Shown here piece by piece: positions 1-64,000 of a stretch of 64,000 nucleotides of DNA. The stretch's first letter is position 1; each line of letters starts with the position of its first letter. A model generated the notes under the pieces. That model did not search any database and had not been told where the DNA came from. It worked only from the letters and a program-made list of their open reading frames with translations. The position numbers were made by a program, and so were the translations under genes. The stretch covers positions 1-64,000 of the forward strand of contig JACRAZ010000087.1 of the NCBI GenBank assembly GCA_016213205.1. The letters run 5' to 3'. The DNA comes from Burkholderiales bacterium. Its GTDB lineage: Bacteria > Pseudomonadota > Gammaproteobacteria > Burkholderiales > Burkholderiaceae_C.

Positions 1-1990
<1,990 letters not shown>

Positions 1991-2026
1991 GCCACACTGC
2001 GGGCCTTTCTCCAGGGAGCACACCAC

Positions 2027-3054
2027 TTGAACGACACGACGACGATCGACGCCCAGCCCGTGCACATGCACAAGCACCCGCACCGGCGCGCGCCGCAGCG
2101 GACGCCGGCCCCACAGGCCTGGACCCGCGAGCAGGTGCTGGCCCTGCTGCAGCAGCCCTTCATGGCGCTGGTGCAGCAGGCGCATGCGGTGCACCAGGCG
2201 CACTTTCCGGCCGGCGACATCGAGCTGGCTTCGCTGCTGTCGGTGAAGACCGGCGGTTGCCCGGAGGATTGCGGCTACTGCCCGCAATCGGTGCACCACG
2301 ACACCGGCGTGGCCGCCGGCAAGCTGATGGAGGTGGACAGCGTGCTGCAAGCCGCGCGTGCCGCCCAGGCCGCCGGTGCCACGCGCTTCTGCATGGGCGC
2401 CGCCTGGCGCAGCCCGACCGACCGTGACGTGGAAAAGGTGAGTGTGCTGGTGCGTGAAGTGAGCGGCCTGGGCCTCGAGACCTGCGCCACGCTGGGCATG
2501 CTGGCGCCGCAGCAGGCGCAGGCACTGAAGGACGCGGGCCTGGACTACTACAACCACAACCTCGACAGCGCGCCGGACTTCTACCCGCAGATCATCGGCA
2601 CCCGCGACTACCAGGACCGGCTGGACACGCTGCAGCACGTGCGCGCGGCCGGCATCAAGGTGTGCTGCGGCGGCATCGTCGGCATGGGCGAGACGCGCGA
2701 GCAACGCGCCGGCCTGATCGCCGAGCTGGCCAACCTGGACCCGGCGCCCGAATCGGTGCCGGTGAACAACCTGGTGCGGGTGGAAGGCACGCCGCTGGCC
2801 GGGCAGGCGCCGGTCGATCCCTTCGAGGTGGTGCGCGTGATCGCCGCCGCCCGCATCACGATGCCGCGTTCACGCGTGCGCCTGTCGGCCGGCCGGCGCG
2901 AGCTGGGCGAGGGCATCCAGGCGCTGTGCTTCATGGCCGGCGCCAATTCCATCTTCTACGGTGACAAGCTGCTGGTCACCGGCAACCCCGACGTGCAGGC
3001 CGACCGCGCACTGCTGGCGCGGCTGGACTTGCCCGTCACAGGCACCTCCTCCTC

Positions 3055-3058
<4 letters not shown>
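2027..3058 (+). CDS. bioB: Biotin synthase
   Basis: This radical SAM enzyme inserts sulfur into dethiobiotin to make biotin. The [4Fe-4S] cluster motif CxxxCxxC is at Cys78, Cys82 and Cys85, and the family motif YNHNLDS is present further on. The chosen start is TTG at 2027, preceded by GGGAG with 8 bases spacing; the first in-frame ATG is 13 codons later. The product is 343 residues, slightly longer than usual because of a His/Pro-rich N-terminal extension. The gene lies between a biotin-dependent carboxylase gene and a VOC gene that it overlaps by ATGA. Biotin supply may therefore be made together with its consumer. No other bio genes are in the window. Confidence 0.95.
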
Positions 3059-3519
<461 letters not shown>

Positions 3520-3618
3520 GGGCGGCCCGCCTGTTTCGTTGGTTGCGAAGCGGCCACGAAACTGCGCTGAAACGCGGTGCGGCGACGATCACGGCATCGC
3601 CCACGATGCGGCACCTCG

Positions 3619-5067
3619 ATGCCTGACGCCATGGACTCCGAAGCCTTCGTCCGCCGCGCCTTCCCGTCCCGCATCGCCGACCTCGGCTTCTCGGTTGAGC
3701 TGCCCGATGGCTGGCAGCCCCAGGCCCTGCCCGAGGAGACGCCGGATTTCGAGGACGGCACCCGCCTGTTCGGCCTGGGTGCCGCCACGGCGCCCTACGC
3801 AGCATTGGTGTTCGCCGCGGCGGCGCGGCCGGCCTTTGCCGACGGCACGGTGCTGGACTGGGCGCGCTGGCTGGTCGAGCAGAACGGGGTCGAGCTGCGT
3901 GCCTTCGGGCCCTCGCAACTCGGCGAGCTGCCAGCCATCGTCGGCCAGTGCGCGGCGCCCAGTGACCTGGGCGAGATGCGCACGCACTTCGCTTTTGCCG
4001 AGGATGGCCAGCGGCTGATCCACGTCAGCGTCACCGGCCCGGCGGCGCTGGCCTCGCATGTCTGGCAGGTGTGGGCACAGGTGCAGCGCTCGTTTGCGCT
4101 GGACACGCCGCGCGGCCCCAGTGCCGCGCTGGCGCCGGCAGCGCAGGTGCACCAACCCTCGGCGTCGGTGGACACCACGGTGGCCGATGTCGGCCAGTTT
4201 GCGCTGGAAGGTGGTCGTGCCACGCTGGCGCAGGACCATCCGCTGAACCACCGCTGGCTCGAGCAGGGCCAGGGCTTCTCGCCCAGGATCCGCGCGGCCG
4301 ACGAGGCCGGCGGCAAGGCCTGGGTGGCCAGCATCGCGCTGCGCGCGGTGCTGGAACTGCCTTTCGGCTGGCACCCGCTGGACGACGGGCGGCGCCTGGT
4401 GCTGCTGCAGCCGGACAACGCGGTGCAGATCAGCCTGGAGCGCCTGGCCCTGCCGGAAGGCGGCCTGCCCGCGCTGCTGGATGCGCTGGAGGCCCAGGTG
4501 CGGGCCGACCACCCCGCGCCGCAGTGCCTGCGCCTGCAGTCCGGCCCCGTGCTGGGCCTGGCGGTGCGTGGCATTGCCGATGGCGAGCAGCCGCTGGAGC
4601 AGGTGCACCTGCTGCTGGCCGGGCCGGACGACGGCGAGGCGCTGCGCGCGCGGGTCACCGCGCTGCCCGGGCAGATCAGCCGCGCCGCCGACCTGGGCGA
4701 GGCCTTGCTCTACAGCGTGCGTGTCGAGGCCGACGACGGGCCGCCGCCGGAGGCCGATGCCGATGCATCGCAGCCGGCCTGGGCCTGCCAGGCCTACGCG
4801 CTGGAGGCGGCCGACCGCCTGGACGAGGCCGAGCAGGCCATGCTCGAGGGCTGCGACCAGCTGGGCGTGTTGATGTCGATTGCCGTGATGTACGGCGCGC
4901 GCATGCGTCGCCTGGCTGCTGCGGGCGATGCCACCGGCGCGGCCGAGGCGCGGGCGAGGGCGCAGCGCTGGGCCTGGCAGTACGCCGCCGGCGCCACCAG
5001 CGGTGGCGAGGGCGTCGCGCTGTCGCGTGAGCGCGATGCCTTCATCGCCAGCCTCGGGGGCGAATGA
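3619..5067 (+). CDS. Hypothetical protein (about 482 aa), no recognised family
   Basis: I do not recognise this protein. The chosen start is the ATG at 3619 (MPDAMDSEAF); a second ATG lies at 3631, and a GTG upstream at 3577 would add a basic, unlikely-looking leader. There is no obvious signal peptide or membrane helix. Two stretches have a similar look: one starting FSVELPDGWQP near residue 22, and one starting AVLELPFGWHP in the middle. Both combine an ELP-x-GW motif with beta-rich sequence. The protein may therefore contain two copies of one domain. The C-terminal third is Ala-rich and helical. The gene stands alone, 100 bases after the VOC gene and convergent with the thioesterase gene. 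Confidence 0.6.
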   Translation: MPDAMDSEAFVRRAFPSRIADLGFSVELPDGWQPQALPEETPDFEDGTRLFGLGAATAPYAALVFAAAARPAFADGTVLDWARWLVEQNGVELRAFGPSQLGELPAIVGQCAAPSDLGEMRTHFAFAEDGQRLIHVSVTGPAALASHVWQVWAQVQRSFALDTPRGPSAALAPAAQVHQPSASVDTTVADVGQFALEGGRATLAQDHPLNHRWLEQGQGFSPRIRAADEAGGKAWVASIALRAVLELPFGWHPLDDGRRLVLLQPDNAVQISLERLALPEGGLPALLDALEAQVRADHPAPQCLRLQSGPVLGLAVRGIADGEQPLEQVHLLLAGPDDGEALRARVTALPGQISRAADLGEALLYSVRVEADDGPPPEADADASQPAWACQAYALEAADRLDEAEQAMLEGCDQLGVLMSIAVMYGARMRRLAAAGDATGAAEARARAQRWAWQYAAGATSGGEGVALSRERDAFIASLGGE

Positions 5068-5086
5068 CAGCGAGCGCCAGCGCCGC

Positions 5087-5677
5087 TCAACGCGGCCTGG
5101 CCGCGAACACCAGGCAGGTGGTGGTGCCGTGCGCGTACAGCTTGCCGTCCGGGCCGACGATGCGGGCCTCGGCCGTGGCGAGCTGCCGGCCGCTGTGGAT
5201 CACGGTGCCGATGGCGCGCAGCGGGCCGGTCTGCTCGGTGGCGGCGCGCACGATGTTCACGCCGAGCTCGGCCGTGGTGTAGCCGCAGCCGGCCGGCATC
5301 GTGGTGTGCACCGCGCAGCCCAGGGCCGAATCCAGCAACGTGGCATACCAGCCGCCGTGCACGGTGCCCAGCGGGTTGTAGTGCTTGAGTTGCGGCGTGC
5401 CCTGGAACACCGCCCTGCCCGGGGCCACCTCCACCAGGCCGAAGTCCAGCGTGTCGGCAATCCAGGCGAAGGGCAGTTCACCCGAGAGCACGCCCTGCAT
5501 GATCTCGAGGCCGGTCTTGCCGGCCACCGAGGCCGGGTCGGCCAGGCCGGGCTTGCCGCCGGCGGCCTCGATGCGCCGGCGCACCGCGGCAAGTTCGGCC
5601 TCCCATTGCGCGGCGGTGGCCTGCGCGGCGGTGGCGCTCGGGTCGTTGGCGGGCTGGGAGGCGGCGGCGGTGTTCAT
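5087..5677 (-). CDS. PaaI-family hotdog thioesterase
   Basis: A 196-residue acyl-CoA thioesterase of the hotdog fold. The conserved segment NPLGTVHGGWYATLLDSA carries the HGG motif, and a downstream GRQLATAEARIVGPDGKLYAHG block completes the fold. The first 60 or so residues are an Ala/Gln-rich helical extension. The start at 5677 is supported by AAGGA six bases upstream; an in-frame ATG exists further upstream but lies inside the palindrome described at 5693. It diverges from a MarR gene with only 50 bases between the start codons, so it is probably a target of that regulator. The acyl-CoA substrate cannot be read from the sequence. Confidence 0.85.
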   Translation of the reverse strand: MNTAAASQPANDPSATAAQATAAQWEAELAAVRRRIEAAGGKPGLADPASVAGKTGLEIMQGVLSGELPFAWIADTLDFGLVEVAPGRAVFQGTPQLKHYNPLGTVHGGWYATLLDSALGCAVHTTMPAGCGYTTAELGVNIVRAATEQTGPLRAIGTVIHSGRQLATAEARIVGPDGKLYAHGTTTCLVFAARPR

Positions 5678-5692
5678 GGGGTGTCCTTGCAG

Positions 5693-5720
5693 TTGCATAT
5701 GCAATCATTGTAGCTACAAT
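5693..5720. promoter_or_regulatory. Two palindromes between thioesterase and marR genes, likely MarR operator
   Basis: Two perfect palindromes lie in the short divergent intergenic region: TTGCATATGCAA at 5693-5704 and ATTGTAGCTACAAT at 5707-5720. Their centres are 15 bases apart. MarR proteins bind such short AT-rich dyads as dimers and usually repress their own promoter and the divergent one. The assignment is inferred from position and symmetry. Confidence 0.6.
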
Positions 5721-5727
5721 TGATCGC

Positions 5728-6198
5728 ATGGACACACCCACCAAGGCCCACAAGGCCCGGCCCCAGGGCTGCACCAACTTCAAGCTGCGCCAGCTGCTGC
5801 GCCGGGTGGCGCACCTGTATGACGCCGAGCTCGCCAAGGCCGGCCTGAAGACCACGCAGTACTCGCTGCTGTCACACGTGCTGAAGCTCGGGCCCATCCG
5901 CCCGGGCGATCTGGCCAGGGCCATGGGCATGGATGCCTCCACGCTCACGCGCAACCTGAAGCTGCTGGTCGAGGCCGGCTGGGTGGTGGTGGGGGCGGGC
6001 GAGGATGCGCGCAGCCGGCTGGTGAGCATCACCGATGCCGGGCGCGACAAGCGCGCCGAGGCGCAGCGCCACTGGCATGCCGCGCAGCAGGCCCTGAACG
6101 AACAGCTGGGCGTGGAGCGGGTGATGGCGTTGCACGCGCTGGTCGACGAGACCATGGACCTGCTGGTCCCGACGATCGAAGGAGAAGGTGATGAGTGA
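5728..6198 (+). CDS. MarR-family transcriptional regulator
   Basis: A 156-residue winged-helix regulator. Residues 30-110 hold the MarR fold: KTTQYSLLSHVLKLGPIRPGDLARAMGMD, then the recognition helix TLTRNLKLLVEAGWV and the wing DARSRLVSITDAGR. MarR proteins sense small aromatic or lipophilic ligands and derepress nearby genes. The last bases overlap the MFS gene start, so the two are one transcript. The thioesterase gene diverges from it. Together they look like a detoxification or efflux circuit; the ligand is unknown. Confidence 0.88.
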   Translation: MDTPTKAHKARPQGCTNFKLRQLLRRVAHLYDAELAKAGLKTTQYSLLSHVLKLGPIRPGDLARAMGMDASTLTRNLKLLVEAGWVVVGAGEDARSRLVSITDAGRDKRAEAQRHWHAAQQALNEQLGVERVMALHALVDETMDLLVPTIEGEGDE

Positions 6199-7426
6199 CA
6201 CCACGGTCACGCCCAAGAGCCGCTGGCCCGTGGGCCTGGTGCTGCTGGCCGCGGCCGGCACCTTCGCGCTGACGATGGGCACGCGCCAGAGCATGGGCCT
6301 GTTCCTCAGCTCGCTGAACACCGCCACCGGCCTGGGCCTGGCGCAGATCAGCCTGGCCTTCGCGTTCGGCCAGCTGTGGTGGGGCCTCACGCAACCCTTT
6401 GCCGGCGCGATGGCCGACCGCGTGGGCGCCGGCCGCGTGCTGCTGGTGGGCGTGCTGCTGGTCACCGTGGGCACCGTGATCACGCCGATGATGAGCAGCA
6501 CCGCTGGGCTGATCTTCGCGATCGGTGTGCTCTCGGCCGGTGGCGCCGGCATGGCCGGCCCCGCGGTGCTGATGGCCACCACCACGCGGCTGATCCCGGC
6601 CGAGTACCGCGGCCTGGCCACCGGCATCGTCAACGCCGGCGGCTCGGCCGGCCAGTTCCTGATGGCGCCGATCGCCGGCGCGTTGCTGGTGGGCCTGGGC
6701 TGGGCCAGCGCCATGCAGGTGATGGGCCTGCTGGTGCTGCTGGCGCTGCCGGCGGCCTTCGTGCTGCGCGGCGGCGTGGCAACGGCCGCGGTGCCGGCCG
6801 CAGCAGGGGCGCCGGCCAAGCCCATCGGCAGCCGCGCCGCCATCGGCCAGGCGCTGCGCAACCCGAGCTACCTGATGCTGGCCGCGGGCTTCTTCGTCTG
6901 CGGCTTCCACGTGGCCTTCCTGGCCACGCACCTGCCGGGCGTCATCGCGGCCTGCGGGCTGCCGGTGCAGTACGGCGCCTGGTCGCTGGCGATGCTGGGG
7001 CTGTTCAACATCGTCGGCAGCGTGGCCATGGGCTGGGCGGTGGGGCGCTGGCGCATGAAGTCGCTGCTGTCGGCGGTGTACGCGGTGCGTGCGGTCGCGG
7101 TGCTGGTGTTCCTGCTGGCGCCGAAGACCGGCCCGGTGATGCTGGCCTTCGCCGCGGTGATGGGCCTGACCTTCCTTTCCACCGTGCCGCCCACCGCGGG
7201 GCTGGTGGCCAAGTTCTTCGGCACCACGCACATGGCCACGCTGTTCGGCGTGGTGATGCTCACGCACCAGGTGGGTGGTTTCCTCGGCGCCTGGCTGGGC
7301 GGCCAGGTGTTCGACGTGACCGGCCGCTACGACATCATCTGGATCATCGACATCCTGCTCGCCGTGGGCGCGGCGCTGATCCACCTGCCGATCCGCGAGC
7401 CGAGGCTGGCGAGGGCGGCGGCATGA
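6191..7426 (+). CDS. MFS transporter
   Basis: A major facilitator superfamily permease of about 411 residues with twelve predicted membrane helices in two halves. It carries the GMGLATGIVNAGGSAGQFL-type signature in helix 5 (here RGLATGIVNAGGSAGQF) and a loop 2-3 motif WGLTQPFAGAMADRVGAGR. I chose ATG 6191 because GGAGAAGG sits just upstream; a GTG immediately before is in frame. It overlaps the end of marR by 8 bases, which implies coregulation. The substrate is unknown; the sequence resembles the broad oxalate/formate and cyanate-type antiporter groups rather than sugar porters. Confidence 0.85.
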   Translation: MSDTTVTPKSRWPVGLVLLAAAGTFALTMGTRQSMGLFLSSLNTATGLGLAQISLAFAFGQLWWGLTQPFAGAMADRVGAGRVLLVGVLLVTVGTVITPMMSSTAGLIFAIGVLSAGGAGMAGPAVLMATTTRLIPAEYRGLATGIVNAGGSAGQFLMAPIAGALLVGLGWASAMQVMGLLVLLALPAAFVLRGGVATAAVPAAAGAPAKPIGSRAAIGQALRNPSYLMLAAGFFVCGFHVAFLATHLPGVIAACGLPVQYGAWSLAMLGLFNIVGSVAMGWAVGRWRMKSLLSAVYAVRAVAVLVFLLAPKTGPVMLAFAAVMGLTFLSTVPPTAGLVAKFFGTTHMATLFGVVMLTHQVGGFLGAWLGGQVFDVTGRYDIIWIIDILLAVGAALIHLPIREPRLARAAA

Positions 7427-7435
7427 GCGAGCCGA

Positions 7436-7592
7436 GCGCCGGGCCGCTCCCAAGCCGGCCCGCCATCCCCTCGGGGGCCGAGCCCGGACACAAGCAGTCC
7501 AGTGGACTGCTTGTGCCTGGCAAGGAGTTGGGCCCTTGGGCCCAGCGCGGCCCGCAGGGCCGGCCGACGTACTCGTTGGACGAGGGGCAGAC
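7436..7592. repeat. Compound inverted-repeat spacer between MFS and MATE genes
   Basis: The spacer holds a near-perfect long dyad: CACAAGCAGTCCA at 7489-7501, one G, then TGGACTGCTTGTG at 7503-7515. A second dyad built from GGGCCC blocks lies at about 7530-7543, and there are further GC-rich complementary blocks (GGCCCGCAGGGCC). It looks like a folded intergenic element, perhaps a REP-like dispersed repeat or a terminator/attenuator between the two transporter genes. I saw no second copy in this window. Confidence 0.6.
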
Positions 7593-8996
7593 ATGACCGC
7601 TGCGATGAACCCGCGCACCCGCGCGCTGCTGGAAGCGCCGATCGTGCCGACCCTGCTGCGCCTGGGCGCGCCCAATGTGCTGGTGATGCTGGCCCAGGCC
7701 GCCACCGGCCTGATCGAGACCTGGATGGTGGGCAAGCTGGGCCCGGACGCATTGGCCGGCATGGCGCTGGTGTTCCCGGTGGTGATGCTGATGCAGATGA
7801 CCTCGGCCGGTGCCATGGGCGGCGGCATCGCCTCGGCCATTGCCCGCGCGCTGGGCGCCCGGCGGCGCGAGGATGCCGATGCGCTGGTGCAGCAATCACT
7901 GCTGATCGCGGCCGCCTTCGGCCTGCTGTTCACGGTGGGCATCCTGCTCGGCGGGCGCTGGCTGTTCGGCCAGATGGGCGGCACCGGCGCCGCGCTGGAA
8001 GCCGCGCTCACCTATGCCCACTGGGTGTTCGGCGGCGCGGTGCTGGTGTGGGGTTTCAATTCGCTCGCGGCGGTGATCCGCGGCACCGGCAACATGGTGG
8101 TGCCGGCGGTGGTGATGTGTGTGGGCACGGTGCTGCTGGTGCCGCTGTCGGCGCTGCTGATCTTCGGCTTCGGGCCGGTGCCGGGCTTCGGCATCGCCGG
8201 CGGCGCGATTTCCATGCTGCTGTACTACGCGCTGGGCAGCGCGGCGCTGCTGGTCTACCTGCACCGGCCCGACAGCGGCCTGCACCCGCGCCTCACCGGC
8301 TGGCGTGTGCACTGGCCGCTGTGCTGGGACATCCTGCGCGTGGGCCTGGCCGGTGCCGTGTCCACGGTGGCCACCAACCTCGCGATCGGCATCACCACCG
8401 CGCTGGTGGGCCGCTTCGGCACCGCGTCGATCGCAGGTTATGGCACCGCGGCCCGGCTGGAGTACCTGCTGGTGCCGCTGGTCTTCGGCCTGGGCGCGCC
8501 GCTGGTGGCGATGGTGGGCACCTGCATCGGCGCCGGCCAGCGCGAGCGGGCCTTGCGCGCGGCATGGCTGGGGGCCGCGCTGGCCTTCGGCATGACCGAG
8601 CTGATCGGCCTGGCCGCTGCCGCCTTTCCGCAGGCCTGGCTGGGCCTGTTCACGCAGGATGCGCAGACGATCCACGCCGGCACCCTGTACCTGCAGGCCG
8701 TGGGGCCGGTGTACGGCTTCTTCGGCCTGGGGCTGGTGCTGTACTTCGCCTCGCAGGGCGCGGGCCGGCTGATGTGGCCGGTGGTGGGCAATCTGGTGCG
8801 CCTGGCACTGGCCGCCGCCGGTGGTGCACTCGCGCTGGTGTGGGGCGGCGGGCTCACGGGGGTGTTCATCGCCCAGGCGGTGGCGCTCGTGGCCTACGGC
8901 CTGCTGAACGCCAGCACCATGGCCGGCGGGGCCTGGTTCGGCCCGCTGGGCTGGCCGCGCACGCCGGCGGCGCTGCTGCGGCGGCTGCAGGTCTGA
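7593..8996 (+). CDS. MATE-family efflux transporter
   Basis: A multidrug and toxic compound extrusion transporter of 467 residues with twelve predicted helices in two six-helix repeats. Each repeat begins with a similar block (LLRLGAPNVLVMLAQAATGLIETWMVGKLG, and WDILRVGLAGAVSTVATNLAIGITTALVGRFG). MATE proteins expel cationic drugs or organic compounds using H+ or Na+ gradients. The start ATG 7593 has GAGGGG upstream. It follows the MFS gene after the compound-hairpin spacer and may belong to the same efflux set. It ends directly against the convergent ppc gene, with no spacer. Confidence 0.9.
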   Translation: MTAAMNPRTRALLEAPIVPTLLRLGAPNVLVMLAQAATGLIETWMVGKLGPDALAGMALVFPVVMLMQMTSAGAMGGGIASAIARALGARRREDADALVQQSLLIAAAFGLLFTVGILLGGRWLFGQMGGTGAALEAALTYAHWVFGGAVLVWGFNSLAAVIRGTGNMVVPAVVMCVGTVLLVPLSALLIFGFGPVPGFGIAGGAISMLLYYALGSAALLVYLHRPDSGLHPRLTGWRVHWPLCWDILRVGLAGAVSTVATNLAIGITTALVGRFGTASIAGYGTAARLEYLLVPLVFGLGAPLVAMVGTCIGAGQRERALRAAWLGAALAFGMTELIGLAAAAFPQAWLGLFTQDAQTIHAGTLYLQAVGPVYGFFGLGLVLYFASQGAGRLMWPVVGNLVRLALAAAGGALALVWGGGLTGVFIAQAVALVAYGLLNASTMAGGAWFGPLGWPRTPAALLRRLQV

Positions 8997-11825
<2,829 letters not shown>

Positions 11826-11842
11826 GGAAGGCTCCGGATGAT

Positions 11843-11855
11843 GTAACCAGGTTAC
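11843..11855. promoter_or_regulatory. Palindrome GTAACCAGGTTAC upstream of ppc
   Basis: A perfect 6-1-6 dyad lies 18 bases upstream of the ppc start in the 114-base divergent region with hemC. It is a possible operator. No regulator gene beside it identifies a binder. A GATAAT at 11925-11930, just before the hemC ATG, could be its -10 element. Confidence 0.35.
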
Positions 11856-11939
11856 CAATCGGCAATGCCGCGCATCGTAGCAGCCTCGTCGCGGCCCCGG
11901 GATCGGCGGCCGCGAAGCGCTAGCGATAATCGGGCCACC

Positions 11940-12872
11940 ATGACGCACACCACCCTGATCGCCACCCGCGAGAGCCGTCTCGCGCTGTGGCAGGCCGAAC
12001 ACGTGCGCGACCTGCTGGTCGCCCGCTTCGGGCTCGATGTCGGCCTGCTGGGCATGACCACCCGCGGCGACCAGATCCTCGACCGCAGCCTGTCCAAGGT
12101 GGGCGGCAAGGGCCTGTTCGTGAAAGAGCTGGAAGTGGCGCTCGAGGAAGGCCGCGCCCACCTCGCGGTGCATTCGCTGAAGGATGTGCCGATGGACCTG
12201 CCCGAGGGCTTCGTGCTCGCGGCGGTGCTCGAACGCGAGGATGCACGCGACGCCTTCGTGTCCAACCGATACGCCGACCTGAACGACCTGCCCGAGGGCG
12301 CGGTGGTGGGCACCTCCAGCCTGCGCCGCATCGTGCAGATCAAGAGCCTGCGGCCGGACCTGCGCATCGAGCCGTTGCGCGGCAACCTCGACACCCGGCT
12401 GCGCAAGCTGGACGAGCGCGACTACCACGCGATCGTGCTGGCCGCCGCGGGGCTGAAGCGGCTGGGCCTGGCCGACCGCATCCGGGCGGTGTTCGACACC
12501 GCCAGCATGATCCCGGCCGCTGGCCAGGGCGCGCTGGGCATCGAGGTGCGCGCCTCGGCGGATGCTTTGCGCGCGCAGCTCGGGCAGCTCACCCATGCGC
12601 CCACCTGGCTGTCGGCGCACGCGGAGCGCGCGGTGTCAAGGGCGCTGGGCGGCAGCTGCAGCATGCCGCTGGCGGCGCACGCGGTGTGGCACTGCGACGA
12701 GATGGTGCTCGATGCCGCGCTGGGCCACACCGAGCAGGTGGAGCGGCCGTTGCTGCGAACGCGCGTCACCGGCCGGCCTGCCGATGCCGCAGCGGCCACG
12801 GCCCTGGGCGAGCAGGCCGCGCAGCAACTGCGCGCGCTGGGTGCGGCGGACTACCTGGCCACCAGTGGCTGA
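11940..12872 (+). CDS. hemC: Porphobilinogen deaminase (hydroxymethylbilane synthase)
   Basis: The enzyme joins four porphobilinogen molecules into hydroxymethylbilane in tetrapyrrole synthesis. At 310 residues it has the usual length. Visible are the N-terminal [16 protein letters not shown], the catalytic HSLKDVP with Asp82, and [11 protein letters not shown] with Cys240, which carries the dipyrromethane cofactor. The ATG at 11940 fits the family N-terminus ([15 protein letters not shown]). It opens an operon hemC-hemD-hemX-hemY with overlapping or close genes, and diverges from ppc. Confidence 0.97.
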
Positions 12873-13689
12873 CAGCACGGCGTCCGGCAGGCCGCCGGCC
12901 GGCGGCCCCTGCGTGATCGTGACGCGGCCGCAGCCGCAGGCCGATGAGTGGGTGGCCAGCCTGCAGGCGCTGGGCCTGCGGGCCCGGGCCCTGCCGCTGC
13001 TGGGCATTGCGGATGCGGCGGATGGGGCGGCCGTGCAGGCGGCCTGGGCCAATCTGCCCGGCCGCGACCTGGCGATGTTCGTGAGCCCGAGCGCAGTGGA
13101 GCGCTTCTTCGCCCAGCGCTCGGCGGCCCAGGCCTCGGCCGGCTGGCCGCAGCGTGTGCTGGCCGGCAGCACGGGGCCGGGCACCCAGGCCGCGCTGCGC
13201 CGGGCGGGGGTGCCGCCCGAGGCCATCGTCACGCCGCCGGCCGAGGGCGGCCAGTTCGATTCCGAGGCGCTGTGGGCGCAGTTGCGTGCCCGGCGCAGCT
13301 GGCAGGGCGCGCACGCATTGATCGTGCGCGGCGAGGCCGGGCGCGACTGGCTGGCCGACACCCTGCGCCAGCAGGGTGCGCAGGTGCACTTCGTCGAGGC
13401 CTATCGCCGCACCGCCCCGGTGCTGGACGAGGCCGGCCGTCGTTGCCTGGCCGACGCGGTGGCCCGGCCCGCGCAGCACCTGTGGCTGTTCAGCAGCAGC
13501 CAGGCGGTACAGCAGTTGCCGACGCTGGCGCCGCAGGCGGACTGGTCGGCCTCGTGTGCGCTGGCCACCCACGAGCGCATTGCCCATGCGGCACGGTCCA
13601 TCGGTTTCGGGCAGGTGGACCAGGTCGAGGTGACGCCGGCCGCGGTGGCTGCGCACGTCACCCGATCGATACAATCCGCGCGACCGTGA
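12865..13689 (+). CDS. hemD: Uroporphyrinogen-III synthase
   Basis: HemD cyclises hydroxymethylbilane to uroporphyrinogen III. The family is poorly conserved, but the N-terminal [21 protein letters not shown], the central [24 protein letters not shown] and position after hemC identify it. The start is probably GTG 12865, overlapping the hemC end by 8 bases; another GTG at 12913 would give a shorter N-terminus beginning at the conserved VTRP strand. The product is about 274 residues. The stop overlaps the GTG of hemX (GTGA). Confidence 0.9.
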
Positions 13690-14834
13690 ACGACACCGCT
13701 TCGAACGCAGACAGCGGCGCCGACGCCACCGCTGCGGGGGCAGCGTCTGCCGCCGTGCCACCCCCATCCTTGGCCGCCGCGCCCTTGCCGGCGGTGGCCA
13801 CCACCGTGTCGCCGCGAGGCTGGCTCATCGGCGCGGCCATCGTCGGCGCGCTCGCCGTGGCGAGCTTGACGCTGGCCCTCTACACCCAGCAGCGAGTCAA
13901 GCTGCTCGAGCAGGAGCTGGTGCGCCGCCAGCAGGACAGCCAGGGCCAGGCCATCGAGGCCAAGGCCACCGCCAAGCAGGCGGCCGAGGTCGCCCATGCG
14001 GCCGAGGCCAAGGTGGCCGTGCTCGAGGCGCGGGTGGCCGAAAACGCACTGCAGCGCAGCCAGCTCGAGGAGCTGATCCAGCAGCTGTCGCGCTCGCGCG
14101 ACGAGAACGTGCTGGCCGACATCGAATCGGCGATCCGCGTCGCGGTGCAGCAGGTGGCCATCACCGGCAGCGCCGAGCCGCTGATCAACGCCATGCGCCA
14201 GGGCGAGGAACGACTGTCCCGCATCAACCAGCCGCGCATCGAACGCGTGCGGCGGGCCCTGGCACGCGACATCGACCGCGTGAAGGCCGTGGCCGTCACC
14301 GACGTGGCCAGCCTCACGATCAAGCTCGACGAGGCGGTGCGCATGGTGGACGAACTGCCGCTGCTGTCGCAGCCCGAGCGCAAGGCGGCGCGGCCTGCGG
14401 CCGGCGAGGCCTCGGCCCCGGCGAAGGCAGCGCCCGGTGGCAGTGCCACCGCGTGGCTGCGCTGGCTGGGCGAGGGCTGGAGCTGGGCCTCCGGCCGCGT
14501 GTGGTCGGAAGTGCGCTCGCTGGTGCGTGTGACCCGGATCGACAACCCCGAGGCCATGCTCGTGGCACCCGAACAGGCCTGGTTCCTGCGCGAGAACCTG
14601 AAGCTGCGCCTGCTCAACGCGCGCCTGGCCTTGCTGTCGCGCCAGTTCGATACCGCGCAATCCGACCTGCGCGACGCGCAGACCTCGCTGGAGCGCTATT
14701 TCGACCGCAGTTCGCGCCGGGTGAATGCCTCCACCGAGCTGGTGCGCCAGGTGGCGGGCCAGGCGCGCCAGCTCAGCGTGCCCCGGCCGGATGAAACGCT
14801 GGCGGCCATTGCCGCCGCGCAGGCCGGCCGCTGA
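13686..14834 (+). CDS. hemX: HemX-family membrane protein (uroporphyrinogen-III C-methyltransferase-like)
   Basis: A 382-residue inner-membrane protein. A cytoplasmic Ala-rich tail of about 40 residues is followed by one helix (WLIGAAIVGALAVASLTLALY). A long coiled coil with KLLEQELVRRQQD and EAKVAVLEARVAE comes next, then the conserved HemX domain with WFLRENLKLRLLNARLALL near residues 295-320. HemX proteins often accompany hemD. Despite the annotation as a methyltransferase, no SAM-binding motif is seen here, so a scaffold role is more likely. It uses GTG and is coupled to hemD by a 4-base overlap. Confidence 0.9.
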   Translation: MNDTASNADSGADATAAGAASAAVPPPSLAAAPLPAVATTVSPRGWLIGAAIVGALAVASLTLALYTQQRVKLLEQELVRRQQDSQGQAIEAKATAKQAAEVAHAAEAKVAVLEARVAENALQRSQLEELIQQLSRSRDENVLADIESAIRVAVQQVAITGSAEPLINAMRQGEERLSRINQPRIERVRRALARDIDRVKAVAVTDVASLTIKLDEAVRMVDELPLLSQPERKAARPAAGEASAPAKAAPGGSATAWLRWLGEGWSWASGRVWSEVRSLVRVTRIDNPEAMLVAPEQAWFLRENLKLRLLNARLALLSRQFDTAQSDLRDAQTSLERYFDRSSRRVNASTELVRQVAGQARQLSVPRPDETLAAIAAAQAGR

Positions 14835-14854
14835 CGCCCGGGGGCACGCGCGCG

Positions 14855-16096
14855 ATGCGGACCGTCATCTGGCTGGTGCTGCTGTTCGTGGTGGCCGTGG
14901 TGGCCGCCTTGACGCTGGGCGACAACGACGGCGTGGCCTCGTTCTACTGGGGCCACTGGCGGCTGGACATGTCGCTGAACTTCTTCGTGCTGGCGGCGCT
15001 GGGCACCGGCTTCGTCGTGGTGTCGGCGGTGCAGGCGATCAATGCATTGGTGGGCCTGCCGGAACGCGCCCGCGAATGGCGTGCGCTGCGCCTGGAGCGG
15101 GCGGCCCAGGCCGCGCTGCGCGAGGCGCTGACCGAGTACTTCGGTGGCCGCTACACCCGGGCCCACAAGGCGGCACAACGCGCGTTGGCCATCCGCGACG
15201 ATGCCGGCGGCATCACGGCCGAGCGCGAGTTCCAGGTGCTGGCCCATCTGCTGGCCGCGGGCAGCCTGCATCGCCTGCAAGACCGTGGCCGGCGTGACGA
15301 CATGCTGCGCCGCGTGCTGCAGCCCGGCCAGCGCCCGGCCACGCCGGCCGATGAAGGCGCCCGGCTGCTGGCGGCCGAGTGGGCGCTGGATGACCGTGAC
15401 GCCGAGCGCGCGCAGGCGCTGCTGTCCGAGCTGCCCCCCGGCGTGGCGCGCCGAACCCAGGCCATGCGCCTGAAGTTGCAGGCCGCGCGCATGGCGCGCC
15501 AGCCGATCGAGGCCCTGCACACCGCGCGCCTGCTGGCCAACCACCAGGCCTTCTCGGCGGTGGCTGCGCAGGGCCTGCTGCGCTCGCTGGCCTTCGAGGT
15601 GCTGGACGACGCCCACGACATCGACCAGCTTCGCCGCAGCTGGCAGCAGTTCGACCAGGCCGACCAGCGCGACCCCTTCGTGGCCGGCCGCGCCGCACGC
15701 CGTGCCGCGGCCCTGGGCCATGCCGGCGAAGCCTGCCTGTGGCTGCGCCCGCTGTGGGACCGCCTGAACGAGATCGGCCGCGATGGCCGTGCCGAGGTGG
15801 CGCTGGCCCTGATCGAGGCCGTCGAAGGCGTGGGCGCCGACTGGCTGCCGCGCGTGGAGGCGGCGCAGCGGGACCATCCCACCGAATCGGCCTTGCAGTG
15901 CGCCGCCGGCGCGGTGCTGTTCCAGCGCCAGCTGTGGGGCAAGGCGCGGCGCCCGCTGGAGCAGGCCGCCCGCGATGCGACGCTCGATGCCCGCACCCGC
16001 CGCCGGGCCTGGCGCACGCTGGCGGCCCTGGCGCGCGAGGAGAACGACGAACCCCGCGCGATCGATTGCGAACACGCCGCCGCTGAAATCGAGTGA
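14855..16096 (+). CDS. hemY: HemY-family TPR membrane protein
   Basis: A 413-residue proteobacterial HemY protein, distinct from the protoporphyrinogen oxidase of the same name. Two helices lie near the N-terminus (VIWLVLLFVVAVVAALTL, and FFVLAALGTGFVVVSAVQAI). A cytoplasmic or periplasmic helical-repeat region resembling TPRs follows. It ends the hem operon, 20 bases after hemX. Its precise role in haem synthesis is unsettled in the literature. The last codons overlap the promoter of the downstream tRNA gene. Confidence 0.9.
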   Translation: MRTVIWLVLLFVVAVVAALTLGDNDGVASFYWGHWRLDMSLNFFVLAALGTGFVVVSAVQAINALVGLPERAREWRALRLERAAQAALREALTEYFGGRYTRAHKAAQRALAIRDDAGGITAEREFQVLAHLLAAGSLHRLQDRGRRDDMLRRVLQPGQRPATPADEGARLLAAEWALDDRDAERAQALLSELPPGVARRTQAMRLKLQAARMARQPIEALHTARLLANHQAFSAVAAQGLLRSLAFEVLDDAHDIDQLRRSWQQFDQADQRDPFVAGRAARRAAALGHAGEACLWLRPLWDRLNEIGRDGRAEVALALIEAVEGVGADWLPRVEAAQRDHPTESALQCAAGAVLFQRQLWGKARRPLEQAARDATLDARTRRRAWRTLAALAREENDEPRAIDCEHAAAEIE

Positions 16097-16120
16097 CGTC
16101 GAAAAAAGTGCTGCTATACT
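16093..16120 (+). promoter_or_regulatory. Sigma-70-type promoter of the tRNA-Arg gene
   Basis: TATACT at 16115-16120 is a good -10 element ending ten bases before the tRNA. GTGACG at 16093-16098 is a moderate -35 with 16 bases spacing. The -35 overlaps the hemY stop codon. Confidence 0.65.
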
Positions 16121-16130
16121 GCGAGGCTTC

Positions 16131-16207
16131 GCGGCTGTAGCTCAGTTGGATAGAGTACTTGGCTACGAACCAAGGGGTCGTGGGTTCGAATCCTGCCAGC
16201 CGCGCCA
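16131..16207 (+). tRNA. tRNA-Arg (anticodon ACG)
   Basis: The 77-base cloverleaf has acceptor arms GCGGCTG and CAGCCGC. The anticodon stem is CTTGG/CCAAG around the loop CTACGAA, giving anticodon ACG, and the T-loop is TTCGAAT. The 3' CCA is encoded. The ACG anticodon is normally converted to ICG by TadA and reads CGU, CGC and CGA, the main Arg codons here. Confidence 0.97.
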
Positions 16208-16215
16208 GTAAAGAC

Positions 16216-16247
16216 AAGGGTTAGCACGCGTCAGCGTGCTAACCCTT
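16216..16247 (+). terminator. Strong hairpin after tRNA-Arg
   Basis: Arms AAGGGTTAGCACGC (16216-16229) and GCGTGCTAACCCTT (16234-16247) pair perfectly around a four-base loop. Outer AAGAC/GTCTT bases extend the stem past a small bulge, and TCTTTCT follows. It probably ends the tRNA transcript and protects or directs 3' processing. Confidence 0.75.
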
Positions 16248-16563
16248 CAGTCTTTCTGGGCCCGCGCGAATCGCGCGTGGGCCGGTGGCGTTCGGGTCGC
16301 CGGCCCGGCGCTTGGGTCCGGTGCCGGGGGCGGTTCATCGTCACACCCTGGCTCGCGAGACCATCCGCTGCAACCGCGTTCTGGCATCGAACGTACCCGT
16401 GGCCCGGGCCTCAGCGTGCACAGCGCCGCTGATCCGTGGGCTGCCCAGCCATCAAAGCGGGTGCATTGCCAGCAAGGCCTGTCGGGCACGGTGGGCTGGA
16501 AGTGGGGCATGCGGCCACGGTAGCGTGCCGCTGGCTCAGCGGGCGAGCCCGCTGCGGCATGCA

Positions 16564-16814
16564 GGCAATCCGGCGGTGGGCGACGCCAACACCACGGCCA
16601 TCGAGATCACGGCCGACAGCGTGACGCTCGACCTCAACGGCATCGCGCTCGAGAGCAGGCTGGTCAGCGGCAACAACCGGCTGCAGAACTGCGCCGGCCT
16701 GGGCCTGGCGACCGCCGGCTGCCTGGGCAACACGCTGATCATGAACGCCGTCGCGAGGGGCTGAACCTGGGGCAGAACCTGTGCGCCACCTCGGGCGGCC
16801 AGGCCTTGTGCCCG
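16564..16814 (+). pseudogene. Remnant of a right-handed beta-helix protein gene
   Basis: One frame encodes AIEITADSVTLDLNGIAL and then GNTLIMNAVARG before a stop at 16762. The next frame continues GLNLGQNLC with a C-terminal ALCP. Together these look like the start of the helix repeats and the very end of a Burkholderiales-type exported beta-helix protein, joined by a deletion and a frameshift near 16757. There is no start codon with a ribosome site and no signal peptide. The rest of the gene-poor stretch from 16248 to 17051 shows no supported gene. Confidence 0.55.
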
Positions 16815-17051
16815 TGGTCCTCGCAAGGCCCCGGCACCGGGGGCGGTGCGTGCAGGCCGGCAGGCGCTGCGGTGCGCTTGCACGGCCGCACCGTGCGCGG
16901 GTGGCGCGGTGGCCACCCCGTCGTCGCGCGAGCGCCGCGACCTCACGTGGTGAGATGTGTGGCATCGCGCACGCTGGCGGGCGCCGGCGTGTCGCACCGG
17001 CGGTGTGGGGCGCGTCTGTTCCTGCAAGACACCACCACCGAGCACCGAACC

Positions 17052-17813
17052 ATGCCCACCACCCGCCGCCTGACCCGCTTCACCACCACCCTGGGCCTCG
17101 CGCTGGCCGCGCTGGGGCATGCCGCGTCGTCACTGGCCGCGCCGGTGGCGCTGAGTTCCTCCGGCGATGTCAAGGCCTTCGCCCGCGCCACCCTGTCGGA
17201 CACGGAGAACAGCAACCGGACCCAGTTCCAATCCACCGACCCGGTGCAGGACTTCCGCATCGGCACCTCGGCCCGCTCGGTGAGCCGCAATGACCCCAGC
17301 ATCGAGGCGCAATCGTCCGTCGGCGTCGAGGCGGACTGGTCCGGCGCCGAGCAGGGCACGGTGCACATCAACGCGGCGCTGGGCGGCCGGGGTGTCCACC
17401 ACGGGCTGGTTGGCGTGGGCGGCTCTCCCGCCAATTGGACCTACCAGTTCCAGGCCACGCAGGACGGGGTGTTCCGCATGCGTTACGACGTCCTGCTCGA
17501 CCCGACCTCCACCTCCACCCTGGGCCTGGGCGGCTTCATCATCACGTGGGACGGTGTCAATTCGGTGCTCGGCCTGGGCGAGCAGGGCGTGCTGGAGTTC
17601 GCGTTACAGGCGGGCGAGGTGCACGAAGTGCGGCTGAAGGCCTATGTGGGCTGGTACGGCCACTTCGGCAACGAGGGCACGGCCGAGAGCGGCTTCTTCC
17701 AATGGCAGATCGAGGAGCGGCTGCCCCAGGCGGTGCCGGAGCCGGCCTCGCTCGCGCTGATCGGGCTGGGCCTGGGCCTGCTGGGCCTGCGCCGCGCGCG
17801 CCCGCGCGGCTGA
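17052..17813 (+). CDS. PEP-CTERM sorting domain protein
   Basis: A 253-residue exported protein. It has an N-terminal signal peptide ([18 protein letters not shown], cleavage near SSLAAP). A beta-rich middle region follows, with the strands [11 protein letters not shown] and GFIITWDG. The C-terminal anchor is [26 protein letters not shown]-like: the VPEP motif, one helix and an Arg-rich tail. PEP-CTERM tails are cut by exosortase, usually in bacteria that make exopolysaccharide; exosortase is not in this window. The surface function is unknown. It follows the beta-helix remnant and precedes the YgiQ-type gene. Confidence 0.85.
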
Positions 17814-17941
17814 GGGGTGTTCGGCCACGGCCTGGGCAGCGCGGCGCCGCGGGCGCGACAATCGCGGGCCCTGCCGCCGGCCGGCAGGCCGGCCTCACCC
17901 ACCTTGTCCCGCCCTTGTCAAACCCCGCACGCTCCCCCGCC

Positions 17942-20206
17942 ATGCCGGCGGCCCGCCCGCTGACGAGCCACCGGCCCTACTGGGCCCGGCGCTTCGGCAC
18001 CGCGCCCTTCCTGCCCACCACGCGCGCCGAGATGGACACGCTGGGCTGGGACAGCTGCGACGTGGTCATCGTCACCGGCGATGCCTATGTGGACCACCCC
18101 AGCTTCGGCATGGCGGTGATCGGCCGCGTGCTCGAGGCGCAGGGCTTTCGGGTGGGCATCCTCGCGCAGCCGGCCTGGCATTCGGCCGAGCCCTTCAAGG
18201 CGCTGGGCCGGCCGAACCTGTTCTTCGGCGTCACCGCCGGCAACATGGATTCGATGATCAACCGCTACACGGCCGACCGCAAGCCGCGCAGCGACGATGC
18301 CTACACGCCCGGCGGCGCGGCCGATGCGCGCCCTGACCGCTGCTCGCTGGTGTACACCCAGCGCTGCCGCGAGGCGTTTGGCGACGTGCCGGTGGTGCTG
18401 GGCGGCATCGAGGCCAGCCTGCGCCGCATCGCGCACTACGACTACTGGCAGGACAAGGTGCGCCGCTCGATCCTGGTGGACGCGCATGCCGACCTGCTGC
18501 TGTACGGCAATGCCGAGCGCGCGATCGTCGAGATCGCGCACCGCCTGGCCGCCGGGGAGCCGGTGCAGCAGCTGACCGACCTGCGTGGCACTGCCTTCCT
18601 TCGGACGTCGGGCGACCCCAGCGCGCAGGGCTGGAGCGAGATCGACTCGACCGAGGTCGACCGGCCCGGGCGCATCGACGCGCACATCCACCCCTACCAG
18701 ATGCCCGACGAGGCGCCCGGCGCCTCCTGTGCCAGCGGCGCGGCGCCGGCCACCGGGCAGGCGGTGCAGGTCGTGCGCCCACCACAGCCGCTGAGCGGCC
18801 GCGCCCAGCTGCCCGTGCGCGAGCGCAGCGTGATCCGCCTGCCCAGCTACGAGCAGGTGAAACGCGATCCGGTGCTCTATGCGCATGCCAACCGCGTGCT
18901 GCACCTGGAAACCAACCCCGGCAACGCGCGAGCGCTGGTGCAGCGCCACGGCGAGCGCGACCTGTGGATCAACCCGCCGCCGATTCCACTGTCCACCCCC
19001 GAGATGGACCACGTGTTCGGCCTGCCGTACGCCCGCAGCCCGCACCCGCGTTACGCGGACAAGCACGGCCGCCACGACGGGCCCACCAAGATCCCGGCTT
19101 GGGAGATGATCCGCCACAGCGTGAACATCATGCGCGGCTGCTTCGGCGGCTGCAGCTTCTGCTCGATCACCGAGCACGAGGGCCGCATCATCCAGAGCCG
19201 CAGCGAAGAATCGGTGCTGCGCGAGATCGAGGAGATGCGCGACAAGGTGGAGGGCTTCACCGGCGTCGTCACCGACCTGGGCGGCCCCACCGCCAACATG
19301 TGGCGCCTGGGCTGCAAGAGCCCCGAGATCGAGGCCGCCTGCCGCAAGCCCAGCTGCGTGTACCCCGGCATCTGCAGCAACCTGCGCACCGACCATGCAC
19401 CGCTGGTCAAGCTGTACCGCCGCGCGCGCGCGCTGCCCGGCGTGAAGAAGGTGCTGATCGGCTCCGGCCTGCGCTACGACCTGGCGGTGCGCTCGCCCGA
19501 GTACGTGAAGGAGCTCGTCACCCACCACGTGGGCGGCTTCCTGAAGATCGCGCCCGAGCACACCGAGGCCGGCCCGCTGGAAATGATGATGAAGCCCGGC
19601 ATCGGCACCTACGACCGCTTCAACGCGATGTTCGAGAAGTTCAGCGCCGAGGCGGGCAAGGTGCAGCACCTGATCCCGTACTTCATCGCCGCCCACCCGG
19701 GCACGCGCGACGAGGACATGCTGAACCTGGCGCTCTGGCTCAAGCGCCACGGCTTCCGGGCCGACCAGGTGCAGACCTTCACGCCCAGCCCGATGGCCAC
19801 CGCCACCGCCATGTACCACAGCGGCCGCAACCCGCTGAAGGGCCTGAGCCGCGATGCGGGCCGCTCACCGCCGGTGGACGTGGTGCGCAGCGAGCGCCGG
19901 CGCCGGCTGCACAAGGCTTTTCTGCGTTATCACGACGCGGTGAACTGGCCGCTGCTGCGCGAGGCGCTGAAGGCCATGGGCCGCGAAGACCTGATCGGCA
20001 ACGGCAAGCAGCACCTGGTGCCCAGCTACCAGCCCGCGGGCACGGTGGGTGCCACGAAGCGGGGGGCGGCCGGTGTTGCGTCGGCCGCGCCGCGCCGCGG
20101 CACCGTGCTCACCCAGCACACCGGGCTGCCGCCGCGCGAGACCGGCGCGCCGCGGCGTGCGGCGGGCACGAAGCCCGCGCCGGCCCGCGGCGGCAAGCGG
20201 CGCTGA
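17942..20206 (+). CDS. ygiQ: YgiQ-family radical SAM protein
   Basis: A large (754 residues) radical SAM protein of the YgiQ/UPF0313 family. The N-terminal domain begins [34 protein letters not shown]. The [4Fe-4S] motif [18 protein letters not shown] lies near residues 398-415, and the C-terminus is basic and Pro/Ala-rich. The family is widespread but its reaction is not established. ATG 17942 opens the conserved N-terminus. The gene stands alone between the PEP-CTERM gene and a convergent HD hydrolase gene. Confidence 0.93.
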
Positions 20207-20218
20207 GCCGCAGCGGCC

Positions 20219-20770
20219 TCAGGGCCGCGCGCGGTAGGCCGCGTCGAACACCGCTTCCAGCGCAGGGTCCACGCCGCGCAGCCGGTCGACCACCGCGCGA
20301 GCCCAGTCGAAATACTCGCGCTTGCGCTCCAGCGACCAGTCGGCCGGTGGGTTGGCGGCCACGTCGCGCAGGTTGCTGATCTTGTCGGCCAGCTTCACCC
20401 GCTGGGCCTCGGGGCTGATGCTCGCAGCATGCTCGATCTGCAGGCGCTTGCGCTCGGCCTTCGGCAGGCGCTTGTCGTCGGTCACCTCGCCTACGATGGC
20501 GGCGATGCGCTCGCCGAAGGCCTCGCGCAGTTCGTCGGCCGTGGTGGCCGTGTCCTCGATGGTGTCGTGCAGCAGCGCCGCGCAGAGCGTGGCCGCATCG
20601 CTGACGCCGCCTTCGGTGGCCAGCACGCAGGCCAGCATCAGCGGGTGGTTGATGTAGGGCGAGGCGTGCTCGTCCTTGCGCCGCTGGTCACGGTGCTTGT
20701 TGGCGGCGAACATGGCCGCACGCAGGATCAGCGCGGTGTCGGTCAGGGGCGGGTTCGCGGGCAGCGGCAT
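20219..20770 (-). CDS. HD-domain phosphohydrolase, small SpoT/MESH1-like
   Basis: An 183-residue HD protein. The metal-binding pattern is H-x-Q-R-R-K near residue 26, HPLMLACVL, the HDTIEDT signature near residue 67, and [11 protein letters not shown] near residue 127. This matches the hydrolase half of RelA/SpoT and the stand-alone MESH1-type enzymes that degrade (p)ppGpp or related pyrophosphates. No synthetase or ACT domain is present. The ATG at 20770 has GGAAG six bases upstream; one two codons earlier (20776) is directly against it. (p)ppGpp as the substrate is inferred. Confidence 0.82.
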
Positions 20771-20873
20771 GGGCATCTTCCGGTTGGCAGGGCAGGGCCT
20801 GGGGTGGCCGGCACCTGCACCCCATGATGCCCGTTGCGCCGCGGCACGGCACGCGGCCCCGCTGCGGTGCCGG

Positions 20874-21370
20874 TTACTTCACCGGGATCGGCGTCGCCAC
20901 GTCCACCGGCACCGCGGTGACGCTGTTCTGCGGCGAGCCGTCGATCAGCTTCTCGGAGTAGGTCAGGTAGACCAGCGTGTTGCGCTTGCGGTCCACCATG
21001 CGCACGATGCGCAGCTTCTTGAACAGGATGCTCATGCGCTCGCTGAACACCTCTTCCTGCACGGGCAGCGGCTTGTCGATGCGGACCGGCCCCACCTGGC
21101 GGCAGGCGATGGAGGCCTCGGCGCGGTCTTCGGCCAGCCCCAGCGCACCCTTGATGCCGCCGGTGCGCGCGCGCGACACGTAGCAGGCCACGCCGGCCAC
21201 CCGGGGGTCGTCGTAGGCCTCGACCACGATCTTGTGGTCCGGCCCGATCAGCTTGAAGGCGGTGTCCACCTCGCCGATGGTCTCGGCAGGGGCGGCGGCG
21301 GCGGCCAGCAGGCCGGCCAGGGCGATGGCGAACGTTCGCAGGGGGGGGCGGGCCTGGGGCCCGGGTTCAT
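20874..21370 (-). CDS. creA: CreA-family protein, start-proximal frameshift
   Basis: A small exported protein of the CreA family (function unknown). The body is intact: [43 protein letters not shown], and the C-terminal [22 protein letters not shown] signal-peptide core [19 protein letters not shown] precedes it. The expected ATG at 21370 overlaps the upstream gene's stop (ATGA) but is one base out of frame with this body. The frames differ across a run of eight G (21341-21348). One extra G would give a normal start and signal peptide. As read, no ATG, GTG or TTG opens this frame before the signal peptide. Either an assembly indel or a real slippage site is possible. Confidence 0.8.
21341..21348. 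repeat. Homopolymer G8 in the creA signal region
   Basis: Eight consecutive G on the plus strand (C8 in the creA message). Nine would put the creA ATG at 21370 in frame. Such tracts are prone to slippage and to sequencing error. Confidence 0.9.
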
Positions 21371-21711
21371 TTGTGGGGCAGCTGCGGGTCGCGGCGAGCG
21401 GCCCGGCGCAGGATATCCGCAGCCGCGGTTTCGGTGGCCAGCGATGCGTCGATCGGGTGCAGGCACAGGCCGGCCTGGGCGTAGCGCAGGTTTTCGTACA
21501 CCTGGGCGGCGCAGGGGAAGGCCGCCAGCACCAGCGGCAGCGCCGGGTGGTCCTGCACGCGCTCGAGCTCCATCTGCAGCACGCGCACCAGCGAGCGGTA
21601 TTGCGCCGCGTCCACACGATGGGTCGAGCGCTCCAGGCGCTCCAGCAGGTGGGCGATCGACGCCAGCACCCGCAGCTCTCTGGGAAGGGAAACGCTTTTC
21701 TCGGCTTGCAT
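21367..21711 (-). CDS. Hypothetical protein (114 aa) coupled to creA
   Basis: I do not recognise this protein. It is mostly helical with Leu-rich segments ([21 protein letters not shown], and [20 protein letters not shown]). There is no signal peptide or membrane helix. The start MQAEKS at 21711 has GGAG about six bases upstream. The stop overlaps the creA ATG (ATGA), so the two are one unit. Confidence 0.7.
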
Positions 21712-21815
21712 GTCGGCTCCAGTCAGGACCGCAGGCCGGATGACGAAATGCCTCATCGGCCTGGAACCCCTGTGCTGAACCTGGGGGCCGGGACGGCCGG
21801 ATTCAAGGGTGGCGT

Positions 21816-22124
21816 CTAGAGGCTGGCTTCCAGCGCATCGATCGACTGGCCCACCATGTGCGCCACCAGCGTGGGCGCCAGGCCGCGGGTCTGGCCGCGG
21901 CTGAGGTGGATGGCGCCGGCCAGCTGCGGGCCGGTGCCGTTGCCGGTGTCCACCTGGGCGATCCAGTCCACCAGCGCGCCGCGCAGCAGGTAATCGGCCT
22001 GCCAGGTGCACAGGGCGCCGGAATGGGCCACCGCATGCTGGCCGGTGAGCTGGTGGGCATCGGGCCGGGGCAGGCTGATGACGGCGGGTGTGGGGGCGGC
22101 GAGGGCGGGTGCGAGGGGCTTGAT
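21816..22124 (-). CDS. Hypothetical small protein, start uncertain (possible ATC start)
   Basis: The frame encodes an unrecognised protein ending LVAHMVGQSIDALEASL, with a central RGALVDWIAQVDTGNGTG. The first usual start is a GTG at 22031 (71 residues) without a ribosome site. An ATC at 22124 has GGAG six bases upstream and opens a 102-residue protein with a mild hydrophobic N-terminus. It may be a rare ATC initiation or a mutated ATG. The gene is divergent from chrB, 129 bases away. Confidence 0.4.
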   Translation of the reverse strand: MKPLAPALAAPTPAVISLPRPDAHQLTGQHAVAHSGALCTWQADYLLRGALVDWIAQVDTGNGTGPQLAGAIHLSRGQTRGLAPTLVAHMVGQSIDALEASL

Positions 22125-22193
22125 GGATGTCTCCGTTGTGGGCCCACGATACCACCGGGCATCGCGGCCGCGAGCGCCGGCCTGGCGTTCGGG

Positions 22194-22246
22194 TTGGCGT
22201 CCTACAGGGTAAGTAGTATATTTTACTTAATATGTAGCATATGCTA
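22194..22246 (+). promoter_or_regulatory. chr operon promoter with two palindromes
   Basis: TTGGCG (22194-22199) and TATATT (22217-22222) are spaced by 17 bases and fit a sigma-70 promoter. TAAGTA-N8-TACTTA at 22210-22229 covers the -10 element. A second perfect palindrome, TAGCATATGCTA, lies at 22235-22246 just before chrB. The region is strikingly AT-rich in this genome. The sites are likely operators for ChrB, which acts as a chromate-responsive regulator in other bacteria; binding here is inferred. Confidence 0.6.
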
Positions 22247-22252
22247 TTACCC

Positions 22253-23188
22253 ATGTGGTCCGTCCTGATCGTCACACTGCCGACCCGGCCGAATGCGGTG
22301 CGCCTGCGCATCTGGCGTGCGCTCAAGTCGCTGGGCTGCGCGGCGCTGCGTGATGGCGCCTACCTGCTGCCGCCCGCGCAGGCGCCCGCGCTCGAGGCGC
22401 TGGCCGAGGAGGTGCGCACGCACGGCGGCACGGCCTCGGTGCTGTCGCTCGCGCCGCGGGACGAGGTCCAGCGTCAGGAGATCCTGGCCCAGTTCGACCG
22501 CAGCGAGGCCTACGCCGCCTGGCAGGGCACGGCCACCACGCTGGAGCAGGCGCTGCCGGGCCTGGCCGAGACCGAGGCGCGCCGCCGCCTGCGCGCGGTG
22601 GCCGAGGCGCTGGCCACGCTGCGCCAGATCGATTACTACCCCGGCGCCGCGGCCGAGCAGGCCGAGACCCGGCTCGCCGCATTGCGCCAGGCGCTGGACG
22701 CGCAGTTCTCGCGTGGTGAACCCAGCGCGCGCCTGGATGCACGCATCCCCCGGCTCGATGTGCGCCAGTTCCAGGGCAAGCGCTGGGCCACGCGCGCACG
22801 CCCCTGGGTCGACCGGCTGGCCTGTGCCTGGCTGGTGCGCCGCTTCATCGACCCGCAGGCCCGGATCCTCTGGCTGGCCGACCCGGCGCGCGCGCCACGC
22901 GGCGTGCTGGGCTTCGACTACGACGGCGCCCGCTTCACCCACGTGGGGTCCCGGGTCAGCGCCGAGGTGCTGATGCTGAGCTTCGGCCTCGCCCAGGATG
23001 CACGGCTGCAGCGCATTGCCGCCGTGGTGCACTACCTCGATGTGGGCGGCATCCCCGCGCCCGAGGCGGCTGGCCTGGAAGCCGTGCTCGCAGGCCTGCG
23101 CGAGCTGCATGCCGACGACGACCAACTGCTCGCCGCCGCGATGGTGGTGTTCGATGCGCTGTACGCGGCGCCAGGAAACCCTGCATGA
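22253..23188 (+). CDS. chrB: Chromate resistance regulator ChrB
   Basis: A 311-residue ChrB protein. The N-terminal part begins WSVLIVTLPTRPNAVRLRIWRALKSLGCAALRDGAYLLP, a winged-helix-like start typical of the family. The C-terminal ChrB domain begins KRWATRARPWVDRLACAWLVRRFIDP near residue 175. ATG 22253 is preferred over ATG 22241, which lies inside the operator palindrome. ChrB in Ochrobactrum represses the operon until chromate is present. The stop overlaps chrA (ATGA). A second copy of the C-terminal domain is encoded three genes downstream. Confidence 0.9.
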   Translation: MWSVLIVTLPTRPNAVRLRIWRALKSLGCAALRDGAYLLPPAQAPALEALAEEVRTHGGTASVLSLAPRDEVQRQEILAQFDRSEAYAAWQGTATTLEQALPGLAETEARRRLRAVAEALATLRQIDYYPGAAAEQAETRLAALRQALDAQFSRGEPSARLDARIPRLDVRQFQGKRWATRARPWVDRLACAWLVRRFIDPQARILWLADPARAPRGVLGFDYDGARFTHVGSRVSAEVLMLSFGLAQDARLQRIAAVVHYLDVGGIPAPEAAGLEAVLAGLRELHADDDQLLAAAMVVFDALYAAPGNPA

Positions 23189-24546
23189 GCCCTGCCGCCC
23201 TGGACACCCCCGCCGCGCCGGCGGCCCCGCCCGCCCCGGTGAGCTTTGGTGAAGCGTTCCGCTTCTGGCTGAAGCTCGGCTTCATCAGCTTCGGCGGGCC
23301 GGCGGGGCAGATCGCCATCATGCACAGCGAGCTGGTGGAGCGCCGCCGCTGGATCAGCGAGCAACGCTTCCTGCATGCGCTGAACTACTGCATGCTGCTG
23401 CCCGGCCCCGAGGCGCAGCAGCTCGCCACCTACATCGGCTGGCTGATGCACCGCACCGCCGGCGGCATCGTGGCCGGTGCGCTGTTCGTGCTGCCTTCGT
23501 TGTTCATCCTGGTGGCACTGTCGTGGATCTACATCCGCTTCGGCAACCTGCCGGTGGTGGCGGGCCTGTTCTACGGCATCAAGCCCGCGGTGACGGCGCT
23601 GGTGCTGCACGCGGCGCACCGCATCGGCACCCGGGCGCTGAAGAACCGCTGGCTGTGGGGCATTGCGGCAGCGGCCTTCGTCGCGATCTTCGCGTTCGAC
23701 CTGCCGTTCCCGGCCATCGTGGCGGCGGCCGCGCTGATCGGCCACTTCGGCGGCCGCCATGCGCCGCAGGTGTTTGCCACAGGCGGCGGCCATGGCGCGG
23801 CGAAGCAGCACCACGGCCCCGCACTGATCGACGACCACACGCCCACGCCGGCACATGCGCGCTTCTCGCGCCGCCACCTGGCGCGGGTGCTGCTGGCGGG
23901 CCTGGCGCTCGGCGGCACCGTGATGGCCGCGCTGGTGGCGTTGCACGGCTGGCACGGCACGCTCACGCAGATGGGCTGGTTCTTCACCAAGGCGGCGTTG
24001 CTCACCTTCGGCGGGGCCTACGCGGTGCTGCCCTATGTGTACCAGGGCGCGGTGGAGCACCACCAGTGGCTCAGCGCGCCGCAGATGATCGACGGCCTCG
24101 CGCTCGGCGAAACCACGCCGGGCCCGCTGATCATGGTGGTGGCCTTCGTCGGCTTCGTCGGCGGCTGGCTGAAGCAGGTGCTGGGGCCCGACGCGCTGTT
24201 CCTGGGCGGCGCGCTGGCGGCCACCGTGGTCACCTTTTTCACCTTCCTGCCTTCGTTCGTGTTCATCCTGGCCGGCGGCCCGCTGGTGGAGGCCACGCAC
24301 GGCAGGCTGGGCTTCACCGCGCCGCTCACCGCCATCACCGCCGCGGTGGTGGGCGTGATCCTGAACCTGGCGCTGTTCTTCGCCTACCACGTGCTGTGGC
24401 CCCAGGGCCTGGCCGGACCGTTCGATGCCGTGTCGGCCGCGATCGCCATCGCGGCGGCGGTGGCCCTTTTCCGCTTCAAGCTGGGCGTGATGCCCCTGCT
24501 GGCGCTGTGCGGTGGCCTGGGGCTGGCGCTGCGCCTGTTCACCTGA
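23185..24546 (+). CDS. chrA: Chromate transporter ChrA
   Basis: A CHR-family inner-membrane efflux pump of 453 residues made of two homologous halves. The first half has FISFGGPAGQIAIMH and LPGPEAQQLATYIGW; the second has LTFGGAYAVLPYVYQG and GETTPGPLIMVVAFVGF. These are the family signatures for chromate (and sulfate) binding. The N-terminus is Pro/Ala-rich. It is coupled to chrB by ATGA and precedes the SOD/rhodanese gene by 10 bases. Its role is to expel CrO4(2-) from the cytoplasm. Confidence 0.95.
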   Translation: MSPAALDTPAAPAAPPAPVSFGEAFRFWLKLGFISFGGPAGQIAIMHSELVERRRWISEQRFLHALNYCMLLPGPEAQQLATYIGWLMHRTAGGIVAGALFVLPSLFILVALSWIYIRFGNLPVVAGLFYGIKPAVTALVLHAAHRIGTRALKNRWLWGIAAAAFVAIFAFDLPFPAIVAAAALIGHFGGRHAPQVFATGGGHGAAKQHHGPALIDDHTPTPAHARFSRRHLARVLLAGLALGGTVMAALVALHGWHGTLTQMGWFFTKAALLTFGGAYAVLPYVYQGAVEHHQWLSAPQMIDGLALGETTPGPLIMVVAFVGFVGGWLKQVLGPDALFLGGALAATVVTFFTFLPSFVFILAGGPLVEATHGRLGFTAPLTAITAAVVGVILNLALFFAYHVLWPQGLAGPFDAVSAAIAIAAAVALFRFKLGVMPLLALCGGLGLALRLFT

Positions 24547-24556
24547 GGAGATGACC

Positions 24557-25192
24557 ATGAGCGAACCGATGGTGCCGGCGATGGCACTGGCCTTGAGCGC
24601 CAGCTTCGGCAGCGTGGCCGGCTGGCGCGCAGATGCGTTGGCCCGCGTGGCCGAGGCCGGCGCGGCGGCCGGGTGGTTGAGCCTGTGGTTCGACCCCGCG
24701 CAGGGGCGCCTGCAGCAGCAGGTGCTGGCCGCGGCCCCGGCAGCCGATGCCGATGCCGATGCCGATGCCGATGCCCTGCTGGTGCTGCCGCTGGCGCCCG
24801 GGGCCGAGGCGGCACTCGAGGGCATCGACTGGGCGGCCGTGTACGAGCGCTACCAGCACGCGGTGCATGCCGCCAGCAGCTGCTGCGGCGCGGCGGCCGA
24901 CGCGGCCACCGGCGCGCTGCTGCTCGACGTGCGGCGCGCCGGCGTGTTTGCGCAGGCACCGAGCATGCTGCCGGGCGCGCGCTGGCACGACCCGGCCGAC
25001 GTGGACCGCTGGGCCGCCGCGCTGCCCCGCGACACCCCGGTGCTGGTGTACTGCGTCTACGGCCACGAGGTCGGCCGCGCCACCGCGCTGCGGCTGCGGG
25101 CGGCCGGTGTGAATGCGCGTTACCTGTCCGGTGGCTTCCACGACTGGCAGGCCGCCGGCCGGCCGGTGGTGGCGAAGGAGGGCACGCCATGA
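24557..25192 (+). CDS. SOD-remnant/rhodanese fusion protein of the chr operon
   Basis: A 211-residue protein of two parts. Residues 10-100 resemble the C-terminal domain of Fe/Mn superoxide dismutase: SASFGSVAGWRADALARV matches the SOD FGS-FxxF start, and GIDWAAVYERYQ matches the SOD end. The metal-binding D-x-W/Y-E-H-A-Y block is absent and an (Ala-Asp) run sits before its place. Residues 115-211 are a rhodanese domain with the active-site loop starting at Cys166 (CVYGHEVG). The SOD half is thus probably non-catalytic. Canonical chr operons carry a separate Fe-SOD gene (chrC). The ATG at 24557 has GAGGAG six bases upstream. The stop overlaps the next gene. Confidence 0.75.
   Translation: MSEPMVPAMALALSASFGSVAGWRADALARVAEAGAAAGWLSLWFDPAQGRLQQQVLAAAPAADADADADADALLVLPLAPGAEAALEGIDWAAVYERYQHAVHAASSCCGAAADAATGALLLDVRRAGVFAQAPSMLPGARWHDPADVDRWAAALPRDTPVLVYCVYGHEVGRATALRLRAAGVNARYLSGGFHDWQAAGRPVVAKEGTP
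24743..24775 (+). repeat. GCCGAT hexamer repeat inside the fusion gene
   Basis: Five exact GCCGAT units plus GCC encode an Ala-Asp run at the junction region of the SOD-like half. Unit gain or loss keeps the frame. Confidence 0.9.
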
Positions 25193-25683
25193 AATGGGTC
25201 ACCCGCGAGCGGCCGAAGATCGATCGCATTGCCTGCCCCTGGCTGATTGCGCGCTTCATCGATGCTGCGCCGCAGTTCCTGTACGTGCCCGCCGGCCAGG
25301 TGCTGGCGGTGGCCGCCGAGACCGGGGCCGTGCCCTACGACATCCCGGGCGTCGAACTCAGCCACGTGGGCGAGCGGTGCAGCTTCGATGCCTTCCTCGC
25401 GCGCTACGGGCTCACCGAGCCCGCGTTGCAGCAGCTGGCGCTGATCGTGCGCGGCGCGGACACCTCGCGGCTGGACCTCACGCCCCAATCGGCCGGCTTG
25501 TATGCGGTGTCGCTGGGCCTGGCGCGTGTGTTTGCCGACGACCAGGTGCTGCTTCAGCATGGCATGGTGGTCTACGATGCGCTCTTCGCCTGGTGCCGTG
25601 ACGGCCAGGATGAAGCGCATCGTTGGCCGCCGGGATCGCCTGATGGCCCGGATGGCCCCCACGCCGCTGCGGAGCTGAGATGA
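25189..25683 (+). CDS. ChrB C-terminal-domain protein
   Basis: A 164-residue protein consisting of only the ChrB C-terminal domain: MKWVTRERPKIDRIACPWL near the start, and LSHVGERCSFDAFLARYGL in the middle. It parallels residues 175-300 of ChrB (KRWATRARPWVDRLACAWL, then FTHVGSRV). It lacks the N-terminal DNA-binding part, so it is more likely a metal or redox handling enzyme or a partner than a repressor. Its conserved Cys and His residues are candidates for metal binding. It is coupled on both sides by ATGA overlaps. Confidence 0.82.
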   Translation: MKWVTRERPKIDRIACPWLIARFIDAAPQFLYVPAGQVLAVAAETGAVPYDIPGVELSHVGERCSFDAFLARYGLTEPALQQLALIVRGADTSRLDLTPQSAGLYAVSLGLARVFADDQVLLQHGMVVYDALFAWCRDGQDEAHRWPPGSPDGPDGPHAAAELR

Positions 25684-26294
25684 GCGTGCCCACCACCATC
25701 ACCGGTACCGATGGCCAGCCACGCTGCCGGTGGTGTGCCGCGGCCCCGGAGTTCGAGCCCTACCACGACACCGAGTGGGGCTTTCCGGTGGCCGATGACA
25801 CCCGCCTGTTCGAGAAGCTGTGCCTGGAGGGCTTTCAGTCCGGGCTGAGCTGGCGAACCATCCTGGCCAAGCGCGAGAACTTCCGGCGTGCGTTCGAAGG
25901 CTTCGACCCGCACCGGGTGGCCCGCTTCGGCGAGCAGCGCATCGCCCAGCTGCTGCAGGACGAGGGCATCGTGCGCCACCGCGGCAAGATCGAGGCGGTG
26001 GTCCACAACGCGCAGTGCGCGCTGCGGCTGCAGGCCGAATGCGGATCACTGGCCGCGTACCTCTGGCGCCATGAAGCGGCGCCTGCTGCGGCCGAGGCGG
26101 CGCAGGCCGTGTCGGTCTCGCCGCAATCGATCGCCCTGTCCAAGGACCTGAAGCGGCGCGGCTGGAAGTTCGTCGGGCCGACCACCGTGTATGCCTTCAT
26201 GCAGGCCATGGGCCTGGTGAACGACCATGCCCCGGGCTGCGTGATCGGCCCCCGCGCGGCCCTGGCGCGCCAGGCTTTTCGTCCGCCAACCTGA
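25680..26294 (+). CDS. tag: DNA-3-methyladenine glycosylase I
   Basis: A base-excision repair glycosylase that removes 3-methyladenine. It has the helix-hairpin fold and the zinc ligands of Tag: a CRWC start, the His of YHDTEWG, and the His and Cys of NDHAPGC near the C-terminus. The signature LFEKLCLEGFQSGLSWRTIL is present. At 204 residues it has the usual length. It is the last gene of the chr operon, joined by an ATGA overlap. That links DNA repair to chromate defence, since Cr(VI) reduction damages DNA. Confidence 0.93.
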   Translation: MSVPTTITGTDGQPRCRWCAAAPEFEPYHDTEWGFPVADDTRLFEKLCLEGFQSGLSWRTILAKRENFRRAFEGFDPHRVARFGEQRIAQLLQDEGIVRHRGKIEAVVHNAQCALRLQAECGSLAAYLWRHEAAPAAAEAAQAVSVSPQSIALSKDLKRRGWKFVGPTTVYAFMQAMGLVNDHAPGCVIGPRAALARQAFRPPT

Positions 26295-26369
26295 GGGGCA
26301 GGCGGCCGCGCCGTTGTACCCTAGGGCCGTGGCGCCACGGTGCGCCGGCGCAAGGCACGAGGAGGCGAT

Positions 26370-26891
26370 GTGAGCAAATGGCGGATCCTGGGGCTGCTGG
26401 CCTGCCTGGCGGGGCCGCTGGTGGCCGGCGCGCAGCAAGCCGCCCATCAGCACGGCACGGTGCTGCTGGACGTGGCGGTGGACGCGAGCACGCTGAGCCT
26501 GCGGCTCGAAGCGCCCCTGGACAGCCTGCTCGGCTTCGAGCGTGCGCCACGCAGCGACGCCGAACGCAAGGCGGCCGACACGATGCGCGCCCAACTGGGC
26601 CAGGCGGCCACGATGTTCGGCCTGGATGCCGCCGCGGGCTGCGTGCTGCAACCGCCGCAGATCAGCGCCCCGGCCCTGGAGCCCGGCGCGAAGGCCGACG
26701 AACACGCCGAGCTCGTGGCGAGCTACCTGTTCCGCTGCCGCCAGCCCGGCGTGCTGCGCGTGGCCGACCTCAACGGCCTGCTCATCGCCTTCCCGCGCAT
26801 CCAGCGCGTGGAGGTGCAGGTGGCGGCGCCCGGCGGCCAGTGGAAGCAGGTGCTGAAGCGGCCGCAGGCGATGGTGAAGCTGGTGCGTTGA
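26370..26891 (+). CDS. DUF2796/ZrgA-like exported protein
   Basis: A 173-residue protein. The N-terminal signal peptide is ILGLLACLAGPLVAGAQQ. A conserved body follows: AHQHGTVLLDVAVDASTLSLRLEAPLDSLLGFE, and later VASYLFRCRQPGVLRVADLNGLLIAFPRIQRVEVQVA. This matches the DUF2796 family, whose ZrgA member takes part in zinc uptake. The start is GTG 26370 with AGGAGG upstream. A histidine-rich loop typical of zinc-binding ZrgA is absent. It follows tag after 75 bases and may be independent of the chr operon. Confidence 0.7.
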   Translation: MSKWRILGLLACLAGPLVAGAQQAAHQHGTVLLDVAVDASTLSLRLEAPLDSLLGFERAPRSDAERKAADTMRAQLGQAATMFGLDAAAGCVLQPPQISAPALEPGAKADEHAELVASYLFRCRQPGVLRVADLNGLLIAFPRIQRVEVQVAAPGGQWKQVLKRPQAMVKLVR

Positions 26892-26927
26892 GCACCGCGG
26901 CTGCACAGGCCGCGGGCCGCGGGCCGA

Positions 26928-27338
26928 TCACCCCAGCGCCCAGCCCAGGCCGTAGAGCACGCAGGCCAGCGCCATGCCGCGCAAGGGGATGCTGAAGAAG
27001 TACCGGCAGGACAGCGCCAGGTAGGCCAGCAGCATGGCCAGGCCCAGGCCGGCCAGGAAGGGCGAGGCGGCCAGCGCCCCCGGCTGGGCCAGGGCCAGGT
27101 GGCCATACACCAGCGCCAGCACGATCATGCCCAGGCTGTGGCTGGCGTTGAAGCCCTTGTTGGCGCGCCACATCGTGGTCTCGCGGGTGATGACCGGGTT
27201 CGTGCGCTCCATCGCCGCACGCAAGGCCGGATCACGCGGCTCGAGCTTGTTGCCGCGGTAGGTGTACAGCAGGTGCACGGCACCGAAGCCACCCAGCACG
27301 GTGGTGCCGGCGAACATCAGCAGGTTGGCAAGGTTCAT
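26928..27338 (-). CDS. Small integral membrane protein (LIC_13387-like)
   Basis: A 136-residue protein with four predicted helices: NLLMFAGTTVLGGFGAVHLL, LGMIVLALVYGHLAL, FLAGLGLAMLLAYLAL and the C-terminal GMALACVLYGLGWAL. A polar loop with RETTMWRANKGFNASHS separates the first two. It resembles a family of small membrane proteins without known function. It diverges from the TetR gene and shares the operator-like repeats between them, so it is likely the repressor's target. Confidence 0.75.
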   Translation of the reverse strand: MNLANLLMFAGTTVLGGFGAVHLLYTYRGNKLEPRDPALRAAMERTNPVITRETTMWRANKGFNASHSLGMIVLALVYGHLALAQPGALAASPFLAGLGLAMLLAYLALSCRYFFSIPLRGMALACVLYGLGWALG

Positions 27339-27362
27339 CGGGCGCTCCCGAGGAGTGGGTTG

Positions 27363-27421
27363 ATCTTGACAGGAGAAAGATTAGGGCGGATTGTGGAGAC
27401 GCATCTTTCCTGTGTCAAGAT
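27363..27421. promoter_or_regulatory. Paired 19-base inverted sites between membrane protein and tetR genes
   Basis: Two 19-base elements, 27363-27381 and 27403-27421, are inverted copies matching at 16 of 19 positions. Each is itself a partial dyad ATCTT-N9-AAGAT. Their centres are 40 bases apart, about four helical turns. This is typical of a TetR regulator's operator pair. Confidence 0.65.
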
Positions 27422-27427
27422 TCCGCC

Positions 27428-28057
27428 ATGGTGACCCGCCCGAAGACCGCCCGGCCCGGCGGCAAGGCCCGCGCCGCGGCGCCCGACGCCGCACGGCCCT
27501 ATCACCACGGCAACCTGCGCGCCAGCCTGCTGGAGGCGGCGGAAGCCCTGCTGGCCGAGCGCGGCGCCCAGGGGCTGACGCTGCGCGACGTGGCGCGCGC
27601 CGCCGGGGTGTCGCATGCGGCCCCGTACCACCACTTCGGCAGCCTGAATGCCTTGCTGGCCGCCGTGGCCCAGCGCGGCTTCGAGGCCCTGAGCGCCGCG
27701 ATGGCAGAAGCGGTGGCGGTGCCCGACACCCGCGAACGCCTGCTGCGCGTGACGCTGGCCTACGTGAACTTCGCGCTGGCCCACCCGCAGTGCTTTCGCC
27801 TGATGTTCGGGCCGATGCTGGCCAGCAAGGCCGAGCACCCCGAACTGAAACGGGCGGCCGAGGCGGCCTTCGACCACGTGCTGCAGGCCGCCCTCGCGCA
27901 CGACAAGCGGCGCGGCAGTGACCTGGCCGTGGCCGGCTGGAGCCTGGCGCACGGCCTGAGCCACCTGCTGATCGACGGCGCCTTCGAAGGCATGCCGCTG
28001 ATGCAGCAGCGGCCGGAACTGCTGGCGCGCAAGCTGGGCGAGCGGCTGCTGGGCTGA
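27428..28057 (+). CDS. TetR/AcrR-family transcriptional regulator
   Basis: A 209-residue regulator. The N-terminal helix-turn-helix spans about residues 28-72, with YHHGNLRASLLEAAEALLAERG, TLRDVARAAGVSHAAPYHHF and the following helix. The C-terminal ligand domain contains FALAHPQCFRLMFGPML, as in WHG-type TetR proteins. It diverges from the small membrane protein gene, and repeated operator-like sites lie between them. The ligand is unknown. Confidence 0.9.
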   Translation: MVTRPKTARPGGKARAAAPDAARPYHHGNLRASLLEAAEALLAERGAQGLTLRDVARAAGVSHAAPYHHFGSLNALLAAVAQRGFEALSAAMAEAVAVPDTRERLLRVTLAYVNFALAHPQCFRLMFGPMLASKAEHPELKRAAEAAFDHVLQAALAHDKRRGSDLAVAGWSLAHGLSHLLIDGAFEGMPLMQQRPELLARKLGERLLG

Positions 28058-28140
28058 GACCAGACGCCGGAGGTGCCTTCCTCCCCCTCGGCGCGGCATG
28101 GTGCTACGCTCGCGCTCCCGTTGCCCCAAAGGAGCCTGCC

Positions 28141-28443
28141 ATGACTGCGATGAACGTGGTGCACATGCGCGTGAAGCCCGGCAAGGAAGACGAGTACGTC
28201 CGCATCCACAAGGAAATGGACGTGCGCGCCATGCAGGGTGGCCGGAACTTCTGGCTGGTCCGCACCGGCGAGCGAAGCTTCACCGTGGTGGCGGAATGGG
28301 ACAGCATGGAAGCACTGGCCGCAGCCCGCCCTGCGATGGTCGGCAACCTGGACAAGCTGCGCCCCATCCTCGAAGACCTGGGGGGTGGCAGGGGTGTCAC
28401 CGAACCCTGGTCCGGTGAGGTGGCGCTGCACATGAAGCTCTGA
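28141..28443 (+). CDS. Antibiotic biosynthesis monooxygenase-like (ABM) domain protein
   Basis: A 100-residue single-domain protein of the dimeric alpha-beta barrel fold: VVHMRVKPGKEDEYVRIHKEM, then FTVVAEWDSMEALAAARPAM. Such proteins are cofactor-free monooxygenases, haem-degrading enzymes or simple ligand binders. No context indicates which. A stem-loop follows its stop. Confidence 0.7.
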   Translation: MTAMNVVHMRVKPGKEDEYVRIHKEMDVRAMQGGRNFWLVRTGERSFTVVAEWDSMEALAAARPAMVGNLDKLRPILEDLGGGRGVTEPWSGEVALHMKL

Positions 28444-28463
28444 CCCGACGCGCTGGCGTCGGG
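28444..28463. terminator. Bidirectional hairpin between convergent genes
   Basis: CCCGACGC (28444-28451) pairs with GCGTCGGG (28456-28463) around a four-base loop, directly after the ABM stop and before the RTX gene's end. No T-run follows on the plus strand. Confidence 0.55.
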
Positions 28464-28472
28464 GCAGGCGCA

Positions 28473-29813
28473 TCAGCCGAGGGCAATCGGGTCGACGAAC
28501 CCGGGCGTGCCCTGGATCTGGACTTCGCCGTTGATCAGCACTTCCGTGCCCGGGCCGCCGATCAGCACGTCGAAGCCCGCGCCGCCATCGAGCATGTCGT
28601 TGCCCGCGCCGCCGATCAGCACGTCGTTCCCGTCGCCGCCGTTGAGCGTGAGCGGCAGCGCCACCGCGGGCGTGCCGTTGGCAATGACCACGTCGTTGCC
28701 GGCCAGGCCGTTGAACTGCAGGCGGCCGAGGCCCGGCTCGAAGTTGCGGATCACCACTTCGGCGGCCAGGCCGCGCAGCACCAGTGCGCCGTTGTCCATC
28801 AGCACCGCCACCCCGTCGTCGGCCGCGCTGCCGTTGATCACCACGGTGTCGGTCGCGCCGTCGCCGCCGCCGCCGGCTGCGGCGAGGTCGTTGCGCACGG
28901 TCTTCACGTCAGCGCCCGCGAGATCGTTGACGGTGATGCGGTTGGCACCGCCGAGGGCGCGGATCTCCACCGTCTCGACGTCGTTGGTGTCCATCGCGAC
29001 GTTGCCGATGTCGCGGGTGAACAGCAGGCGCCCGCCGTTGGCCGACAGGGTGAACTGCTCGGCGATGTTGGCGCCGTCGAACTGCAGCGTGTCGGTGCCG
29101 GCCTGGCCTTAGACGATGTCGCTGCCGTCGCCCGGGTTCCAGACGAAGCGGTCGTCGGCGGCACCCAGCAGCGCGGTGTCGTTGCCCTGGTTGCCGTCCA
29201 CGGTGTCGTTGCCGTCGCCGCCCATCAGCAGGTCGGCGCCGTTGCCGCCGTTGAGGGTGTCGTTGCCGGCGCCGCCGATCAGCACGTCGTTGCTGATGCC
29301 GCCGAACAGCAGGTCGGCGCCGGCCTTGCCGAGCAGCGTGTCGTTGCCGTCCTGGCCGAAGAGCTGGTCGTTGCCCGAGCCGCCCGTCAGCACGTCGTTG
29401 CCGGCACCGCCGAACAGGTTGGCCTTCGGCAGCGCGCCGATGGCTTCGTTCAGTGTCACGGTGTATTTGCCGGCCTGGGCATAGACCTGGACCAGGCTGG
29501 TGTTGGCCACCGTGGGCGTGCCGCCGGTGACGGCCAGCGCACCGCCGTTCACCAGGATCTGCCCGGTGGCGTTGCGGCCGATGCTCAGGCTGTTGTCCAG
29601 CGCATTGCCGAACACGGTGAGCGTGCCCGCGTTGACGGTGGCGCTCGCGGCCGAGGCGGTGCGGTCGGGGTCCGAGGTGTCGGTCACGACGGTCCCGGTG
29701 GTCGTGGCGGGGCCGGCCGTGACGATCGCGGTGGCGGTGGCGGTGGTGGTGGCGGTGGTGGTGGCGGTGGTGGTGGCGTTGGTGGCCGGCAGGGTGGGCT
29801 GCGGCGTGTTCAT
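28473..29813 (-). pseudogene. RTX/hemolysin-type calcium-binding protein gene, split by one in-frame stop
   Basis: The frame would encode about 446 residues from ATG 29813. A Thr/Ala-rich N-terminus is followed by a beta-rich domain. RTX nonapeptides of the GGxGxDxL type come next ([19 protein letters not shown] and others), then a second beta domain and a final repeat group. One TAA at 29109-29111 is codon 235, after GDGSDIV. On both sides the frame stays open and homologous, and GQAGTDTLQFDG follows directly. A GAA to TAA change would explain it. The second half has an ATG at 28994. It lacks an obvious Sec signal, as expected for type I secretion. Either a recent nonsense mutation or an assembly error is possible. 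Confidence 0.75.
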
Positions 29814-29985
29814 GGGGCGTCTCGTCCTGTGCGTGGGTGGGCTCGTCGATGGGTGATCGGCGGTTTGCCGATGCCGCACCTACGAGCCCGCCATCCGCGA
29901 CGGACGTGGCGGGAACGGTGACGGAGGTCACACGGGTCGGGTCGGGTGGCCGCGCGGCCGGGCGGCGCGCAGCGGGCCGCCCGGA

Positions 29986-31077
29986 TCAGGCGTTGGGGGT
30001 CCGCCCGTCGGTGAGCCCGATGAAGTGGTCCAGGATGTGGAAGTGGTCGTCGTGGAAGCGGTCTTCCATCGCGGCCAGCAGGCCGATGGGCACCCATTCC
30101 ACCCGCGCGGCATCGTCGCCGGCGCGCACCTCGGGCAGCTCGCGCTCGCCCAGATCGAAGTAGAAGGCGTGGGTGATGGTGCGGCCGCGCTGGCTGCGGT
30201 CGGGGTGGTCGAACACGCGCGCGCTCTGCAGGGCCCCGCGCATGGTGCTGTCCAGCAGGTTCATCGCGGTTTCCTCGCGCAGTTCGCGCAGCGCGCTCTG
30301 GTAGGCGGTTTCGCGCTGTTCGATGAAGCCGCCGGGCATCGCGTACAGGCCCTTGCCCGGTGATTCGGCGCGGCGGATCAGCAGCACACGGCCGCTGCAG
30401 CGCACCAGTGCATCCACCGTCACGAACACCGGCGGGTAGGGCGAGTGCGCCCAGGCCTTGTGGTAGGCCTTCACGAAGCGCCACTCCCCGGCAATGGTCT
30501 CGAACTGCGGCAACGCGGCCCAGGCGCGCAGCATCGCCAGCGTGCTGGGGGGTGCCTGGTCCACCAGCGCGGCGAGCGTGGCGTCCAGCGAGTGCGCGGC
30601 CTCGGTGGTGTCGGCGCAGCCGAAATAGGCGTCACGCAGCGAGGTGGCGTCGATCGGGCCGCTGCGGTCCACGCTGTGCAGCACCCAGCCGGGGAAGGCA
30701 CGCAGGTAATCGCTGGTGGCGTCCTTGAAGTGGCCCACCAGCGCGATGCGGGGCGAATCGACGCCGGCTTCGGCCAGCAGCCGATTCACGCCGGCCAGCA
30801 CCACCTCGGTCCAGCGCTGCTCGTTGTAGTAGTCGCGCACCGGCAGGAACAGCAGGCGCGCGCGGTCGGCCTCGGGCAGGGCCAGGCGGAACATCTCGGC
30901 GCGTTCTTCCCAGCTCCAGGGGTTCTTCGGGGTGCGGGCCTGGTAGGCCGAGCCGATCACCACCACGCAGCGTGGCGCGATCGCCAGCGCCTGGCGCAGC
31001 AGCGCTGCGTGGCCCAGGTGAAAGGGCTGGAAGCGGCCGATGAAGACGGCGGCGTCGTGGGCGGGGGTGGCGGTCAC
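29986..31077 (-). CDS. nadM: Bifunctional nicotinamide-nucleotide adenylyltransferase/Nudix hydrolase
   Basis: A 363-residue fusion. The N-terminal 180 residues are a nucleotidyltransferase with GRFQPFHLGH and IDATSLRD, transferring AMP to NMN (and possibly NaMN). The C-terminal Nudix domain carries GGFIEQRETAYQSALRELREE, an ADP-ribose pyrophosphatase-type box; the family's final Gly is Ala here. It is the last gene of the NAD salvage unit, 28 bases after nadE. The pairing lets the cell recycle ADP-ribose and NMN from NAD breakdown. Confidence 0.94.
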   Translation of the reverse strand: MTATPAHDAAVFIGRFQPFHLGHAALLRQALAIAPRCVVVIGSAYQARTPKNPWSWEERAEMFRLALPEADRARLLFLPVRDYYNEQRWTEVVLAGVNRLLAEAGVDSPRIALVGHFKDATSDYLRAFPGWVLHSVDRSGPIDATSLRDAYFGCADTTEAAHSLDATLAALVDQAPPSTLAMLRAWAALPQFETIAGEWRFVKAYHKAWAHSPYPPVFVTVDALVRCSGRVLLIRRAESPGKGLYAMPGGFIEQRETAYQSALRELREETAMNLLDSTMRGALQSARVFDHPDRSQRGRTITHAFYFDLGERELPEVRAGDDAARVEWVPIGLLAAMEDRFHDDHFHILDHFIGLTDGRTPNA

Positions 31078-31105
31078 TTCAGGTCCTGTGGCGGGGGTTT
31101 GCGGG

Positions 31106-32803
31106 TCATTTGTGCACGGCTGCGATCGGCATCTGCCGGCCGCTGCCGAAGGCGCGGGCCCGCACGCGGATGATCGGCGGCGCCTGCCGGCGCTTGTACT
31201 CGTTGCGCGCGATCATGCCGCGCACGCGCTCGATCAGCGCGCGGCCATCGTCGCCTTGCCGCAGGCCGTCGACGAAGGCGCTGGCCTGCGCGTGCTCCCA
31301 GGCGGCGAGGCCCTTGCCCTCGATCAGCACCTTCAGCACCTCGTCCAGCACCGGGTAGGGCGGCAGGCTGTCGGTGTCGAGCTGGCCGGGGGCGAGCTCG
31401 GCCGAGGGCGGCTTGTCGATGATGGCGGCGGGAATCAGCTCGCGGCCGGCCGCCTCGTTCACGTGGCGCGAGAGCGCAAACACCTCGGTCTTGTACAGGT
31501 CGCCGATCAGGCCCAGGCCGCCGTTGGTGTCGCCGTACAGCGTGCAGTAGCCCACCGAGATCTCGCTCTTGTTGCCGGTGGTCAGCAGCAGGTGGCCGAA
31601 GCGGTTGGAATAGGCCATCAGCACCGTGCCGCGGATGCGGGCCTGCAGGTTCTCCAGCGGCAGGCCGGCCAGCGGCGTGCCGAAGCTGTGCTCGAACTGC
31701 GTGCCGAAGTCCTGCACCAGCTCGCCGATCGGGTGGGTGTGCAGCGTGATGCCGAGGTTGTGGCACAGCGCCACCGAATCACCCACCGAGCCGGTGGACG
31801 ACCAGCGCGAGGGCATGGTCACCGCGGCCACGTTGTCGGGCCCCAGCGACTGCACCGCGAGGGCGAGCGTGAGTGCACTGTCAATGCCGCCGGAGCTGCC
31901 CACCACCACGCGCTGGAAACCGCAGCGGCGGGCGTAGTCGCGCAGGCCCAGCACGATCTGCGCCTGGTAGAAGGCCATCGTCGGCAGGCCTGCGGGCGGC
32001 ACCGGCGGCAGCGCCGCGCCACCCTCGGCCGCAAAGCGGCCCTGCGCAAACTCGAGCGTGCACACGTCTTCCACGAAACGCTGCGCCTCGAACACCACGC
32101 CGGCCTCGGGCTCCACCGCGAACGAGGCACCGTCGTACACCAGCTGGTCATGGCCGCCGATCTGGTTCACGTACAGGATGGGCAGGCCGTGGCGGCGGCT
32201 GGCCTGGCCGAAGACCTGGTGGCGCTGCTCGCGCTTGCCGATGTTCGACGGGCTGGCGTTGATCGACACCACCAGGTCCGGTGCCGCGTCGCGCAGGCGC
32301 TGGAAGGGGTTCACCGCGTAGTCGGCGCCTTCGTCGTTCCAGCCGTCCTCGCAGACCAGCAGGCCCACCTGCATGCTGCCGATGCGCAGCACCTTGGCCA
32401 CGTCCGGCCCGGGCTCGAAATGGCGGCGTTCGTCGAAGATGTTGTAGGTGGGCAGCAGCTGCTTGGCGTACTGCAGCGTGATGCGCCCGGCGTGAATGAC
32501 CAGCAGCGCGTTGTGCAGCCGCTTGCCGGGGCCGCTGCGCGGCATCGGCGCGCCCACCACCCAGTGCAGCGCGGGCATCTGGCGCGAGGCCTGGCACAAC
32601 ACCTCGATGCCCTGCGCCACGCGGGCCATGAAGCCAGGCTCTTCCAGCAGGTCGGCCGGGTAGTAGGCGGTGAGGCTCAGCTCCGGGCACACCAGCAGCT
32701 CGGCGCCGTGCTCGCGCGCGGTGTGCGCCGCGGCGATGATGCGCGCCACGTTGCCTTCGATGTCGCCCACCGTGGGGTTCAACTGGGCCAGCGTGATCTT
32801 CAA
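31106..32803 (-). CDS. nadE: Glutamine-dependent NAD+ synthetase
   Basis: The enzyme amidates nicotinic acid adenine dinucleotide to NAD+ using ammonia from glutamine. The N-terminal nitrilase-fold amidase (residues 1-270) shows the catalytic Glu in [12 protein letters not shown], a Lys in [14 protein letters not shown], and the Cys in LLVCEDGW. The C-terminal synthetase has the ATP loop SSGGIDSA and the GNKSE motif. The chosen TTG at 32803 has GGAG upstream and overlaps the pncB stop (TTGA); a longer frame upstream would run far into pncB. The product is 565 residues. Confidence 0.95.
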
Positions 32804-33990
32804 GCTGCTTCTCCACGGATGCCGAACACCTGGCGCAGGTAGGCCAGGAAGGTCTGGTCCTCGCACAGCGTCTTGCCCGGGCTGTCCGACAGCTTGGCCA
32901 CCGGCTGGCCGTTGCAGTGGGTGAGCTTCATCACGATGTTCAAGGGCGTCAGGCCCACATCATTGCTCAGGTTGGTGCCGATGCCGAAGCCGCATTGCGT
33001 GCGCCCGGCGAAATGGCGGTACAGGCGCAGCGCGGTGGGCAGGTCCAGCCCGTCGGAGAACACCAGGCGCTTGGTGTGCGCATCGATGCGCAGCTTCGCG
33101 TAGTGCGCCAGCGCCTTCTCGCCCCAGGCCACCGGGTCGCCCGAGTCGTGGCGCAGGCCGTCGAACAGCTTGGCGAAGTACAGGTCGAAGTCGGCCAGGA
33201 AGGCGTCCATGCCCACCACGTCGGTCAGCGCCACGCCGAGGTCGCCGCGGTATTCCTGCACCCAGTCTTCCAGTGCGGCCTTCTGGTGGTCGCGCAGCCG
33301 CACGCCCAGCGCTTGATAGCTCTGCAGGTACTCGTGGGCCATGGTGCCGATGGGCACGAGGTTCAGGTCGCGCGCCAGCAGCACGTTCGACGTGCCCTTG
33401 AAGTACTGCGGCAGCTCACGCTGCAGCGTGGCCACCACCTCGCGCTGCCATTCGCCCGCGTAGCGGCGGCGCACGCCGAAATCGAAGAACTCGAAGGGGT
33501 GGCGCAACGCGGGCTGCGCCTCGCGCAGCAGCGCCACCTTGGCGGCCAGGCGCTTGCGGCCTTCGGCCAGCGCGGTGGCGGCATCGAAGCGGCGGAAGTA
33601 CAGCTCGTTGACGAGCGCGAGCACCGGGATCTCGAAGGCCATCACGTGCACCTGCGGGCCTTCGGCCTCGATGACCAGCCGCCCGCCTTCGGCGCGGGCC
33701 TGGATGAACTCGCGCTGGAACTGGAAGATGCGCAGGAAGTCGACGAAATCGCGCTTGATGAAGCGCAGCGAGCGCAGGTACTCGAGCTCGGGCTTGGTGA
33801 AGCGCAGCGTGCACAGTGCGTCGAGCGCGGCGTTCACCGCGGGCAGCAGTTCGGCCAGCGGGTAGGCCGGCACATTGCGGCAGACGAACTGGTAGCGTGC
33901 CTGCGTCTGCGGGTGGCGATGCAGCATGGTCTGCCACATCGTGAACTTGTAGAGGTCGGTTTCCAGCAGGCTGGTGATCGGGGAATCCAT
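32800..33990 (-). CDS. pncB: Nicotinate phosphoribosyltransferase
   Basis: PncB converts nicotinic acid, PRPP and ATP to nicotinate mononucleotide, the entry step of the Preiss-Handler route. At 396 residues it has the normal length. The N-terminal [16 protein letters not shown] and the later [10 protein letters not shown] and [17 protein letters not shown] are characteristic. ATG 33990 is preceded by an in-frame TTG. It lies between pncA and nadE in one NAD salvage operon. Confidence 0.95.
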
Positions 33991-34075
33991 CAATCGCTTT
34001 CAGCGGGTGTGTGGTGCCGCGGCAGCCGCAGGTGTACGCGGCGGCCGTTTCAGCGGCGGTTCGGCCGGCCGGGGC

Positions 34076-34906
34076 TCAGTGTTTCAACAGTTGCAGCGCC
34101 TCGGTGCAGGTGGCGCTGCGCAGGCCGCGTGCGCGCATGTCGGCCAGAAACGCCGCGGCCTGCGCCTCGAAGCCGCCCACCGGGCTCATGCAATCGGTGA
34201 GCAGCACCAGGCGCTCGGGGCGGCCGCGCCGCAGGTGCTGCACGATGTGCTCGGTGGTGGCCTTCACGCAGTGGCTGCTGGCCTCGCCGGCGATCAGCAG
34301 CACATCACTCTGGTCCAGCGCGTCGATCAGGCCCTGGTTGAGCTGGGTGTGTTCGTCGGCCGGGTCGGGCACCTCGGCCTGCACCGCGCTGTAGTGCTCG
34401 GTCCAGGGGTTGGCGCCCTTGTTCACCTTGGCCACGATGGCGCCGCGCCGCTCTTCCCAGCGGTTGTAGGCGGCGCGCACGGCCGCGTGCACGTTGTGGC
34501 CCCAGCTGCCGATCTCGCAATGCACCGGCCACACCATCAGCGTGTAGCGGCCGGCGGCTTCCAGTGTGTCCAGGTAGGCCAGTGCGCGGGGCAGGTGGGC
34601 CGGCTCGCGCGGCAGGTAGTCACCGGCGCGCACCTGCGCCGCGGTGATGGGCGTGAATGGGCTCACCGCGCCGCCGGCACCGGTGCGCCAGAAGCCGGGG
34701 TGGGCAATGTCCAGCCGGTGGTGCGAATCGAGCGTGACGGTGATGTCGGTGAGGGCATCGCCCGCCGCATCGATGAAGGCGGCCAGGCGTTGCATGTCGG
34801 CATCGGCCCCGGCCACCGGCAGCGCGGGCGTGCCGGCGGCGGAGGCCGGCAGGTCGCAGAAGTCGTTCTGCGGGTCGATGATCAGCAGCTGGATGCGGCG
34901 GGCCAT
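34076..34906 (-). CDS. pncA: Nicotinamidase
   Basis: An isochorismatase-fold hydrolase that deamidates nicotinamide to nicotinic acid. Catalytic features are the Asp of LLIIDPQNDF, a Lys in the VKV-like strand (IVAKVNKGANP) and the nucleophile Cys in EASSHCVKATTEH. The family's metal-binding Asp/His residues are in TLDSHHRLDIAHPGF. Start MARRIQ at 34906 has AGGAA upstream. At 276 residues it is on the long side. It is the first gene of the NAD operon, directly downstream of the NrtR sites. Confidence 0.9.
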   Translation of the reverse strand: MARRIQLLIIDPQNDFCDLPASAAGTPALPVAGADADMQRLAAFIDAAGDALTDITVTLDSHHRLDIAHPGFWRTGAGGAVSPFTPITAAQVRAGDYLPREPAHLPRALAYLDTLEAAGRYTLMVWPVHCEIGSWGHNVHAAVRAAYNRWEERRGAIVAKVNKGANPWTEHYSAVQAEVPDPADEHTQLNQGLIDALDQSDVLLIAGEASSHCVKATTEHIVQHLRRGRPERLVLLTDCMSPVGGFEAQAAAFLADMRARGLRSATCTEALQLLKH

Positions 34907-34945
34907 GGAACATTCCTTTCGTGTCGGTGAAGCCACTGTAGGCCA

Positions 34946-35033
34946 GTTAGGACAACATTGCAACTAACACAGCGTCATTGAATCGTGACCAAAGGCACGG
35001 GCTATCATTGGCTTAGTTGCATGATTGATCTAA
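34946..35033. promoter_or_regulatory. Two NrtR-like operators (TTAG-N13-CTAA) between pncA and nrtR
   Basis: Site one at 34946-34968 is GTTAG-N13-CTAAC; site two at 35013-35033 is TTAG-N13-CTAA. Both have the same arm bases and spacer, and one lies near each divergent start codon. They probably bind NrtR, which responds to ADP-ribose. This follows from position and the known regulon; binding has not been shown here. Confidence 0.65.
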
Positions 35034-35037
35034 CAAC

Positions 35038-35715
35038 ATGACCCGCGCCGGCCCCCCGCTGATCTGCACCGTCGATGTGGTGCTGCTGACGCTGCGCGAC
35101 GGCGCCTTGCAGGTGCTGCTGCAGCGGCGCGAGCGCGAGCCCTTTGCCGGCACGCTGGCGCTGCCCGGTGGCTATGTGCGCCCGCAGGAGGACCGCGACA
35201 CCGACGCGGCTGCAGCGCGCGTGCTGCGCGAGAAGGCCGGTGTCGAGGGCCCCTACCTGGAGCAACTGGCCACCTTCAGCGGCGCGGCGCGCGATCCGCG
35301 GGGCTGGTCGGTGGCCATCGCCTACTGCGCCCTGGTGCCGGCCGATGCGCTGCCCGGGCATGCGGTGCTGGCGCCGGTGGACCGCCTGCCCAGCCTGCCC
35401 TTCGACCATGCGCAGATCGTCGCCACCGCGGTGGCGCGGGTGCGTACCAAGAGCCAGTACTCCTCGCTGCCGGTGTACCTGTGCGGCGAACGCTTCACGC
35501 TGCCGCAGCTGCAGGCGGTGTACGAGGCCGTGTTGGGCGAGCCGGTCAACAAGGTGAGCTTCCGCCGCAAGATGGACGAGCTGGACATGCTCGAGCCGAT
35601 CGAGGGCGCGCTGTCCTCGGGCGGGGCGCACCGGCCGGCGCAGCTGTACCGCCTGCGCAACGCGGCGCGGCAGGCGCTGGTCATCAGCGGGCGCGGGTTG
35701 AATCCACGGCCCTGA
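35038..35715 (+). CDS. nrtR: NrtR, Nudix-related repressor of NAD metabolism
   Basis: A 225-residue regulator. The N-terminal domain is Nudix-like (VLLQRREREPFAGTLALPGGYV, then EDRDTDAAAARVLREKAGV). It lacks the intact REUXEE pattern and is thus likely non-catalytic. A C-terminal winged helix follows: ERFTLPQLQAVYEAVLGEPVNKVSFRRKM. In other bacteria NrtR represses pncA, pncB, nadE and nadM until ADP-ribose binds. Divergence from exactly these genes supports the call. Confidence 0.93.
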   Translation: MTRAGPPLICTVDVVLLTLRDGALQVLLQRREREPFAGTLALPGGYVRPQEDRDTDAAAARVLREKAGVEGPYLEQLATFSGAARDPRGWSVAIAYCALVPADALPGHAVLAPVDRLPSLPFDHAQIVATAVARVRTKSQYSSLPVYLCGERFTLPQLQAVYEAVLGEPVNKVSFRRKMDELDMLEPIEGALSSGGAHRPAQLYRLRNAARQALVISGRGLNPRP

Positions 35716-35890
35716 AGTGGGGCGTTGACGACAGGATCGCACCCATCTGGTGCGGTGGGCGCGAAGTGCCGGGTGGACGCCCCGTTTATTGAGCGTTGCG
35801 CTTGCGCCGCAGCTTCGATAGTGCGAGCACGAGCAACACCGCGCCCGGGCCGACTTGCGGCGTGCGCCACCACCAGACGGAGCAGTAACG

Positions 35891-37909
35891 ATGAGGTCGA
35901 CCGTATCCCACCCAGGCATGGCCGCGTCCGGCCCGGGCGCCGAGCGGGCAAGTCCCCGCGGCGGCCTGCGCGAGTTCTTCCGTTACCACGGCCTGTGGGC
36001 GCCGGGCATCCGCCTGTTCCGCGCCATCGGATTCCAGGCCAAGGCCTGGATCATCTCGGCCGTGTTCGTGGTGCCCATCCTGGCGCTGGGCTACAGCTAC
36101 TACAGCGACAAGGCGGCGGCCATCGGCTTCTCGGCCAAGGAGCGTGTGGGCATCGAGTACGGGCGCGCACTCAAGCCACTGCTGGCCGAGCTGCAGCAGC
36201 AGCGCCTGCACAGCGTGATGCCGCCCGCCGGGCCGGCGGCCGATGCCACGCAGGCGGCGCAGCGCCTGGCGGCGGCCCAGCAGGTGCTGGCCTCGGCGCA
36301 GCAGGCCCTGGGGGATGAACTGGGCACCGCCAAGGCCTACGAGAAGCTCACCCACGCGGGGCAGGCCGTGGCACCGGCCGGCGCCGGGCGCGATGCCGTG
36401 CTGGCCAGCCATGGCGCCCGGCTGCAGGCCGGGCTGGACCTGCTGGGCCAATCGACCGACGGCTCCAACCTCACGCTGGACCCGGACATAGACACCTATT
36501 ACCTGATGGACGCGGCCTACTTCCGGCTGCCGCCGATGAGCGAATCGGTGGCGCAGCTGCGCGACCTGGGTGCGAGCCTGCTCGCCACCGGCCAGAAGTC
36601 GCCGCAGGCGCTGCGCCAGCTGGTGGAGCACGCGGTGCTGGTGTCCAGCCACCTGGCGGCGCTGGACACCGGCATTGCCAAGGCCAACGACTACAACCCC
36701 GGCGTGCGCGCGGCCGTGCAGCCGGAGACCGCGCTGGCCGAGGTGAGCGCCTTCCTGAAGCTGGTGGACCAGACCCTGCTGGCGCCCGAGCCCACCCAGG
36801 GTGACCCGGCCGTGCACCTGGCCGCCGGCCAGCGTGCGCTGGCCGCGCTGGGCGCGCTGGACACCCGCGCCACCGAGGCGCTGGACCGCCTGGTGGCCAC
36901 GCGCGTGGCCACCCTGGCGCAGGGCCGCAACATCACCACGGCCGTGCTGGCGCTGAGCCTGGGCCTGGTGGTGTACCTGTTCATGGCCTTCGGCCGCGTG
37001 CTCAACGGCGGGCTGCGCGAAGTGGCCTTCCACATCGACGCGATGCGCGACGGCAACCTCACCACCCAGCCCCACCCCTGGGGCGGCGACGAGGCCGCCG
37101 GCCTGATGAACACGCTGGCGCAGATGCAGCAGTCGTTGCGCGGCATCGTGGCGCAGGTGCGGGAGGCGTCGGACAGCATCGTGCATGCCAGCAGCGAAAT
37201 CGCCACCGGTTCGATGGACCTGTCCTCCCGCACCGAGAACGCGGCGGCCAACCTGGAAAAGTCGGCCTCGGCGATGGAGCAGATCGCCGCCACCGTGAAG
37301 CACACCGCCGACGCGGCCCACCAGGCCACCGGCATCGCGCAGGCCAACGCCGGCGCGGCCGAGCGCGGCGGCCAGATCATCGGCACCATGGTGGCCACGA
37401 TGCAGGCGATCGAGCAGTCGTCGCGCCAGATCGGCGAGATCATCGGCACCATCGACGGCATCGCGTTCCAGACCAACATCCTGGCGCTGAACGCGGCGGT
37501 GGAAGCCGCGCGCGCCGGCGAGGCCGGCCGCGGCTTCGCGGTGGTGGCCGCCGAGGTGCGGCACCTGGCGCAGCGGGCGGGCGGCGCGGCGCGGGAGATC
37601 CGCGCGCTGATCAACACCAGCGTCGACAAGGTGGCCACCGGGGCCGGCGTGGTGCGCCAGGCGGGGCAGACGATCGATGAGATCGTGGGGGGTGCGCGCC
37701 AGGTGAATGCACTGCTGGCCGAGATTGCCACCGGTGCCAGCGAACAATCCAGCGGCGTGCGCCAGACGACCCAGGCCGTGCACGACATGGACAGCACCAC
37801 GCAGCAGAACGCCGCGCTGGTGGAGCAGACCGCGGCCGCCGCCTCGGCGCTGAAGGACCAGGCCGTGGCGCTGGCGGCCGGCGTGGCGGTGTTCCGGCTG
37901 CCGGGCTGA
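35891..37909 (+). CDS. Methyl-accepting chemotaxis protein
   Basis: A 672-residue receptor. A first helix ([20 protein letters not shown]) lies near residue 55. A large periplasmic helical domain follows, with [20 protein letters not shown]. The second helix is [20 protein letters not shown] near residue 355, and a HAMP segment follows. The cytoplasmic signalling domain has the highly conserved tip [20 protein letters not shown] and [14 protein letters not shown]. The periplasmic ligand is unknown. The gene stands alone, with no che genes nearby. The 195 bases after it, up to nosL, show no supported feature. Confidence 0.93.
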
Positions 37910-38104
37910 TGCGGCCAGTGGACACGCCCTTGAGAGGTTATGGCGTTCGACACCGGCCAACGGGCGAGGTGATGGTGGCCACATCGGCGCCGACGAGGGC
38001 GACACCCTGATCGGCAGCGTCGAGGACACCGTGGCCGGCCGCGATGGCCGCCACCACCGAGCCGGCCGGGAACCTGATGATCCCCGGCCCGCGAGACGCC
38101 GCGG

Positions 38105-38644
38105 CTACATCTTGCTGTCGTGCAGCGCGCCGCCGGAGAGATCCACCATCTCCGGCTTGATCTGGTCGAAGCGGAAGACCTTGCCGCCGTGTTCGGCGCT
38201 GAACTTCGTGGCATCGGCTTCCGCCGAGAAGCTGGCGATGGTGGGGCCCATCGAGCCATGCCGCTTGCTGCCCAGCACGTAGAAGCCGCTGCGGGCGTCG
38301 AACCAGGCGCCCTTGGGCTGGGCCCAATCGGTGCGGCCCATGTCCTGCACGAACACGGCCCGCACCGTGCGCACCTGCTCGGGCCGCAGCAGGGTGTTGA
38401 ACATTTCCACCGTGTCGCAGTAGAACTCCGGCGCGGCCTGGCCGGTGTAGTGAATCTGGGCCTTGGGGCCTGGGTAGTCGGCCAAGGTCATGCCGTCGAG
38501 CACGCAGCTGGTGTTGCGGTCGATCTCGATCGGCGCGAGCTGCGCCTGCGGCTCGTTGCGGCCACAGGCCGCCAGGCCGACAAGGGCACCCAGGCCCAGG
38601 GCGGCGCCGAAACGGCGCCGGGTGCAGGAACACAAACGGGTCAT
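38105..38644 (-). CDS. nosL: NosL copper-binding lipoprotein
   Basis: A 179-residue outer-surface or periplasmic lipoprotein with lipobox LAAC after a Tat/Sec-like leader (CTRRRFGAALGLGALVG). The conserved copper-binding region includes CVLDGMTLADYPGPKAQIHY and QVRTVRAVFVQDMGR. NosL delivers Cu(I) for assembly of the NosZ copper centres. The start overlaps the nosY stop (ATGA). It is the last gene of the nos operon. Confidence 0.92.
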   Translation of the reverse strand: MTRLCSCTRRRFGAALGLGALVGLAACGRNEPQAQLAPIEIDRNTSCVLDGMTLADYPGPKAQIHYTGQAAPEFYCDTVEMFNTLLRPEQVRTVRAVFVQDMGRTDWAQPKGAWFDARSGFYVLGSKRHGSMGPTIASFSAEADATKFSAEHGGKVFRFDQIKPEMVDLSGGALHDSKM

Positions 38645-39456
38645 TGGCGGAATCTCCAGGCGGCCACGCCCAGCGGCGCGGCGATCCAGCCCAGCATGGC
38701 CAGCCCCATCAGCCAGGGGCTGGCCAGCGCGGCGGGCACGATGCTGGTGAGGCCGTACATGTTGCGCACGTCTTCGAGCGTGAAGACATTGAGGATGCGA
38801 AACACGTCGGCAGGGTTGAGCAGCAGCAGGTAGGGCAGGGCCTCGGCCCCCACCTGCCCGCCGGTGACCACCAGGCCGCCCAGCAGCAGCAGGTCGAACA
38901 CCAGCACGAAGAAGAACCACAACGCAATGGCCAGGCCGGAGGCGCGGGTGCGGTCGGAGGCCAGCACCGACAGCAGCACCGCCAGGCTCAGGAAGGCCAG
39001 GCCCAGCAGCACCGAGCTGAGCATGAAGCCCAGGTAGTGGAACAGGCCGCCGGTGCCCAGTTGCAGGGCCAGCAGCGCCGCCACCAGGCCGAAGCCGCCC
39101 ACGGTGGACAGCGTGAGCGCGGCGGCCAGGCCGAGGTACTTGCCCAGCAGCACCTCACCGCGCGTGACCGGCAGTGAGAGCAGCAGGTCGAGCGAGCCAC
39201 GCTCGCGCTCGCCGACGATGGCGTCGAAGCCCAGCAGCAAGGCGATGAGCGGGATGAGATAGATCACCAGGCTGACCAGGCTGGCAATGGTGAACTCGAT
39301 CGAGCGCAGCCCGACCGCGCCCTGCTGCGCGCCGCCGAAGTAGGCGATGACCAGGGCGAACACCGTGAACACGCCGGCCACGGCCAGCACCCAGCGGTCG
39401 CGCAGGCGATCGTGCAGCACCTTGGCGGCCAGCGTGAGAGTGGGTTGCAGTTGCAT
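38641..39456 (-). CDS. nosY: NosY, ABC transporter permease
   Basis: A 271-residue membrane protein with six predicted helices, including WVLAVAGVFTVFALVIAYF, LVSLVIYLIPLIALLLGFD and ALWFFFVLVFDLLLLGGL. A central cytoplasmic segment reads ERERGSLDLLLSLPVTRGEVL. It forms the NosFY ABC complex that, with NosD, supports maturation of the CuZ centre of NosZ. It is spaced by 12 bases from nosF and overlaps nosL. Confidence 0.93.
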   Translation of the reverse strand: MQLQPTLTLAAKVLHDRLRDRWVLAVAGVFTVFALVIAYFGGAQQGAVGLRSIEFTIASLVSLVIYLIPLIALLLGFDAIVGERERGSLDLLLSLPVTRGEVLLGKYLGLAAALTLSTVGGFGLVAALLALQLGTGGLFHYLGFMLSSVLLGLAFLSLAVLLSVLASDRTRASGLAIALWFFFVLVFDLLLLGGLVVTGGQVGAEALPYLLLLNPADVFRILNVFTLEDVRNMYGLTSIVPAALASPWLMGLAMLGWIAAPLGVAAWRFRQ

Positions 39457-39468
39457 GGTGTGCCGGCC

Positions 39469-40410
39469 TCACTCGGCAACGCCGAAGAACAGGTCTTCGA
39501 GCGTGGGTTCGTGCAGCTGCACATCGGCCACACGGGCGCCCAGGCCGGCCAGCGCGGCCAGCAGCCGCATCTTGGCCTCGCGCGGGAAGCGGGCCTCGAG
39601 CCGCTCGTCGCCCTGGGGCAGCACGGTCACGGTGGGCAGGGCGGCCAGCGCGTCGCGCACCGCGGGCATGTCGCCCGCCGAGGCGCGAACCTCGGCACGC
39701 AGCGGCAGCGCAGTGCGCTCACGCAGGGCCTGCACGCTGCCCTGCGCCCGCACCTTGCCCGCGGCCAGGATGGCCAGGCGATCCACGCGCTCCTGCAGTT
39801 CGGACAGGATGTGCGAGGTCATGATCATCGTGACCCCCTCCGAGCGCAGGGTGCGCAAGGTGGCGTAGAAGGCACGGATGGCTTCCGGGTCCAGCCCGCT
39901 GGTGGGTTCGTCGAGGAACAGCACCTGGGGCCGCCCCAGCAGGGCCTGCGCGAAGCCCAGGCGCTGGCGCATGCCCTTGCTGTATTCACGCACCGGGCGC
40001 CCGGCGGCCTGGGCCAGCCCCACCCGCTCCAGCGCGGCCTCGCAATCGTGCAGCGGGGCGCGCTTCAGCCGGGCCAGGAAGCGCAGGGTCTCCAGGCCGC
40101 TGAGGTTGTCCCAGAGCACCACGTTCTCGGGCAGGTAGCCGATCTCGCGCCGCACCTCGCGGAACGCACGGCCCCGGATCGGCCGGCCCAGGATGTGGAT
40201 CTCGCCCCCGGTGGCCGGGATCAGGCCCAGCATGGTCTTGAACAGCGTGCTCTTGCCGGCGCCGTTGTGGCCGATGAGGCCGAACACCTCGCCACGGTGG
40301 ATCTCGAGGTCGATGCCATCGACGGCCCGCACCGCGCCGTAGTGCTTGACCACGCCACGCAGCGACACGGCGGGTGACGGGTCAGCGGCCACTGGTGAAC
40401 TGCTTGCCAA
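39469..40410 (-). CDS. nosF: NosF, ABC transporter ATPase
   Basis: A 313-residue ATPase with Walker A GHNGAGKST, signature YSKGMRQRL, Walker B VLFLDEPTSGLDP and the switch His in MTSHILSEL. The probable start is TTG 40410 with GGAG eight bases upstream, overlapping nosD by 29 bases. With NosY and NosD it energises sulfur delivery or other steps in CuZ assembly. Confidence 0.94.
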   Translation of the reverse strand: MASSSPVAADPSPAVSLRGVVKHYGAVRAVDGIDLEIHRGEVFGLIGHNGAGKSTLFKTMLGLIPATGGEIHILGRPIRGRAFREVRREIGYLPENVVLWDNLSGLETLRFLARLKRAPLHDCEAALERVGLAQAAGRPVREYSKGMRQRLGFAQALLGRPQVLFLDEPTSGLDPEAIRAFYATLRTLRSEGVTMIMTSHILSELQERVDRLAILAAGKVRAQGSVQALRERTALPLRAEVRASAGDMPAVRDALAALPTVTVLPQGDERLEARFPREAKMRLLAALAGLGARVADVQLHEPTLEDLFFGVAE

Positions 40411-41707
40411 TCCAGGTGCTCCATTGCTTGTTGCCGGGGGCCATGCGCGGGTTCGGATCCACCACGCTGGGCACGCGCAGCAGCGGGAACTGCTGCCCCA
40501 CCAGGCGAAGGGCCTGCACCGCCGGGCTGGCCAGCAGCAGCTTCACCGTGGGGTGGCGCCAGACCAGGCGGTCGACCATGTCGTTGGCTTCGTAGCGCAC
40601 GTCGCCACGCCCGTCGGCGTTGCGGTCCCAGCCGAGGTAGTTGCTCCAGTGGTTGCCGGTCTTGGCGCCCCACACCTCGTCGCGCGAGCCCACGTAACGC
40701 ACCTGCTCGCGGTTGCCGATGAAATCGTTGCCCTCCACCACGTTGCGGGTGGAGCCGGCGGCCAGGTGCACGCCCACGTGGTTGTCGACCACCAGGTTGC
40801 CGGACAGGCGCGTGTACTCCACGTCGTAGATGAAGAAGCCGCGGTTGTTGCCGGCCACCACGTTGCCCTCGACCACCGAATCCTGGATGGTGCGCAGCAT
40901 GATGCCGTGGTCGGAATTGCCCCAGGCCCGGTTGTTGCGCACGACCTGGTCGCGCACCTCCATCAGGGCCAGGCCACCGCGGTTGTAGTAGGTGTCGTTG
41001 TCCTCCCACACGTTGTAGTAGGAGTTCATGTAGTGCGTGCCGTAGCGGCTGTGGTGCAGCCGGTTGCCGCGGAACAGGGCGCGGTGCGACACATCCACGT
41101 ACAGCGCGTCGCGCACGAAGGCCACGCGGTTGCCGATGATGCGTGCGCCGGTGGTGTTGTACAGCTGCACGCCATTGCCGCGCTGCGCGGAATTGAGCTC
41201 GCGCTTGCCGGTGATGAGGTTGCGCTCCACCTGCACGTCGTTGGCCTTCTCGATCCACAGGCCGAAGAGGTTGTAGACCAGGTCGCAGTGCCGCACCACG
41301 GCGCGGTGCGCGCCGGGCTGGATGTAGATGCCGGCGTTCTGCTCGCCCAGCTCGGCGCCGGAATCGCGCACGATCAGGCCCTCGATCGTGACATCGGGGG
41401 CGCGCACGCGGATGGTGTCGCCCTGCTGGCCGCCGCTGATGGTGGGGCGGTTGATACCGCGCAGCGTGAGCGGCTTGTCGATCACCAGGTTGGCGCTGTG
41501 GTGGGCGCGCAGGATCTCCACCACGTCGCCGGCGGCCGCGGCGTCGATCACCGGCTGGATGGGCTGGCCCGGCGCCACGCGCCAGGTGGCGGCCTGCAGC
41601 GCCGGCGCGGCGCACAGGGCGCCCAGCAGCGCCGCCACGAGGTGCATCAGGCCGCCAGGGTGGCGGCGGCGAAGGTGGTGGGCGCGGCCGCCAGGGGATC
41701 GGCTCAT
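40382..41707 (-). CDS. nosD: NosD, periplasmic copper-maturation protein
   Basis: A 441-residue periplasmic beta-helix protein of the CASH family. After a signal region (MHLVAALLGALCAAPALQA, from about residue 21) come repeated strands such as TISGGQQGDTIRVRAPDVTIEG and VVRHCDLVYNLFGLWIEKAND. NosD works with the NosFY transporter in CuZ centre assembly. The start used is ATG 41707. The in-frame ATG directly before the signal peptide is an alternative. Confidence 0.94.
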   Translation of the reverse strand: MSRSPGGRAHHLRRRHPGGLMHLVAALLGALCAAPALQAATWRVAPGQPIQPVIDAAAAGDVVEILRAHHSANLVIDKPLTLRGINRPTISGGQQGDTIRVRAPDVTIEGLIVRDSGAELGEQNAGIYIQPGAHRAVVRHCDLVYNLFGLWIEKANDVQVERNLITGKRELNSAQRGNGVQLYNTTGARIIGNRVAFVRDALYVDVSHRALFRGNRLHHSRYGTHYMNSYYNVWEDNDTYYNRGGLALMEVRDQVVRNNRAWGNSDHGIMLRTIQDSVVEGNVVAGNNRGFFIYDVEYTRLSGNLVVDNHVGVHLAAGSTRNVVEGNDFIGNREQVRYVGSRDEVWGAKTGNHWSNYLGWDRNADGRGDVRYEANDMVDRLVWRHPTVKLLLASPAVQALRLVGQQFPLLRVPSVVDPNPRMAPGNKQWSTWIGKQFTSGR

Positions 41708-41720
41708 CGCGGGGAGTCTC

Positions 41721-42149
41721 TCACGCGACCAGGCGCCCTGCGGACTTCAGGGCCAGGAACAGCACTGCGCCGATCAGCAGGTTCTTGAAGCTGACATAAC
41801 AGATCATGTCCATCGGGCTGGCCACGCGGTAGGTGCGCCCCCACCAGGGGCCGTCCTTCACGTAGCGCTTGCCGCCCAGGCGCACCAGCACCTCGTAGAC
41901 GCTCCAGCCGAACCACCAGCCGATCACCGCGCCGGAGGTGAGCCGCCCGGTGGCGGCCAGCACCCAGGCCACGGTGGCGGCCAGCGCGATGGAGAAGCCG
42001 GCCGCCTGCAGCATGCGCTGGCGTTGCAGGCCGGCGCGGCTCCAGGGCCAGATGTGGTCCCAGGCCTCGGCGGCCAGCCAGGCCAACCAGTGGCCGCGCT
42101 CGCCGTAGGCGGGCTGCGCGGGGTCGGTGGGCAGGCGCGGGTCAACCAT
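41721..42149 (-). CDS. Small membrane protein of the nos cluster
   Basis: A 142-residue protein of unknown function. An amphipathic N-terminal part (WLAWLAAEAWDHIWPWSRAG) is followed by a first helix (MLQAAGFSIALAATVAWVLA), a GWWFGWSVYEVLVRLGGKRYV stretch and a last helix (YVSFKNLLIGAVLFLAL). The start overlaps the nosR stop by 8 bases, so it is part of the operon between nosR and nosD. It is not one of the usual named nos genes. A role in NosR or NosZ function is inferred from context only. Confidence 0.7.
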   Translation of the reverse strand: MVDPRLPTDPAQPAYGERGHWLAWLAAEAWDHIWPWSRAGLQRQRMLQAAGFSIALAATVAWVLAATGRLTSGAVIGWWFGWSVYEVLVRLGGKRYVKDGPWWGRTYRVASPMDMICYVSFKNLLIGAVLFLALKSAGRLVA

Positions 42150-44337
42150 GGCGTGCGGCGGTGTCGGGCGGGTCGGCCGGCACCGGGATGATGGGGATGA
42201 AGTAGCCGTCGCGGCCGATCGGGGTGAGCGGCAGGCCTTCGCGCTCGCGCCGCTTGCGTTCCTTGGCCAGTGGCGGGCAGCCGTGGGTGTCGGTGTACAG
42301 CACCATGCAATCCAGGCAGTGCAGGCACTCGCGGTGGTCGATCCGGCCGTCGGCATCGATGGCCTGCGAGCCGCAGCCCACCGCGCAGGCCTTGCAGGTG
42401 CTGCAGGCCTGCTTGCGGCGCAAGCCGAACCAGCGGAAGGTGGAGGGCATGGCCAGCGAGGCGCCCAGCGGGCACAGGTACTTGCAGAACGGCCGCTCGG
42501 TGAAGATCGACAAGCCCAGCAGCCCCGCCGCGAACAGGGTGTAGGGCCAGCTCCGGTCGCCCCAGCCGATCAGGAAGGTGGTCTTGAAGGGCTCCACCTC
42601 GGCCAGCTTCTCGGCCAGCCCCATCGAGAACATCGAGACCGTGAGCAGGCCGAAGAACACCAGGTACTTCACCCACTTCAGCCGGTTGTGCAGCGCGCTC
42701 GGCAGCGCGAACTGCCAGCGCCGCAGCCCGATGGCGCCCCCCACCTTGTAGAGCAGCTCGCTCAACGAGCCGAACGGGCACAGCCAGCCGCAGAACAGCC
42801 CGCGTCCCCAGACGAAGGTGGTGACGATGATGAAGATCCAGAACAGGAAGATGAACGGATCACTGAGGAAGAGCTCCCAGGTCCACTTGAACAGCAGCGA
42901 GTGGAACCAGGTCAGCACATGCGTGATGGAGGGCTGGGCCAGCACGCCGAAGCCGACGAAGGCGATGCTCAGCACCCAGGCGCCGTACTTGAAGATGTTG
43001 ACCGGCCACTTGTTCTTGTGGGTGGACCGGCGCGTCAACTGCTCGCGCAGCGCGTACACCACGGCCACGGCCACCAGCAGCAGCGCAAAGGCCGCGATGC
43101 CGGGCGCGCGGGTGCGCCACACCGTCACCCAGGCGGCCTCGGGCTTTTCCACCTTGGGGCGGCCGCCCTGCATGTAGCGCGCGGGCACCCAGTACTCGTC
43201 GCTGAAGCTGACGAACTCGCGGTTGCCGCTGACACGGTCGAGCTTGTTGGCCAGGAACACCAGGCTCCATGGGTAGGCGGGGCTGAAGCCGGGATCGCGC
43301 ACGATGAAGATCGCCGACTCCTTGAACGCCGGCGCGCCGGGCGCCTGCAGGCCCCAGAGGTTCAGGTAGTCCAGGTCGCGGAAGGTGTAGGCATCCATCT
43401 CCTGGCTGATCTGCACGCGGTCGTAGATGCCGCCGCGCACGAAGCCCGAGCCCTTGAAGCTGTCGCTGCCGGTGGCCACGATGAACAGCGCATGCTCGCC
43501 GGGCTTCAGCCGTGACATCAGGCTGCTGTAGCCGGCATCGCCCAGCAGGCTGCGGCCCACCGCGGGGGTGTTCAGGTAGCCGTAGTGCATGTCGATGTAG
43601 GGTTCATCGGCGGGCGGCATGCCCAGCTGGTCGGGGCGCACCGTCAGGCGGCGCACGCTGCCCTCGGCCACCAGCTGCTCCCAGCTCATGCGGTCGGCCA
43701 CCTCGGCAGGGCGGATCTGCGGCCGCGGGGTGACCTTCAGGATGCCCACCTGCCGGGCCACGGCCACGCCCGAGCGCATCACGACCTGGTTCTGCGCGAT
43801 CACGGTGACGGTGGCGCCGGTGATCGCATCCAGCCCGATGTAGCCCTCGGCCTCGCGGGAGCGGCCGATCTCGATCTTGTCGCCGACGAACTTGCCCACG
43901 TACTGCCGCACGAACTTGGTCAGCACGCTTTCCGGAATGCCCAGCAGCAGGATGGGTTCACTGTGCCGCAGGATGCGCACGCCGGTGATCAGGCCGCGCG
44001 TGTCCATGCCGATCAGCGTGACCACAGGCTTGCCGGAGTAGGCCGGGATGTCGACGATGTCGGTGGAGAGAAACACATAGCCCGCGAGGACCTGGCCCGC
44101 CGGCGTCTCGCGGTAGGCCTCCACATAGGCAGGCTTGCCCTTGCGGGGCGAGAAGCGGGTGGCGCCCGGCAGCACCTCGGTGCAGGGCACGTGCGCGCAC
44201 AGCTCCGGCGAGGTCGAGAGCGCGACCGGCAACGGGGCCTCGTAGGCGGTCTGGGCCCGCGCCGAGGCACCCAGCCACAGCAGCAGGCACCCGATCAGCA
44301 GCAGGGCCGCACGGCGGGCAATGGGCATGGGGTTCAT
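42142..44337 (-). CDS. nosR: NosR, membrane flavo-iron-sulfur protein of N2O respiration
   Basis: A 731-residue protein with a signal region (ALLLIGCLLLWLGASARAQ). A periplasmic FMN-binding domain carries the flavinylation Thr in DAITGATVTVIAQNQV. Several membrane helices follow, with CGWLCPFGSLSE and CKYLCPLGASLAM (CxxxCP motifs). Two cytoplasmic 4Fe-4S clusters lie at the C-terminus: ACSTCKACAVGCGSQAID and CLHCLDCMVLYTDTHGCP. NosR feeds electrons to NosZ and is needed for nosZ expression in several bacteria. The ApbE/NosX-type gene across the divergent region probably loads its FMN. Confidence 0.95.
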   Translation of the reverse strand: MNPMPIARRAALLLIGCLLLWLGASARAQTAYEAPLPVALSTSPELCAHVPCTEVLPGATRFSPRKGKPAYVEAYRETPAGQVLAGYVFLSTDIVDIPAYSGKPVVTLIGMDTRGLITGVRILRHSEPILLLGIPESVLTKFVRQYVGKFVGDKIEIGRSREAEGYIGLDAITGATVTVIAQNQVVMRSGVAVARQVGILKVTPRPQIRPAEVADRMSWEQLVAEGSVRRLTVRPDQLGMPPADEPYIDMHYGYLNTPAVGRSLLGDAGYSSLMSRLKPGEHALFIVATGSDSFKGSGFVRGGIYDRVQISQEMDAYTFRDLDYLNLWGLQAPGAPAFKESAIFIVRDPGFSPAYPWSLVFLANKLDRVSGNREFVSFSDEYWVPARYMQGGRPKVEKPEAAWVTVWRTRAPGIAAFALLLVAVAVVYALREQLTRRSTHKNKWPVNIFKYGAWVLSIAFVGFGVLAQPSITHVLTWFHSLLFKWTWELFLSDPFIFLFWIFIIVTTFVWGRGLFCGWLCPFGSLSELLYKVGGAIGLRRWQFALPSALHNRLKWVKYLVFFGLLTVSMFSMGLAEKLAEVEPFKTTFLIGWGDRSWPYTLFAAGLLGLSIFTERPFCKYLCPLGASLAMPSTFRWFGLRRKQACSTCKACAVGCGSQAIDADGRIDHRECLHCLDCMVLYTDTHGCPPLAKERKRREREGLPLTPIGRDGYFIPIIPVPADPPDTAARHG

Positions 44338-44348
44338 GGGAGAAAAGC

Positions 44349-44367
44349 GGGGCGCACGAGGCGCCCC
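44349..44367 (-). terminator. Hairpin between nosZ and nosR, possible attenuator
   Basis: In nosZ transcription order, GGGGCGC-N5-GCGCCCC is followed by GCTTTTCT. It resembles an intrinsic terminator with a weak U-run. It could make nosZ mRNA more abundant than the nosR-to-nosL part. Confidence 0.55.
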
Positions 44368-44402
44368 GGTAAAACCGCGTTCTGTGGCTGAACGGCGGGC
44401 TC

Positions 44403-46346
44403 CTACGCTTCCACGATCATGCGGCTGCGCATCTCGAGGTGCAGCGCATGGCAGAAGTGCGTGCAGTAGCACCAGAACACGCCGGGCTTGTCGGCCACGA
44501 ACGTGACCGATGCGGTCTCCTGCGGGTTGATGATGAAGTTGATGTTGTACTTCGGCACCGCGAAGCCGTGCGTCAGGTCTTCGACCTTGTCCAGGTTGGT
44601 CAGGATGATCGTGACCTCGTCGCCCTTCTTGACGCTGAACTCGGGCAGGCTGAACGCCGGCGCCTGCGAGGTCATCTTGATCGTCACCTTCTTGCCGTTG
44701 CGGGTGATGCCGCCTTCCTTCGGGTCCTTCACCGCGTTCGGGAAGTCGTCCAGGCTGTACACCTGCTTCGGGCGCAGCAGCTCGCGCTTGAAGAAGATGA
44801 AGTCATGCGGCTCGCCGCGCACCGGGTGGTCGGCGATGAGGGCCATCTTCTGGCCGCTGATGTCGATGATCTGCTCGTTCTCGGCGTGCAGCGGGCCCAC
44901 CGGCAGGAAGCGGTCCTTGGAGAACTTGCAGCCCACGGCCAGCCACTTGCCGTCGGCCTTCATCGTCTCGGACTGCGAGGCGTTGATGTGGCCCGGCTGG
45001 TAGTGCACGTCGACGCGGTCGACCACGTACTTGCTGTTCTTGTCGCCGTTGTGGAACTTGATCGCGGCGTCGATGTTCCACTTCACCACCTGGCTGTCCA
45101 GGAACAGCGTGGTGTAGGCGTTGCCGCGGCCGTCGAAGGCGGTGTGCAGCGGGCCCAGGCCCAGCTCGACCTCGGCCACGATGGCCTGGTTCAGCTTCTC
45201 GAGCTTGCCATCGAACCAGTCGAGCACCTTGGCCAGCTCGATCACGGTGCCGGTGGGCGAGAGCTTGCCGGCGCAGATGAAGTACCTGCCGTCGGGGCTG
45301 GCGTTCACGCCGTGCGGGTTCTTGGGCACCGTGACGTAGGCGGTGAGCGCCGACTTGGCTTCCTTGTTGGCCTCGCGCGTGCCGTCGACCACCGGCACCT
45401 TGCTGTCGCCGTAGGTCTTGAACTTGCCGGCCTTCACGGCCTCTTCGATGCGCGCGATGTTGAAGAAGACGCAGGAGTCGCGCTCGGCCGACATCATGTC
45501 GGGATAGTGCACGCCACCCTCGGTGTTGTACTGGTTGCTGGCGGCCAGCTTGCCGTCGTACGAGGTGGCCACCAGGTCGCAGTTGCCATCGATCAGCACC
45601 TGCCAGCGCACCTCCATCGACTCGGCATCCACGCAGCTGAACAGCGCGCGGTAGGTCTCGGGCTTGGCGCCCGGCGTGTTGGGCAGCGGGGTGTGGAACT
45701 CGGCGCCGCAGAACACGCGCGTGGTGTAGTTGATCTTCGGGTCCACCGGGTCGCGCTTGTCCGGGAAGATGCCGTGGAAGCCCTGCACGTTGGGCAGCTC
45801 GGTGATCTTGTCGCAGACGAAGTAGTCGAGCCGGATGCGGGCGATGCGGCTGTTGATCTTGTCGTTCACCCAGGCGTAGCGACCGTCGTAGTCGCCATCC
45901 TTGTAGGAGGCGTGCACGTGGTGGGTGTCGCCCACGGTGTAGCGCAGCGAGCCATCGGGCTTGGTGCCCATGATCTTCTTGGACTCGTTCGTGATGCCCC
46001 AGCCCACCAGCGCGTCGGGCGTGAAGCAGGGAATGCGCAGGATCTCGCGGCCGGAGGGGATGCCCAGCACCCGCACGTCGCCGGTGTGGCCGCCACTCCA
46101 CAGGCCGTAGTAGGTGTCCAGCTCGCCCGGCTTCGGGTGCACGCCGCCGGGTGCGGCCGCATGGCCGGCCGCGGAGGCCACGGCCGGTGCGGCTGCTGGC
46201 GCGCTGGCCGGTGCGGCGGGCGCCTGCTCCTTCGTGCAGGCGGCCAGGCCGATGCCCGCCATGCCAGCAGCTGCGGCGGAGCCCAGGAAATTGCGCCGAC
46301 CGAGGGCCTCGGCCTTGGCATCATGCTTGTTGTGGTCTTGGGACAT
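44403..46346 (-). CDS. nosZ: Nitrous-oxide reductase (clade I)
   Basis: The terminal enzyme of denitrification reduces N2O to N2 in the periplasm. The 647-residue precursor has a Tat signal GRRNFLGSAAAAGMAGIGLA, typical of clade I. The seven-bladed propeller contains the CuZ-binding His clusters, for example DTHHVHASYKDGDYDGR and QGFHGIFPDK. The C-terminal cupredoxin domain holds CuA ligands in CTHFCHALHLEM: Cys628, Cys632, His636, Met639. The start at 46346 has a good ribosome site (AAGGTGAG). The signal region also contains LAAC, a possible lipobox. It is the first gene of the minus-strand nos operon. Confidence 0.97.
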   Translation of the reverse strand: MSQDHNKHDAKAEALGRRNFLGSAAAAGMAGIGLAACTKEQAPAAPASAPAAAPAVASAAGHAAAPGGVHPKPGELDTYYGLWSGGHTGDVRVLGIPSGREILRIPCFTPDALVGWGITNESKKIMGTKPDGSLRYTVGDTHHVHASYKDGDYDGRYAWVNDKINSRIARIRLDYFVCDKITELPNVQGFHGIFPDKRDPVDPKINYTTRVFCGAEFHTPLPNTPGAKPETYRALFSCVDAESMEVRWQVLIDGNCDLVATSYDGKLAASNQYNTEGGVHYPDMMSAERDSCVFFNIARIEEAVKAGKFKTYGDSKVPVVDGTREANKEAKSALTAYVTVPKNPHGVNASPDGRYFICAGKLSPTGTVIELAKVLDWFDGKLEKLNQAIVAEVELGLGPLHTAFDGRGNAYTTLFLDSQVVKWNIDAAIKFHNGDKNSKYVVDRVDVHYQPGHINASQSETMKADGKWLAVGCKFSKDRFLPVGPLHAENEQIIDISGQKMALIADHPVRGEPHDFIFFKRELLRPKQVYSLDDFPNAVKDPKEGGITRNGKKVTIKMTSQAPAFSLPEFSVKKGDEVTIILTNLDKVEDLTHGFAVPKYNINFIINPQETASVTFVADKPGVFWCYCTHFCHALHLEMRSRMIVEA

Positions 46347-46664
46347 GATCTCACCTTCTGGTTGGTTAGCGGTGTGGAGAACTGGCGGCCTGTGCATGGG
46401 CCGTGAAGCACCGGTGCGCGGGGAATCGGGGGTGGTTCCCAGGCCGCATGGCGGCACGGGAACGAGGCATCGGGCAGGCGGGCAGGGACACAGCGTTTGG
46501 CATTCGGGGCGCATGGTCGGCTGCGGTGGCTGCCTTCGCCTTGAAGTGCTTCAAGGAATGCGACGCCTGTGTGGCCTAGTCTTGCCCCACCTTGACGGAG
46601 GTCGGTTCCACGTGACGCTGCGTGGAAGCGGCCTGTGTCCGGGAACCCTTCACTCCCCGATCCC
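46347..46664. promoter_or_regulatory. Divergent nosZ/cytochrome c control region with FNR/DNR-like box
   Basis: This 318-base region has no gene. CCTTGAAGTGCTTCAAGG at 46539-46556 is a perfect palindrome of the form TTGAA-N4-TTCAA, close to the FNR/DNR-family consensus TTGAT-N4-ATCAA. It lies 193 bases from the nosZ start and 109 from the cytochrome gene. Such boxes switch on denitrification genes under low oxygen with NO. No further promoter could be assigned with confidence. Confidence 0.6.
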
Positions 46665-47111
46665 ATGAACCATTCCATGAAGCCTCTTCCTCGCCCCGCG
46701 CTCGCCGCGATCGGACTTGTCTTTGCGCTCGGCCTGGCCGGTTGCGGTCGAAACGATGCGCCCGCCGCACCCACGGCGGCGCCGGCGGCCAACACCGCGC
46801 CCAGCCCCGCGGCGCCGCCCGCACCTGCGGCGCCCACCGCCGCGGCCGGGGTGGACGATGCGCTGGGCAAGTCGGTCTTCGGCAAGGCCTGCGCGCTGTG
46901 CCACAGCGCCGGTGTTGCCGGCGCGCCCAAGCCCGGCGACAAGGCCGATTGGGGCCCGCGCATCGCGCAAGGCAAGGACACGCTCTACAAGCACGCCCAG
47001 GAAGGCTTCACCGGTGCCAAGGGCCAGATGCCCGCGCGCGGCGGCAACACCGCGCTGAAGGACGAAGAGGTGCGCGCGGCGGTCGACTACATGGTCGGGC
47101 TGGCCAAATGA
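46665..47111 (+). CDS. Cytochrome c lipoprotein (c5-like)
   Basis: A 148-residue periplasmic cytochrome anchored by a lipobox (ALGLAGC) and a long Ala/Pro-rich tether to about residue 65. The single haem site is CALCH, with the axial Met in GQMPARGG near the C-terminal half. The pattern matches the cytochrome c5 family, which uses LxxCxxCH with a later MP motif. Located between nosZ and a NosX-type gene, it is a candidate electron donor to NosZ. It is coupled to the next gene by ATGA. Confidence 0.88.
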   Translation: MNHSMKPLPRPALAAIGLVFALGLAGCGRNDAPAAPTAAPAANTAPSPAAPPAPAAPTAAAGVDDALGKSVFGKACALCHSAGVAGAPKPGDKADWGPRIAQGKDTLYKHAQEGFTGAKGQMPARGGNTALKDEEVRAAVDYMVGLAK

Positions 47112-48196
47112 GCGCGCCGCTCGGGCCGCGGGTGCCGGCGGCACGGCTGGCCCGGCGGCGCCTGCTCGGCGCGGCGGCGCTGGGCGCGACTGGGCTTGGC
47201 GCGGCGGGCTGGCTTGTCGCAGCGGCCACGGGCCCGCGCCAGGGGCTTGCAGCGTCGGGCTGGCAGCGCCACCGCGAAGCGCGCCCGCTGATGGGCACCC
47301 AGGTGGACATCGTGGCCGAATCGCCCCAGGCGGCGCGGCTGGCGCCAGCGCTCGCGGCCGCCTTCGAGCGAATGGCCGGCCTGGCCGCTCAGATGAGCCA
47401 CTATCGGGACGACAGCCTCGTGGCCGCCATCGGCCGCGAGGCCGGCGTGCGGCCGGTGGCGGTGCCCGGCACCTTGATGGCCGTGCTGCAGGCCGCGCAG
47501 GACATCGCGCGGCGCAGTGGTGGCGCGTTCGACGCGACGATCGGCACGCTGGGCCGCTGGCAGTTCGATGCGCTGGCGCCCCAGCGGCCGGACGACGCCA
47601 CCATCGCCGAGCGGCTGCACGTGGTGGATTGGCATGCGCTGGCGCTGGACCCCGCGCGCGGCACCGCCTACCTGGCGCGGCCGCAGATGCGGCTGGACCT
47701 GGGCGGCATTGCCAAGCTGCCGATCCTGGCCGCCGGATTGCAGGCCCTGCGTGAGCACGGCATCGACCATGCGCTGGTGAACGGCGGTGGCGATGTGCTG
47801 ACGCTGTGCCACGACGACCGCCCCGCCTGGCGCGTGGGCGTGCGTGACCCGCGGGACCCGGCGCGCGTGCTGGGCGTGGTGGCCTTGCGGCAGGGCGTGC
47901 TGGCCTCGTCGGGCGACTATGAGCGCTCGTTCGTGCAGGCCGGCCGACGCTTCCATCACGTGCTGGACCCGGCCACCGGCTACCCCACCGAGGGGCCGCG
48001 CGGCGTGACCTTGCTGGCCGACGACGTGGCGGCCGTCAACGGCCTGGGCGCGGCGATCATGGTGATGGGTGCTGACAGCGGGCGCAGCCTGCTGGCCGGC
48101 ACGCAGGGCGTGGAGGCGCTGATCGTCGAGCGGGACGGGGCGCTGTGGCAGTCGCCCGGCATGGCCGGCCGCATCGCGCCCTGGCCCCAGGCCTGA
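47108..48196 (+). CDS. apbE: FAD:protein FMN transferase, NosX/ApbE type
   Basis: A 362-residue exported flavinyl transferase. A Tat-like leader (RRRLLGAAALGATGLG) is followed by RPLMGTQVDIVAESP. The FAD-binding DLGGIAKLPIL and the HVLDPATGYPTEG motif come next. ApbE proteins attach FMN to a Thr; NosR's periplasmic domain is the expected target here. Homologues in nos clusters are called NosX. It shares a transcript with the cytochrome gene. Confidence 0.92.
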   Translation: MSAPLGPRVPAARLARRRLLGAAALGATGLGAAGWLVAAATGPRQGLAASGWQRHREARPLMGTQVDIVAESPQAARLAPALAAAFERMAGLAAQMSHYRDDSLVAAIGREAGVRPVAVPGTLMAVLQAAQDIARRSGGAFDATIGTLGRWQFDALAPQRPDDATIAERLHVVDWHALALDPARGTAYLARPQMRLDLGGIAKLPILAAGLQALREHGIDHALVNGGGDVLTLCHDDRPAWRVGVRDPRDPARVLGVVALRQGVLASSGDYERSFVQAGRRFHHVLDPATGYPTEGPRGVTLLADDVAAVNGLGAAIMVMGADSGRSLLAGTQGVEALIVERDGALWQSPGMAGRIAPWPQA

Positions 48197-48244
48197 GTTT
48201 GCCCCCTGCGGCCCTGCGGGCCGGTCCCTCCCGCGGGGTCAGGC

Positions 48245-50143
48245 TCAGGACAGCTCGGGCAGCGTGGGGTCGATCACGCTGGTCTTGGCCCGGTCGGCCA
48301 GCACGGCCATGCCGTGTTCGTAGCCGCGCTGCACGATGCGGTCGAAGCGGTGCCACTGCAGCAGGCCCACGCGGTCCAGCGGCGGGTTGAAGTACAGGTC
48401 GGTCAGCGCGCGCGAGCGGCGGCTGCGCGAGATGCTGTAGAGCACCATCACCGTCATCAGGTAGGCCGGCAGCGAGGGCAGGCGGTAGCGGCGCTTGCGC
48501 AAGGGCCGCCACGTGTCGACGAACAACGCCCAGCCGGTGGGCACTTCATCGAGTTCCACCTTCAGTGGCTGGCGGAAATCGAGGTCGATGCCGATCACGG
48601 TGCCAATGCCGCGCTGGGCCCGCATCACATCCACCGGAAAGTTGTTGAAGCTGCCGCCGTCGCACAGCAGCTCGCCCTCGTGCAGCACCGGCGGCAGCGC
48701 GCCGGGAATCGAGGTGCTGGCCAGCAGCGCCTTGGTGAGCCGGCCGTGGCGCAGCACCTGTTCACGCGCATGGGTGTAGTTGGTGGTGACGCAGAAGCTG
48801 CTCTTCCACAGGTCTTCGACATCGGCGTCGAAGCCCATCAACTCGTGCACCGCGCTGGCCAGGATGCGGCGCAGCCGCTGGCCACGGAACAGCGACAGCC
48901 AGGGCATCGGGTTCCAGTCGCCCGTGGGGTTGGTGCCGAAGGCGCGGCGGGCGTTGGCCATCACCGCGTCCCAGGGTTGATCCGAGGCCACGTAGGTGGC
49001 CATCACCGCGCCGATGCTGGTGCCGCCCACGCAATCGATCGCGATGCCGTGTTCCTGCAACGCGCGCACGACGCCCAGGTGGGCCAGGCCACGCGCGCCA
49101 CCGCCGGCCAGCACCAGGCCGGTGGCGGTGCGGCTGAGCAGGCGCGCCAGGCGGGCCATGTCGCGTTCCAGCGCGGGCCGGATGTGCAGATGGTCGGCCA
49201 CCGGCCGGCGCTCCAGCCAGGCGCGGGTGTGGCGCGGCGCGGGCAGGTCGGCGGGGTGCAGCAGCACCAGGATCTCGGCCGCATCGGTGCTGGCCGAGCG
49301 GTGCAGCAGGCAGGCTTTCTCGATGGCGTGCAGCACCGGCGGCTCGCTGGCATCGGCCAGCAGCAGCAGTTCGTCCGCATCGCGGCAGCAGCGGGCCGTC
49401 CAGGCGCTGGGGCCGGCATCGGCCACCAGCAGCACGAACTCGCAGCGTGCCTCGATGCGGTCGAGGTACATCGCGATGCGGCGGTTGATGTCGGCCTGGG
49501 CCTGCGGGCCCAGCGTGGCTTCTGGCGAATCGAGCGCGGCTTCCACGCTGTGCGAATCGATGATCTCGACCCGGCCGATCAAGCCGAGCTGCTGCGCCAG
49601 CGCGGTGGCGAAGGCGGGCAGGTCGACGCCCGCGCTCACCGGCAGCAGGCCGACGGTGCTGGGCCGGGCATACAAGGTGCGCGCCGGCGGGGCCTTCAGG
49701 CGCCGGATGATCTGCCGCGTGAGCGCCACCGACATCGCGGCGTTGTTGCGCATCAGCCGGTCGAAGGCGGGCTTGGCCAGGCGCACCAGCACCGAATCGC
49801 GGATGGCCATCACGGTGGCCATGCGCGGCTCGTCGGTGTAGAGCGCAAGCTCGCCGACGATCTGGCCGCGCGTGATCTCGCCCACCAGGCGCTGGGTGTC
49901 CACGCCGCGCAGCGCGTCGGCCTCGTCCTGCACGTACACGCGCAGCCGGCCGCTGACCAGCAGGTACATCGCATCGCCGGCCTCGCCCTGGCGCATCAGC
50001 GTCTGGCCGCCGGTGATCTCCACCCATTCCAGGTGCTGCCACAGCAGCATCAAGGTGGCGTCGTCCACGTCGCCGAAGCAGTCCTGCAGCAGCCGGTACA
50101 GCAGTTCGTCGTGGTAGGGCTGGCGCTGCGCGGTGGCGTCCAT
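48245..50143 (-). CDS. Patatin-like phospholipase with cyclic-nucleotide-binding domain
   Basis: A 632-residue protein of the NTE/PNPLA family. Residues about 15-130 are a cyclic-nucleotide-binding fold (ITGGQTLMRQGEAGDAMYLLVSGRLRVYV, GELALYTDEPR). The C-terminal half is a patatin lipase with oxyanion GGGARGLAHLGV, the nucleophile loop GGTSIGAV and the Asp of CDGGSFNNFP. A middle segment links them. No signal peptide is seen, and C-terminal hydrophobic segments may associate with membranes. It is convergent with the NosX-type gene across a GC-rich 48-base spacer. Confidence 0.92.
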   Translation of the reverse strand: MDATAQRQPYHDELLYRLLQDCFGDVDDATLMLLWQHLEWVEITGGQTLMRQGEAGDAMYLLVSGRLRVYVQDEADALRGVDTQRLVGEITRGQIVGELALYTDEPRMATVMAIRDSVLVRLAKPAFDRLMRNNAAMSVALTRQIIRRLKAPPARTLYARPSTVGLLPVSAGVDLPAFATALAQQLGLIGRVEIIDSHSVEAALDSPEATLGPQAQADINRRIAMYLDRIEARCEFVLLVADAGPSAWTARCCRDADELLLLADASEPPVLHAIEKACLLHRSASTDAAEILVLLHPADLPAPRHTRAWLERRPVADHLHIRPALERDMARLARLLSRTATGLVLAGGGARGLAHLGVVRALQEHGIAIDCVGGTSIGAVMATYVASDQPWDAVMANARRAFGTNPTGDWNPMPWLSLFRGQRLRRILASAVHELMGFDADVEDLWKSSFCVTTNYTHAREQVLRHGRLTKALLASTSIPGALPPVLHEGELLCDGGSFNNFPVDVMRAQRGIGTVIGIDLDFRQPLKVELDEVPTGWALFVDTWRPLRKRRYRLPSLPAYLMTVMVLYSISRSRRSRALTDLYFNPPLDRVGLLQWHRFDRIVQRGYEHGMAVLADRAKTSVIDPTLPELS

Positions 50144-50238
50144 GGGGGGGCGGGGCGGCCCGCCGCTCCGTGCGGCGGGGCTGCGGTGCACTGTACCGCG
50201 AGGGCTTGCTCAGGTCGGACCGGGCCGCAGCGGCTCAC

Positions 50239-51882
50239 TCACCCCGGCACCGACAGCCGCTTCACCGCCGTCACGAACCTCGCCAGCGTGGGCGACAGCG
50301 CATCGGCCGCGAGGCGGATGTCCAGTAGCTGGAAGCTGCCTCGCGTGGCGAAGGCCCGCTCCAGGGCCGCGTGCAGCTCGGCGCGCGTATGCACCACGCA
50401 GCCGTCGCCGCCCATGCCGGCGGCCATCGAGGCGAAATCCCAGGTGCCCAGGTCGTTGTAGCCGCCTTCGGGCTCGAAGGCGCGCAGCATCTGCCAGCTG
50501 GCGTTGTTGAGGATCAGCACGATCGGGTCCCAGCCGTGGCGGCGCGCGTTGCCCAGCTCCCAGCCCGTCATCTGGAACGCGCCGTCGCCCACCAGCACGA
50601 TGGGGCGCTGGCCGCTGCAGGCCTGCAGGCCCAGCGCGGCGGGCACGGCGTAGCCCATGCCGGCGTAGTAGCCCGGGGCGATCAGCGGTGCGGGGTGGAT
50701 GTCCATCGCGGTGAACAGGCAGTCGCCCACGTCGCAGGCCAGCGGCAGGGGGCCGTGGCGCTGCATCAGCGCGTTGATGGCGGCGGCGATGTCGGTGGGC
50801 GCCACCGGGCTGTCGTCCACCGGCAGGGCTGCCGCCTGCGGCGCGGCAAGGGCCGGCGCGGCGGCTGCCGCCCCAGCCTCACGCGCCGGCACGCGGTCGA
50901 GCAGTGCGTCGATCAGCGCGTCAATCGGCACCGCGGGGTACACGTGGTAGCCCATCACCACGCGGCCTTCGAGCGCCTGGATCGCCTGCCGCAGGTCGAT
51001 GCGCTTGGCCGAGACGGCGAAGTTGGTGTCGGAGACGATCACGCCCAGCAGCAGCAGGGCGTCCGAGCCTTCGACCTGCGCGCTGATCGCCGGGTCGCCG
51101 GCCAGGCCGAGGTAGGTGCCCAGCGGCGGCGTGGCGGCGTCGGACAGCAGGCCCCGCCCCATGAAGCTGGTGACCACCGGCAGCGCCAGCCGGCGCGCGA
51201 GTTCGGCCACCTTGGCCTCCAGGCCGTAGCGGCGCACTTCCACGCCCACCATCAGCAGCGGGCGGGTGGCCTTGCGCAGGCGCTGCAGCAACTCGTCCGC
51301 GCAGGCGGCCAGGGCCTGGGCGTCGATGGGCTCGGGCGGCGTGACGGGCACTTCGTCGCAGGGGCGGCCGGGCATGTCGCGCGGGATCTCGATATACACC
51401 GGGCGCGCGGCGCGCAGCGCGGCGTCCAGCACGCGGGCGATGTCCTGCGGCGCGCGGCGCGGGTCGTCCAGCCGCGCTGCATCCACCGTGACTTCGCGGA
51501 ACACGCGCCATTGCGAATCGAGTGTCTTCACCTGGTGGTGCAGCAGGTAGCCGCTGGCCGCCTCGTGCGCGGCCGGTGCGCCCGAGAGCACCACCATCGG
51601 CACCCGCTCGGCATAGGCGCCGGCCACGGTGTTCAGCAGGTTGAAGGCGCCGGCGCCGTAGGTGACCGCGGCCACGCCCAGGCCGCCGCGAAAGCGCGCG
51701 CAGGCATCGGCCGCGAAGCCCACCCCGGGCTCGTGCGACAGCGTGTACAGCGGCAGCAGCGCCGAGCGTTCGATCTCGCGGAACAGCGGCAGCGCAAAGT
51801 CGCCGGGGATGCCGAAGATCTCGGTGGCGCCGCGTGCCTTCAGCGCCTGCAGCAGGCGCTCGGCCAGGGTGGGGGAGCTCAT
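50239..51882 (-). CDS. Thiamine-diphosphate-dependent 2-oxo acid decarboxylase (indole/phenylpyruvate type)
   Basis: A 547-residue TPP enzyme. The N-terminal PYR domain has the catalytic Glu in SHEPGVGFAADACAR, and the C-terminal PP domain has the cofactor motif GDGAFQMTGWELGN ending at LNNASW. The order (PYR, central, PP) and the N-terminus GIPGDFALPLF match indolepyruvate/phenylpyruvate decarboxylases. Other related activities cannot be excluded. It stands alone on the minus strand; the 185 bases to the next gene hold nothing recognised. Confidence 0.88.
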   Translation of the reverse strand: MSSPTLAERLLQALKARGATEIFGIPGDFALPLFREIERSALLPLYTLSHEPGVGFAADACARFRGGLGVAAVTYGAGAFNLLNTVAGAYAERVPMVVLSGAPAAHEAASGYLLHHQVKTLDSQWRVFREVTVDAARLDDPRRAPQDIARVLDAALRAARPVYIEIPRDMPGRPCDEVPVTPPEPIDAQALAACADELLQRLRKATRPLLMVGVEVRRYGLEAKVAELARRLALPVVTSFMGRGLLSDAATPPLGTYLGLAGDPAISAQVEGSDALLLLGVIVSDTNFAVSAKRIDLRQAIQALEGRVVMGYHVYPAVPIDALIDALLDRVPAREAGAAAAAPALAAPQAAALPVDDSPVAPTDIAAAINALMQRHGPLPLACDVGDCLFTAMDIHPAPLIAPGYYAGMGYAVPAALGLQACSGQRPIVLVGDGAFQMTGWELGNARRHGWDPIVLILNNASWQMLRAFEPEGGYNDLGTWDFASMAAGMGGDGCVVHTRAELHAALERAFATRGSFQLLDIRLAADALSPTLARFVTAVKRLSVPG

Positions 51883-52067
51883 GGTGTGAGGGTGCCGGCA
51901 GCCCCGCGCCGGCAGCCGCGGTGGCGGCACCCTGGCGCGGCCCGCCGGCCGGCGGGTTGGGGTGCCGCGCACTCTAGGGGCGTGTTGTGGGTGGGGTCTT
52001 GCGCGGGGTCAAGCGGCGCCGGCAGGCCCGTGGGGGCGGGCTGGGCGCAGCCCGGCCCTGGGGGTGC

Positions 52068-52706
52068 TCAGTACAGCGTGGCGGCCTGCCGCTCGGGCAG
52101 GCCCTGGTCGTAGGCGGCGCCGTCGATCGGCGGTTCGGCCTGGCCTTGCGTCAGCCCCTGCAGCAGCGCGCCGGTGCTGGGCAGCGAAGCGCGCTCGGGC
52201 CAGGTCTCGGGCCGCCAGAGCTTGGAGCGCAGCAGCGCGCGGGCACACTGGAAATACACCGTCTCGACGCGGATCACCAGTACGCTGCGCGCGGGCTTGC
52301 CGTCCATCGCGAAGCGCTGGCACAGCGCAGGCTCGATGCTGATCTCGGCGCGGCCGTTCACGCGCAAGGTTTCGTTGGTGCCGGGCACCAGGAACAGCAG
52401 CGCCACGCGCGGATCGGCGAGCACGTTGCGCAGGCTGTCGATGCGGTTGTTGCCGCGCCGGTCGGGCAGCAGCAGCGTGTGCGGGTTCTCGATGGTGATG
52501 AAACCGGCCGGGTCGCCGCGCGGCGACACGTCCAGCCCCTCGGGGCCCACGGTGGCCAGCGCCGCGAACGGCGAGGCCTGGATCAGCGGGTGGTAGGCCG
52601 GGTGCAGAAAGGGCACTTCCTTGCGGCGCGAGGCCGTGCCCGGCTCGCCATACAGCGCGGCCAGTGCGGCCGCATCGGTGACGCGGTGTTCGGGGGCGAT
52701 GTCCAT
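52068..52706 (-). CDS. Pyridoxamine 5'-phosphate oxidase-family flavoprotein
   Basis: A 212-residue split-barrel FMN protein. The core is FAALATVGPEGLDVSPRGDPAGFITI, then LLLPDRRGNNRIDSLRNVL and the beta hairpin VALLFLVPGTNETLRVNGRAEI. The general-stress/MSMEG_1061-type branch fits its length. ATG 52706 is chosen; a GTG four codons upstream is also in frame. It lies 100 bases after the AraC gene on the same strand. The substrate is unknown. Confidence 0.85.
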   Translation of the reverse strand: MDIAPEHRVTDAAALAALYGEPGTASRRKEVPFLHPAYHPLIQASPFAALATVGPEGLDVSPRGDPAGFITIENPHTLLLPDRRGNNRIDSLRNVLADPRVALLFLVPGTNETLRVNGRAEISIEPALCQRFAMDGKPARSVLVIRVETVYFQCARALLRSKLWRPETWPERASLPSTGALLQGLTQGQAEPPIDGAAYDQGLPERQAATLY

Positions 52707-52806
52707 GGGGACGCTCACTTTCTCAGTTAGTCTGGTGGCAATCGAAGAGGGCGATCCGGCAGCCAACCGAGGCCGCGATGGTGAGCGCGCACGGCACAGC
52801 GAACAT

Positions 52807-53739
52807 TCACAGCGGCCGCAGCGGCACGCAGATGTCGCAGGTGAAGGGCAGGCCGGGGCCGCCGCCCTCGTCGCCGGGGCCCTGGCGCTCGAAGCAGGGC
52901 CGGTCGTCGGCCTGGTAGCCGCTGGCCGGCAGCCACTGGCCCAGCAGCCAGGGCCAGGCGCGCTCGATCTCGCTGCTGGTGCCGCGAAAACGCGCCACCG
53001 CGTAGCGGCCGCCGGGCAGTTGCTGCACGGTGGCGTCGCCGCTGGGAACGAAGCGCTCGGGCACCTCCACCCCGGCGTCGTAGCGGCACTGGCTGGGTGG
53101 GGTGATGGAGGGGTCGTCGTGCGAGATGCCGTAGCGCGGCGCGGGTGCCAGCTGCTGCGCCCGGGCCCAGGGCACGAAGCGGTGGGCCCAGAACTCGCCC
53201 ACCGGTGCGCCATAGGGCCCGGTGTAGCGCAGGCAGGCAATGCGCACCGCGGACAGGTCCATCACTTGAACGTTCAGCATCATCGTCGGCTCCTGGGGGA
53301 ACGGGGTGGGGAAGGTGCCACCATCTTCCCGGGCCGGCGCCTGGCCGTCCTGATCCAGGTTGCGGCAGGCCTGATCCGGATTGCGAAGCCGCCGCCACGC
53401 ATTGGGCGCGTGGCCATAGTGCGCCTTGAAGGCGCGCGCAAAGGCCTCGCCGGAGCCGAAGCCCACTTCCAGCGCAATGCTGAGCACGGCGGTCTGCGGC
53501 CGCTGGCGCAGCAGCGCGGCCGCCTGTTCGAGCCGGCGCCGGCGCAGGTAGTCGCCCAGCGTCTCGCCCATCCAGCCGGCGAACACGCGGTGGAAGTGGT
53601 AGGGCGAGAAATGCGCCACTGCGGCCAGCGCCTTCAGATCCAGCGGCGCGGCGAGGTGGGCGTCGATGTGGGCCAGCACGCGTTGCATGCGGCGGGCGTA
53701 TTCGGCGCGTGGCGCGCCGTCGGCCCCGATGGGGTGCAT
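52807..53739 (-). CDS. AraC-family regulator with GyrI-like domain
   Basis: A 310-residue regulator. The N-terminal AraC DNA-binding domain has two helix-turn-helix units (DLKALAAVAHFSPYHFHRVFAG, and IALEVGFGSGEAFARAFKAHYG). A linker of about 40 residues follows. The C-terminal GyrI/Rob-like effector-binding domain starts VMDLSAVRIACLRYTGPYG near residue 158. This Rob-like layout is common among drug-responsive regulators. It follows a cysteine hydrolase gene by 15 bases. Confidence 0.92.
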   Translation of the reverse strand: MHPIGADGAPRAEYARRMQRVLAHIDAHLAAPLDLKALAAVAHFSPYHFHRVFAGWMGETLGDYLRRRRLEQAAALLRQRPQTAVLSIALEVGFGSGEAFARAFKAHYGHAPNAWRRLRNPDQACRNLDQDGQAPAREDGGTFPTPFPQEPTMMLNVQVMDLSAVRIACLRYTGPYGAPVGEFWAHRFVPWARAQQLAPAPRYGISHDDPSITPPSQCRYDAGVEVPERFVPSGDATVQQLPGGRYAVARFRGTSSEIERAWPWLLGQWLPASGYQADDRPCFERQGPGDEGGGPGLPFTCDICVPLRPL

Positions 53740-53754
53740 CGGCAGGTGGTGTTC

Positions 53755-54288
53755 CTAGAACGTGACCTGCTCTGCCGGCAGGGCCTGCAGCCGCTTGCCG
53801 AAGCTGCCGAGGTTGGGCAGCGTGGCGTTCTCGTGCGCGCGGATCAGCGCGGCGCTGGCATGCGGTTTGTCGTGCGTGGTGTGGGCGTCGGCGACGAGCG
53901 TGACGTCGTAGCCCAGTGCGGCGGCGCGGCGCACGGTGGTGTCCACGCAGTATTCGCTGGCATAGCCGCACACCACCAGGTGCGAGATGTCCTGCTCCTG
54001 CAGCAGCGGTTCGAGCCGCGTGTGCAGGAAGGAATCGGGCGTGGTCTTGCGCAGGCGGGCATCGCCTTCGCGCGGCTGCAGGCCGGGGGCCAGCGCCCAG
54101 CCGGGGCTGCCATGGGCGAGCAGGCTGCCCTCGCGCTCGTGCTGCACGTACACCACCGGCACATGGGCGGCGCGGGCGCGCTCGGCCAGTGCGTTGATGC
54201 GTTCGATCACCGCCGCCGCGTCGCCCGGCCGGGGCTCGGGCTCGAACAGCGCGGTCTGGACATCGACAACCAGCAGGACAGTTCTCAT
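53755..54288 (-). CDS. Isochorismatase-family cysteine hydrolase
   Basis: A 177-residue hydrolase. Catalytic residues are the Asp in LLVVDVQTAL, the Lys in RLRKTTPDSF and the Cys in YASEYCVDTTVRRAA. The substrate may be an amide or N-carbamoyl compound. The ATG 54288 fits the family N-terminus (MRTVLLVVDVQ). It is probably cotranscribed with the AraC gene downstream. Confidence 0.88.
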   Translation of the reverse strand: MRTVLLVVDVQTALFEPEPRPGDAAAVIERINALAERARAAHVPVVYVQHEREGSLLAHGSPGWALAPGLQPREGDARLRKTTPDSFLHTRLEPLLQEQDISHLVVCGYASEYCVDTTVRRAAALGYDVTLVADAHTTHDKPHASAALIRAHENATLPNLGSFGKRLQALPAEQVTF

Positions 54289-54347
54289 CGGACGCACCAG
54301 CAATGGCCTAGGAGCCCCCGATTCTGCGGCATCGGCGTGACGCTTGT

Positions 54348-54995
54348 TCAGCGCACGCGGCGGCGCGAGGCGGCGCCCATCAGGCCCAGGGCGCCCAGCG
54401 TCAGCGCCAGGCTCACCGGCTCGGGCACGTTGAGCGCGATGTTGTCGAGCGAGCCGCCGTAACCGTCGGAGGTGCCGGTGGCCGCGAAGCGCAGCATGTC
54501 CAGGCCACCGGTGCCGACCACGTCGACGCTGTAGTAGTGCCAGTCGTGGTTGGACAGGCCGTCGCCGCTGCCGTTGTTCAGGAACACCTGCACGCCGTTC
54601 CACAGCACCTGAATCTGGTTGCTGGTGGTGCCGAAGTTGTGGTTGGGGTTGTTGGGGCCCACGCCGGCGCGCGGCGAGTAGTACCAGCTCAGCGTGTAGT
54701 GGGTGCCGGCGGTGGTGGCCACCGACTGCTCCATCCAGCTGTTGCGGTAGGTGTCGAGCTCGACGAAGTAGGTGCCGTCCTGTGCGGTGCCGGCGTTCTG
54801 GCGGCGCAGCTCGATGCCGCCGCCGCTGGTGGGGTCGCCCTGCCAGCCGGGCAGGGTGGTGTAGACGTTCCAGCTGCCCAGCGGCAGCGCCGGGCCGTCT
54901 TCGAAGCTGCCGTTGGTCAGCAGCGAGGGGCCGGCGGTGGCCGCCAGCGGGGTGGCGAGGGCGGCGGCCAGCAGAAGCGAGGAGAGCGTGCGCAT
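54348..54995 (-). CDS. PEP-CTERM sorting domain protein
   Basis: A 215-residue exported protein with signal peptide SLLLAAALATPLAATAGP. The beta-sandwich body begins LLTNGSFEDGPALPLGSWNVY, typical of carbohydrate-binding-like extracellular proteins. The C-terminal anchor is VPEPVSLALTLGALGLMGAASRRRVR-like: VPEP, helix, Arg tail. It is the second PEP-CTERM protein in the window, unrelated to the first in its body. The 240 bases upstream to the next gene hold no supported gene. Confidence 0.87.
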   Translation of the reverse strand: MRTLSSLLLAAALATPLAATAGPSLLTNGSFEDGPALPLGSWNVYTTLPGWQGDPTSGGGIELRRQNAGTAQDGTYFVELDTYRNSWMEQSVATTAGTHYTLSWYYSPRAGVGPNNPNHNFGTTSNQIQVLWNGVQVFLNNGSGDGLSNHDWHYYSVDVVGTGGLDMLRFAATGTSDGYGGSLDNIALNVPEPVSLALTLGALGLMGAASRRRVR

Positions 54996-55235
54996 GGGGA
55001 GACCTTTCGATGCGGAGGGGGTGGCACCGTGCGCCCATCGCGCGGTTTGTCCCGTTGCAGCCGATTGTCGAAAGCATCGGCCCGGGCGTGTTCCCTCGAT
55101 TGCGGGGGATGCGTCCGCCGTGGGGCTGATCGTTCGTGACGGGGTTGGCATCTGGTGGCCAGGTGGCGACCAAAGTCATGCCAGCCGCGCGGTGCCGGGC
55201 GGGTGCGGGCCTGCGCCTGGCGCGGTGCCGGCGGC

Positions 55236-56765
55236 TCAGCGGCGGGTGCGGCGGGCCGGCTTCTTGGCCTTGCCGGAGGCCTTGGCCGCGGGCCGGGGCT
55301 TGGCCGCGGCCTTGCCGCCGGCCTTTGGCGCGGCACGGGCCGTGGCGCCCAGGCCGGCCGTGCTGCCCTGCTGCCAGCCCTGGCAGGCCGGCGAGGCCTC
55401 GGCCTCGGCCGCCAGCACCTGCTGCGCCGCGGCATCGAAGCGGAAGCAGGGCCCCAGGGTCTGTGCCGTCAGCCAGGTGGCGGCCAGGGCGGCACCGGGC
55501 GGGCGTTCGGCCAGTTGCTGCAGGTCGCGCCGCGGGGCGTCGGCCAGCAGCGGGCGCAGCGCGGCCTGCAGCCGGTGCGTGGCCAGCGGGCTGCTCAGCG
55601 GCCCGGTCACCCGGGCCTGCGCGGCCGGCAGCAGCAGGCGCTTGAGCACTGCATCCAGCCCCAGGTGGCCCTGCGCCCGCAGCGCGCCGTGCCAGCGCAT
55701 CGGCAGCCACGGGGCATCGGCCGGGTTGCCCGGGCCGGGCTGCAGCAGCGCGCTCAATGCGCTGGCCTGTTCACCCAGCGGCTGGCCGGCCGCGCTACGC
55801 AGGCGTTGGGCGTAGAAGCGCGCGAAGCCGTTGACGAACCATGCGTTCAGAGCCTCGTCCGGCCGCTGCTCGTAGGCCACCGGGCCGAAGCGCTCGCGGA
55901 ACCAGGCCTGCAGCGCGGTGTAGAGCAGGGTGTCGTCGAACTGCGGGCCAGGCAACGGCGCGGCGGCGGGCCACTGCAGCACCAGTGCACCGGGCAGCGC
56001 CAGGCCGCGGGGCGGGCTGTCGGCGGCCGCGGGCAGCAGCATCAGCCAGCGGTCCGGTGCCGGGCCATCGGCCCAGAAGCGGCGCACGGCGCCCAGCGGT
56101 ACGGCGCTGGCGTCGGCCACGGCCGGCGCCTCCGGCCCTGGCGCGGTGCCGGCGGCCAGCACCACCTGCCAGCGCTGGCCATCAACGCTGCGCTCGGCCT
56201 GCTGCAGCGCGCCGGCGGCGACGATCCAGTCGCGCGCCAGCGCCGCGCTGCCTTGCAGCCGCAGCAGGCGCTCGGTGGTGTCGAGCTGGCCAGGGCCGGC
56301 GACCAGGGTGTCGTCGGCGCCAAGGCCGCTGAGGCTGAGGCACATCTGCCAATGGCCACCACCGGCGGGCACCGGCAGCAGTGCGCGGCCCGCGAACAGC
56401 AGGCTCCGCGGCAGCAGGCGGGCCCAGGCCGCCTCACCCGGCACGATGGCAAAGCTGAGGTTCACGCGCTCGCCCGGGCGGTGCACCACGCTGCGCGCCA
56501 AGGGGCGTCCGGCCACCGGCTCCAGCGTGGGGTCGCCCTCGGCAACACGCTGCGCCACCTCGCTGCCTTCGGGCAGCAGCAGCTCGGTGCGGCCGTGCGG
56601 GCCGGCATCGAAGCTCAGGTCCACCTGCACCCGCGGCGGCGTGGCCTCGCGCTGCGGGGTGAGCCGCCAATGCAGCGCGCAGCCGGGCGGCGGGGCGGGC
56701 TGGGCCAGTGCCGCACCGCTGGCGGCGCAGCCCAGCCAGATCAGGAACCGCAGGGCACGGTGCAT
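55236..56765 (-). CDS. Unrecognised exported protein with basic Lys/Ala-rich tail
   Basis: A 509-residue protein with signal peptide FLIWLGCAASGAALAQP. I do not assign a family. The middle has WFRERFGPVAYEQRPDEALNAWFVNGFARFYAQRL, which recalls the NEAxxxWxxEGxxxYY helix region of M61/M1-like peptidases. No HExxH zinc motif is present, so any such relation would be to an inactive member. The last 40 residues are a Lys/Ala/Pro/Arg-rich tail. It is 108 bases from hutF and may be independent of the hut genes. Confidence 0.6.
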   Translation of the reverse strand: MHRALRFLIWLGCAASGAALAQPAPPPGCALHWRLTPQREATPPRVQVDLSFDAGPHGRTELLLPEGSEVAQRVAEGDPTLEPVAGRPLARSVVHRPGERVNLSFAIVPGEAAWARLLPRSLLFAGRALLPVPAGGGHWQMCLSLSGLGADDTLVAGPGQLDTTERLLRLQGSAALARDWIVAAGALQQAERSVDGQRWQVVLAAGTAPGPEAPAVADASAVPLGAVRRFWADGPAPDRWLMLLPAAADSPPRGLALPGALVLQWPAAAPLPGPQFDDTLLYTALQAWFRERFGPVAYEQRPDEALNAWFVNGFARFYAQRLRSAAGQPLGEQASALSALLQPGPGNPADAPWLPMRWHGALRAQGHLGLDAVLKRLLLPAAQARVTGPLSSPLATHRLQAALRPLLADAPRRDLQQLAERPPGAALAATWLTAQTLGPCFRFDAAAQQVLAAEAEASPACQGWQQGSTAGLGATARAAPKAGGKAAAKPRPAAKASGKAKKPARRTRR

Positions 56766-56873
56766 GCGTCGACGGGGGGGCAGGAAGGACGAGCCGGCGA
56801 GCTTAGCGCAGGGGTGGGCCGGGCCTGGCCACCGCTGGTAAGCGTTGCGCACGGGGGTGACACGGCACCGGCA

Positions 56874-58271
56874 TCAGCCCTCGGCCCACAGGTCGGCCAT
56901 GGCCTGCGCATGGCGCGGGGCCAGGCTCGACGCCGCCAGGTGCCGGCCCGCGCTGACGCGCAGCACGCCGGCCACGCCCACCTCGGCAAAGGCCGGCGCG
57001 TCGGTGGCGAACACCAGCGCATCCAGCCAGTGGCTGGCCGGCACGCCCAGCAGGCCCGGGGCCTGGGGGTCCGGCACCAGCCAATCGGCGCGCGCGCCCG
57101 GCTCGAAGCCCCAGCGGTGCAGGCCCGCCGCGGCAGCGCCGCCGGCTTGCAGGCGGTTGAACAGGCGCGCCGCCGTGGCCGGCTGCTGCTGCGCCGGCGC
57201 GGCGGCCACGTTGCGCTCGCGCCGCAGCAGGCGCTGGCCGTACTCGAGCAGGCGCAGCTCGGCCGGCCAGGCGCGGCCGACCTGGCTGTCCGAGCCCACC
57301 GACAGCACGGCTTCCGCGGCCAGCCAGTGGGGCAGATCGGCCAGGCCGTCGCCCAGGTTGGCCTCGGTGCTGGGGCACAGCACCACACCGGCGCCGCTGC
57401 GCGCCACGCGCTCGATCTCCTGCGGCGTGGCGTGGGTGGCGTGCACCAGCTGCCAGCGTGCATCGAGCGGCACCCGGTCGGCGAGCCAGTCGATCGGGCG
57501 CTGGCCGGTGGCCGCCAGGCAGGCCTGCACCTCGGCGGTCTGCTCGGCGATGTGCAGGTGGATCGGCGCGGCATCGCCGGCCAGCGCGGCCACCAGGTCG
57601 GTGATCGCCTCGGGCGTGGCCGCCCGCAGCGAGTGGATGGCCACGCCCGCGGTCACCTGCGGCAGGGCGAGCCGGCGCACGCCGTCGCGCAGCGCGAGCA
57701 CGGTGGCCACGTCGGTGGCGAAGCGGCGCTGCTCCGCGCGCAGCGCGGGCTCGGCAAAGCCGGCGCGCTGGTACAGCACCGGCAGCAGCGTGAGCCCGAT
57801 GCCGGTGGCCGCGGCCGCGCGCAGCAGCGCGTGGCTCATCGTCAGCGCATCGGCATAGGGCTGGCCGTCCGGCGCATGGTGCAGGTAGTGGAACTCGCAG
57901 ACCTGGGTGTAGCCGCCTTGCAGCAGCTCGGCGTAGAGCTGCGCGGCCACCGCCTCCAGGGCCTCGGGCGACATGCGCAGCGCCACCCGGTACATGCGCT
58001 CGCGCCAGCTCCAGAAGTCGTCCTGCGCGCTGTCGCGCCGCTCGGCCAGGCCGGCGAAGGCGCGCTGGAAGGCGTGGCTGTGTGCGTTCACCAGGCCGGG
58101 CAGCGCCGGCCCGGCCAGCACCCGGGCGCCGGGCGGCGGGTGGGCGACACCGGGCTGCACCACGGCCCAGTGGCCGCTGCCATCGGCCTGCAGCAGCACC
58201 TGGGCCTGCCAGCGGCCGCCGATCCAGGCCGCCGGGGCCCACAGCGGCGGCGGGGAGGGGGCCGCGGTCAT
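56874..58271 (-). CDS. hutF: Formimidoylglutamate deiminase
   Basis: HutF converts N-formimidoyl-glutamate to N-formylglutamate and ammonia. It is a 465-residue amidohydrolase of the TIM-barrel superfamily. Metal ligands are in GLVNAHSHAFQRAF and in the C-terminal LSVGSDSQVGR; the His of HLHIAEQTAEV and of LVHATHAT are also kept. The start overlaps the hutG stop (ATGA). HutF plus HutG define the five-step histidine route. Confidence 0.95.
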   Translation of the reverse strand: MTAAPSPPPLWAPAAWIGGRWQAQVLLQADGSGHWAVVQPGVAHPPPGARVLAGPALPGLVNAHSHAFQRAFAGLAERRDSAQDDFWSWRERMYRVALRMSPEALEAVAAQLYAELLQGGYTQVCEFHYLHHAPDGQPYADALTMSHALLRAAAATGIGLTLLPVLYQRAGFAEPALRAEQRRFATDVATVLALRDGVRRLALPQVTAGVAIHSLRAATPEAITDLVAALAGDAAPIHLHIAEQTAEVQACLAATGQRPIDWLADRVPLDARWQLVHATHATPQEIERVARSGAGVVLCPSTEANLGDGLADLPHWLAAEAVLSVGSDSQVGRAWPAELRLLEYGQRLLRRERNVAAAPAQQQPATAARLFNRLQAGGAAAAGLHRWGFEPGARADWLVPDPQAPGLLGVPASHWLDALVFATDAPAFAEVGVAGVLRVSAGRHLAASSLAPRHAQAMADLWAEG

Positions 58272-59077
58272 GGCCGCCAGTCGAGCAGGGTCTGCACCAG
58301 CTGGCGCAGCAGCGGCTGCACCTCGGCGGCCCGCGCGTCATGCCATGCAAAAGGCGCGGCCTCTTCCATGTAGCAGCACCAGCACATCTCGAGCTGCACC
58401 GCATGCACGCCCAGCGCCGGCCGGCCGTACTGGCGCGTGATGTGGCCGCCCTTGAAGCGGCCATCCACCACCTGGGTGTAGCGCTGCTGGCCGGCCAGCA
58501 GCGTGGCCAGCGCCTGGCGCAGCGTGGGTGCGCAGCTGCGGCCATCGGCGGTGCCGAGGTTCAGGTCCCAGAGCCGGCCTTCGAACAACCAGGGCAGCTC
58601 GGACTTGATGCTGTGGCCATCGAACAGCACGACATGGCCGTGCGCGGCGCGCAGGCGCTCGAGCTCGCCGGCCAGCGCCGCGTGGTAGGGGCGCCAGTAG
58701 CGCTCGATGCGGCGCGCCACCTCGGCCTCGTCCGGCGCCTGGCCGGGCCGGTACAAGGGCTCGCCGGTGAAGAAGCGCGTGGGGCACAGCTCGGTGTTGT
58801 TGACGCCGGGATACATCGGCGCGTTCTCGGGCGGGCGGTTCAGGTCCACCAGGTAGCGGCTGTGGCGCGGCACCAGCATTGAGGCGCCGAGTTCGCGCGC
58901 AAAGCCGTACAGGCGATCGAGGTGCCAATCGGTGTCTTCCACCGCGAGGGCGCGCTCGACATAACGCGCTTTCTGATCGTCCGGCAGCAGCGTGCCCACG
59001 TGCGGCAGGCTGATCAGCAGCGGCCGGGTGCCGCGGTGCAGGGTGTAGACCTCGTTGCTCAGGGTGTCGGGTGTCAT
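58268..59077 (-). CDS. hutG: N-formylglutamate amidohydrolase
   Basis: HutG hydrolyses N-formylglutamate to glutamate and formate, the last step of the five-step pathway. The 269-residue protein has the FGase fold, with [26 protein letters not shown] and the zinc-binding [13 protein letters not shown] region. The ATG 59077 overlaps hutI by 4 bases and the gene overlaps hutF by 4. Confidence 0.95.
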
Positions 59078-60306
59078 GTCTCGGGACCCACGGTCTGGAC
59101 GCCGGCGCGCACCACGCGCAGGCAGGGGTTGCGGCCGAACCAGTAGGCCAGCTCGTTGGGCGCGGCCAGGTCCCACACCACGAAGTCGGCCTGGCGCCCG
59201 GCCTCGAGCTGGCCGTGCGTGGCGCCCAGCCCCAGCGCCTGCGCCGCGTGCACGGTGGCGCCGCGCAGCGCTTCCTCAGGGGTGAGGCGGAAGAAGGTGC
59301 AGGCCATGTTCAGCATCAGCAGCAGCGACAGGCCCGGCGCCGAGCCCGGGTTGTGGTCGGTGGCGATGGCGATCGGCACGCCAGCTTCGCGCAGCGCGGC
59401 CACCGGCGGCAGCTGTGTTTCGCGCAGGAAGTAGAAGGCACCGGGCAGCAGCACCGCCACGCTGCCGGCGGCGGCCATCGCGCGCACGCCGTCGCCGTCC
59501 AGGTGCTCGAGGTGGTCGCAGGACAGGGCGCCGAACTGCGCCGCCAGCGCCGCGCCGTGCTGGTTGCTCAGTTGCTCGGCATGCAGCTTCACGGGCAGAC
59601 CCAGTGCGCGCGCGGCCTCGAACATGCGGCGCGTCTGGCCCGGGGTGAAGGCGATGCTGTCGCAGAAGGCATCCACCGCGTCGACCAGGCCCTCGGCCTG
59701 CAGCGTGGGCAGCCAGGCGCAGGCGGCCTCGATGTAGTCGTCCGGCCGGCCGGTGAATTCATGCGGCAGCGCATGCGCGGCCAGGCTGGTGCAGCGCACC
59801 GTGAGCGGCAGCTCGCGGCCCAGGCGCCGCGCCACGCGCAGGCAGCGTGCCTCGTGCTCGGCCGACAGGCCGTAGCCGGACTTGATCTCGAGCGTGGTGA
59901 CGCCCTCGCTCATCAGCACCGCGGCACGCTCGGCGGCCAGGTTGAACAGCTGGCCGTCGGTGGCCACGCGGGTGGCCGACACGGTGGCGCGGATGCCGCC
60001 GCCCGCGCGCGCGATCTCGTCGTAGCTGGCGCCCTTGAGGCGCAGCTCGAACTCCTGCGCGCGGTGGCCGCCATACACCAGGTGGGTGTGGCAGTCGATC
60101 AGCCCCGGCGTGACCAGCGCGCCACCGAGCGCGATGCGCCGCTCGATGCGCGGCCGCAGCGCGGCGGGCAGCTCGGCCTCGGGGCCCACCCAGCGCAGCC
60201 GGTCGCCTTCCACCAGCAGGGCGCCTTGCTCCACCAGGCCCCAGGGCGTGCCCGGGCGCAGCGTGGCCAGGCGGGCCTGGTGCCAGAGGGTGAGGGGCTC
60301 TCCCAT
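59074..60306 (-). CDS. hutI: Imidazolonepropionase
   Basis: HutI opens the imidazolone-propionate ring to give formimidoylglutamate. The 410-residue amidohydrolase has the metal motif [11 protein letters not shown], the [11 protein letters not shown] segment and [12 protein letters not shown]. The catalytic Asp is in [11 protein letters not shown]. It is overlapped by hutG and starts 5 bases after the hutD stop. Confidence 0.96.
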
Positions 60307-60311
60307 CACGG

Positions 60312-60896
60312 TCAGCGGGTTGGGGCGGGCTCGAAGCCCAGCCACCAGGCCAGCGGCGTGTCCGATTCGGCGCGCACGCGCCAGCGCTGGCGGCCCGCGT
60401 GCTGGCTGATGGCCAATGCGTGCGCCGGCAGCCGGGCCGCATCGGCCTCGTCCACCTGCAGGATCATCGGCTCGGCGGCGTACACCGCGCGCAACGAGGC
60501 GGTGCTGATCCACTCGTCGTCGCCCTGCACGCGCTGCATCGCGGCGCGGCCGGCGCCACGGCGCAGCATCAGGTTCAGGTCCTGCGTGGCGGTGCGGTCC
60601 TGCAGGCTGAAGTGCGGCGCCTTCGCGCCATCGAAGGCGAGCGGCGGGCTGCGGTTGTCGAGCATGTGGCGGCCGTCGTCCAGGTGCAGCACCACGCCGG
60701 CACCACCCACCACCACGAACCAGCGGTCCACGCCGGGGTAGGCCGAGAACTGGCCGTCGTGCGCCACCTCGGCCAGGCTGATGCGCATCTGCCACTCGCC
60801 TTCGGCGGGCCAGCGGAACAGCTCGCGGCTGGTGCCCACCTTGTTGGGCCACGGGTGTGGCGTGATGCGGCGGGCCTCGATGACTTGCAGGCTCAT
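60312..60896 (-). CDS. hutD: HutD-family cupin
   Basis: A 194-residue double cupin of the HutD/Ves family. It shows [41 protein letters not shown] and the later [22 protein letters not shown]. HutD is thought to limit or sense intermediates of histidine breakdown, but its biochemistry is unresolved. It overlaps hutC by 4 bases (ATGA). Confidence 0.92.
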
Positions 60897-61618
60897 GGCG
60901 AGAACGCTCCTTCCAGCATGTACAGCGCGCCCGGGTGCACCAGGCGGGCGATGGTGATCGGGGTGTCGCGCTGCTGGGTGCGGCGCACCACCACCAGGCA
61001 GGGCGCGCCCCGCGGGATGCCGAGCAGGCGTGCCTCTTCGGCGCTGGGCAGTGCGGCCTCGATCGAGTATTGCGCCTGCCACACCGGCGCCACCTGCAGC
61101 AGGTAGTGCGTGGGCGTGGTCTGCGTGAAATCGACCGCCAGGTAGCCCGGCGCGGCGGCCGGGTTCACGTAGCGGTCTTCCACCTGGATGGGCACGCCGT
61201 TCTCGCGGTGCACGATGAGCGTGTGGAACACCGCATCGCCCTCGCGCAGGCCCAGGCGCGCGGCCAGCGCGGCGGGGGCGCGCTCCTCGCGCGCCAGCTT
61301 CACCAGCGCATCGTGGCGGTGGCCGCGTTCGGCGATCTCGTCGTGCAGGTCGCGGATGGTCAGCGTGGAGGCCACCTTGTGCAGCTGCGCGGCGAAGGTG
61401 CCCACGCCCTGCAGCCGGTCTACCAGGCCCTCGGACTGCAGCTCGCGCAGCGCGCGGTTCACCGTCATGCGGCTGACGCCGAACTGCGCCACCAGCTCGG
61501 CTTCGGAGGGCATCAGCGCGCCGGGGGGGAAGCGGCCCGCGGCCAGTGCGTCCTTCAGGTGCTGCTTCACGCGGGCGTAGGGCGCCAACGGAGCAGGGCG
61601 GGCGGTGCGGCTGGGCAT
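60893..61618 (-). CDS. hutC: HutC, histidine utilisation repressor
   Basis: A GntR-family repressor of 241 residues. The N-terminal winged helix shows [21 protein letters not shown] and [26 protein letters not shown]-terminal UTRA effector domain binds urocanate. The ATG 61618 lies next to the operator at 61640. It is the first gene of the minus-strand hutC-D-I-G-F operon, and HutC thus also controls itself. Confidence 0.95.
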
Positions 61619-61639
61619 GATCGGGATGCTACCGGGTTG

Positions 61640-61657
61640 AACTTGTATAGACAAGTT
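61640..61657. promoter_or_regulatory. HutC operator between hutC and hutU
   Basis: AACTTGT-N4-ACAAGTT is an 18-base perfect-arm palindrome midway between the divergent hutC and hutU starts. Its core TTGTATAGACAA matches HutC sites known in Pseudomonas (TTGTATATACAA type). It likely governs both hut directions. Confidence 0.85.
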
Positions 61658-61706
61658 AGATCGACCCGCGTACATTCCCGCCGTCCACCCGCCACCGGAG
61701 CCTGCG

Positions 61707-63410
<1,704 letters not shown>

Positions 63411-63413
63411 GGC

Positions 63414-64000
63414 ATGGTGCTCACCCTGCAGCCCGGCGCGCTGGGCCTGGACGACCTGCGCGCCATCCACCAGGGCGGCGTGCAACTGGCGCTGGACCCC
63501 GCGGCCTGGGCGGCCGTGCAGGCCAGCGCCGAGGTGGTGCGCCAGGCCGCCGAGGGGGATGCGCCGGTGTACGGCGTGAACACCGGCTTCGGCAAGCTGG
63601 CCTCCACGCGCATCGGCAAGGATGAACTGGCCACGCTGCAGCACAACCTGATCCGCTCGCACTGCGTGGGCGTGGGCGCGCCGCTGTCGCCGGCGGTGCT
63701 GCGGCTGATGCTGGCCACCAAGGCCGCCTCGCTGGCGCGTGGCCATTCCGGCGTGCGGCGCGAGGTGGTGCAGTGCCTGCTGGATGCCTTCAATGCGGGG
63801 CTGGTGCCCTACGTGCCCTCGCAGGGTTCGGTGGGCGCCTCGGGCGACCTGGCGCCGCTGGCCCACATGACGCTGGCGCTGATGGGCGTGGGCGAGATGC
63901 TGGTGGACGGCGAGCGCCGCCCCGCCGCTCCGGTGCTCGAGGCCGCCGGCCTGGCGCCGCTGGAGCTGCGCGCCAAGGAGGGCCTGGCGCTGATCAACGG
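63414..64000 (+). CDS. hutH: Histidine ammonia-lyase, 3' end missing
   Basis: HutH removes ammonia from histidine to give urocanate. The window holds the first 195 residues of about 510. The MIO cofactor triad Ala142-Ser143-Gly144 in [14 protein letters not shown], the catalytic [12 protein letters not shown] and [14 protein letters not shown] are visible. The start 63414 is 3 bases after the hutU stop. The gene runs past the window end. Confidence 0.97.

Follow-up and report, generated by a model that had tools for sequence, protein, structure and literature searches.

In the chromate operon of plasmid pMOL28 (Cupriavidus metallidurans CH34), which has the order chrB-chrA-SOD-rhodanese-chrF, the superoxide dismutase (SOD) gene chrC and the rhodanese gene chrE are separate neighbours in the slot between chrA and chrF. 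ChrE has been proposed, according to PMC10581121, which cites Juhnke 2002, to cleave chromium-glutathione complexes, and PMC2751784 reports that removal of chrC costs strain CH34 little resistance (0.30 vs 0.35 mM). In O. tritici, according to PMC4779226, ChrC is an Fe-SOD with activity and ChrF was purified as a Mn-SOD. That ChrF is, to judge from its primer, a ChrB_C protein, and the Mn-SOD report is odd in that the regulator ChrB has a ChrB_C domain as well. Plasmids of Acidovorax and Pseudomonas carry a full SOD-rhodanese as one gene in the same chrA-chrF slot, and in Rhizobium a full fusion gene adjoins a divergent chrB-chrA pair; the fusions of all three genera are annotated as Fe-Mn superoxide dismutase. 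No description of a ChrC-ChrE fusion or of a pseudo-SOD of the kind reported here was found in the open-licence papers searched. The fusion is thus already in the sequence records under an SOD name, while its repeated in-frame erosion, in which the same pair of helix blocks tends to survive, is undescribed as far as our searches go. Another metalloenzyme with a C-terminal rhodanese is BpPRF, a persulfide dioxygenase-rhodanese (PDB 5ve3), whose rhodanese part matches that of the protein described below.

The window, by which we mean the whole 64,000-nucleotide stretch of Burkholderiales DNA that was analysed, contains a chr operon in which all neighbours overlap by 4 bases, with the gap between chrA and the gene under study as the sole exception. 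The open frame of that gene is confirmed and translates to 211 aa (the window protein). Its start lies 10 bases 3' of the chrA stop, and visual inspection shows a GAGGAG ribosome-binding motif in front of it. The operon, in the order chrB-like, chrA, window gene, chrF and tag, and the parts of the gene are as follows.

22241..23188, + strand: chrB-like regulator (Pfam ChrB_N weak, ChrB_C 152.4 bits); 4-base overlap with the chrA start
23185..24546, + strand: chrA, chromate efflux transporter (Pfam Chromate_transp 263.5 bits; NCBIfam TIGR00937 227.9 bits)
24557..25192, + strand: probable eroded ChrC-ChrE fusion, a putative pseudo-SOD alpha/beta half with a ChrE-like rhodanese (Pfam, NCBIfam, alignment, AlphaFold2, Foldseek)
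24575..24637, + strand: block A, residues 7-27 (PAMALAL..FGSV..W), retained SOD helices, apparently constrained in eroded relatives (identity and pN/pS)
24743..24775, + strand: GCCGAT x5.5 tandem repeat coding an Ala-Asp run, in the loop preceding the third strand (repeat reading, model)
24776..24823, + strand: third strand and a short Ala-rich remnant at the place of the D-M-Y-E-H metal block of full relatives (alignment)
24824..24877, + strand: block C, residues 90-107 (IDWAAVYERYQHAVHAAS), last SOD helix, apparently constrained (identity and pN/pS)
24908..25177, + strand: ChrE-like rhodanese domain with the catalytic Cys166 in YCVYGHEV (Pfam residues 119-200; NCBIfam rhodan_ChrE residues 111-207)
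25189..25683, + strand: chrF, with ChrB_C as its only domain (Pfam 167.7 bits over 25192-25680); its start overlaps the window gene stop by 4 bases
25680..26294, + strand: tag, DNA-3-methyladenine glycosylase (Pfam Adenine_glyco 242.3 bits); 4-base overlap between its start and the chrF stop

An SOD-derived half and a rhodanese are therefore found in one frame within a chr operon. Because the tag start overlaps the end of chrF, tag and the chr operon may be translated together. A ZrgA family zinc uptake protein (Pfam) lies directly behind the operon at 26340-26891, and the translated frame at 28473-28994 on the minus strand has glycine-Asp repeats, which we take to resemble the RTX calcium-binding kind.

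Compared with ChrC of pMOL28, which resembles the SOD half of full fusions, the window protein occupies the same slot behind chrA, but ChrC has the N-terminal hairpin and the metal ligands, and the window protein has no ligands. With ChrE (NF033833) it shares the active-site Cys and the place before chrF, whereas its rhodanese scores below the family cut-off and is fused to the pseudo-SOD half. With the full ChrC-ChrE fusions of Burkholderiales and some plasmids it has in common the fusion itself, the linker helix and, mostly, the position behind chrA, but those proteins are 301-319 aa long and have four ligands, while the window protein is about 95 residues shorter and has no metal site. The partner fold in BpPRF, for its part, differs from SOD and remains catalytic.

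That the C-terminal half is an intact-looking rhodanese with Cys166, as had been proposed, is borne out by the Pfam Rhodanese match (39.5 bits against a cut-off of 22.2, residues 119-200) and by the presence of the active-site Cys in 12/12 eroded fusions, as well as in 39 of 40 full ones. The best NCBIfam model for this half is rhodan_ChrE (NF033833) with 93.8 bits, below its cut-off of 120 bits, and hence we call the domain ChrE-like. The one full fusion with a replaced Cys (L061, genome G364) has Arg in its place (YRVYGHEV), and a second fragment in the same genome (L081) has the Cys.

The N-terminal half is harder to recognise. Pfam Sod_Fe_C gave no match in the window protein, nor at the place of the gene in the genome search, and in NCBIfam a weak SOD signal covers residues 10-54 (E 0.007). 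In single scans the Sod_Fe_C scores run from 80.4 and 80.1 bits in full fusions through 40.3, 31.3, 16.8 and 15.7 bits in eroded ones to none in the window protein and L038, and matches with E of at most 0.1 were obtained for 8 of the 12 eroded proteins. A profile built from the 12 eroded proteins found SODs in the PDB with a best E of 6.6e-7. AlphaFold2, run on eroded sequences alone, gave a pLDDT of 89.8 and a pTM of 0.87 for the whole window protein, with an N half of two helices, three strands and two helices in which the single stretch under pLDDT 50 is residues 64-70, within the Ala-Asp run. Among the best 50 matches that Foldseek listed for the complete protein there was no SOD, and a separate model was therefore made of the N half (pLDDT 86.0, pTM 0.77); the best 50 matches listed for it were all Fe/Mn SODs, with E values of 1.0e-3 to 4.2e-3, nothing below E 0.001 among them, and TM scores by query of 0.49-0.74. 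The N half is thus predicted to have the C-terminal alpha/beta fold of Fe/Mn SOD, and on the profile and model evidence together it is derived from that domain. The suggested SOD ancestry is in this way upheld by the Sod_Fe_C matches, the PDB profile and Foldseek, whereas a whole SOD domain is not found, only its alpha/beta half.

In the alignment none of the Fe/Mn SOD metal ligands (3 His, 1 Asp) is present in the window protein, neither at their usual positions nor elsewhere in a half that is predicted to fold in the SOD manner, and the N-terminal alpha-hairpin domain, which would carry the first two His ligands, is missing. The hairpin cannot precede the gene, since there is insufficient space between chrA and the start. 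When four hairpins were searched by tblastn at E 0.01 against 19 eroded, partial and rhodanese-only loci, short matches were obtained in L005, L031, L039 and L042 and none at the window locus, so a hidden upstream hairpin in another frame was rejected there. The Asp/Glu/His metal block behind the third strand has shrunk to a short Ala-rich stretch. It had been suggested that the Ala-Asp repeat replaces this block; the alignment contradicts this and puts the repeat in the loop before the third strand, away from the site of the lost block. With all four metal ligands gone, the window protein is not expected to act as an Fe/Mn superoxide dismutase.

Relatives were searched for with the window protein in four overlapping sets of genomes, with matches at E 1e-4 in 38 of 60 relatives (many to other rhodaneses), at 1e-15 in 12 of 21 genomes of the genus, at 1e-16 in 63 of 399 genomes of the family (44 of them over both halves by hand count), and at 1e-22 in 10 of 399 genomes of the order, where both halves were matched in the window genome, G048 and G725 only. 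The 13 matched places in the genus comprise five eroded and six full fusions, one cut by a contig end and one rhodanese alone. The fusion, found full-length in relatives and plasmids, is thus less unusual than first thought, and the earlier remark on a working Fe-SOD in the usual operon agrees with pMOL28 and its separate genes; in the family the slot is often taken by an SOD-rhodanese fusion (the 44 of 399 genomes above).

We aligned 55 fusions, of which 40 are full, 12 eroded (the window protein included) and 3 partial, the eroded group being defined from the sequences ahead of tree building. Entry to this set required an FGS-type motif, which is part of block A, and 34 matched loci are outside it: near-copies (L045 and L051, identical to L006 and L032, and L075, with one difference from L074), rhodaneses that lack an SOD part or are joined to ChrB_C, frames that are broken or partial (L063, L077-L079, L081), and L066, L082, L083 and L088, which fail the FGS-type motif. 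The last group includes L082, which resembles a full fusion with FGA, and L083 and L066, which are SOD remnants without block A that keep the metal block and helix C. L083 (G648) shows a complementary in-frame loss: it retains the metal block and, with SHHQNKY, the first helix of the hairpin, and has lost block A, two strands and the hinge His. The ligands His26, His75, Asp158 and His162 are kept in 40/40 full fusions and are present in 0, 0, 3 and 1 of the 12 eroded ones, respectively, so that the absence of metal ligands first noticed in the window protein extends largely to the eroded group.

Tyr34 is the gate residue of usual SODs. All 40 full fusions have Ala at this position and Asn at that of the usual SOD His30 (positions read against PDB 1coj), and pMOL28 ChrC (P0002) has the same kind of motif, SHYENNYGGAV. 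Despite these residues in the full fusions and the similar pMOL28 motif, a ChrC is reported as an active Fe-SOD in PMC4779226.

The gene neighbourhoods of the eroded copies are in line with that of the window gene. chrA is upstream in 12/12 eroded loci, and the chosen starts lie 9-33 bases behind its stop in 11 of these by script; for L039, where the script gave another frame, the start was judged by eye. The counts do not establish that chrF is commoner behind eroded genes (5/12) than behind full ones of the main clade (4/28, namely L050, L053, L057 and L061, with L032 omitted for lack of sequence), the Fisher p of 0.08 for chrF and erosion having been computed with an undercount of 3/26 full. 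A DUF6815 protein is often found directly 3' of the fusion in the place of chrF (L031:4651-5667, also L004, L006, L009, L012, L044 and others). Three loci with chrA upstream (L017, L076 and L080) have the rhodanese without an SOD part, possibly an end state of the erosion. Identical fusion frames were seen in genomes of different genera (L006 and L045, in G019 and G349), which reflects either recent transfer or contamination.

Sequence identity and pN/pS give a consistent picture of where constraint remains. Among eroded pairs, identity is 0.67 in block A, 0.71 in block C, 0.68 in the rhodanese and 0.23-0.44 in the four blocks between A and C, as against 0.79, 0.69, 0.66 and 0.78-0.85, respectively, among full pairs. 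pN/pS was calculated with column bootstraps for 11 eroded and 29 full rows, that is, with L040 (a near-copy of L039) and a second clade of 11 full rows omitted. As the synonymous sites are near saturation, the ratios are good for comparing blocks and do not represent absolute dN/dS; in the eroded proteins they are 0.48 (0.29-0.72) for block A, 0.42 (0.23-0.64) for block C and 0.46 (0.36-0.58) for the rhodanese, with 0.80, 1.05, 0.96 and 0.88 for the four blocks between A and C, and in the full fusions 0.17-0.40 across all blocks, the rhodanese having 0.40. This pattern suggests that constraint is gone from the metal site and remains on the two helix blocks. Block C, unchanged between the groups (0.42 vs 0.39), appears to be the firmer case of kept constraint. 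Block A is looser in eroded than in full proteins (0.48 vs 0.25), its interval of 0.29-0.72 overlaps the 0.56-1.11 of the adjoining freely evolving block, and its retention is partly by construction, since the FGS-type motif was in the row filter. Its identity to the nearest full partner is on average 0.68 for eroded proteins and 0.57 for the window protein, compared with 0.83 for full pairs.

A tree built on the linker helix and the rhodanese, with the eroded part excluded, has 9 changes between the full and the eroded form with 55 rows, and 10 with 53 rows, from which the long branches L036 and L016 were left out and in which the three partial rows are not counted. At least 4 changes are forced by well-supported branches; for example, the eroded L064 is sister to the full L060 (support 100/94) and the eroded L038 to the full L044 (95/83). 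A single origin of the eroded form was rejected, as one eroded clade has an AU p of 0.0027 (53-row tree), and it was recovered in 0/200 bootstrap trees. The labels cluster neither more nor less than when shuffled (10 changes vs a mean of 11.0, with no more than 10 in 142/500 shuffles), the tree leaves 22 of its 50 inner branches unsettled, and recombination between full and eroded genes could inflate the loss count. Overall, the tree suggests that the SOD part has lost the hairpin and the metal block several times separately.

Taken together, the window gene is probably an eroded ChrC-ChrE fusion whose product would be no dismutase but a rhodanese on a kept pseudo-SOD scaffold. Comparison shows that chrC and chrE are one gene in many relatives of the family, and that the SOD part has, here and in several other lineages, lost the hairpin and the metal block in frame, with the rhodanese left intact; the small resistance cost of chrC loss would permit decay of the SOD site. 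Selection on the two helix blocks and the confident model of both halves point to the alpha/beta remnant being kept as a scaffold for the rhodanese, perhaps as a packing, dimerisation or docking surface. By analogy with the proposed role of ChrE, the rhodanese may move sulfane sulfur or break chromium-thiol (glutathione) adducts arising from cytoplasmic chromate reduction, alongside efflux by ChrA. The genome encodes one other Fe/Mn SOD, to judge from its sequence an ordinary SodB, which would deal with superoxide, perhaps together with ChrF. A further-reaching proposal, possible but clearly tentative, is that SOD halves, once hairpin and metal site were lost, have repeatedly turned into an obligate pseudoenzyme scaffold for holding or regulating the chromate-operon rhodanese, with the two helix blocks as its working surface and the dismutase step passed to other proteins.

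The SOD half could alternatively be a passive vestige, selected only for solubility while the rhodanese does all the work, and persisting because in-frame deletions have yet to remove it. The middle of the remnant is near-free by pN/pS (0.80-1.05), the Ala-Asp run is coded by a hexamer repeat of the slippage type, and other parts have been lost elsewhere, block A in L083 and L066 and the whole SOD part in L017, L076 and L080. The use of block A in the row filter and the existence of L083 without it lower the weight of the scaffold reading and raise that of the vestige. However, in these 11 eroded proteins the constraint on blocks A and C is close to that on the rhodanese, even though the losses seem to have been independent, and the model is confident over both blocks. 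We therefore regard a mere vestige as rather unlikely, and keep to a rhodanese on a retained pseudo-SOD scaffold.

The original prediction of a sulfur-transfer or chromate-reducing protein on an SOD scaffold stands in part: homology, conservation, constraint and structure prediction speak for a rhodanese on an SOD-derived scaffold, whereas they give nothing to chromate reduction. Neither of the outcomes that it had named as refuting, an N half unlike SOD in fold or metal ligands elsewhere in that half, was seen in the predictions and the alignment. A new activity of the scaffold, such as reduction of chromate or binding of chromium by the Ala-Asp run or the Cys109-Cys110 pair, would suit the position in a chromate operon and the Asp run and two adjacent Cys of the window protein, but both features are found in 0/11 of the other eroded proteins, and no cofactor family was recognised by Pfam or NCBIfam. 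We consider it very improbable. The Ala-Asp repeat was rejected as a functional element, being unique to the window protein and modelled with less confidence than any other part of the N half, and a chromate reductase was likewise rejected, with no conserved feature and no redox family recognised (Pfam, NCBIfam).

The FGS segment is located at the SOD dimer interface. The window protein could thus be a hetero-oligomer subunit that gives part of the interface to a full SOD, and the genome G003 does hold a full and an eroded copy together. Such a role seems highly unlikely here, as the sole other Fe/Mn SOD of the window genome is the ordinary SodB kind and the ligand-loop part of the interface is lost. 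Finally, most of the SOD is gone and several of the genomes are draft assemblies, but a pseudogene or assembly artefact, with a broken chrC joined to chrE through deletion or misassembly, is hardly credible in view of open frames of such genes in twelve genomes or MAGs, their starts close behind the chrA stop, 11 of the 12 by script, and a rhodanese pN/pS of 0.46 in eroded proteins vs 0.40 in full ones.

One and the same operon offers a natural series, from an SOD-rhodanese with all ligands through a pseudo-SOD-rhodanese to a rhodanese alone, which makes testable both the weight of the SOD step in chromate resistance and the role of ChrE. There is also a warning for annotation: a second enzyme is encoded by some genes recorded as Fe-Mn superoxide dismutase, and close relatives of these genes are unlikely to dismutate superoxide.
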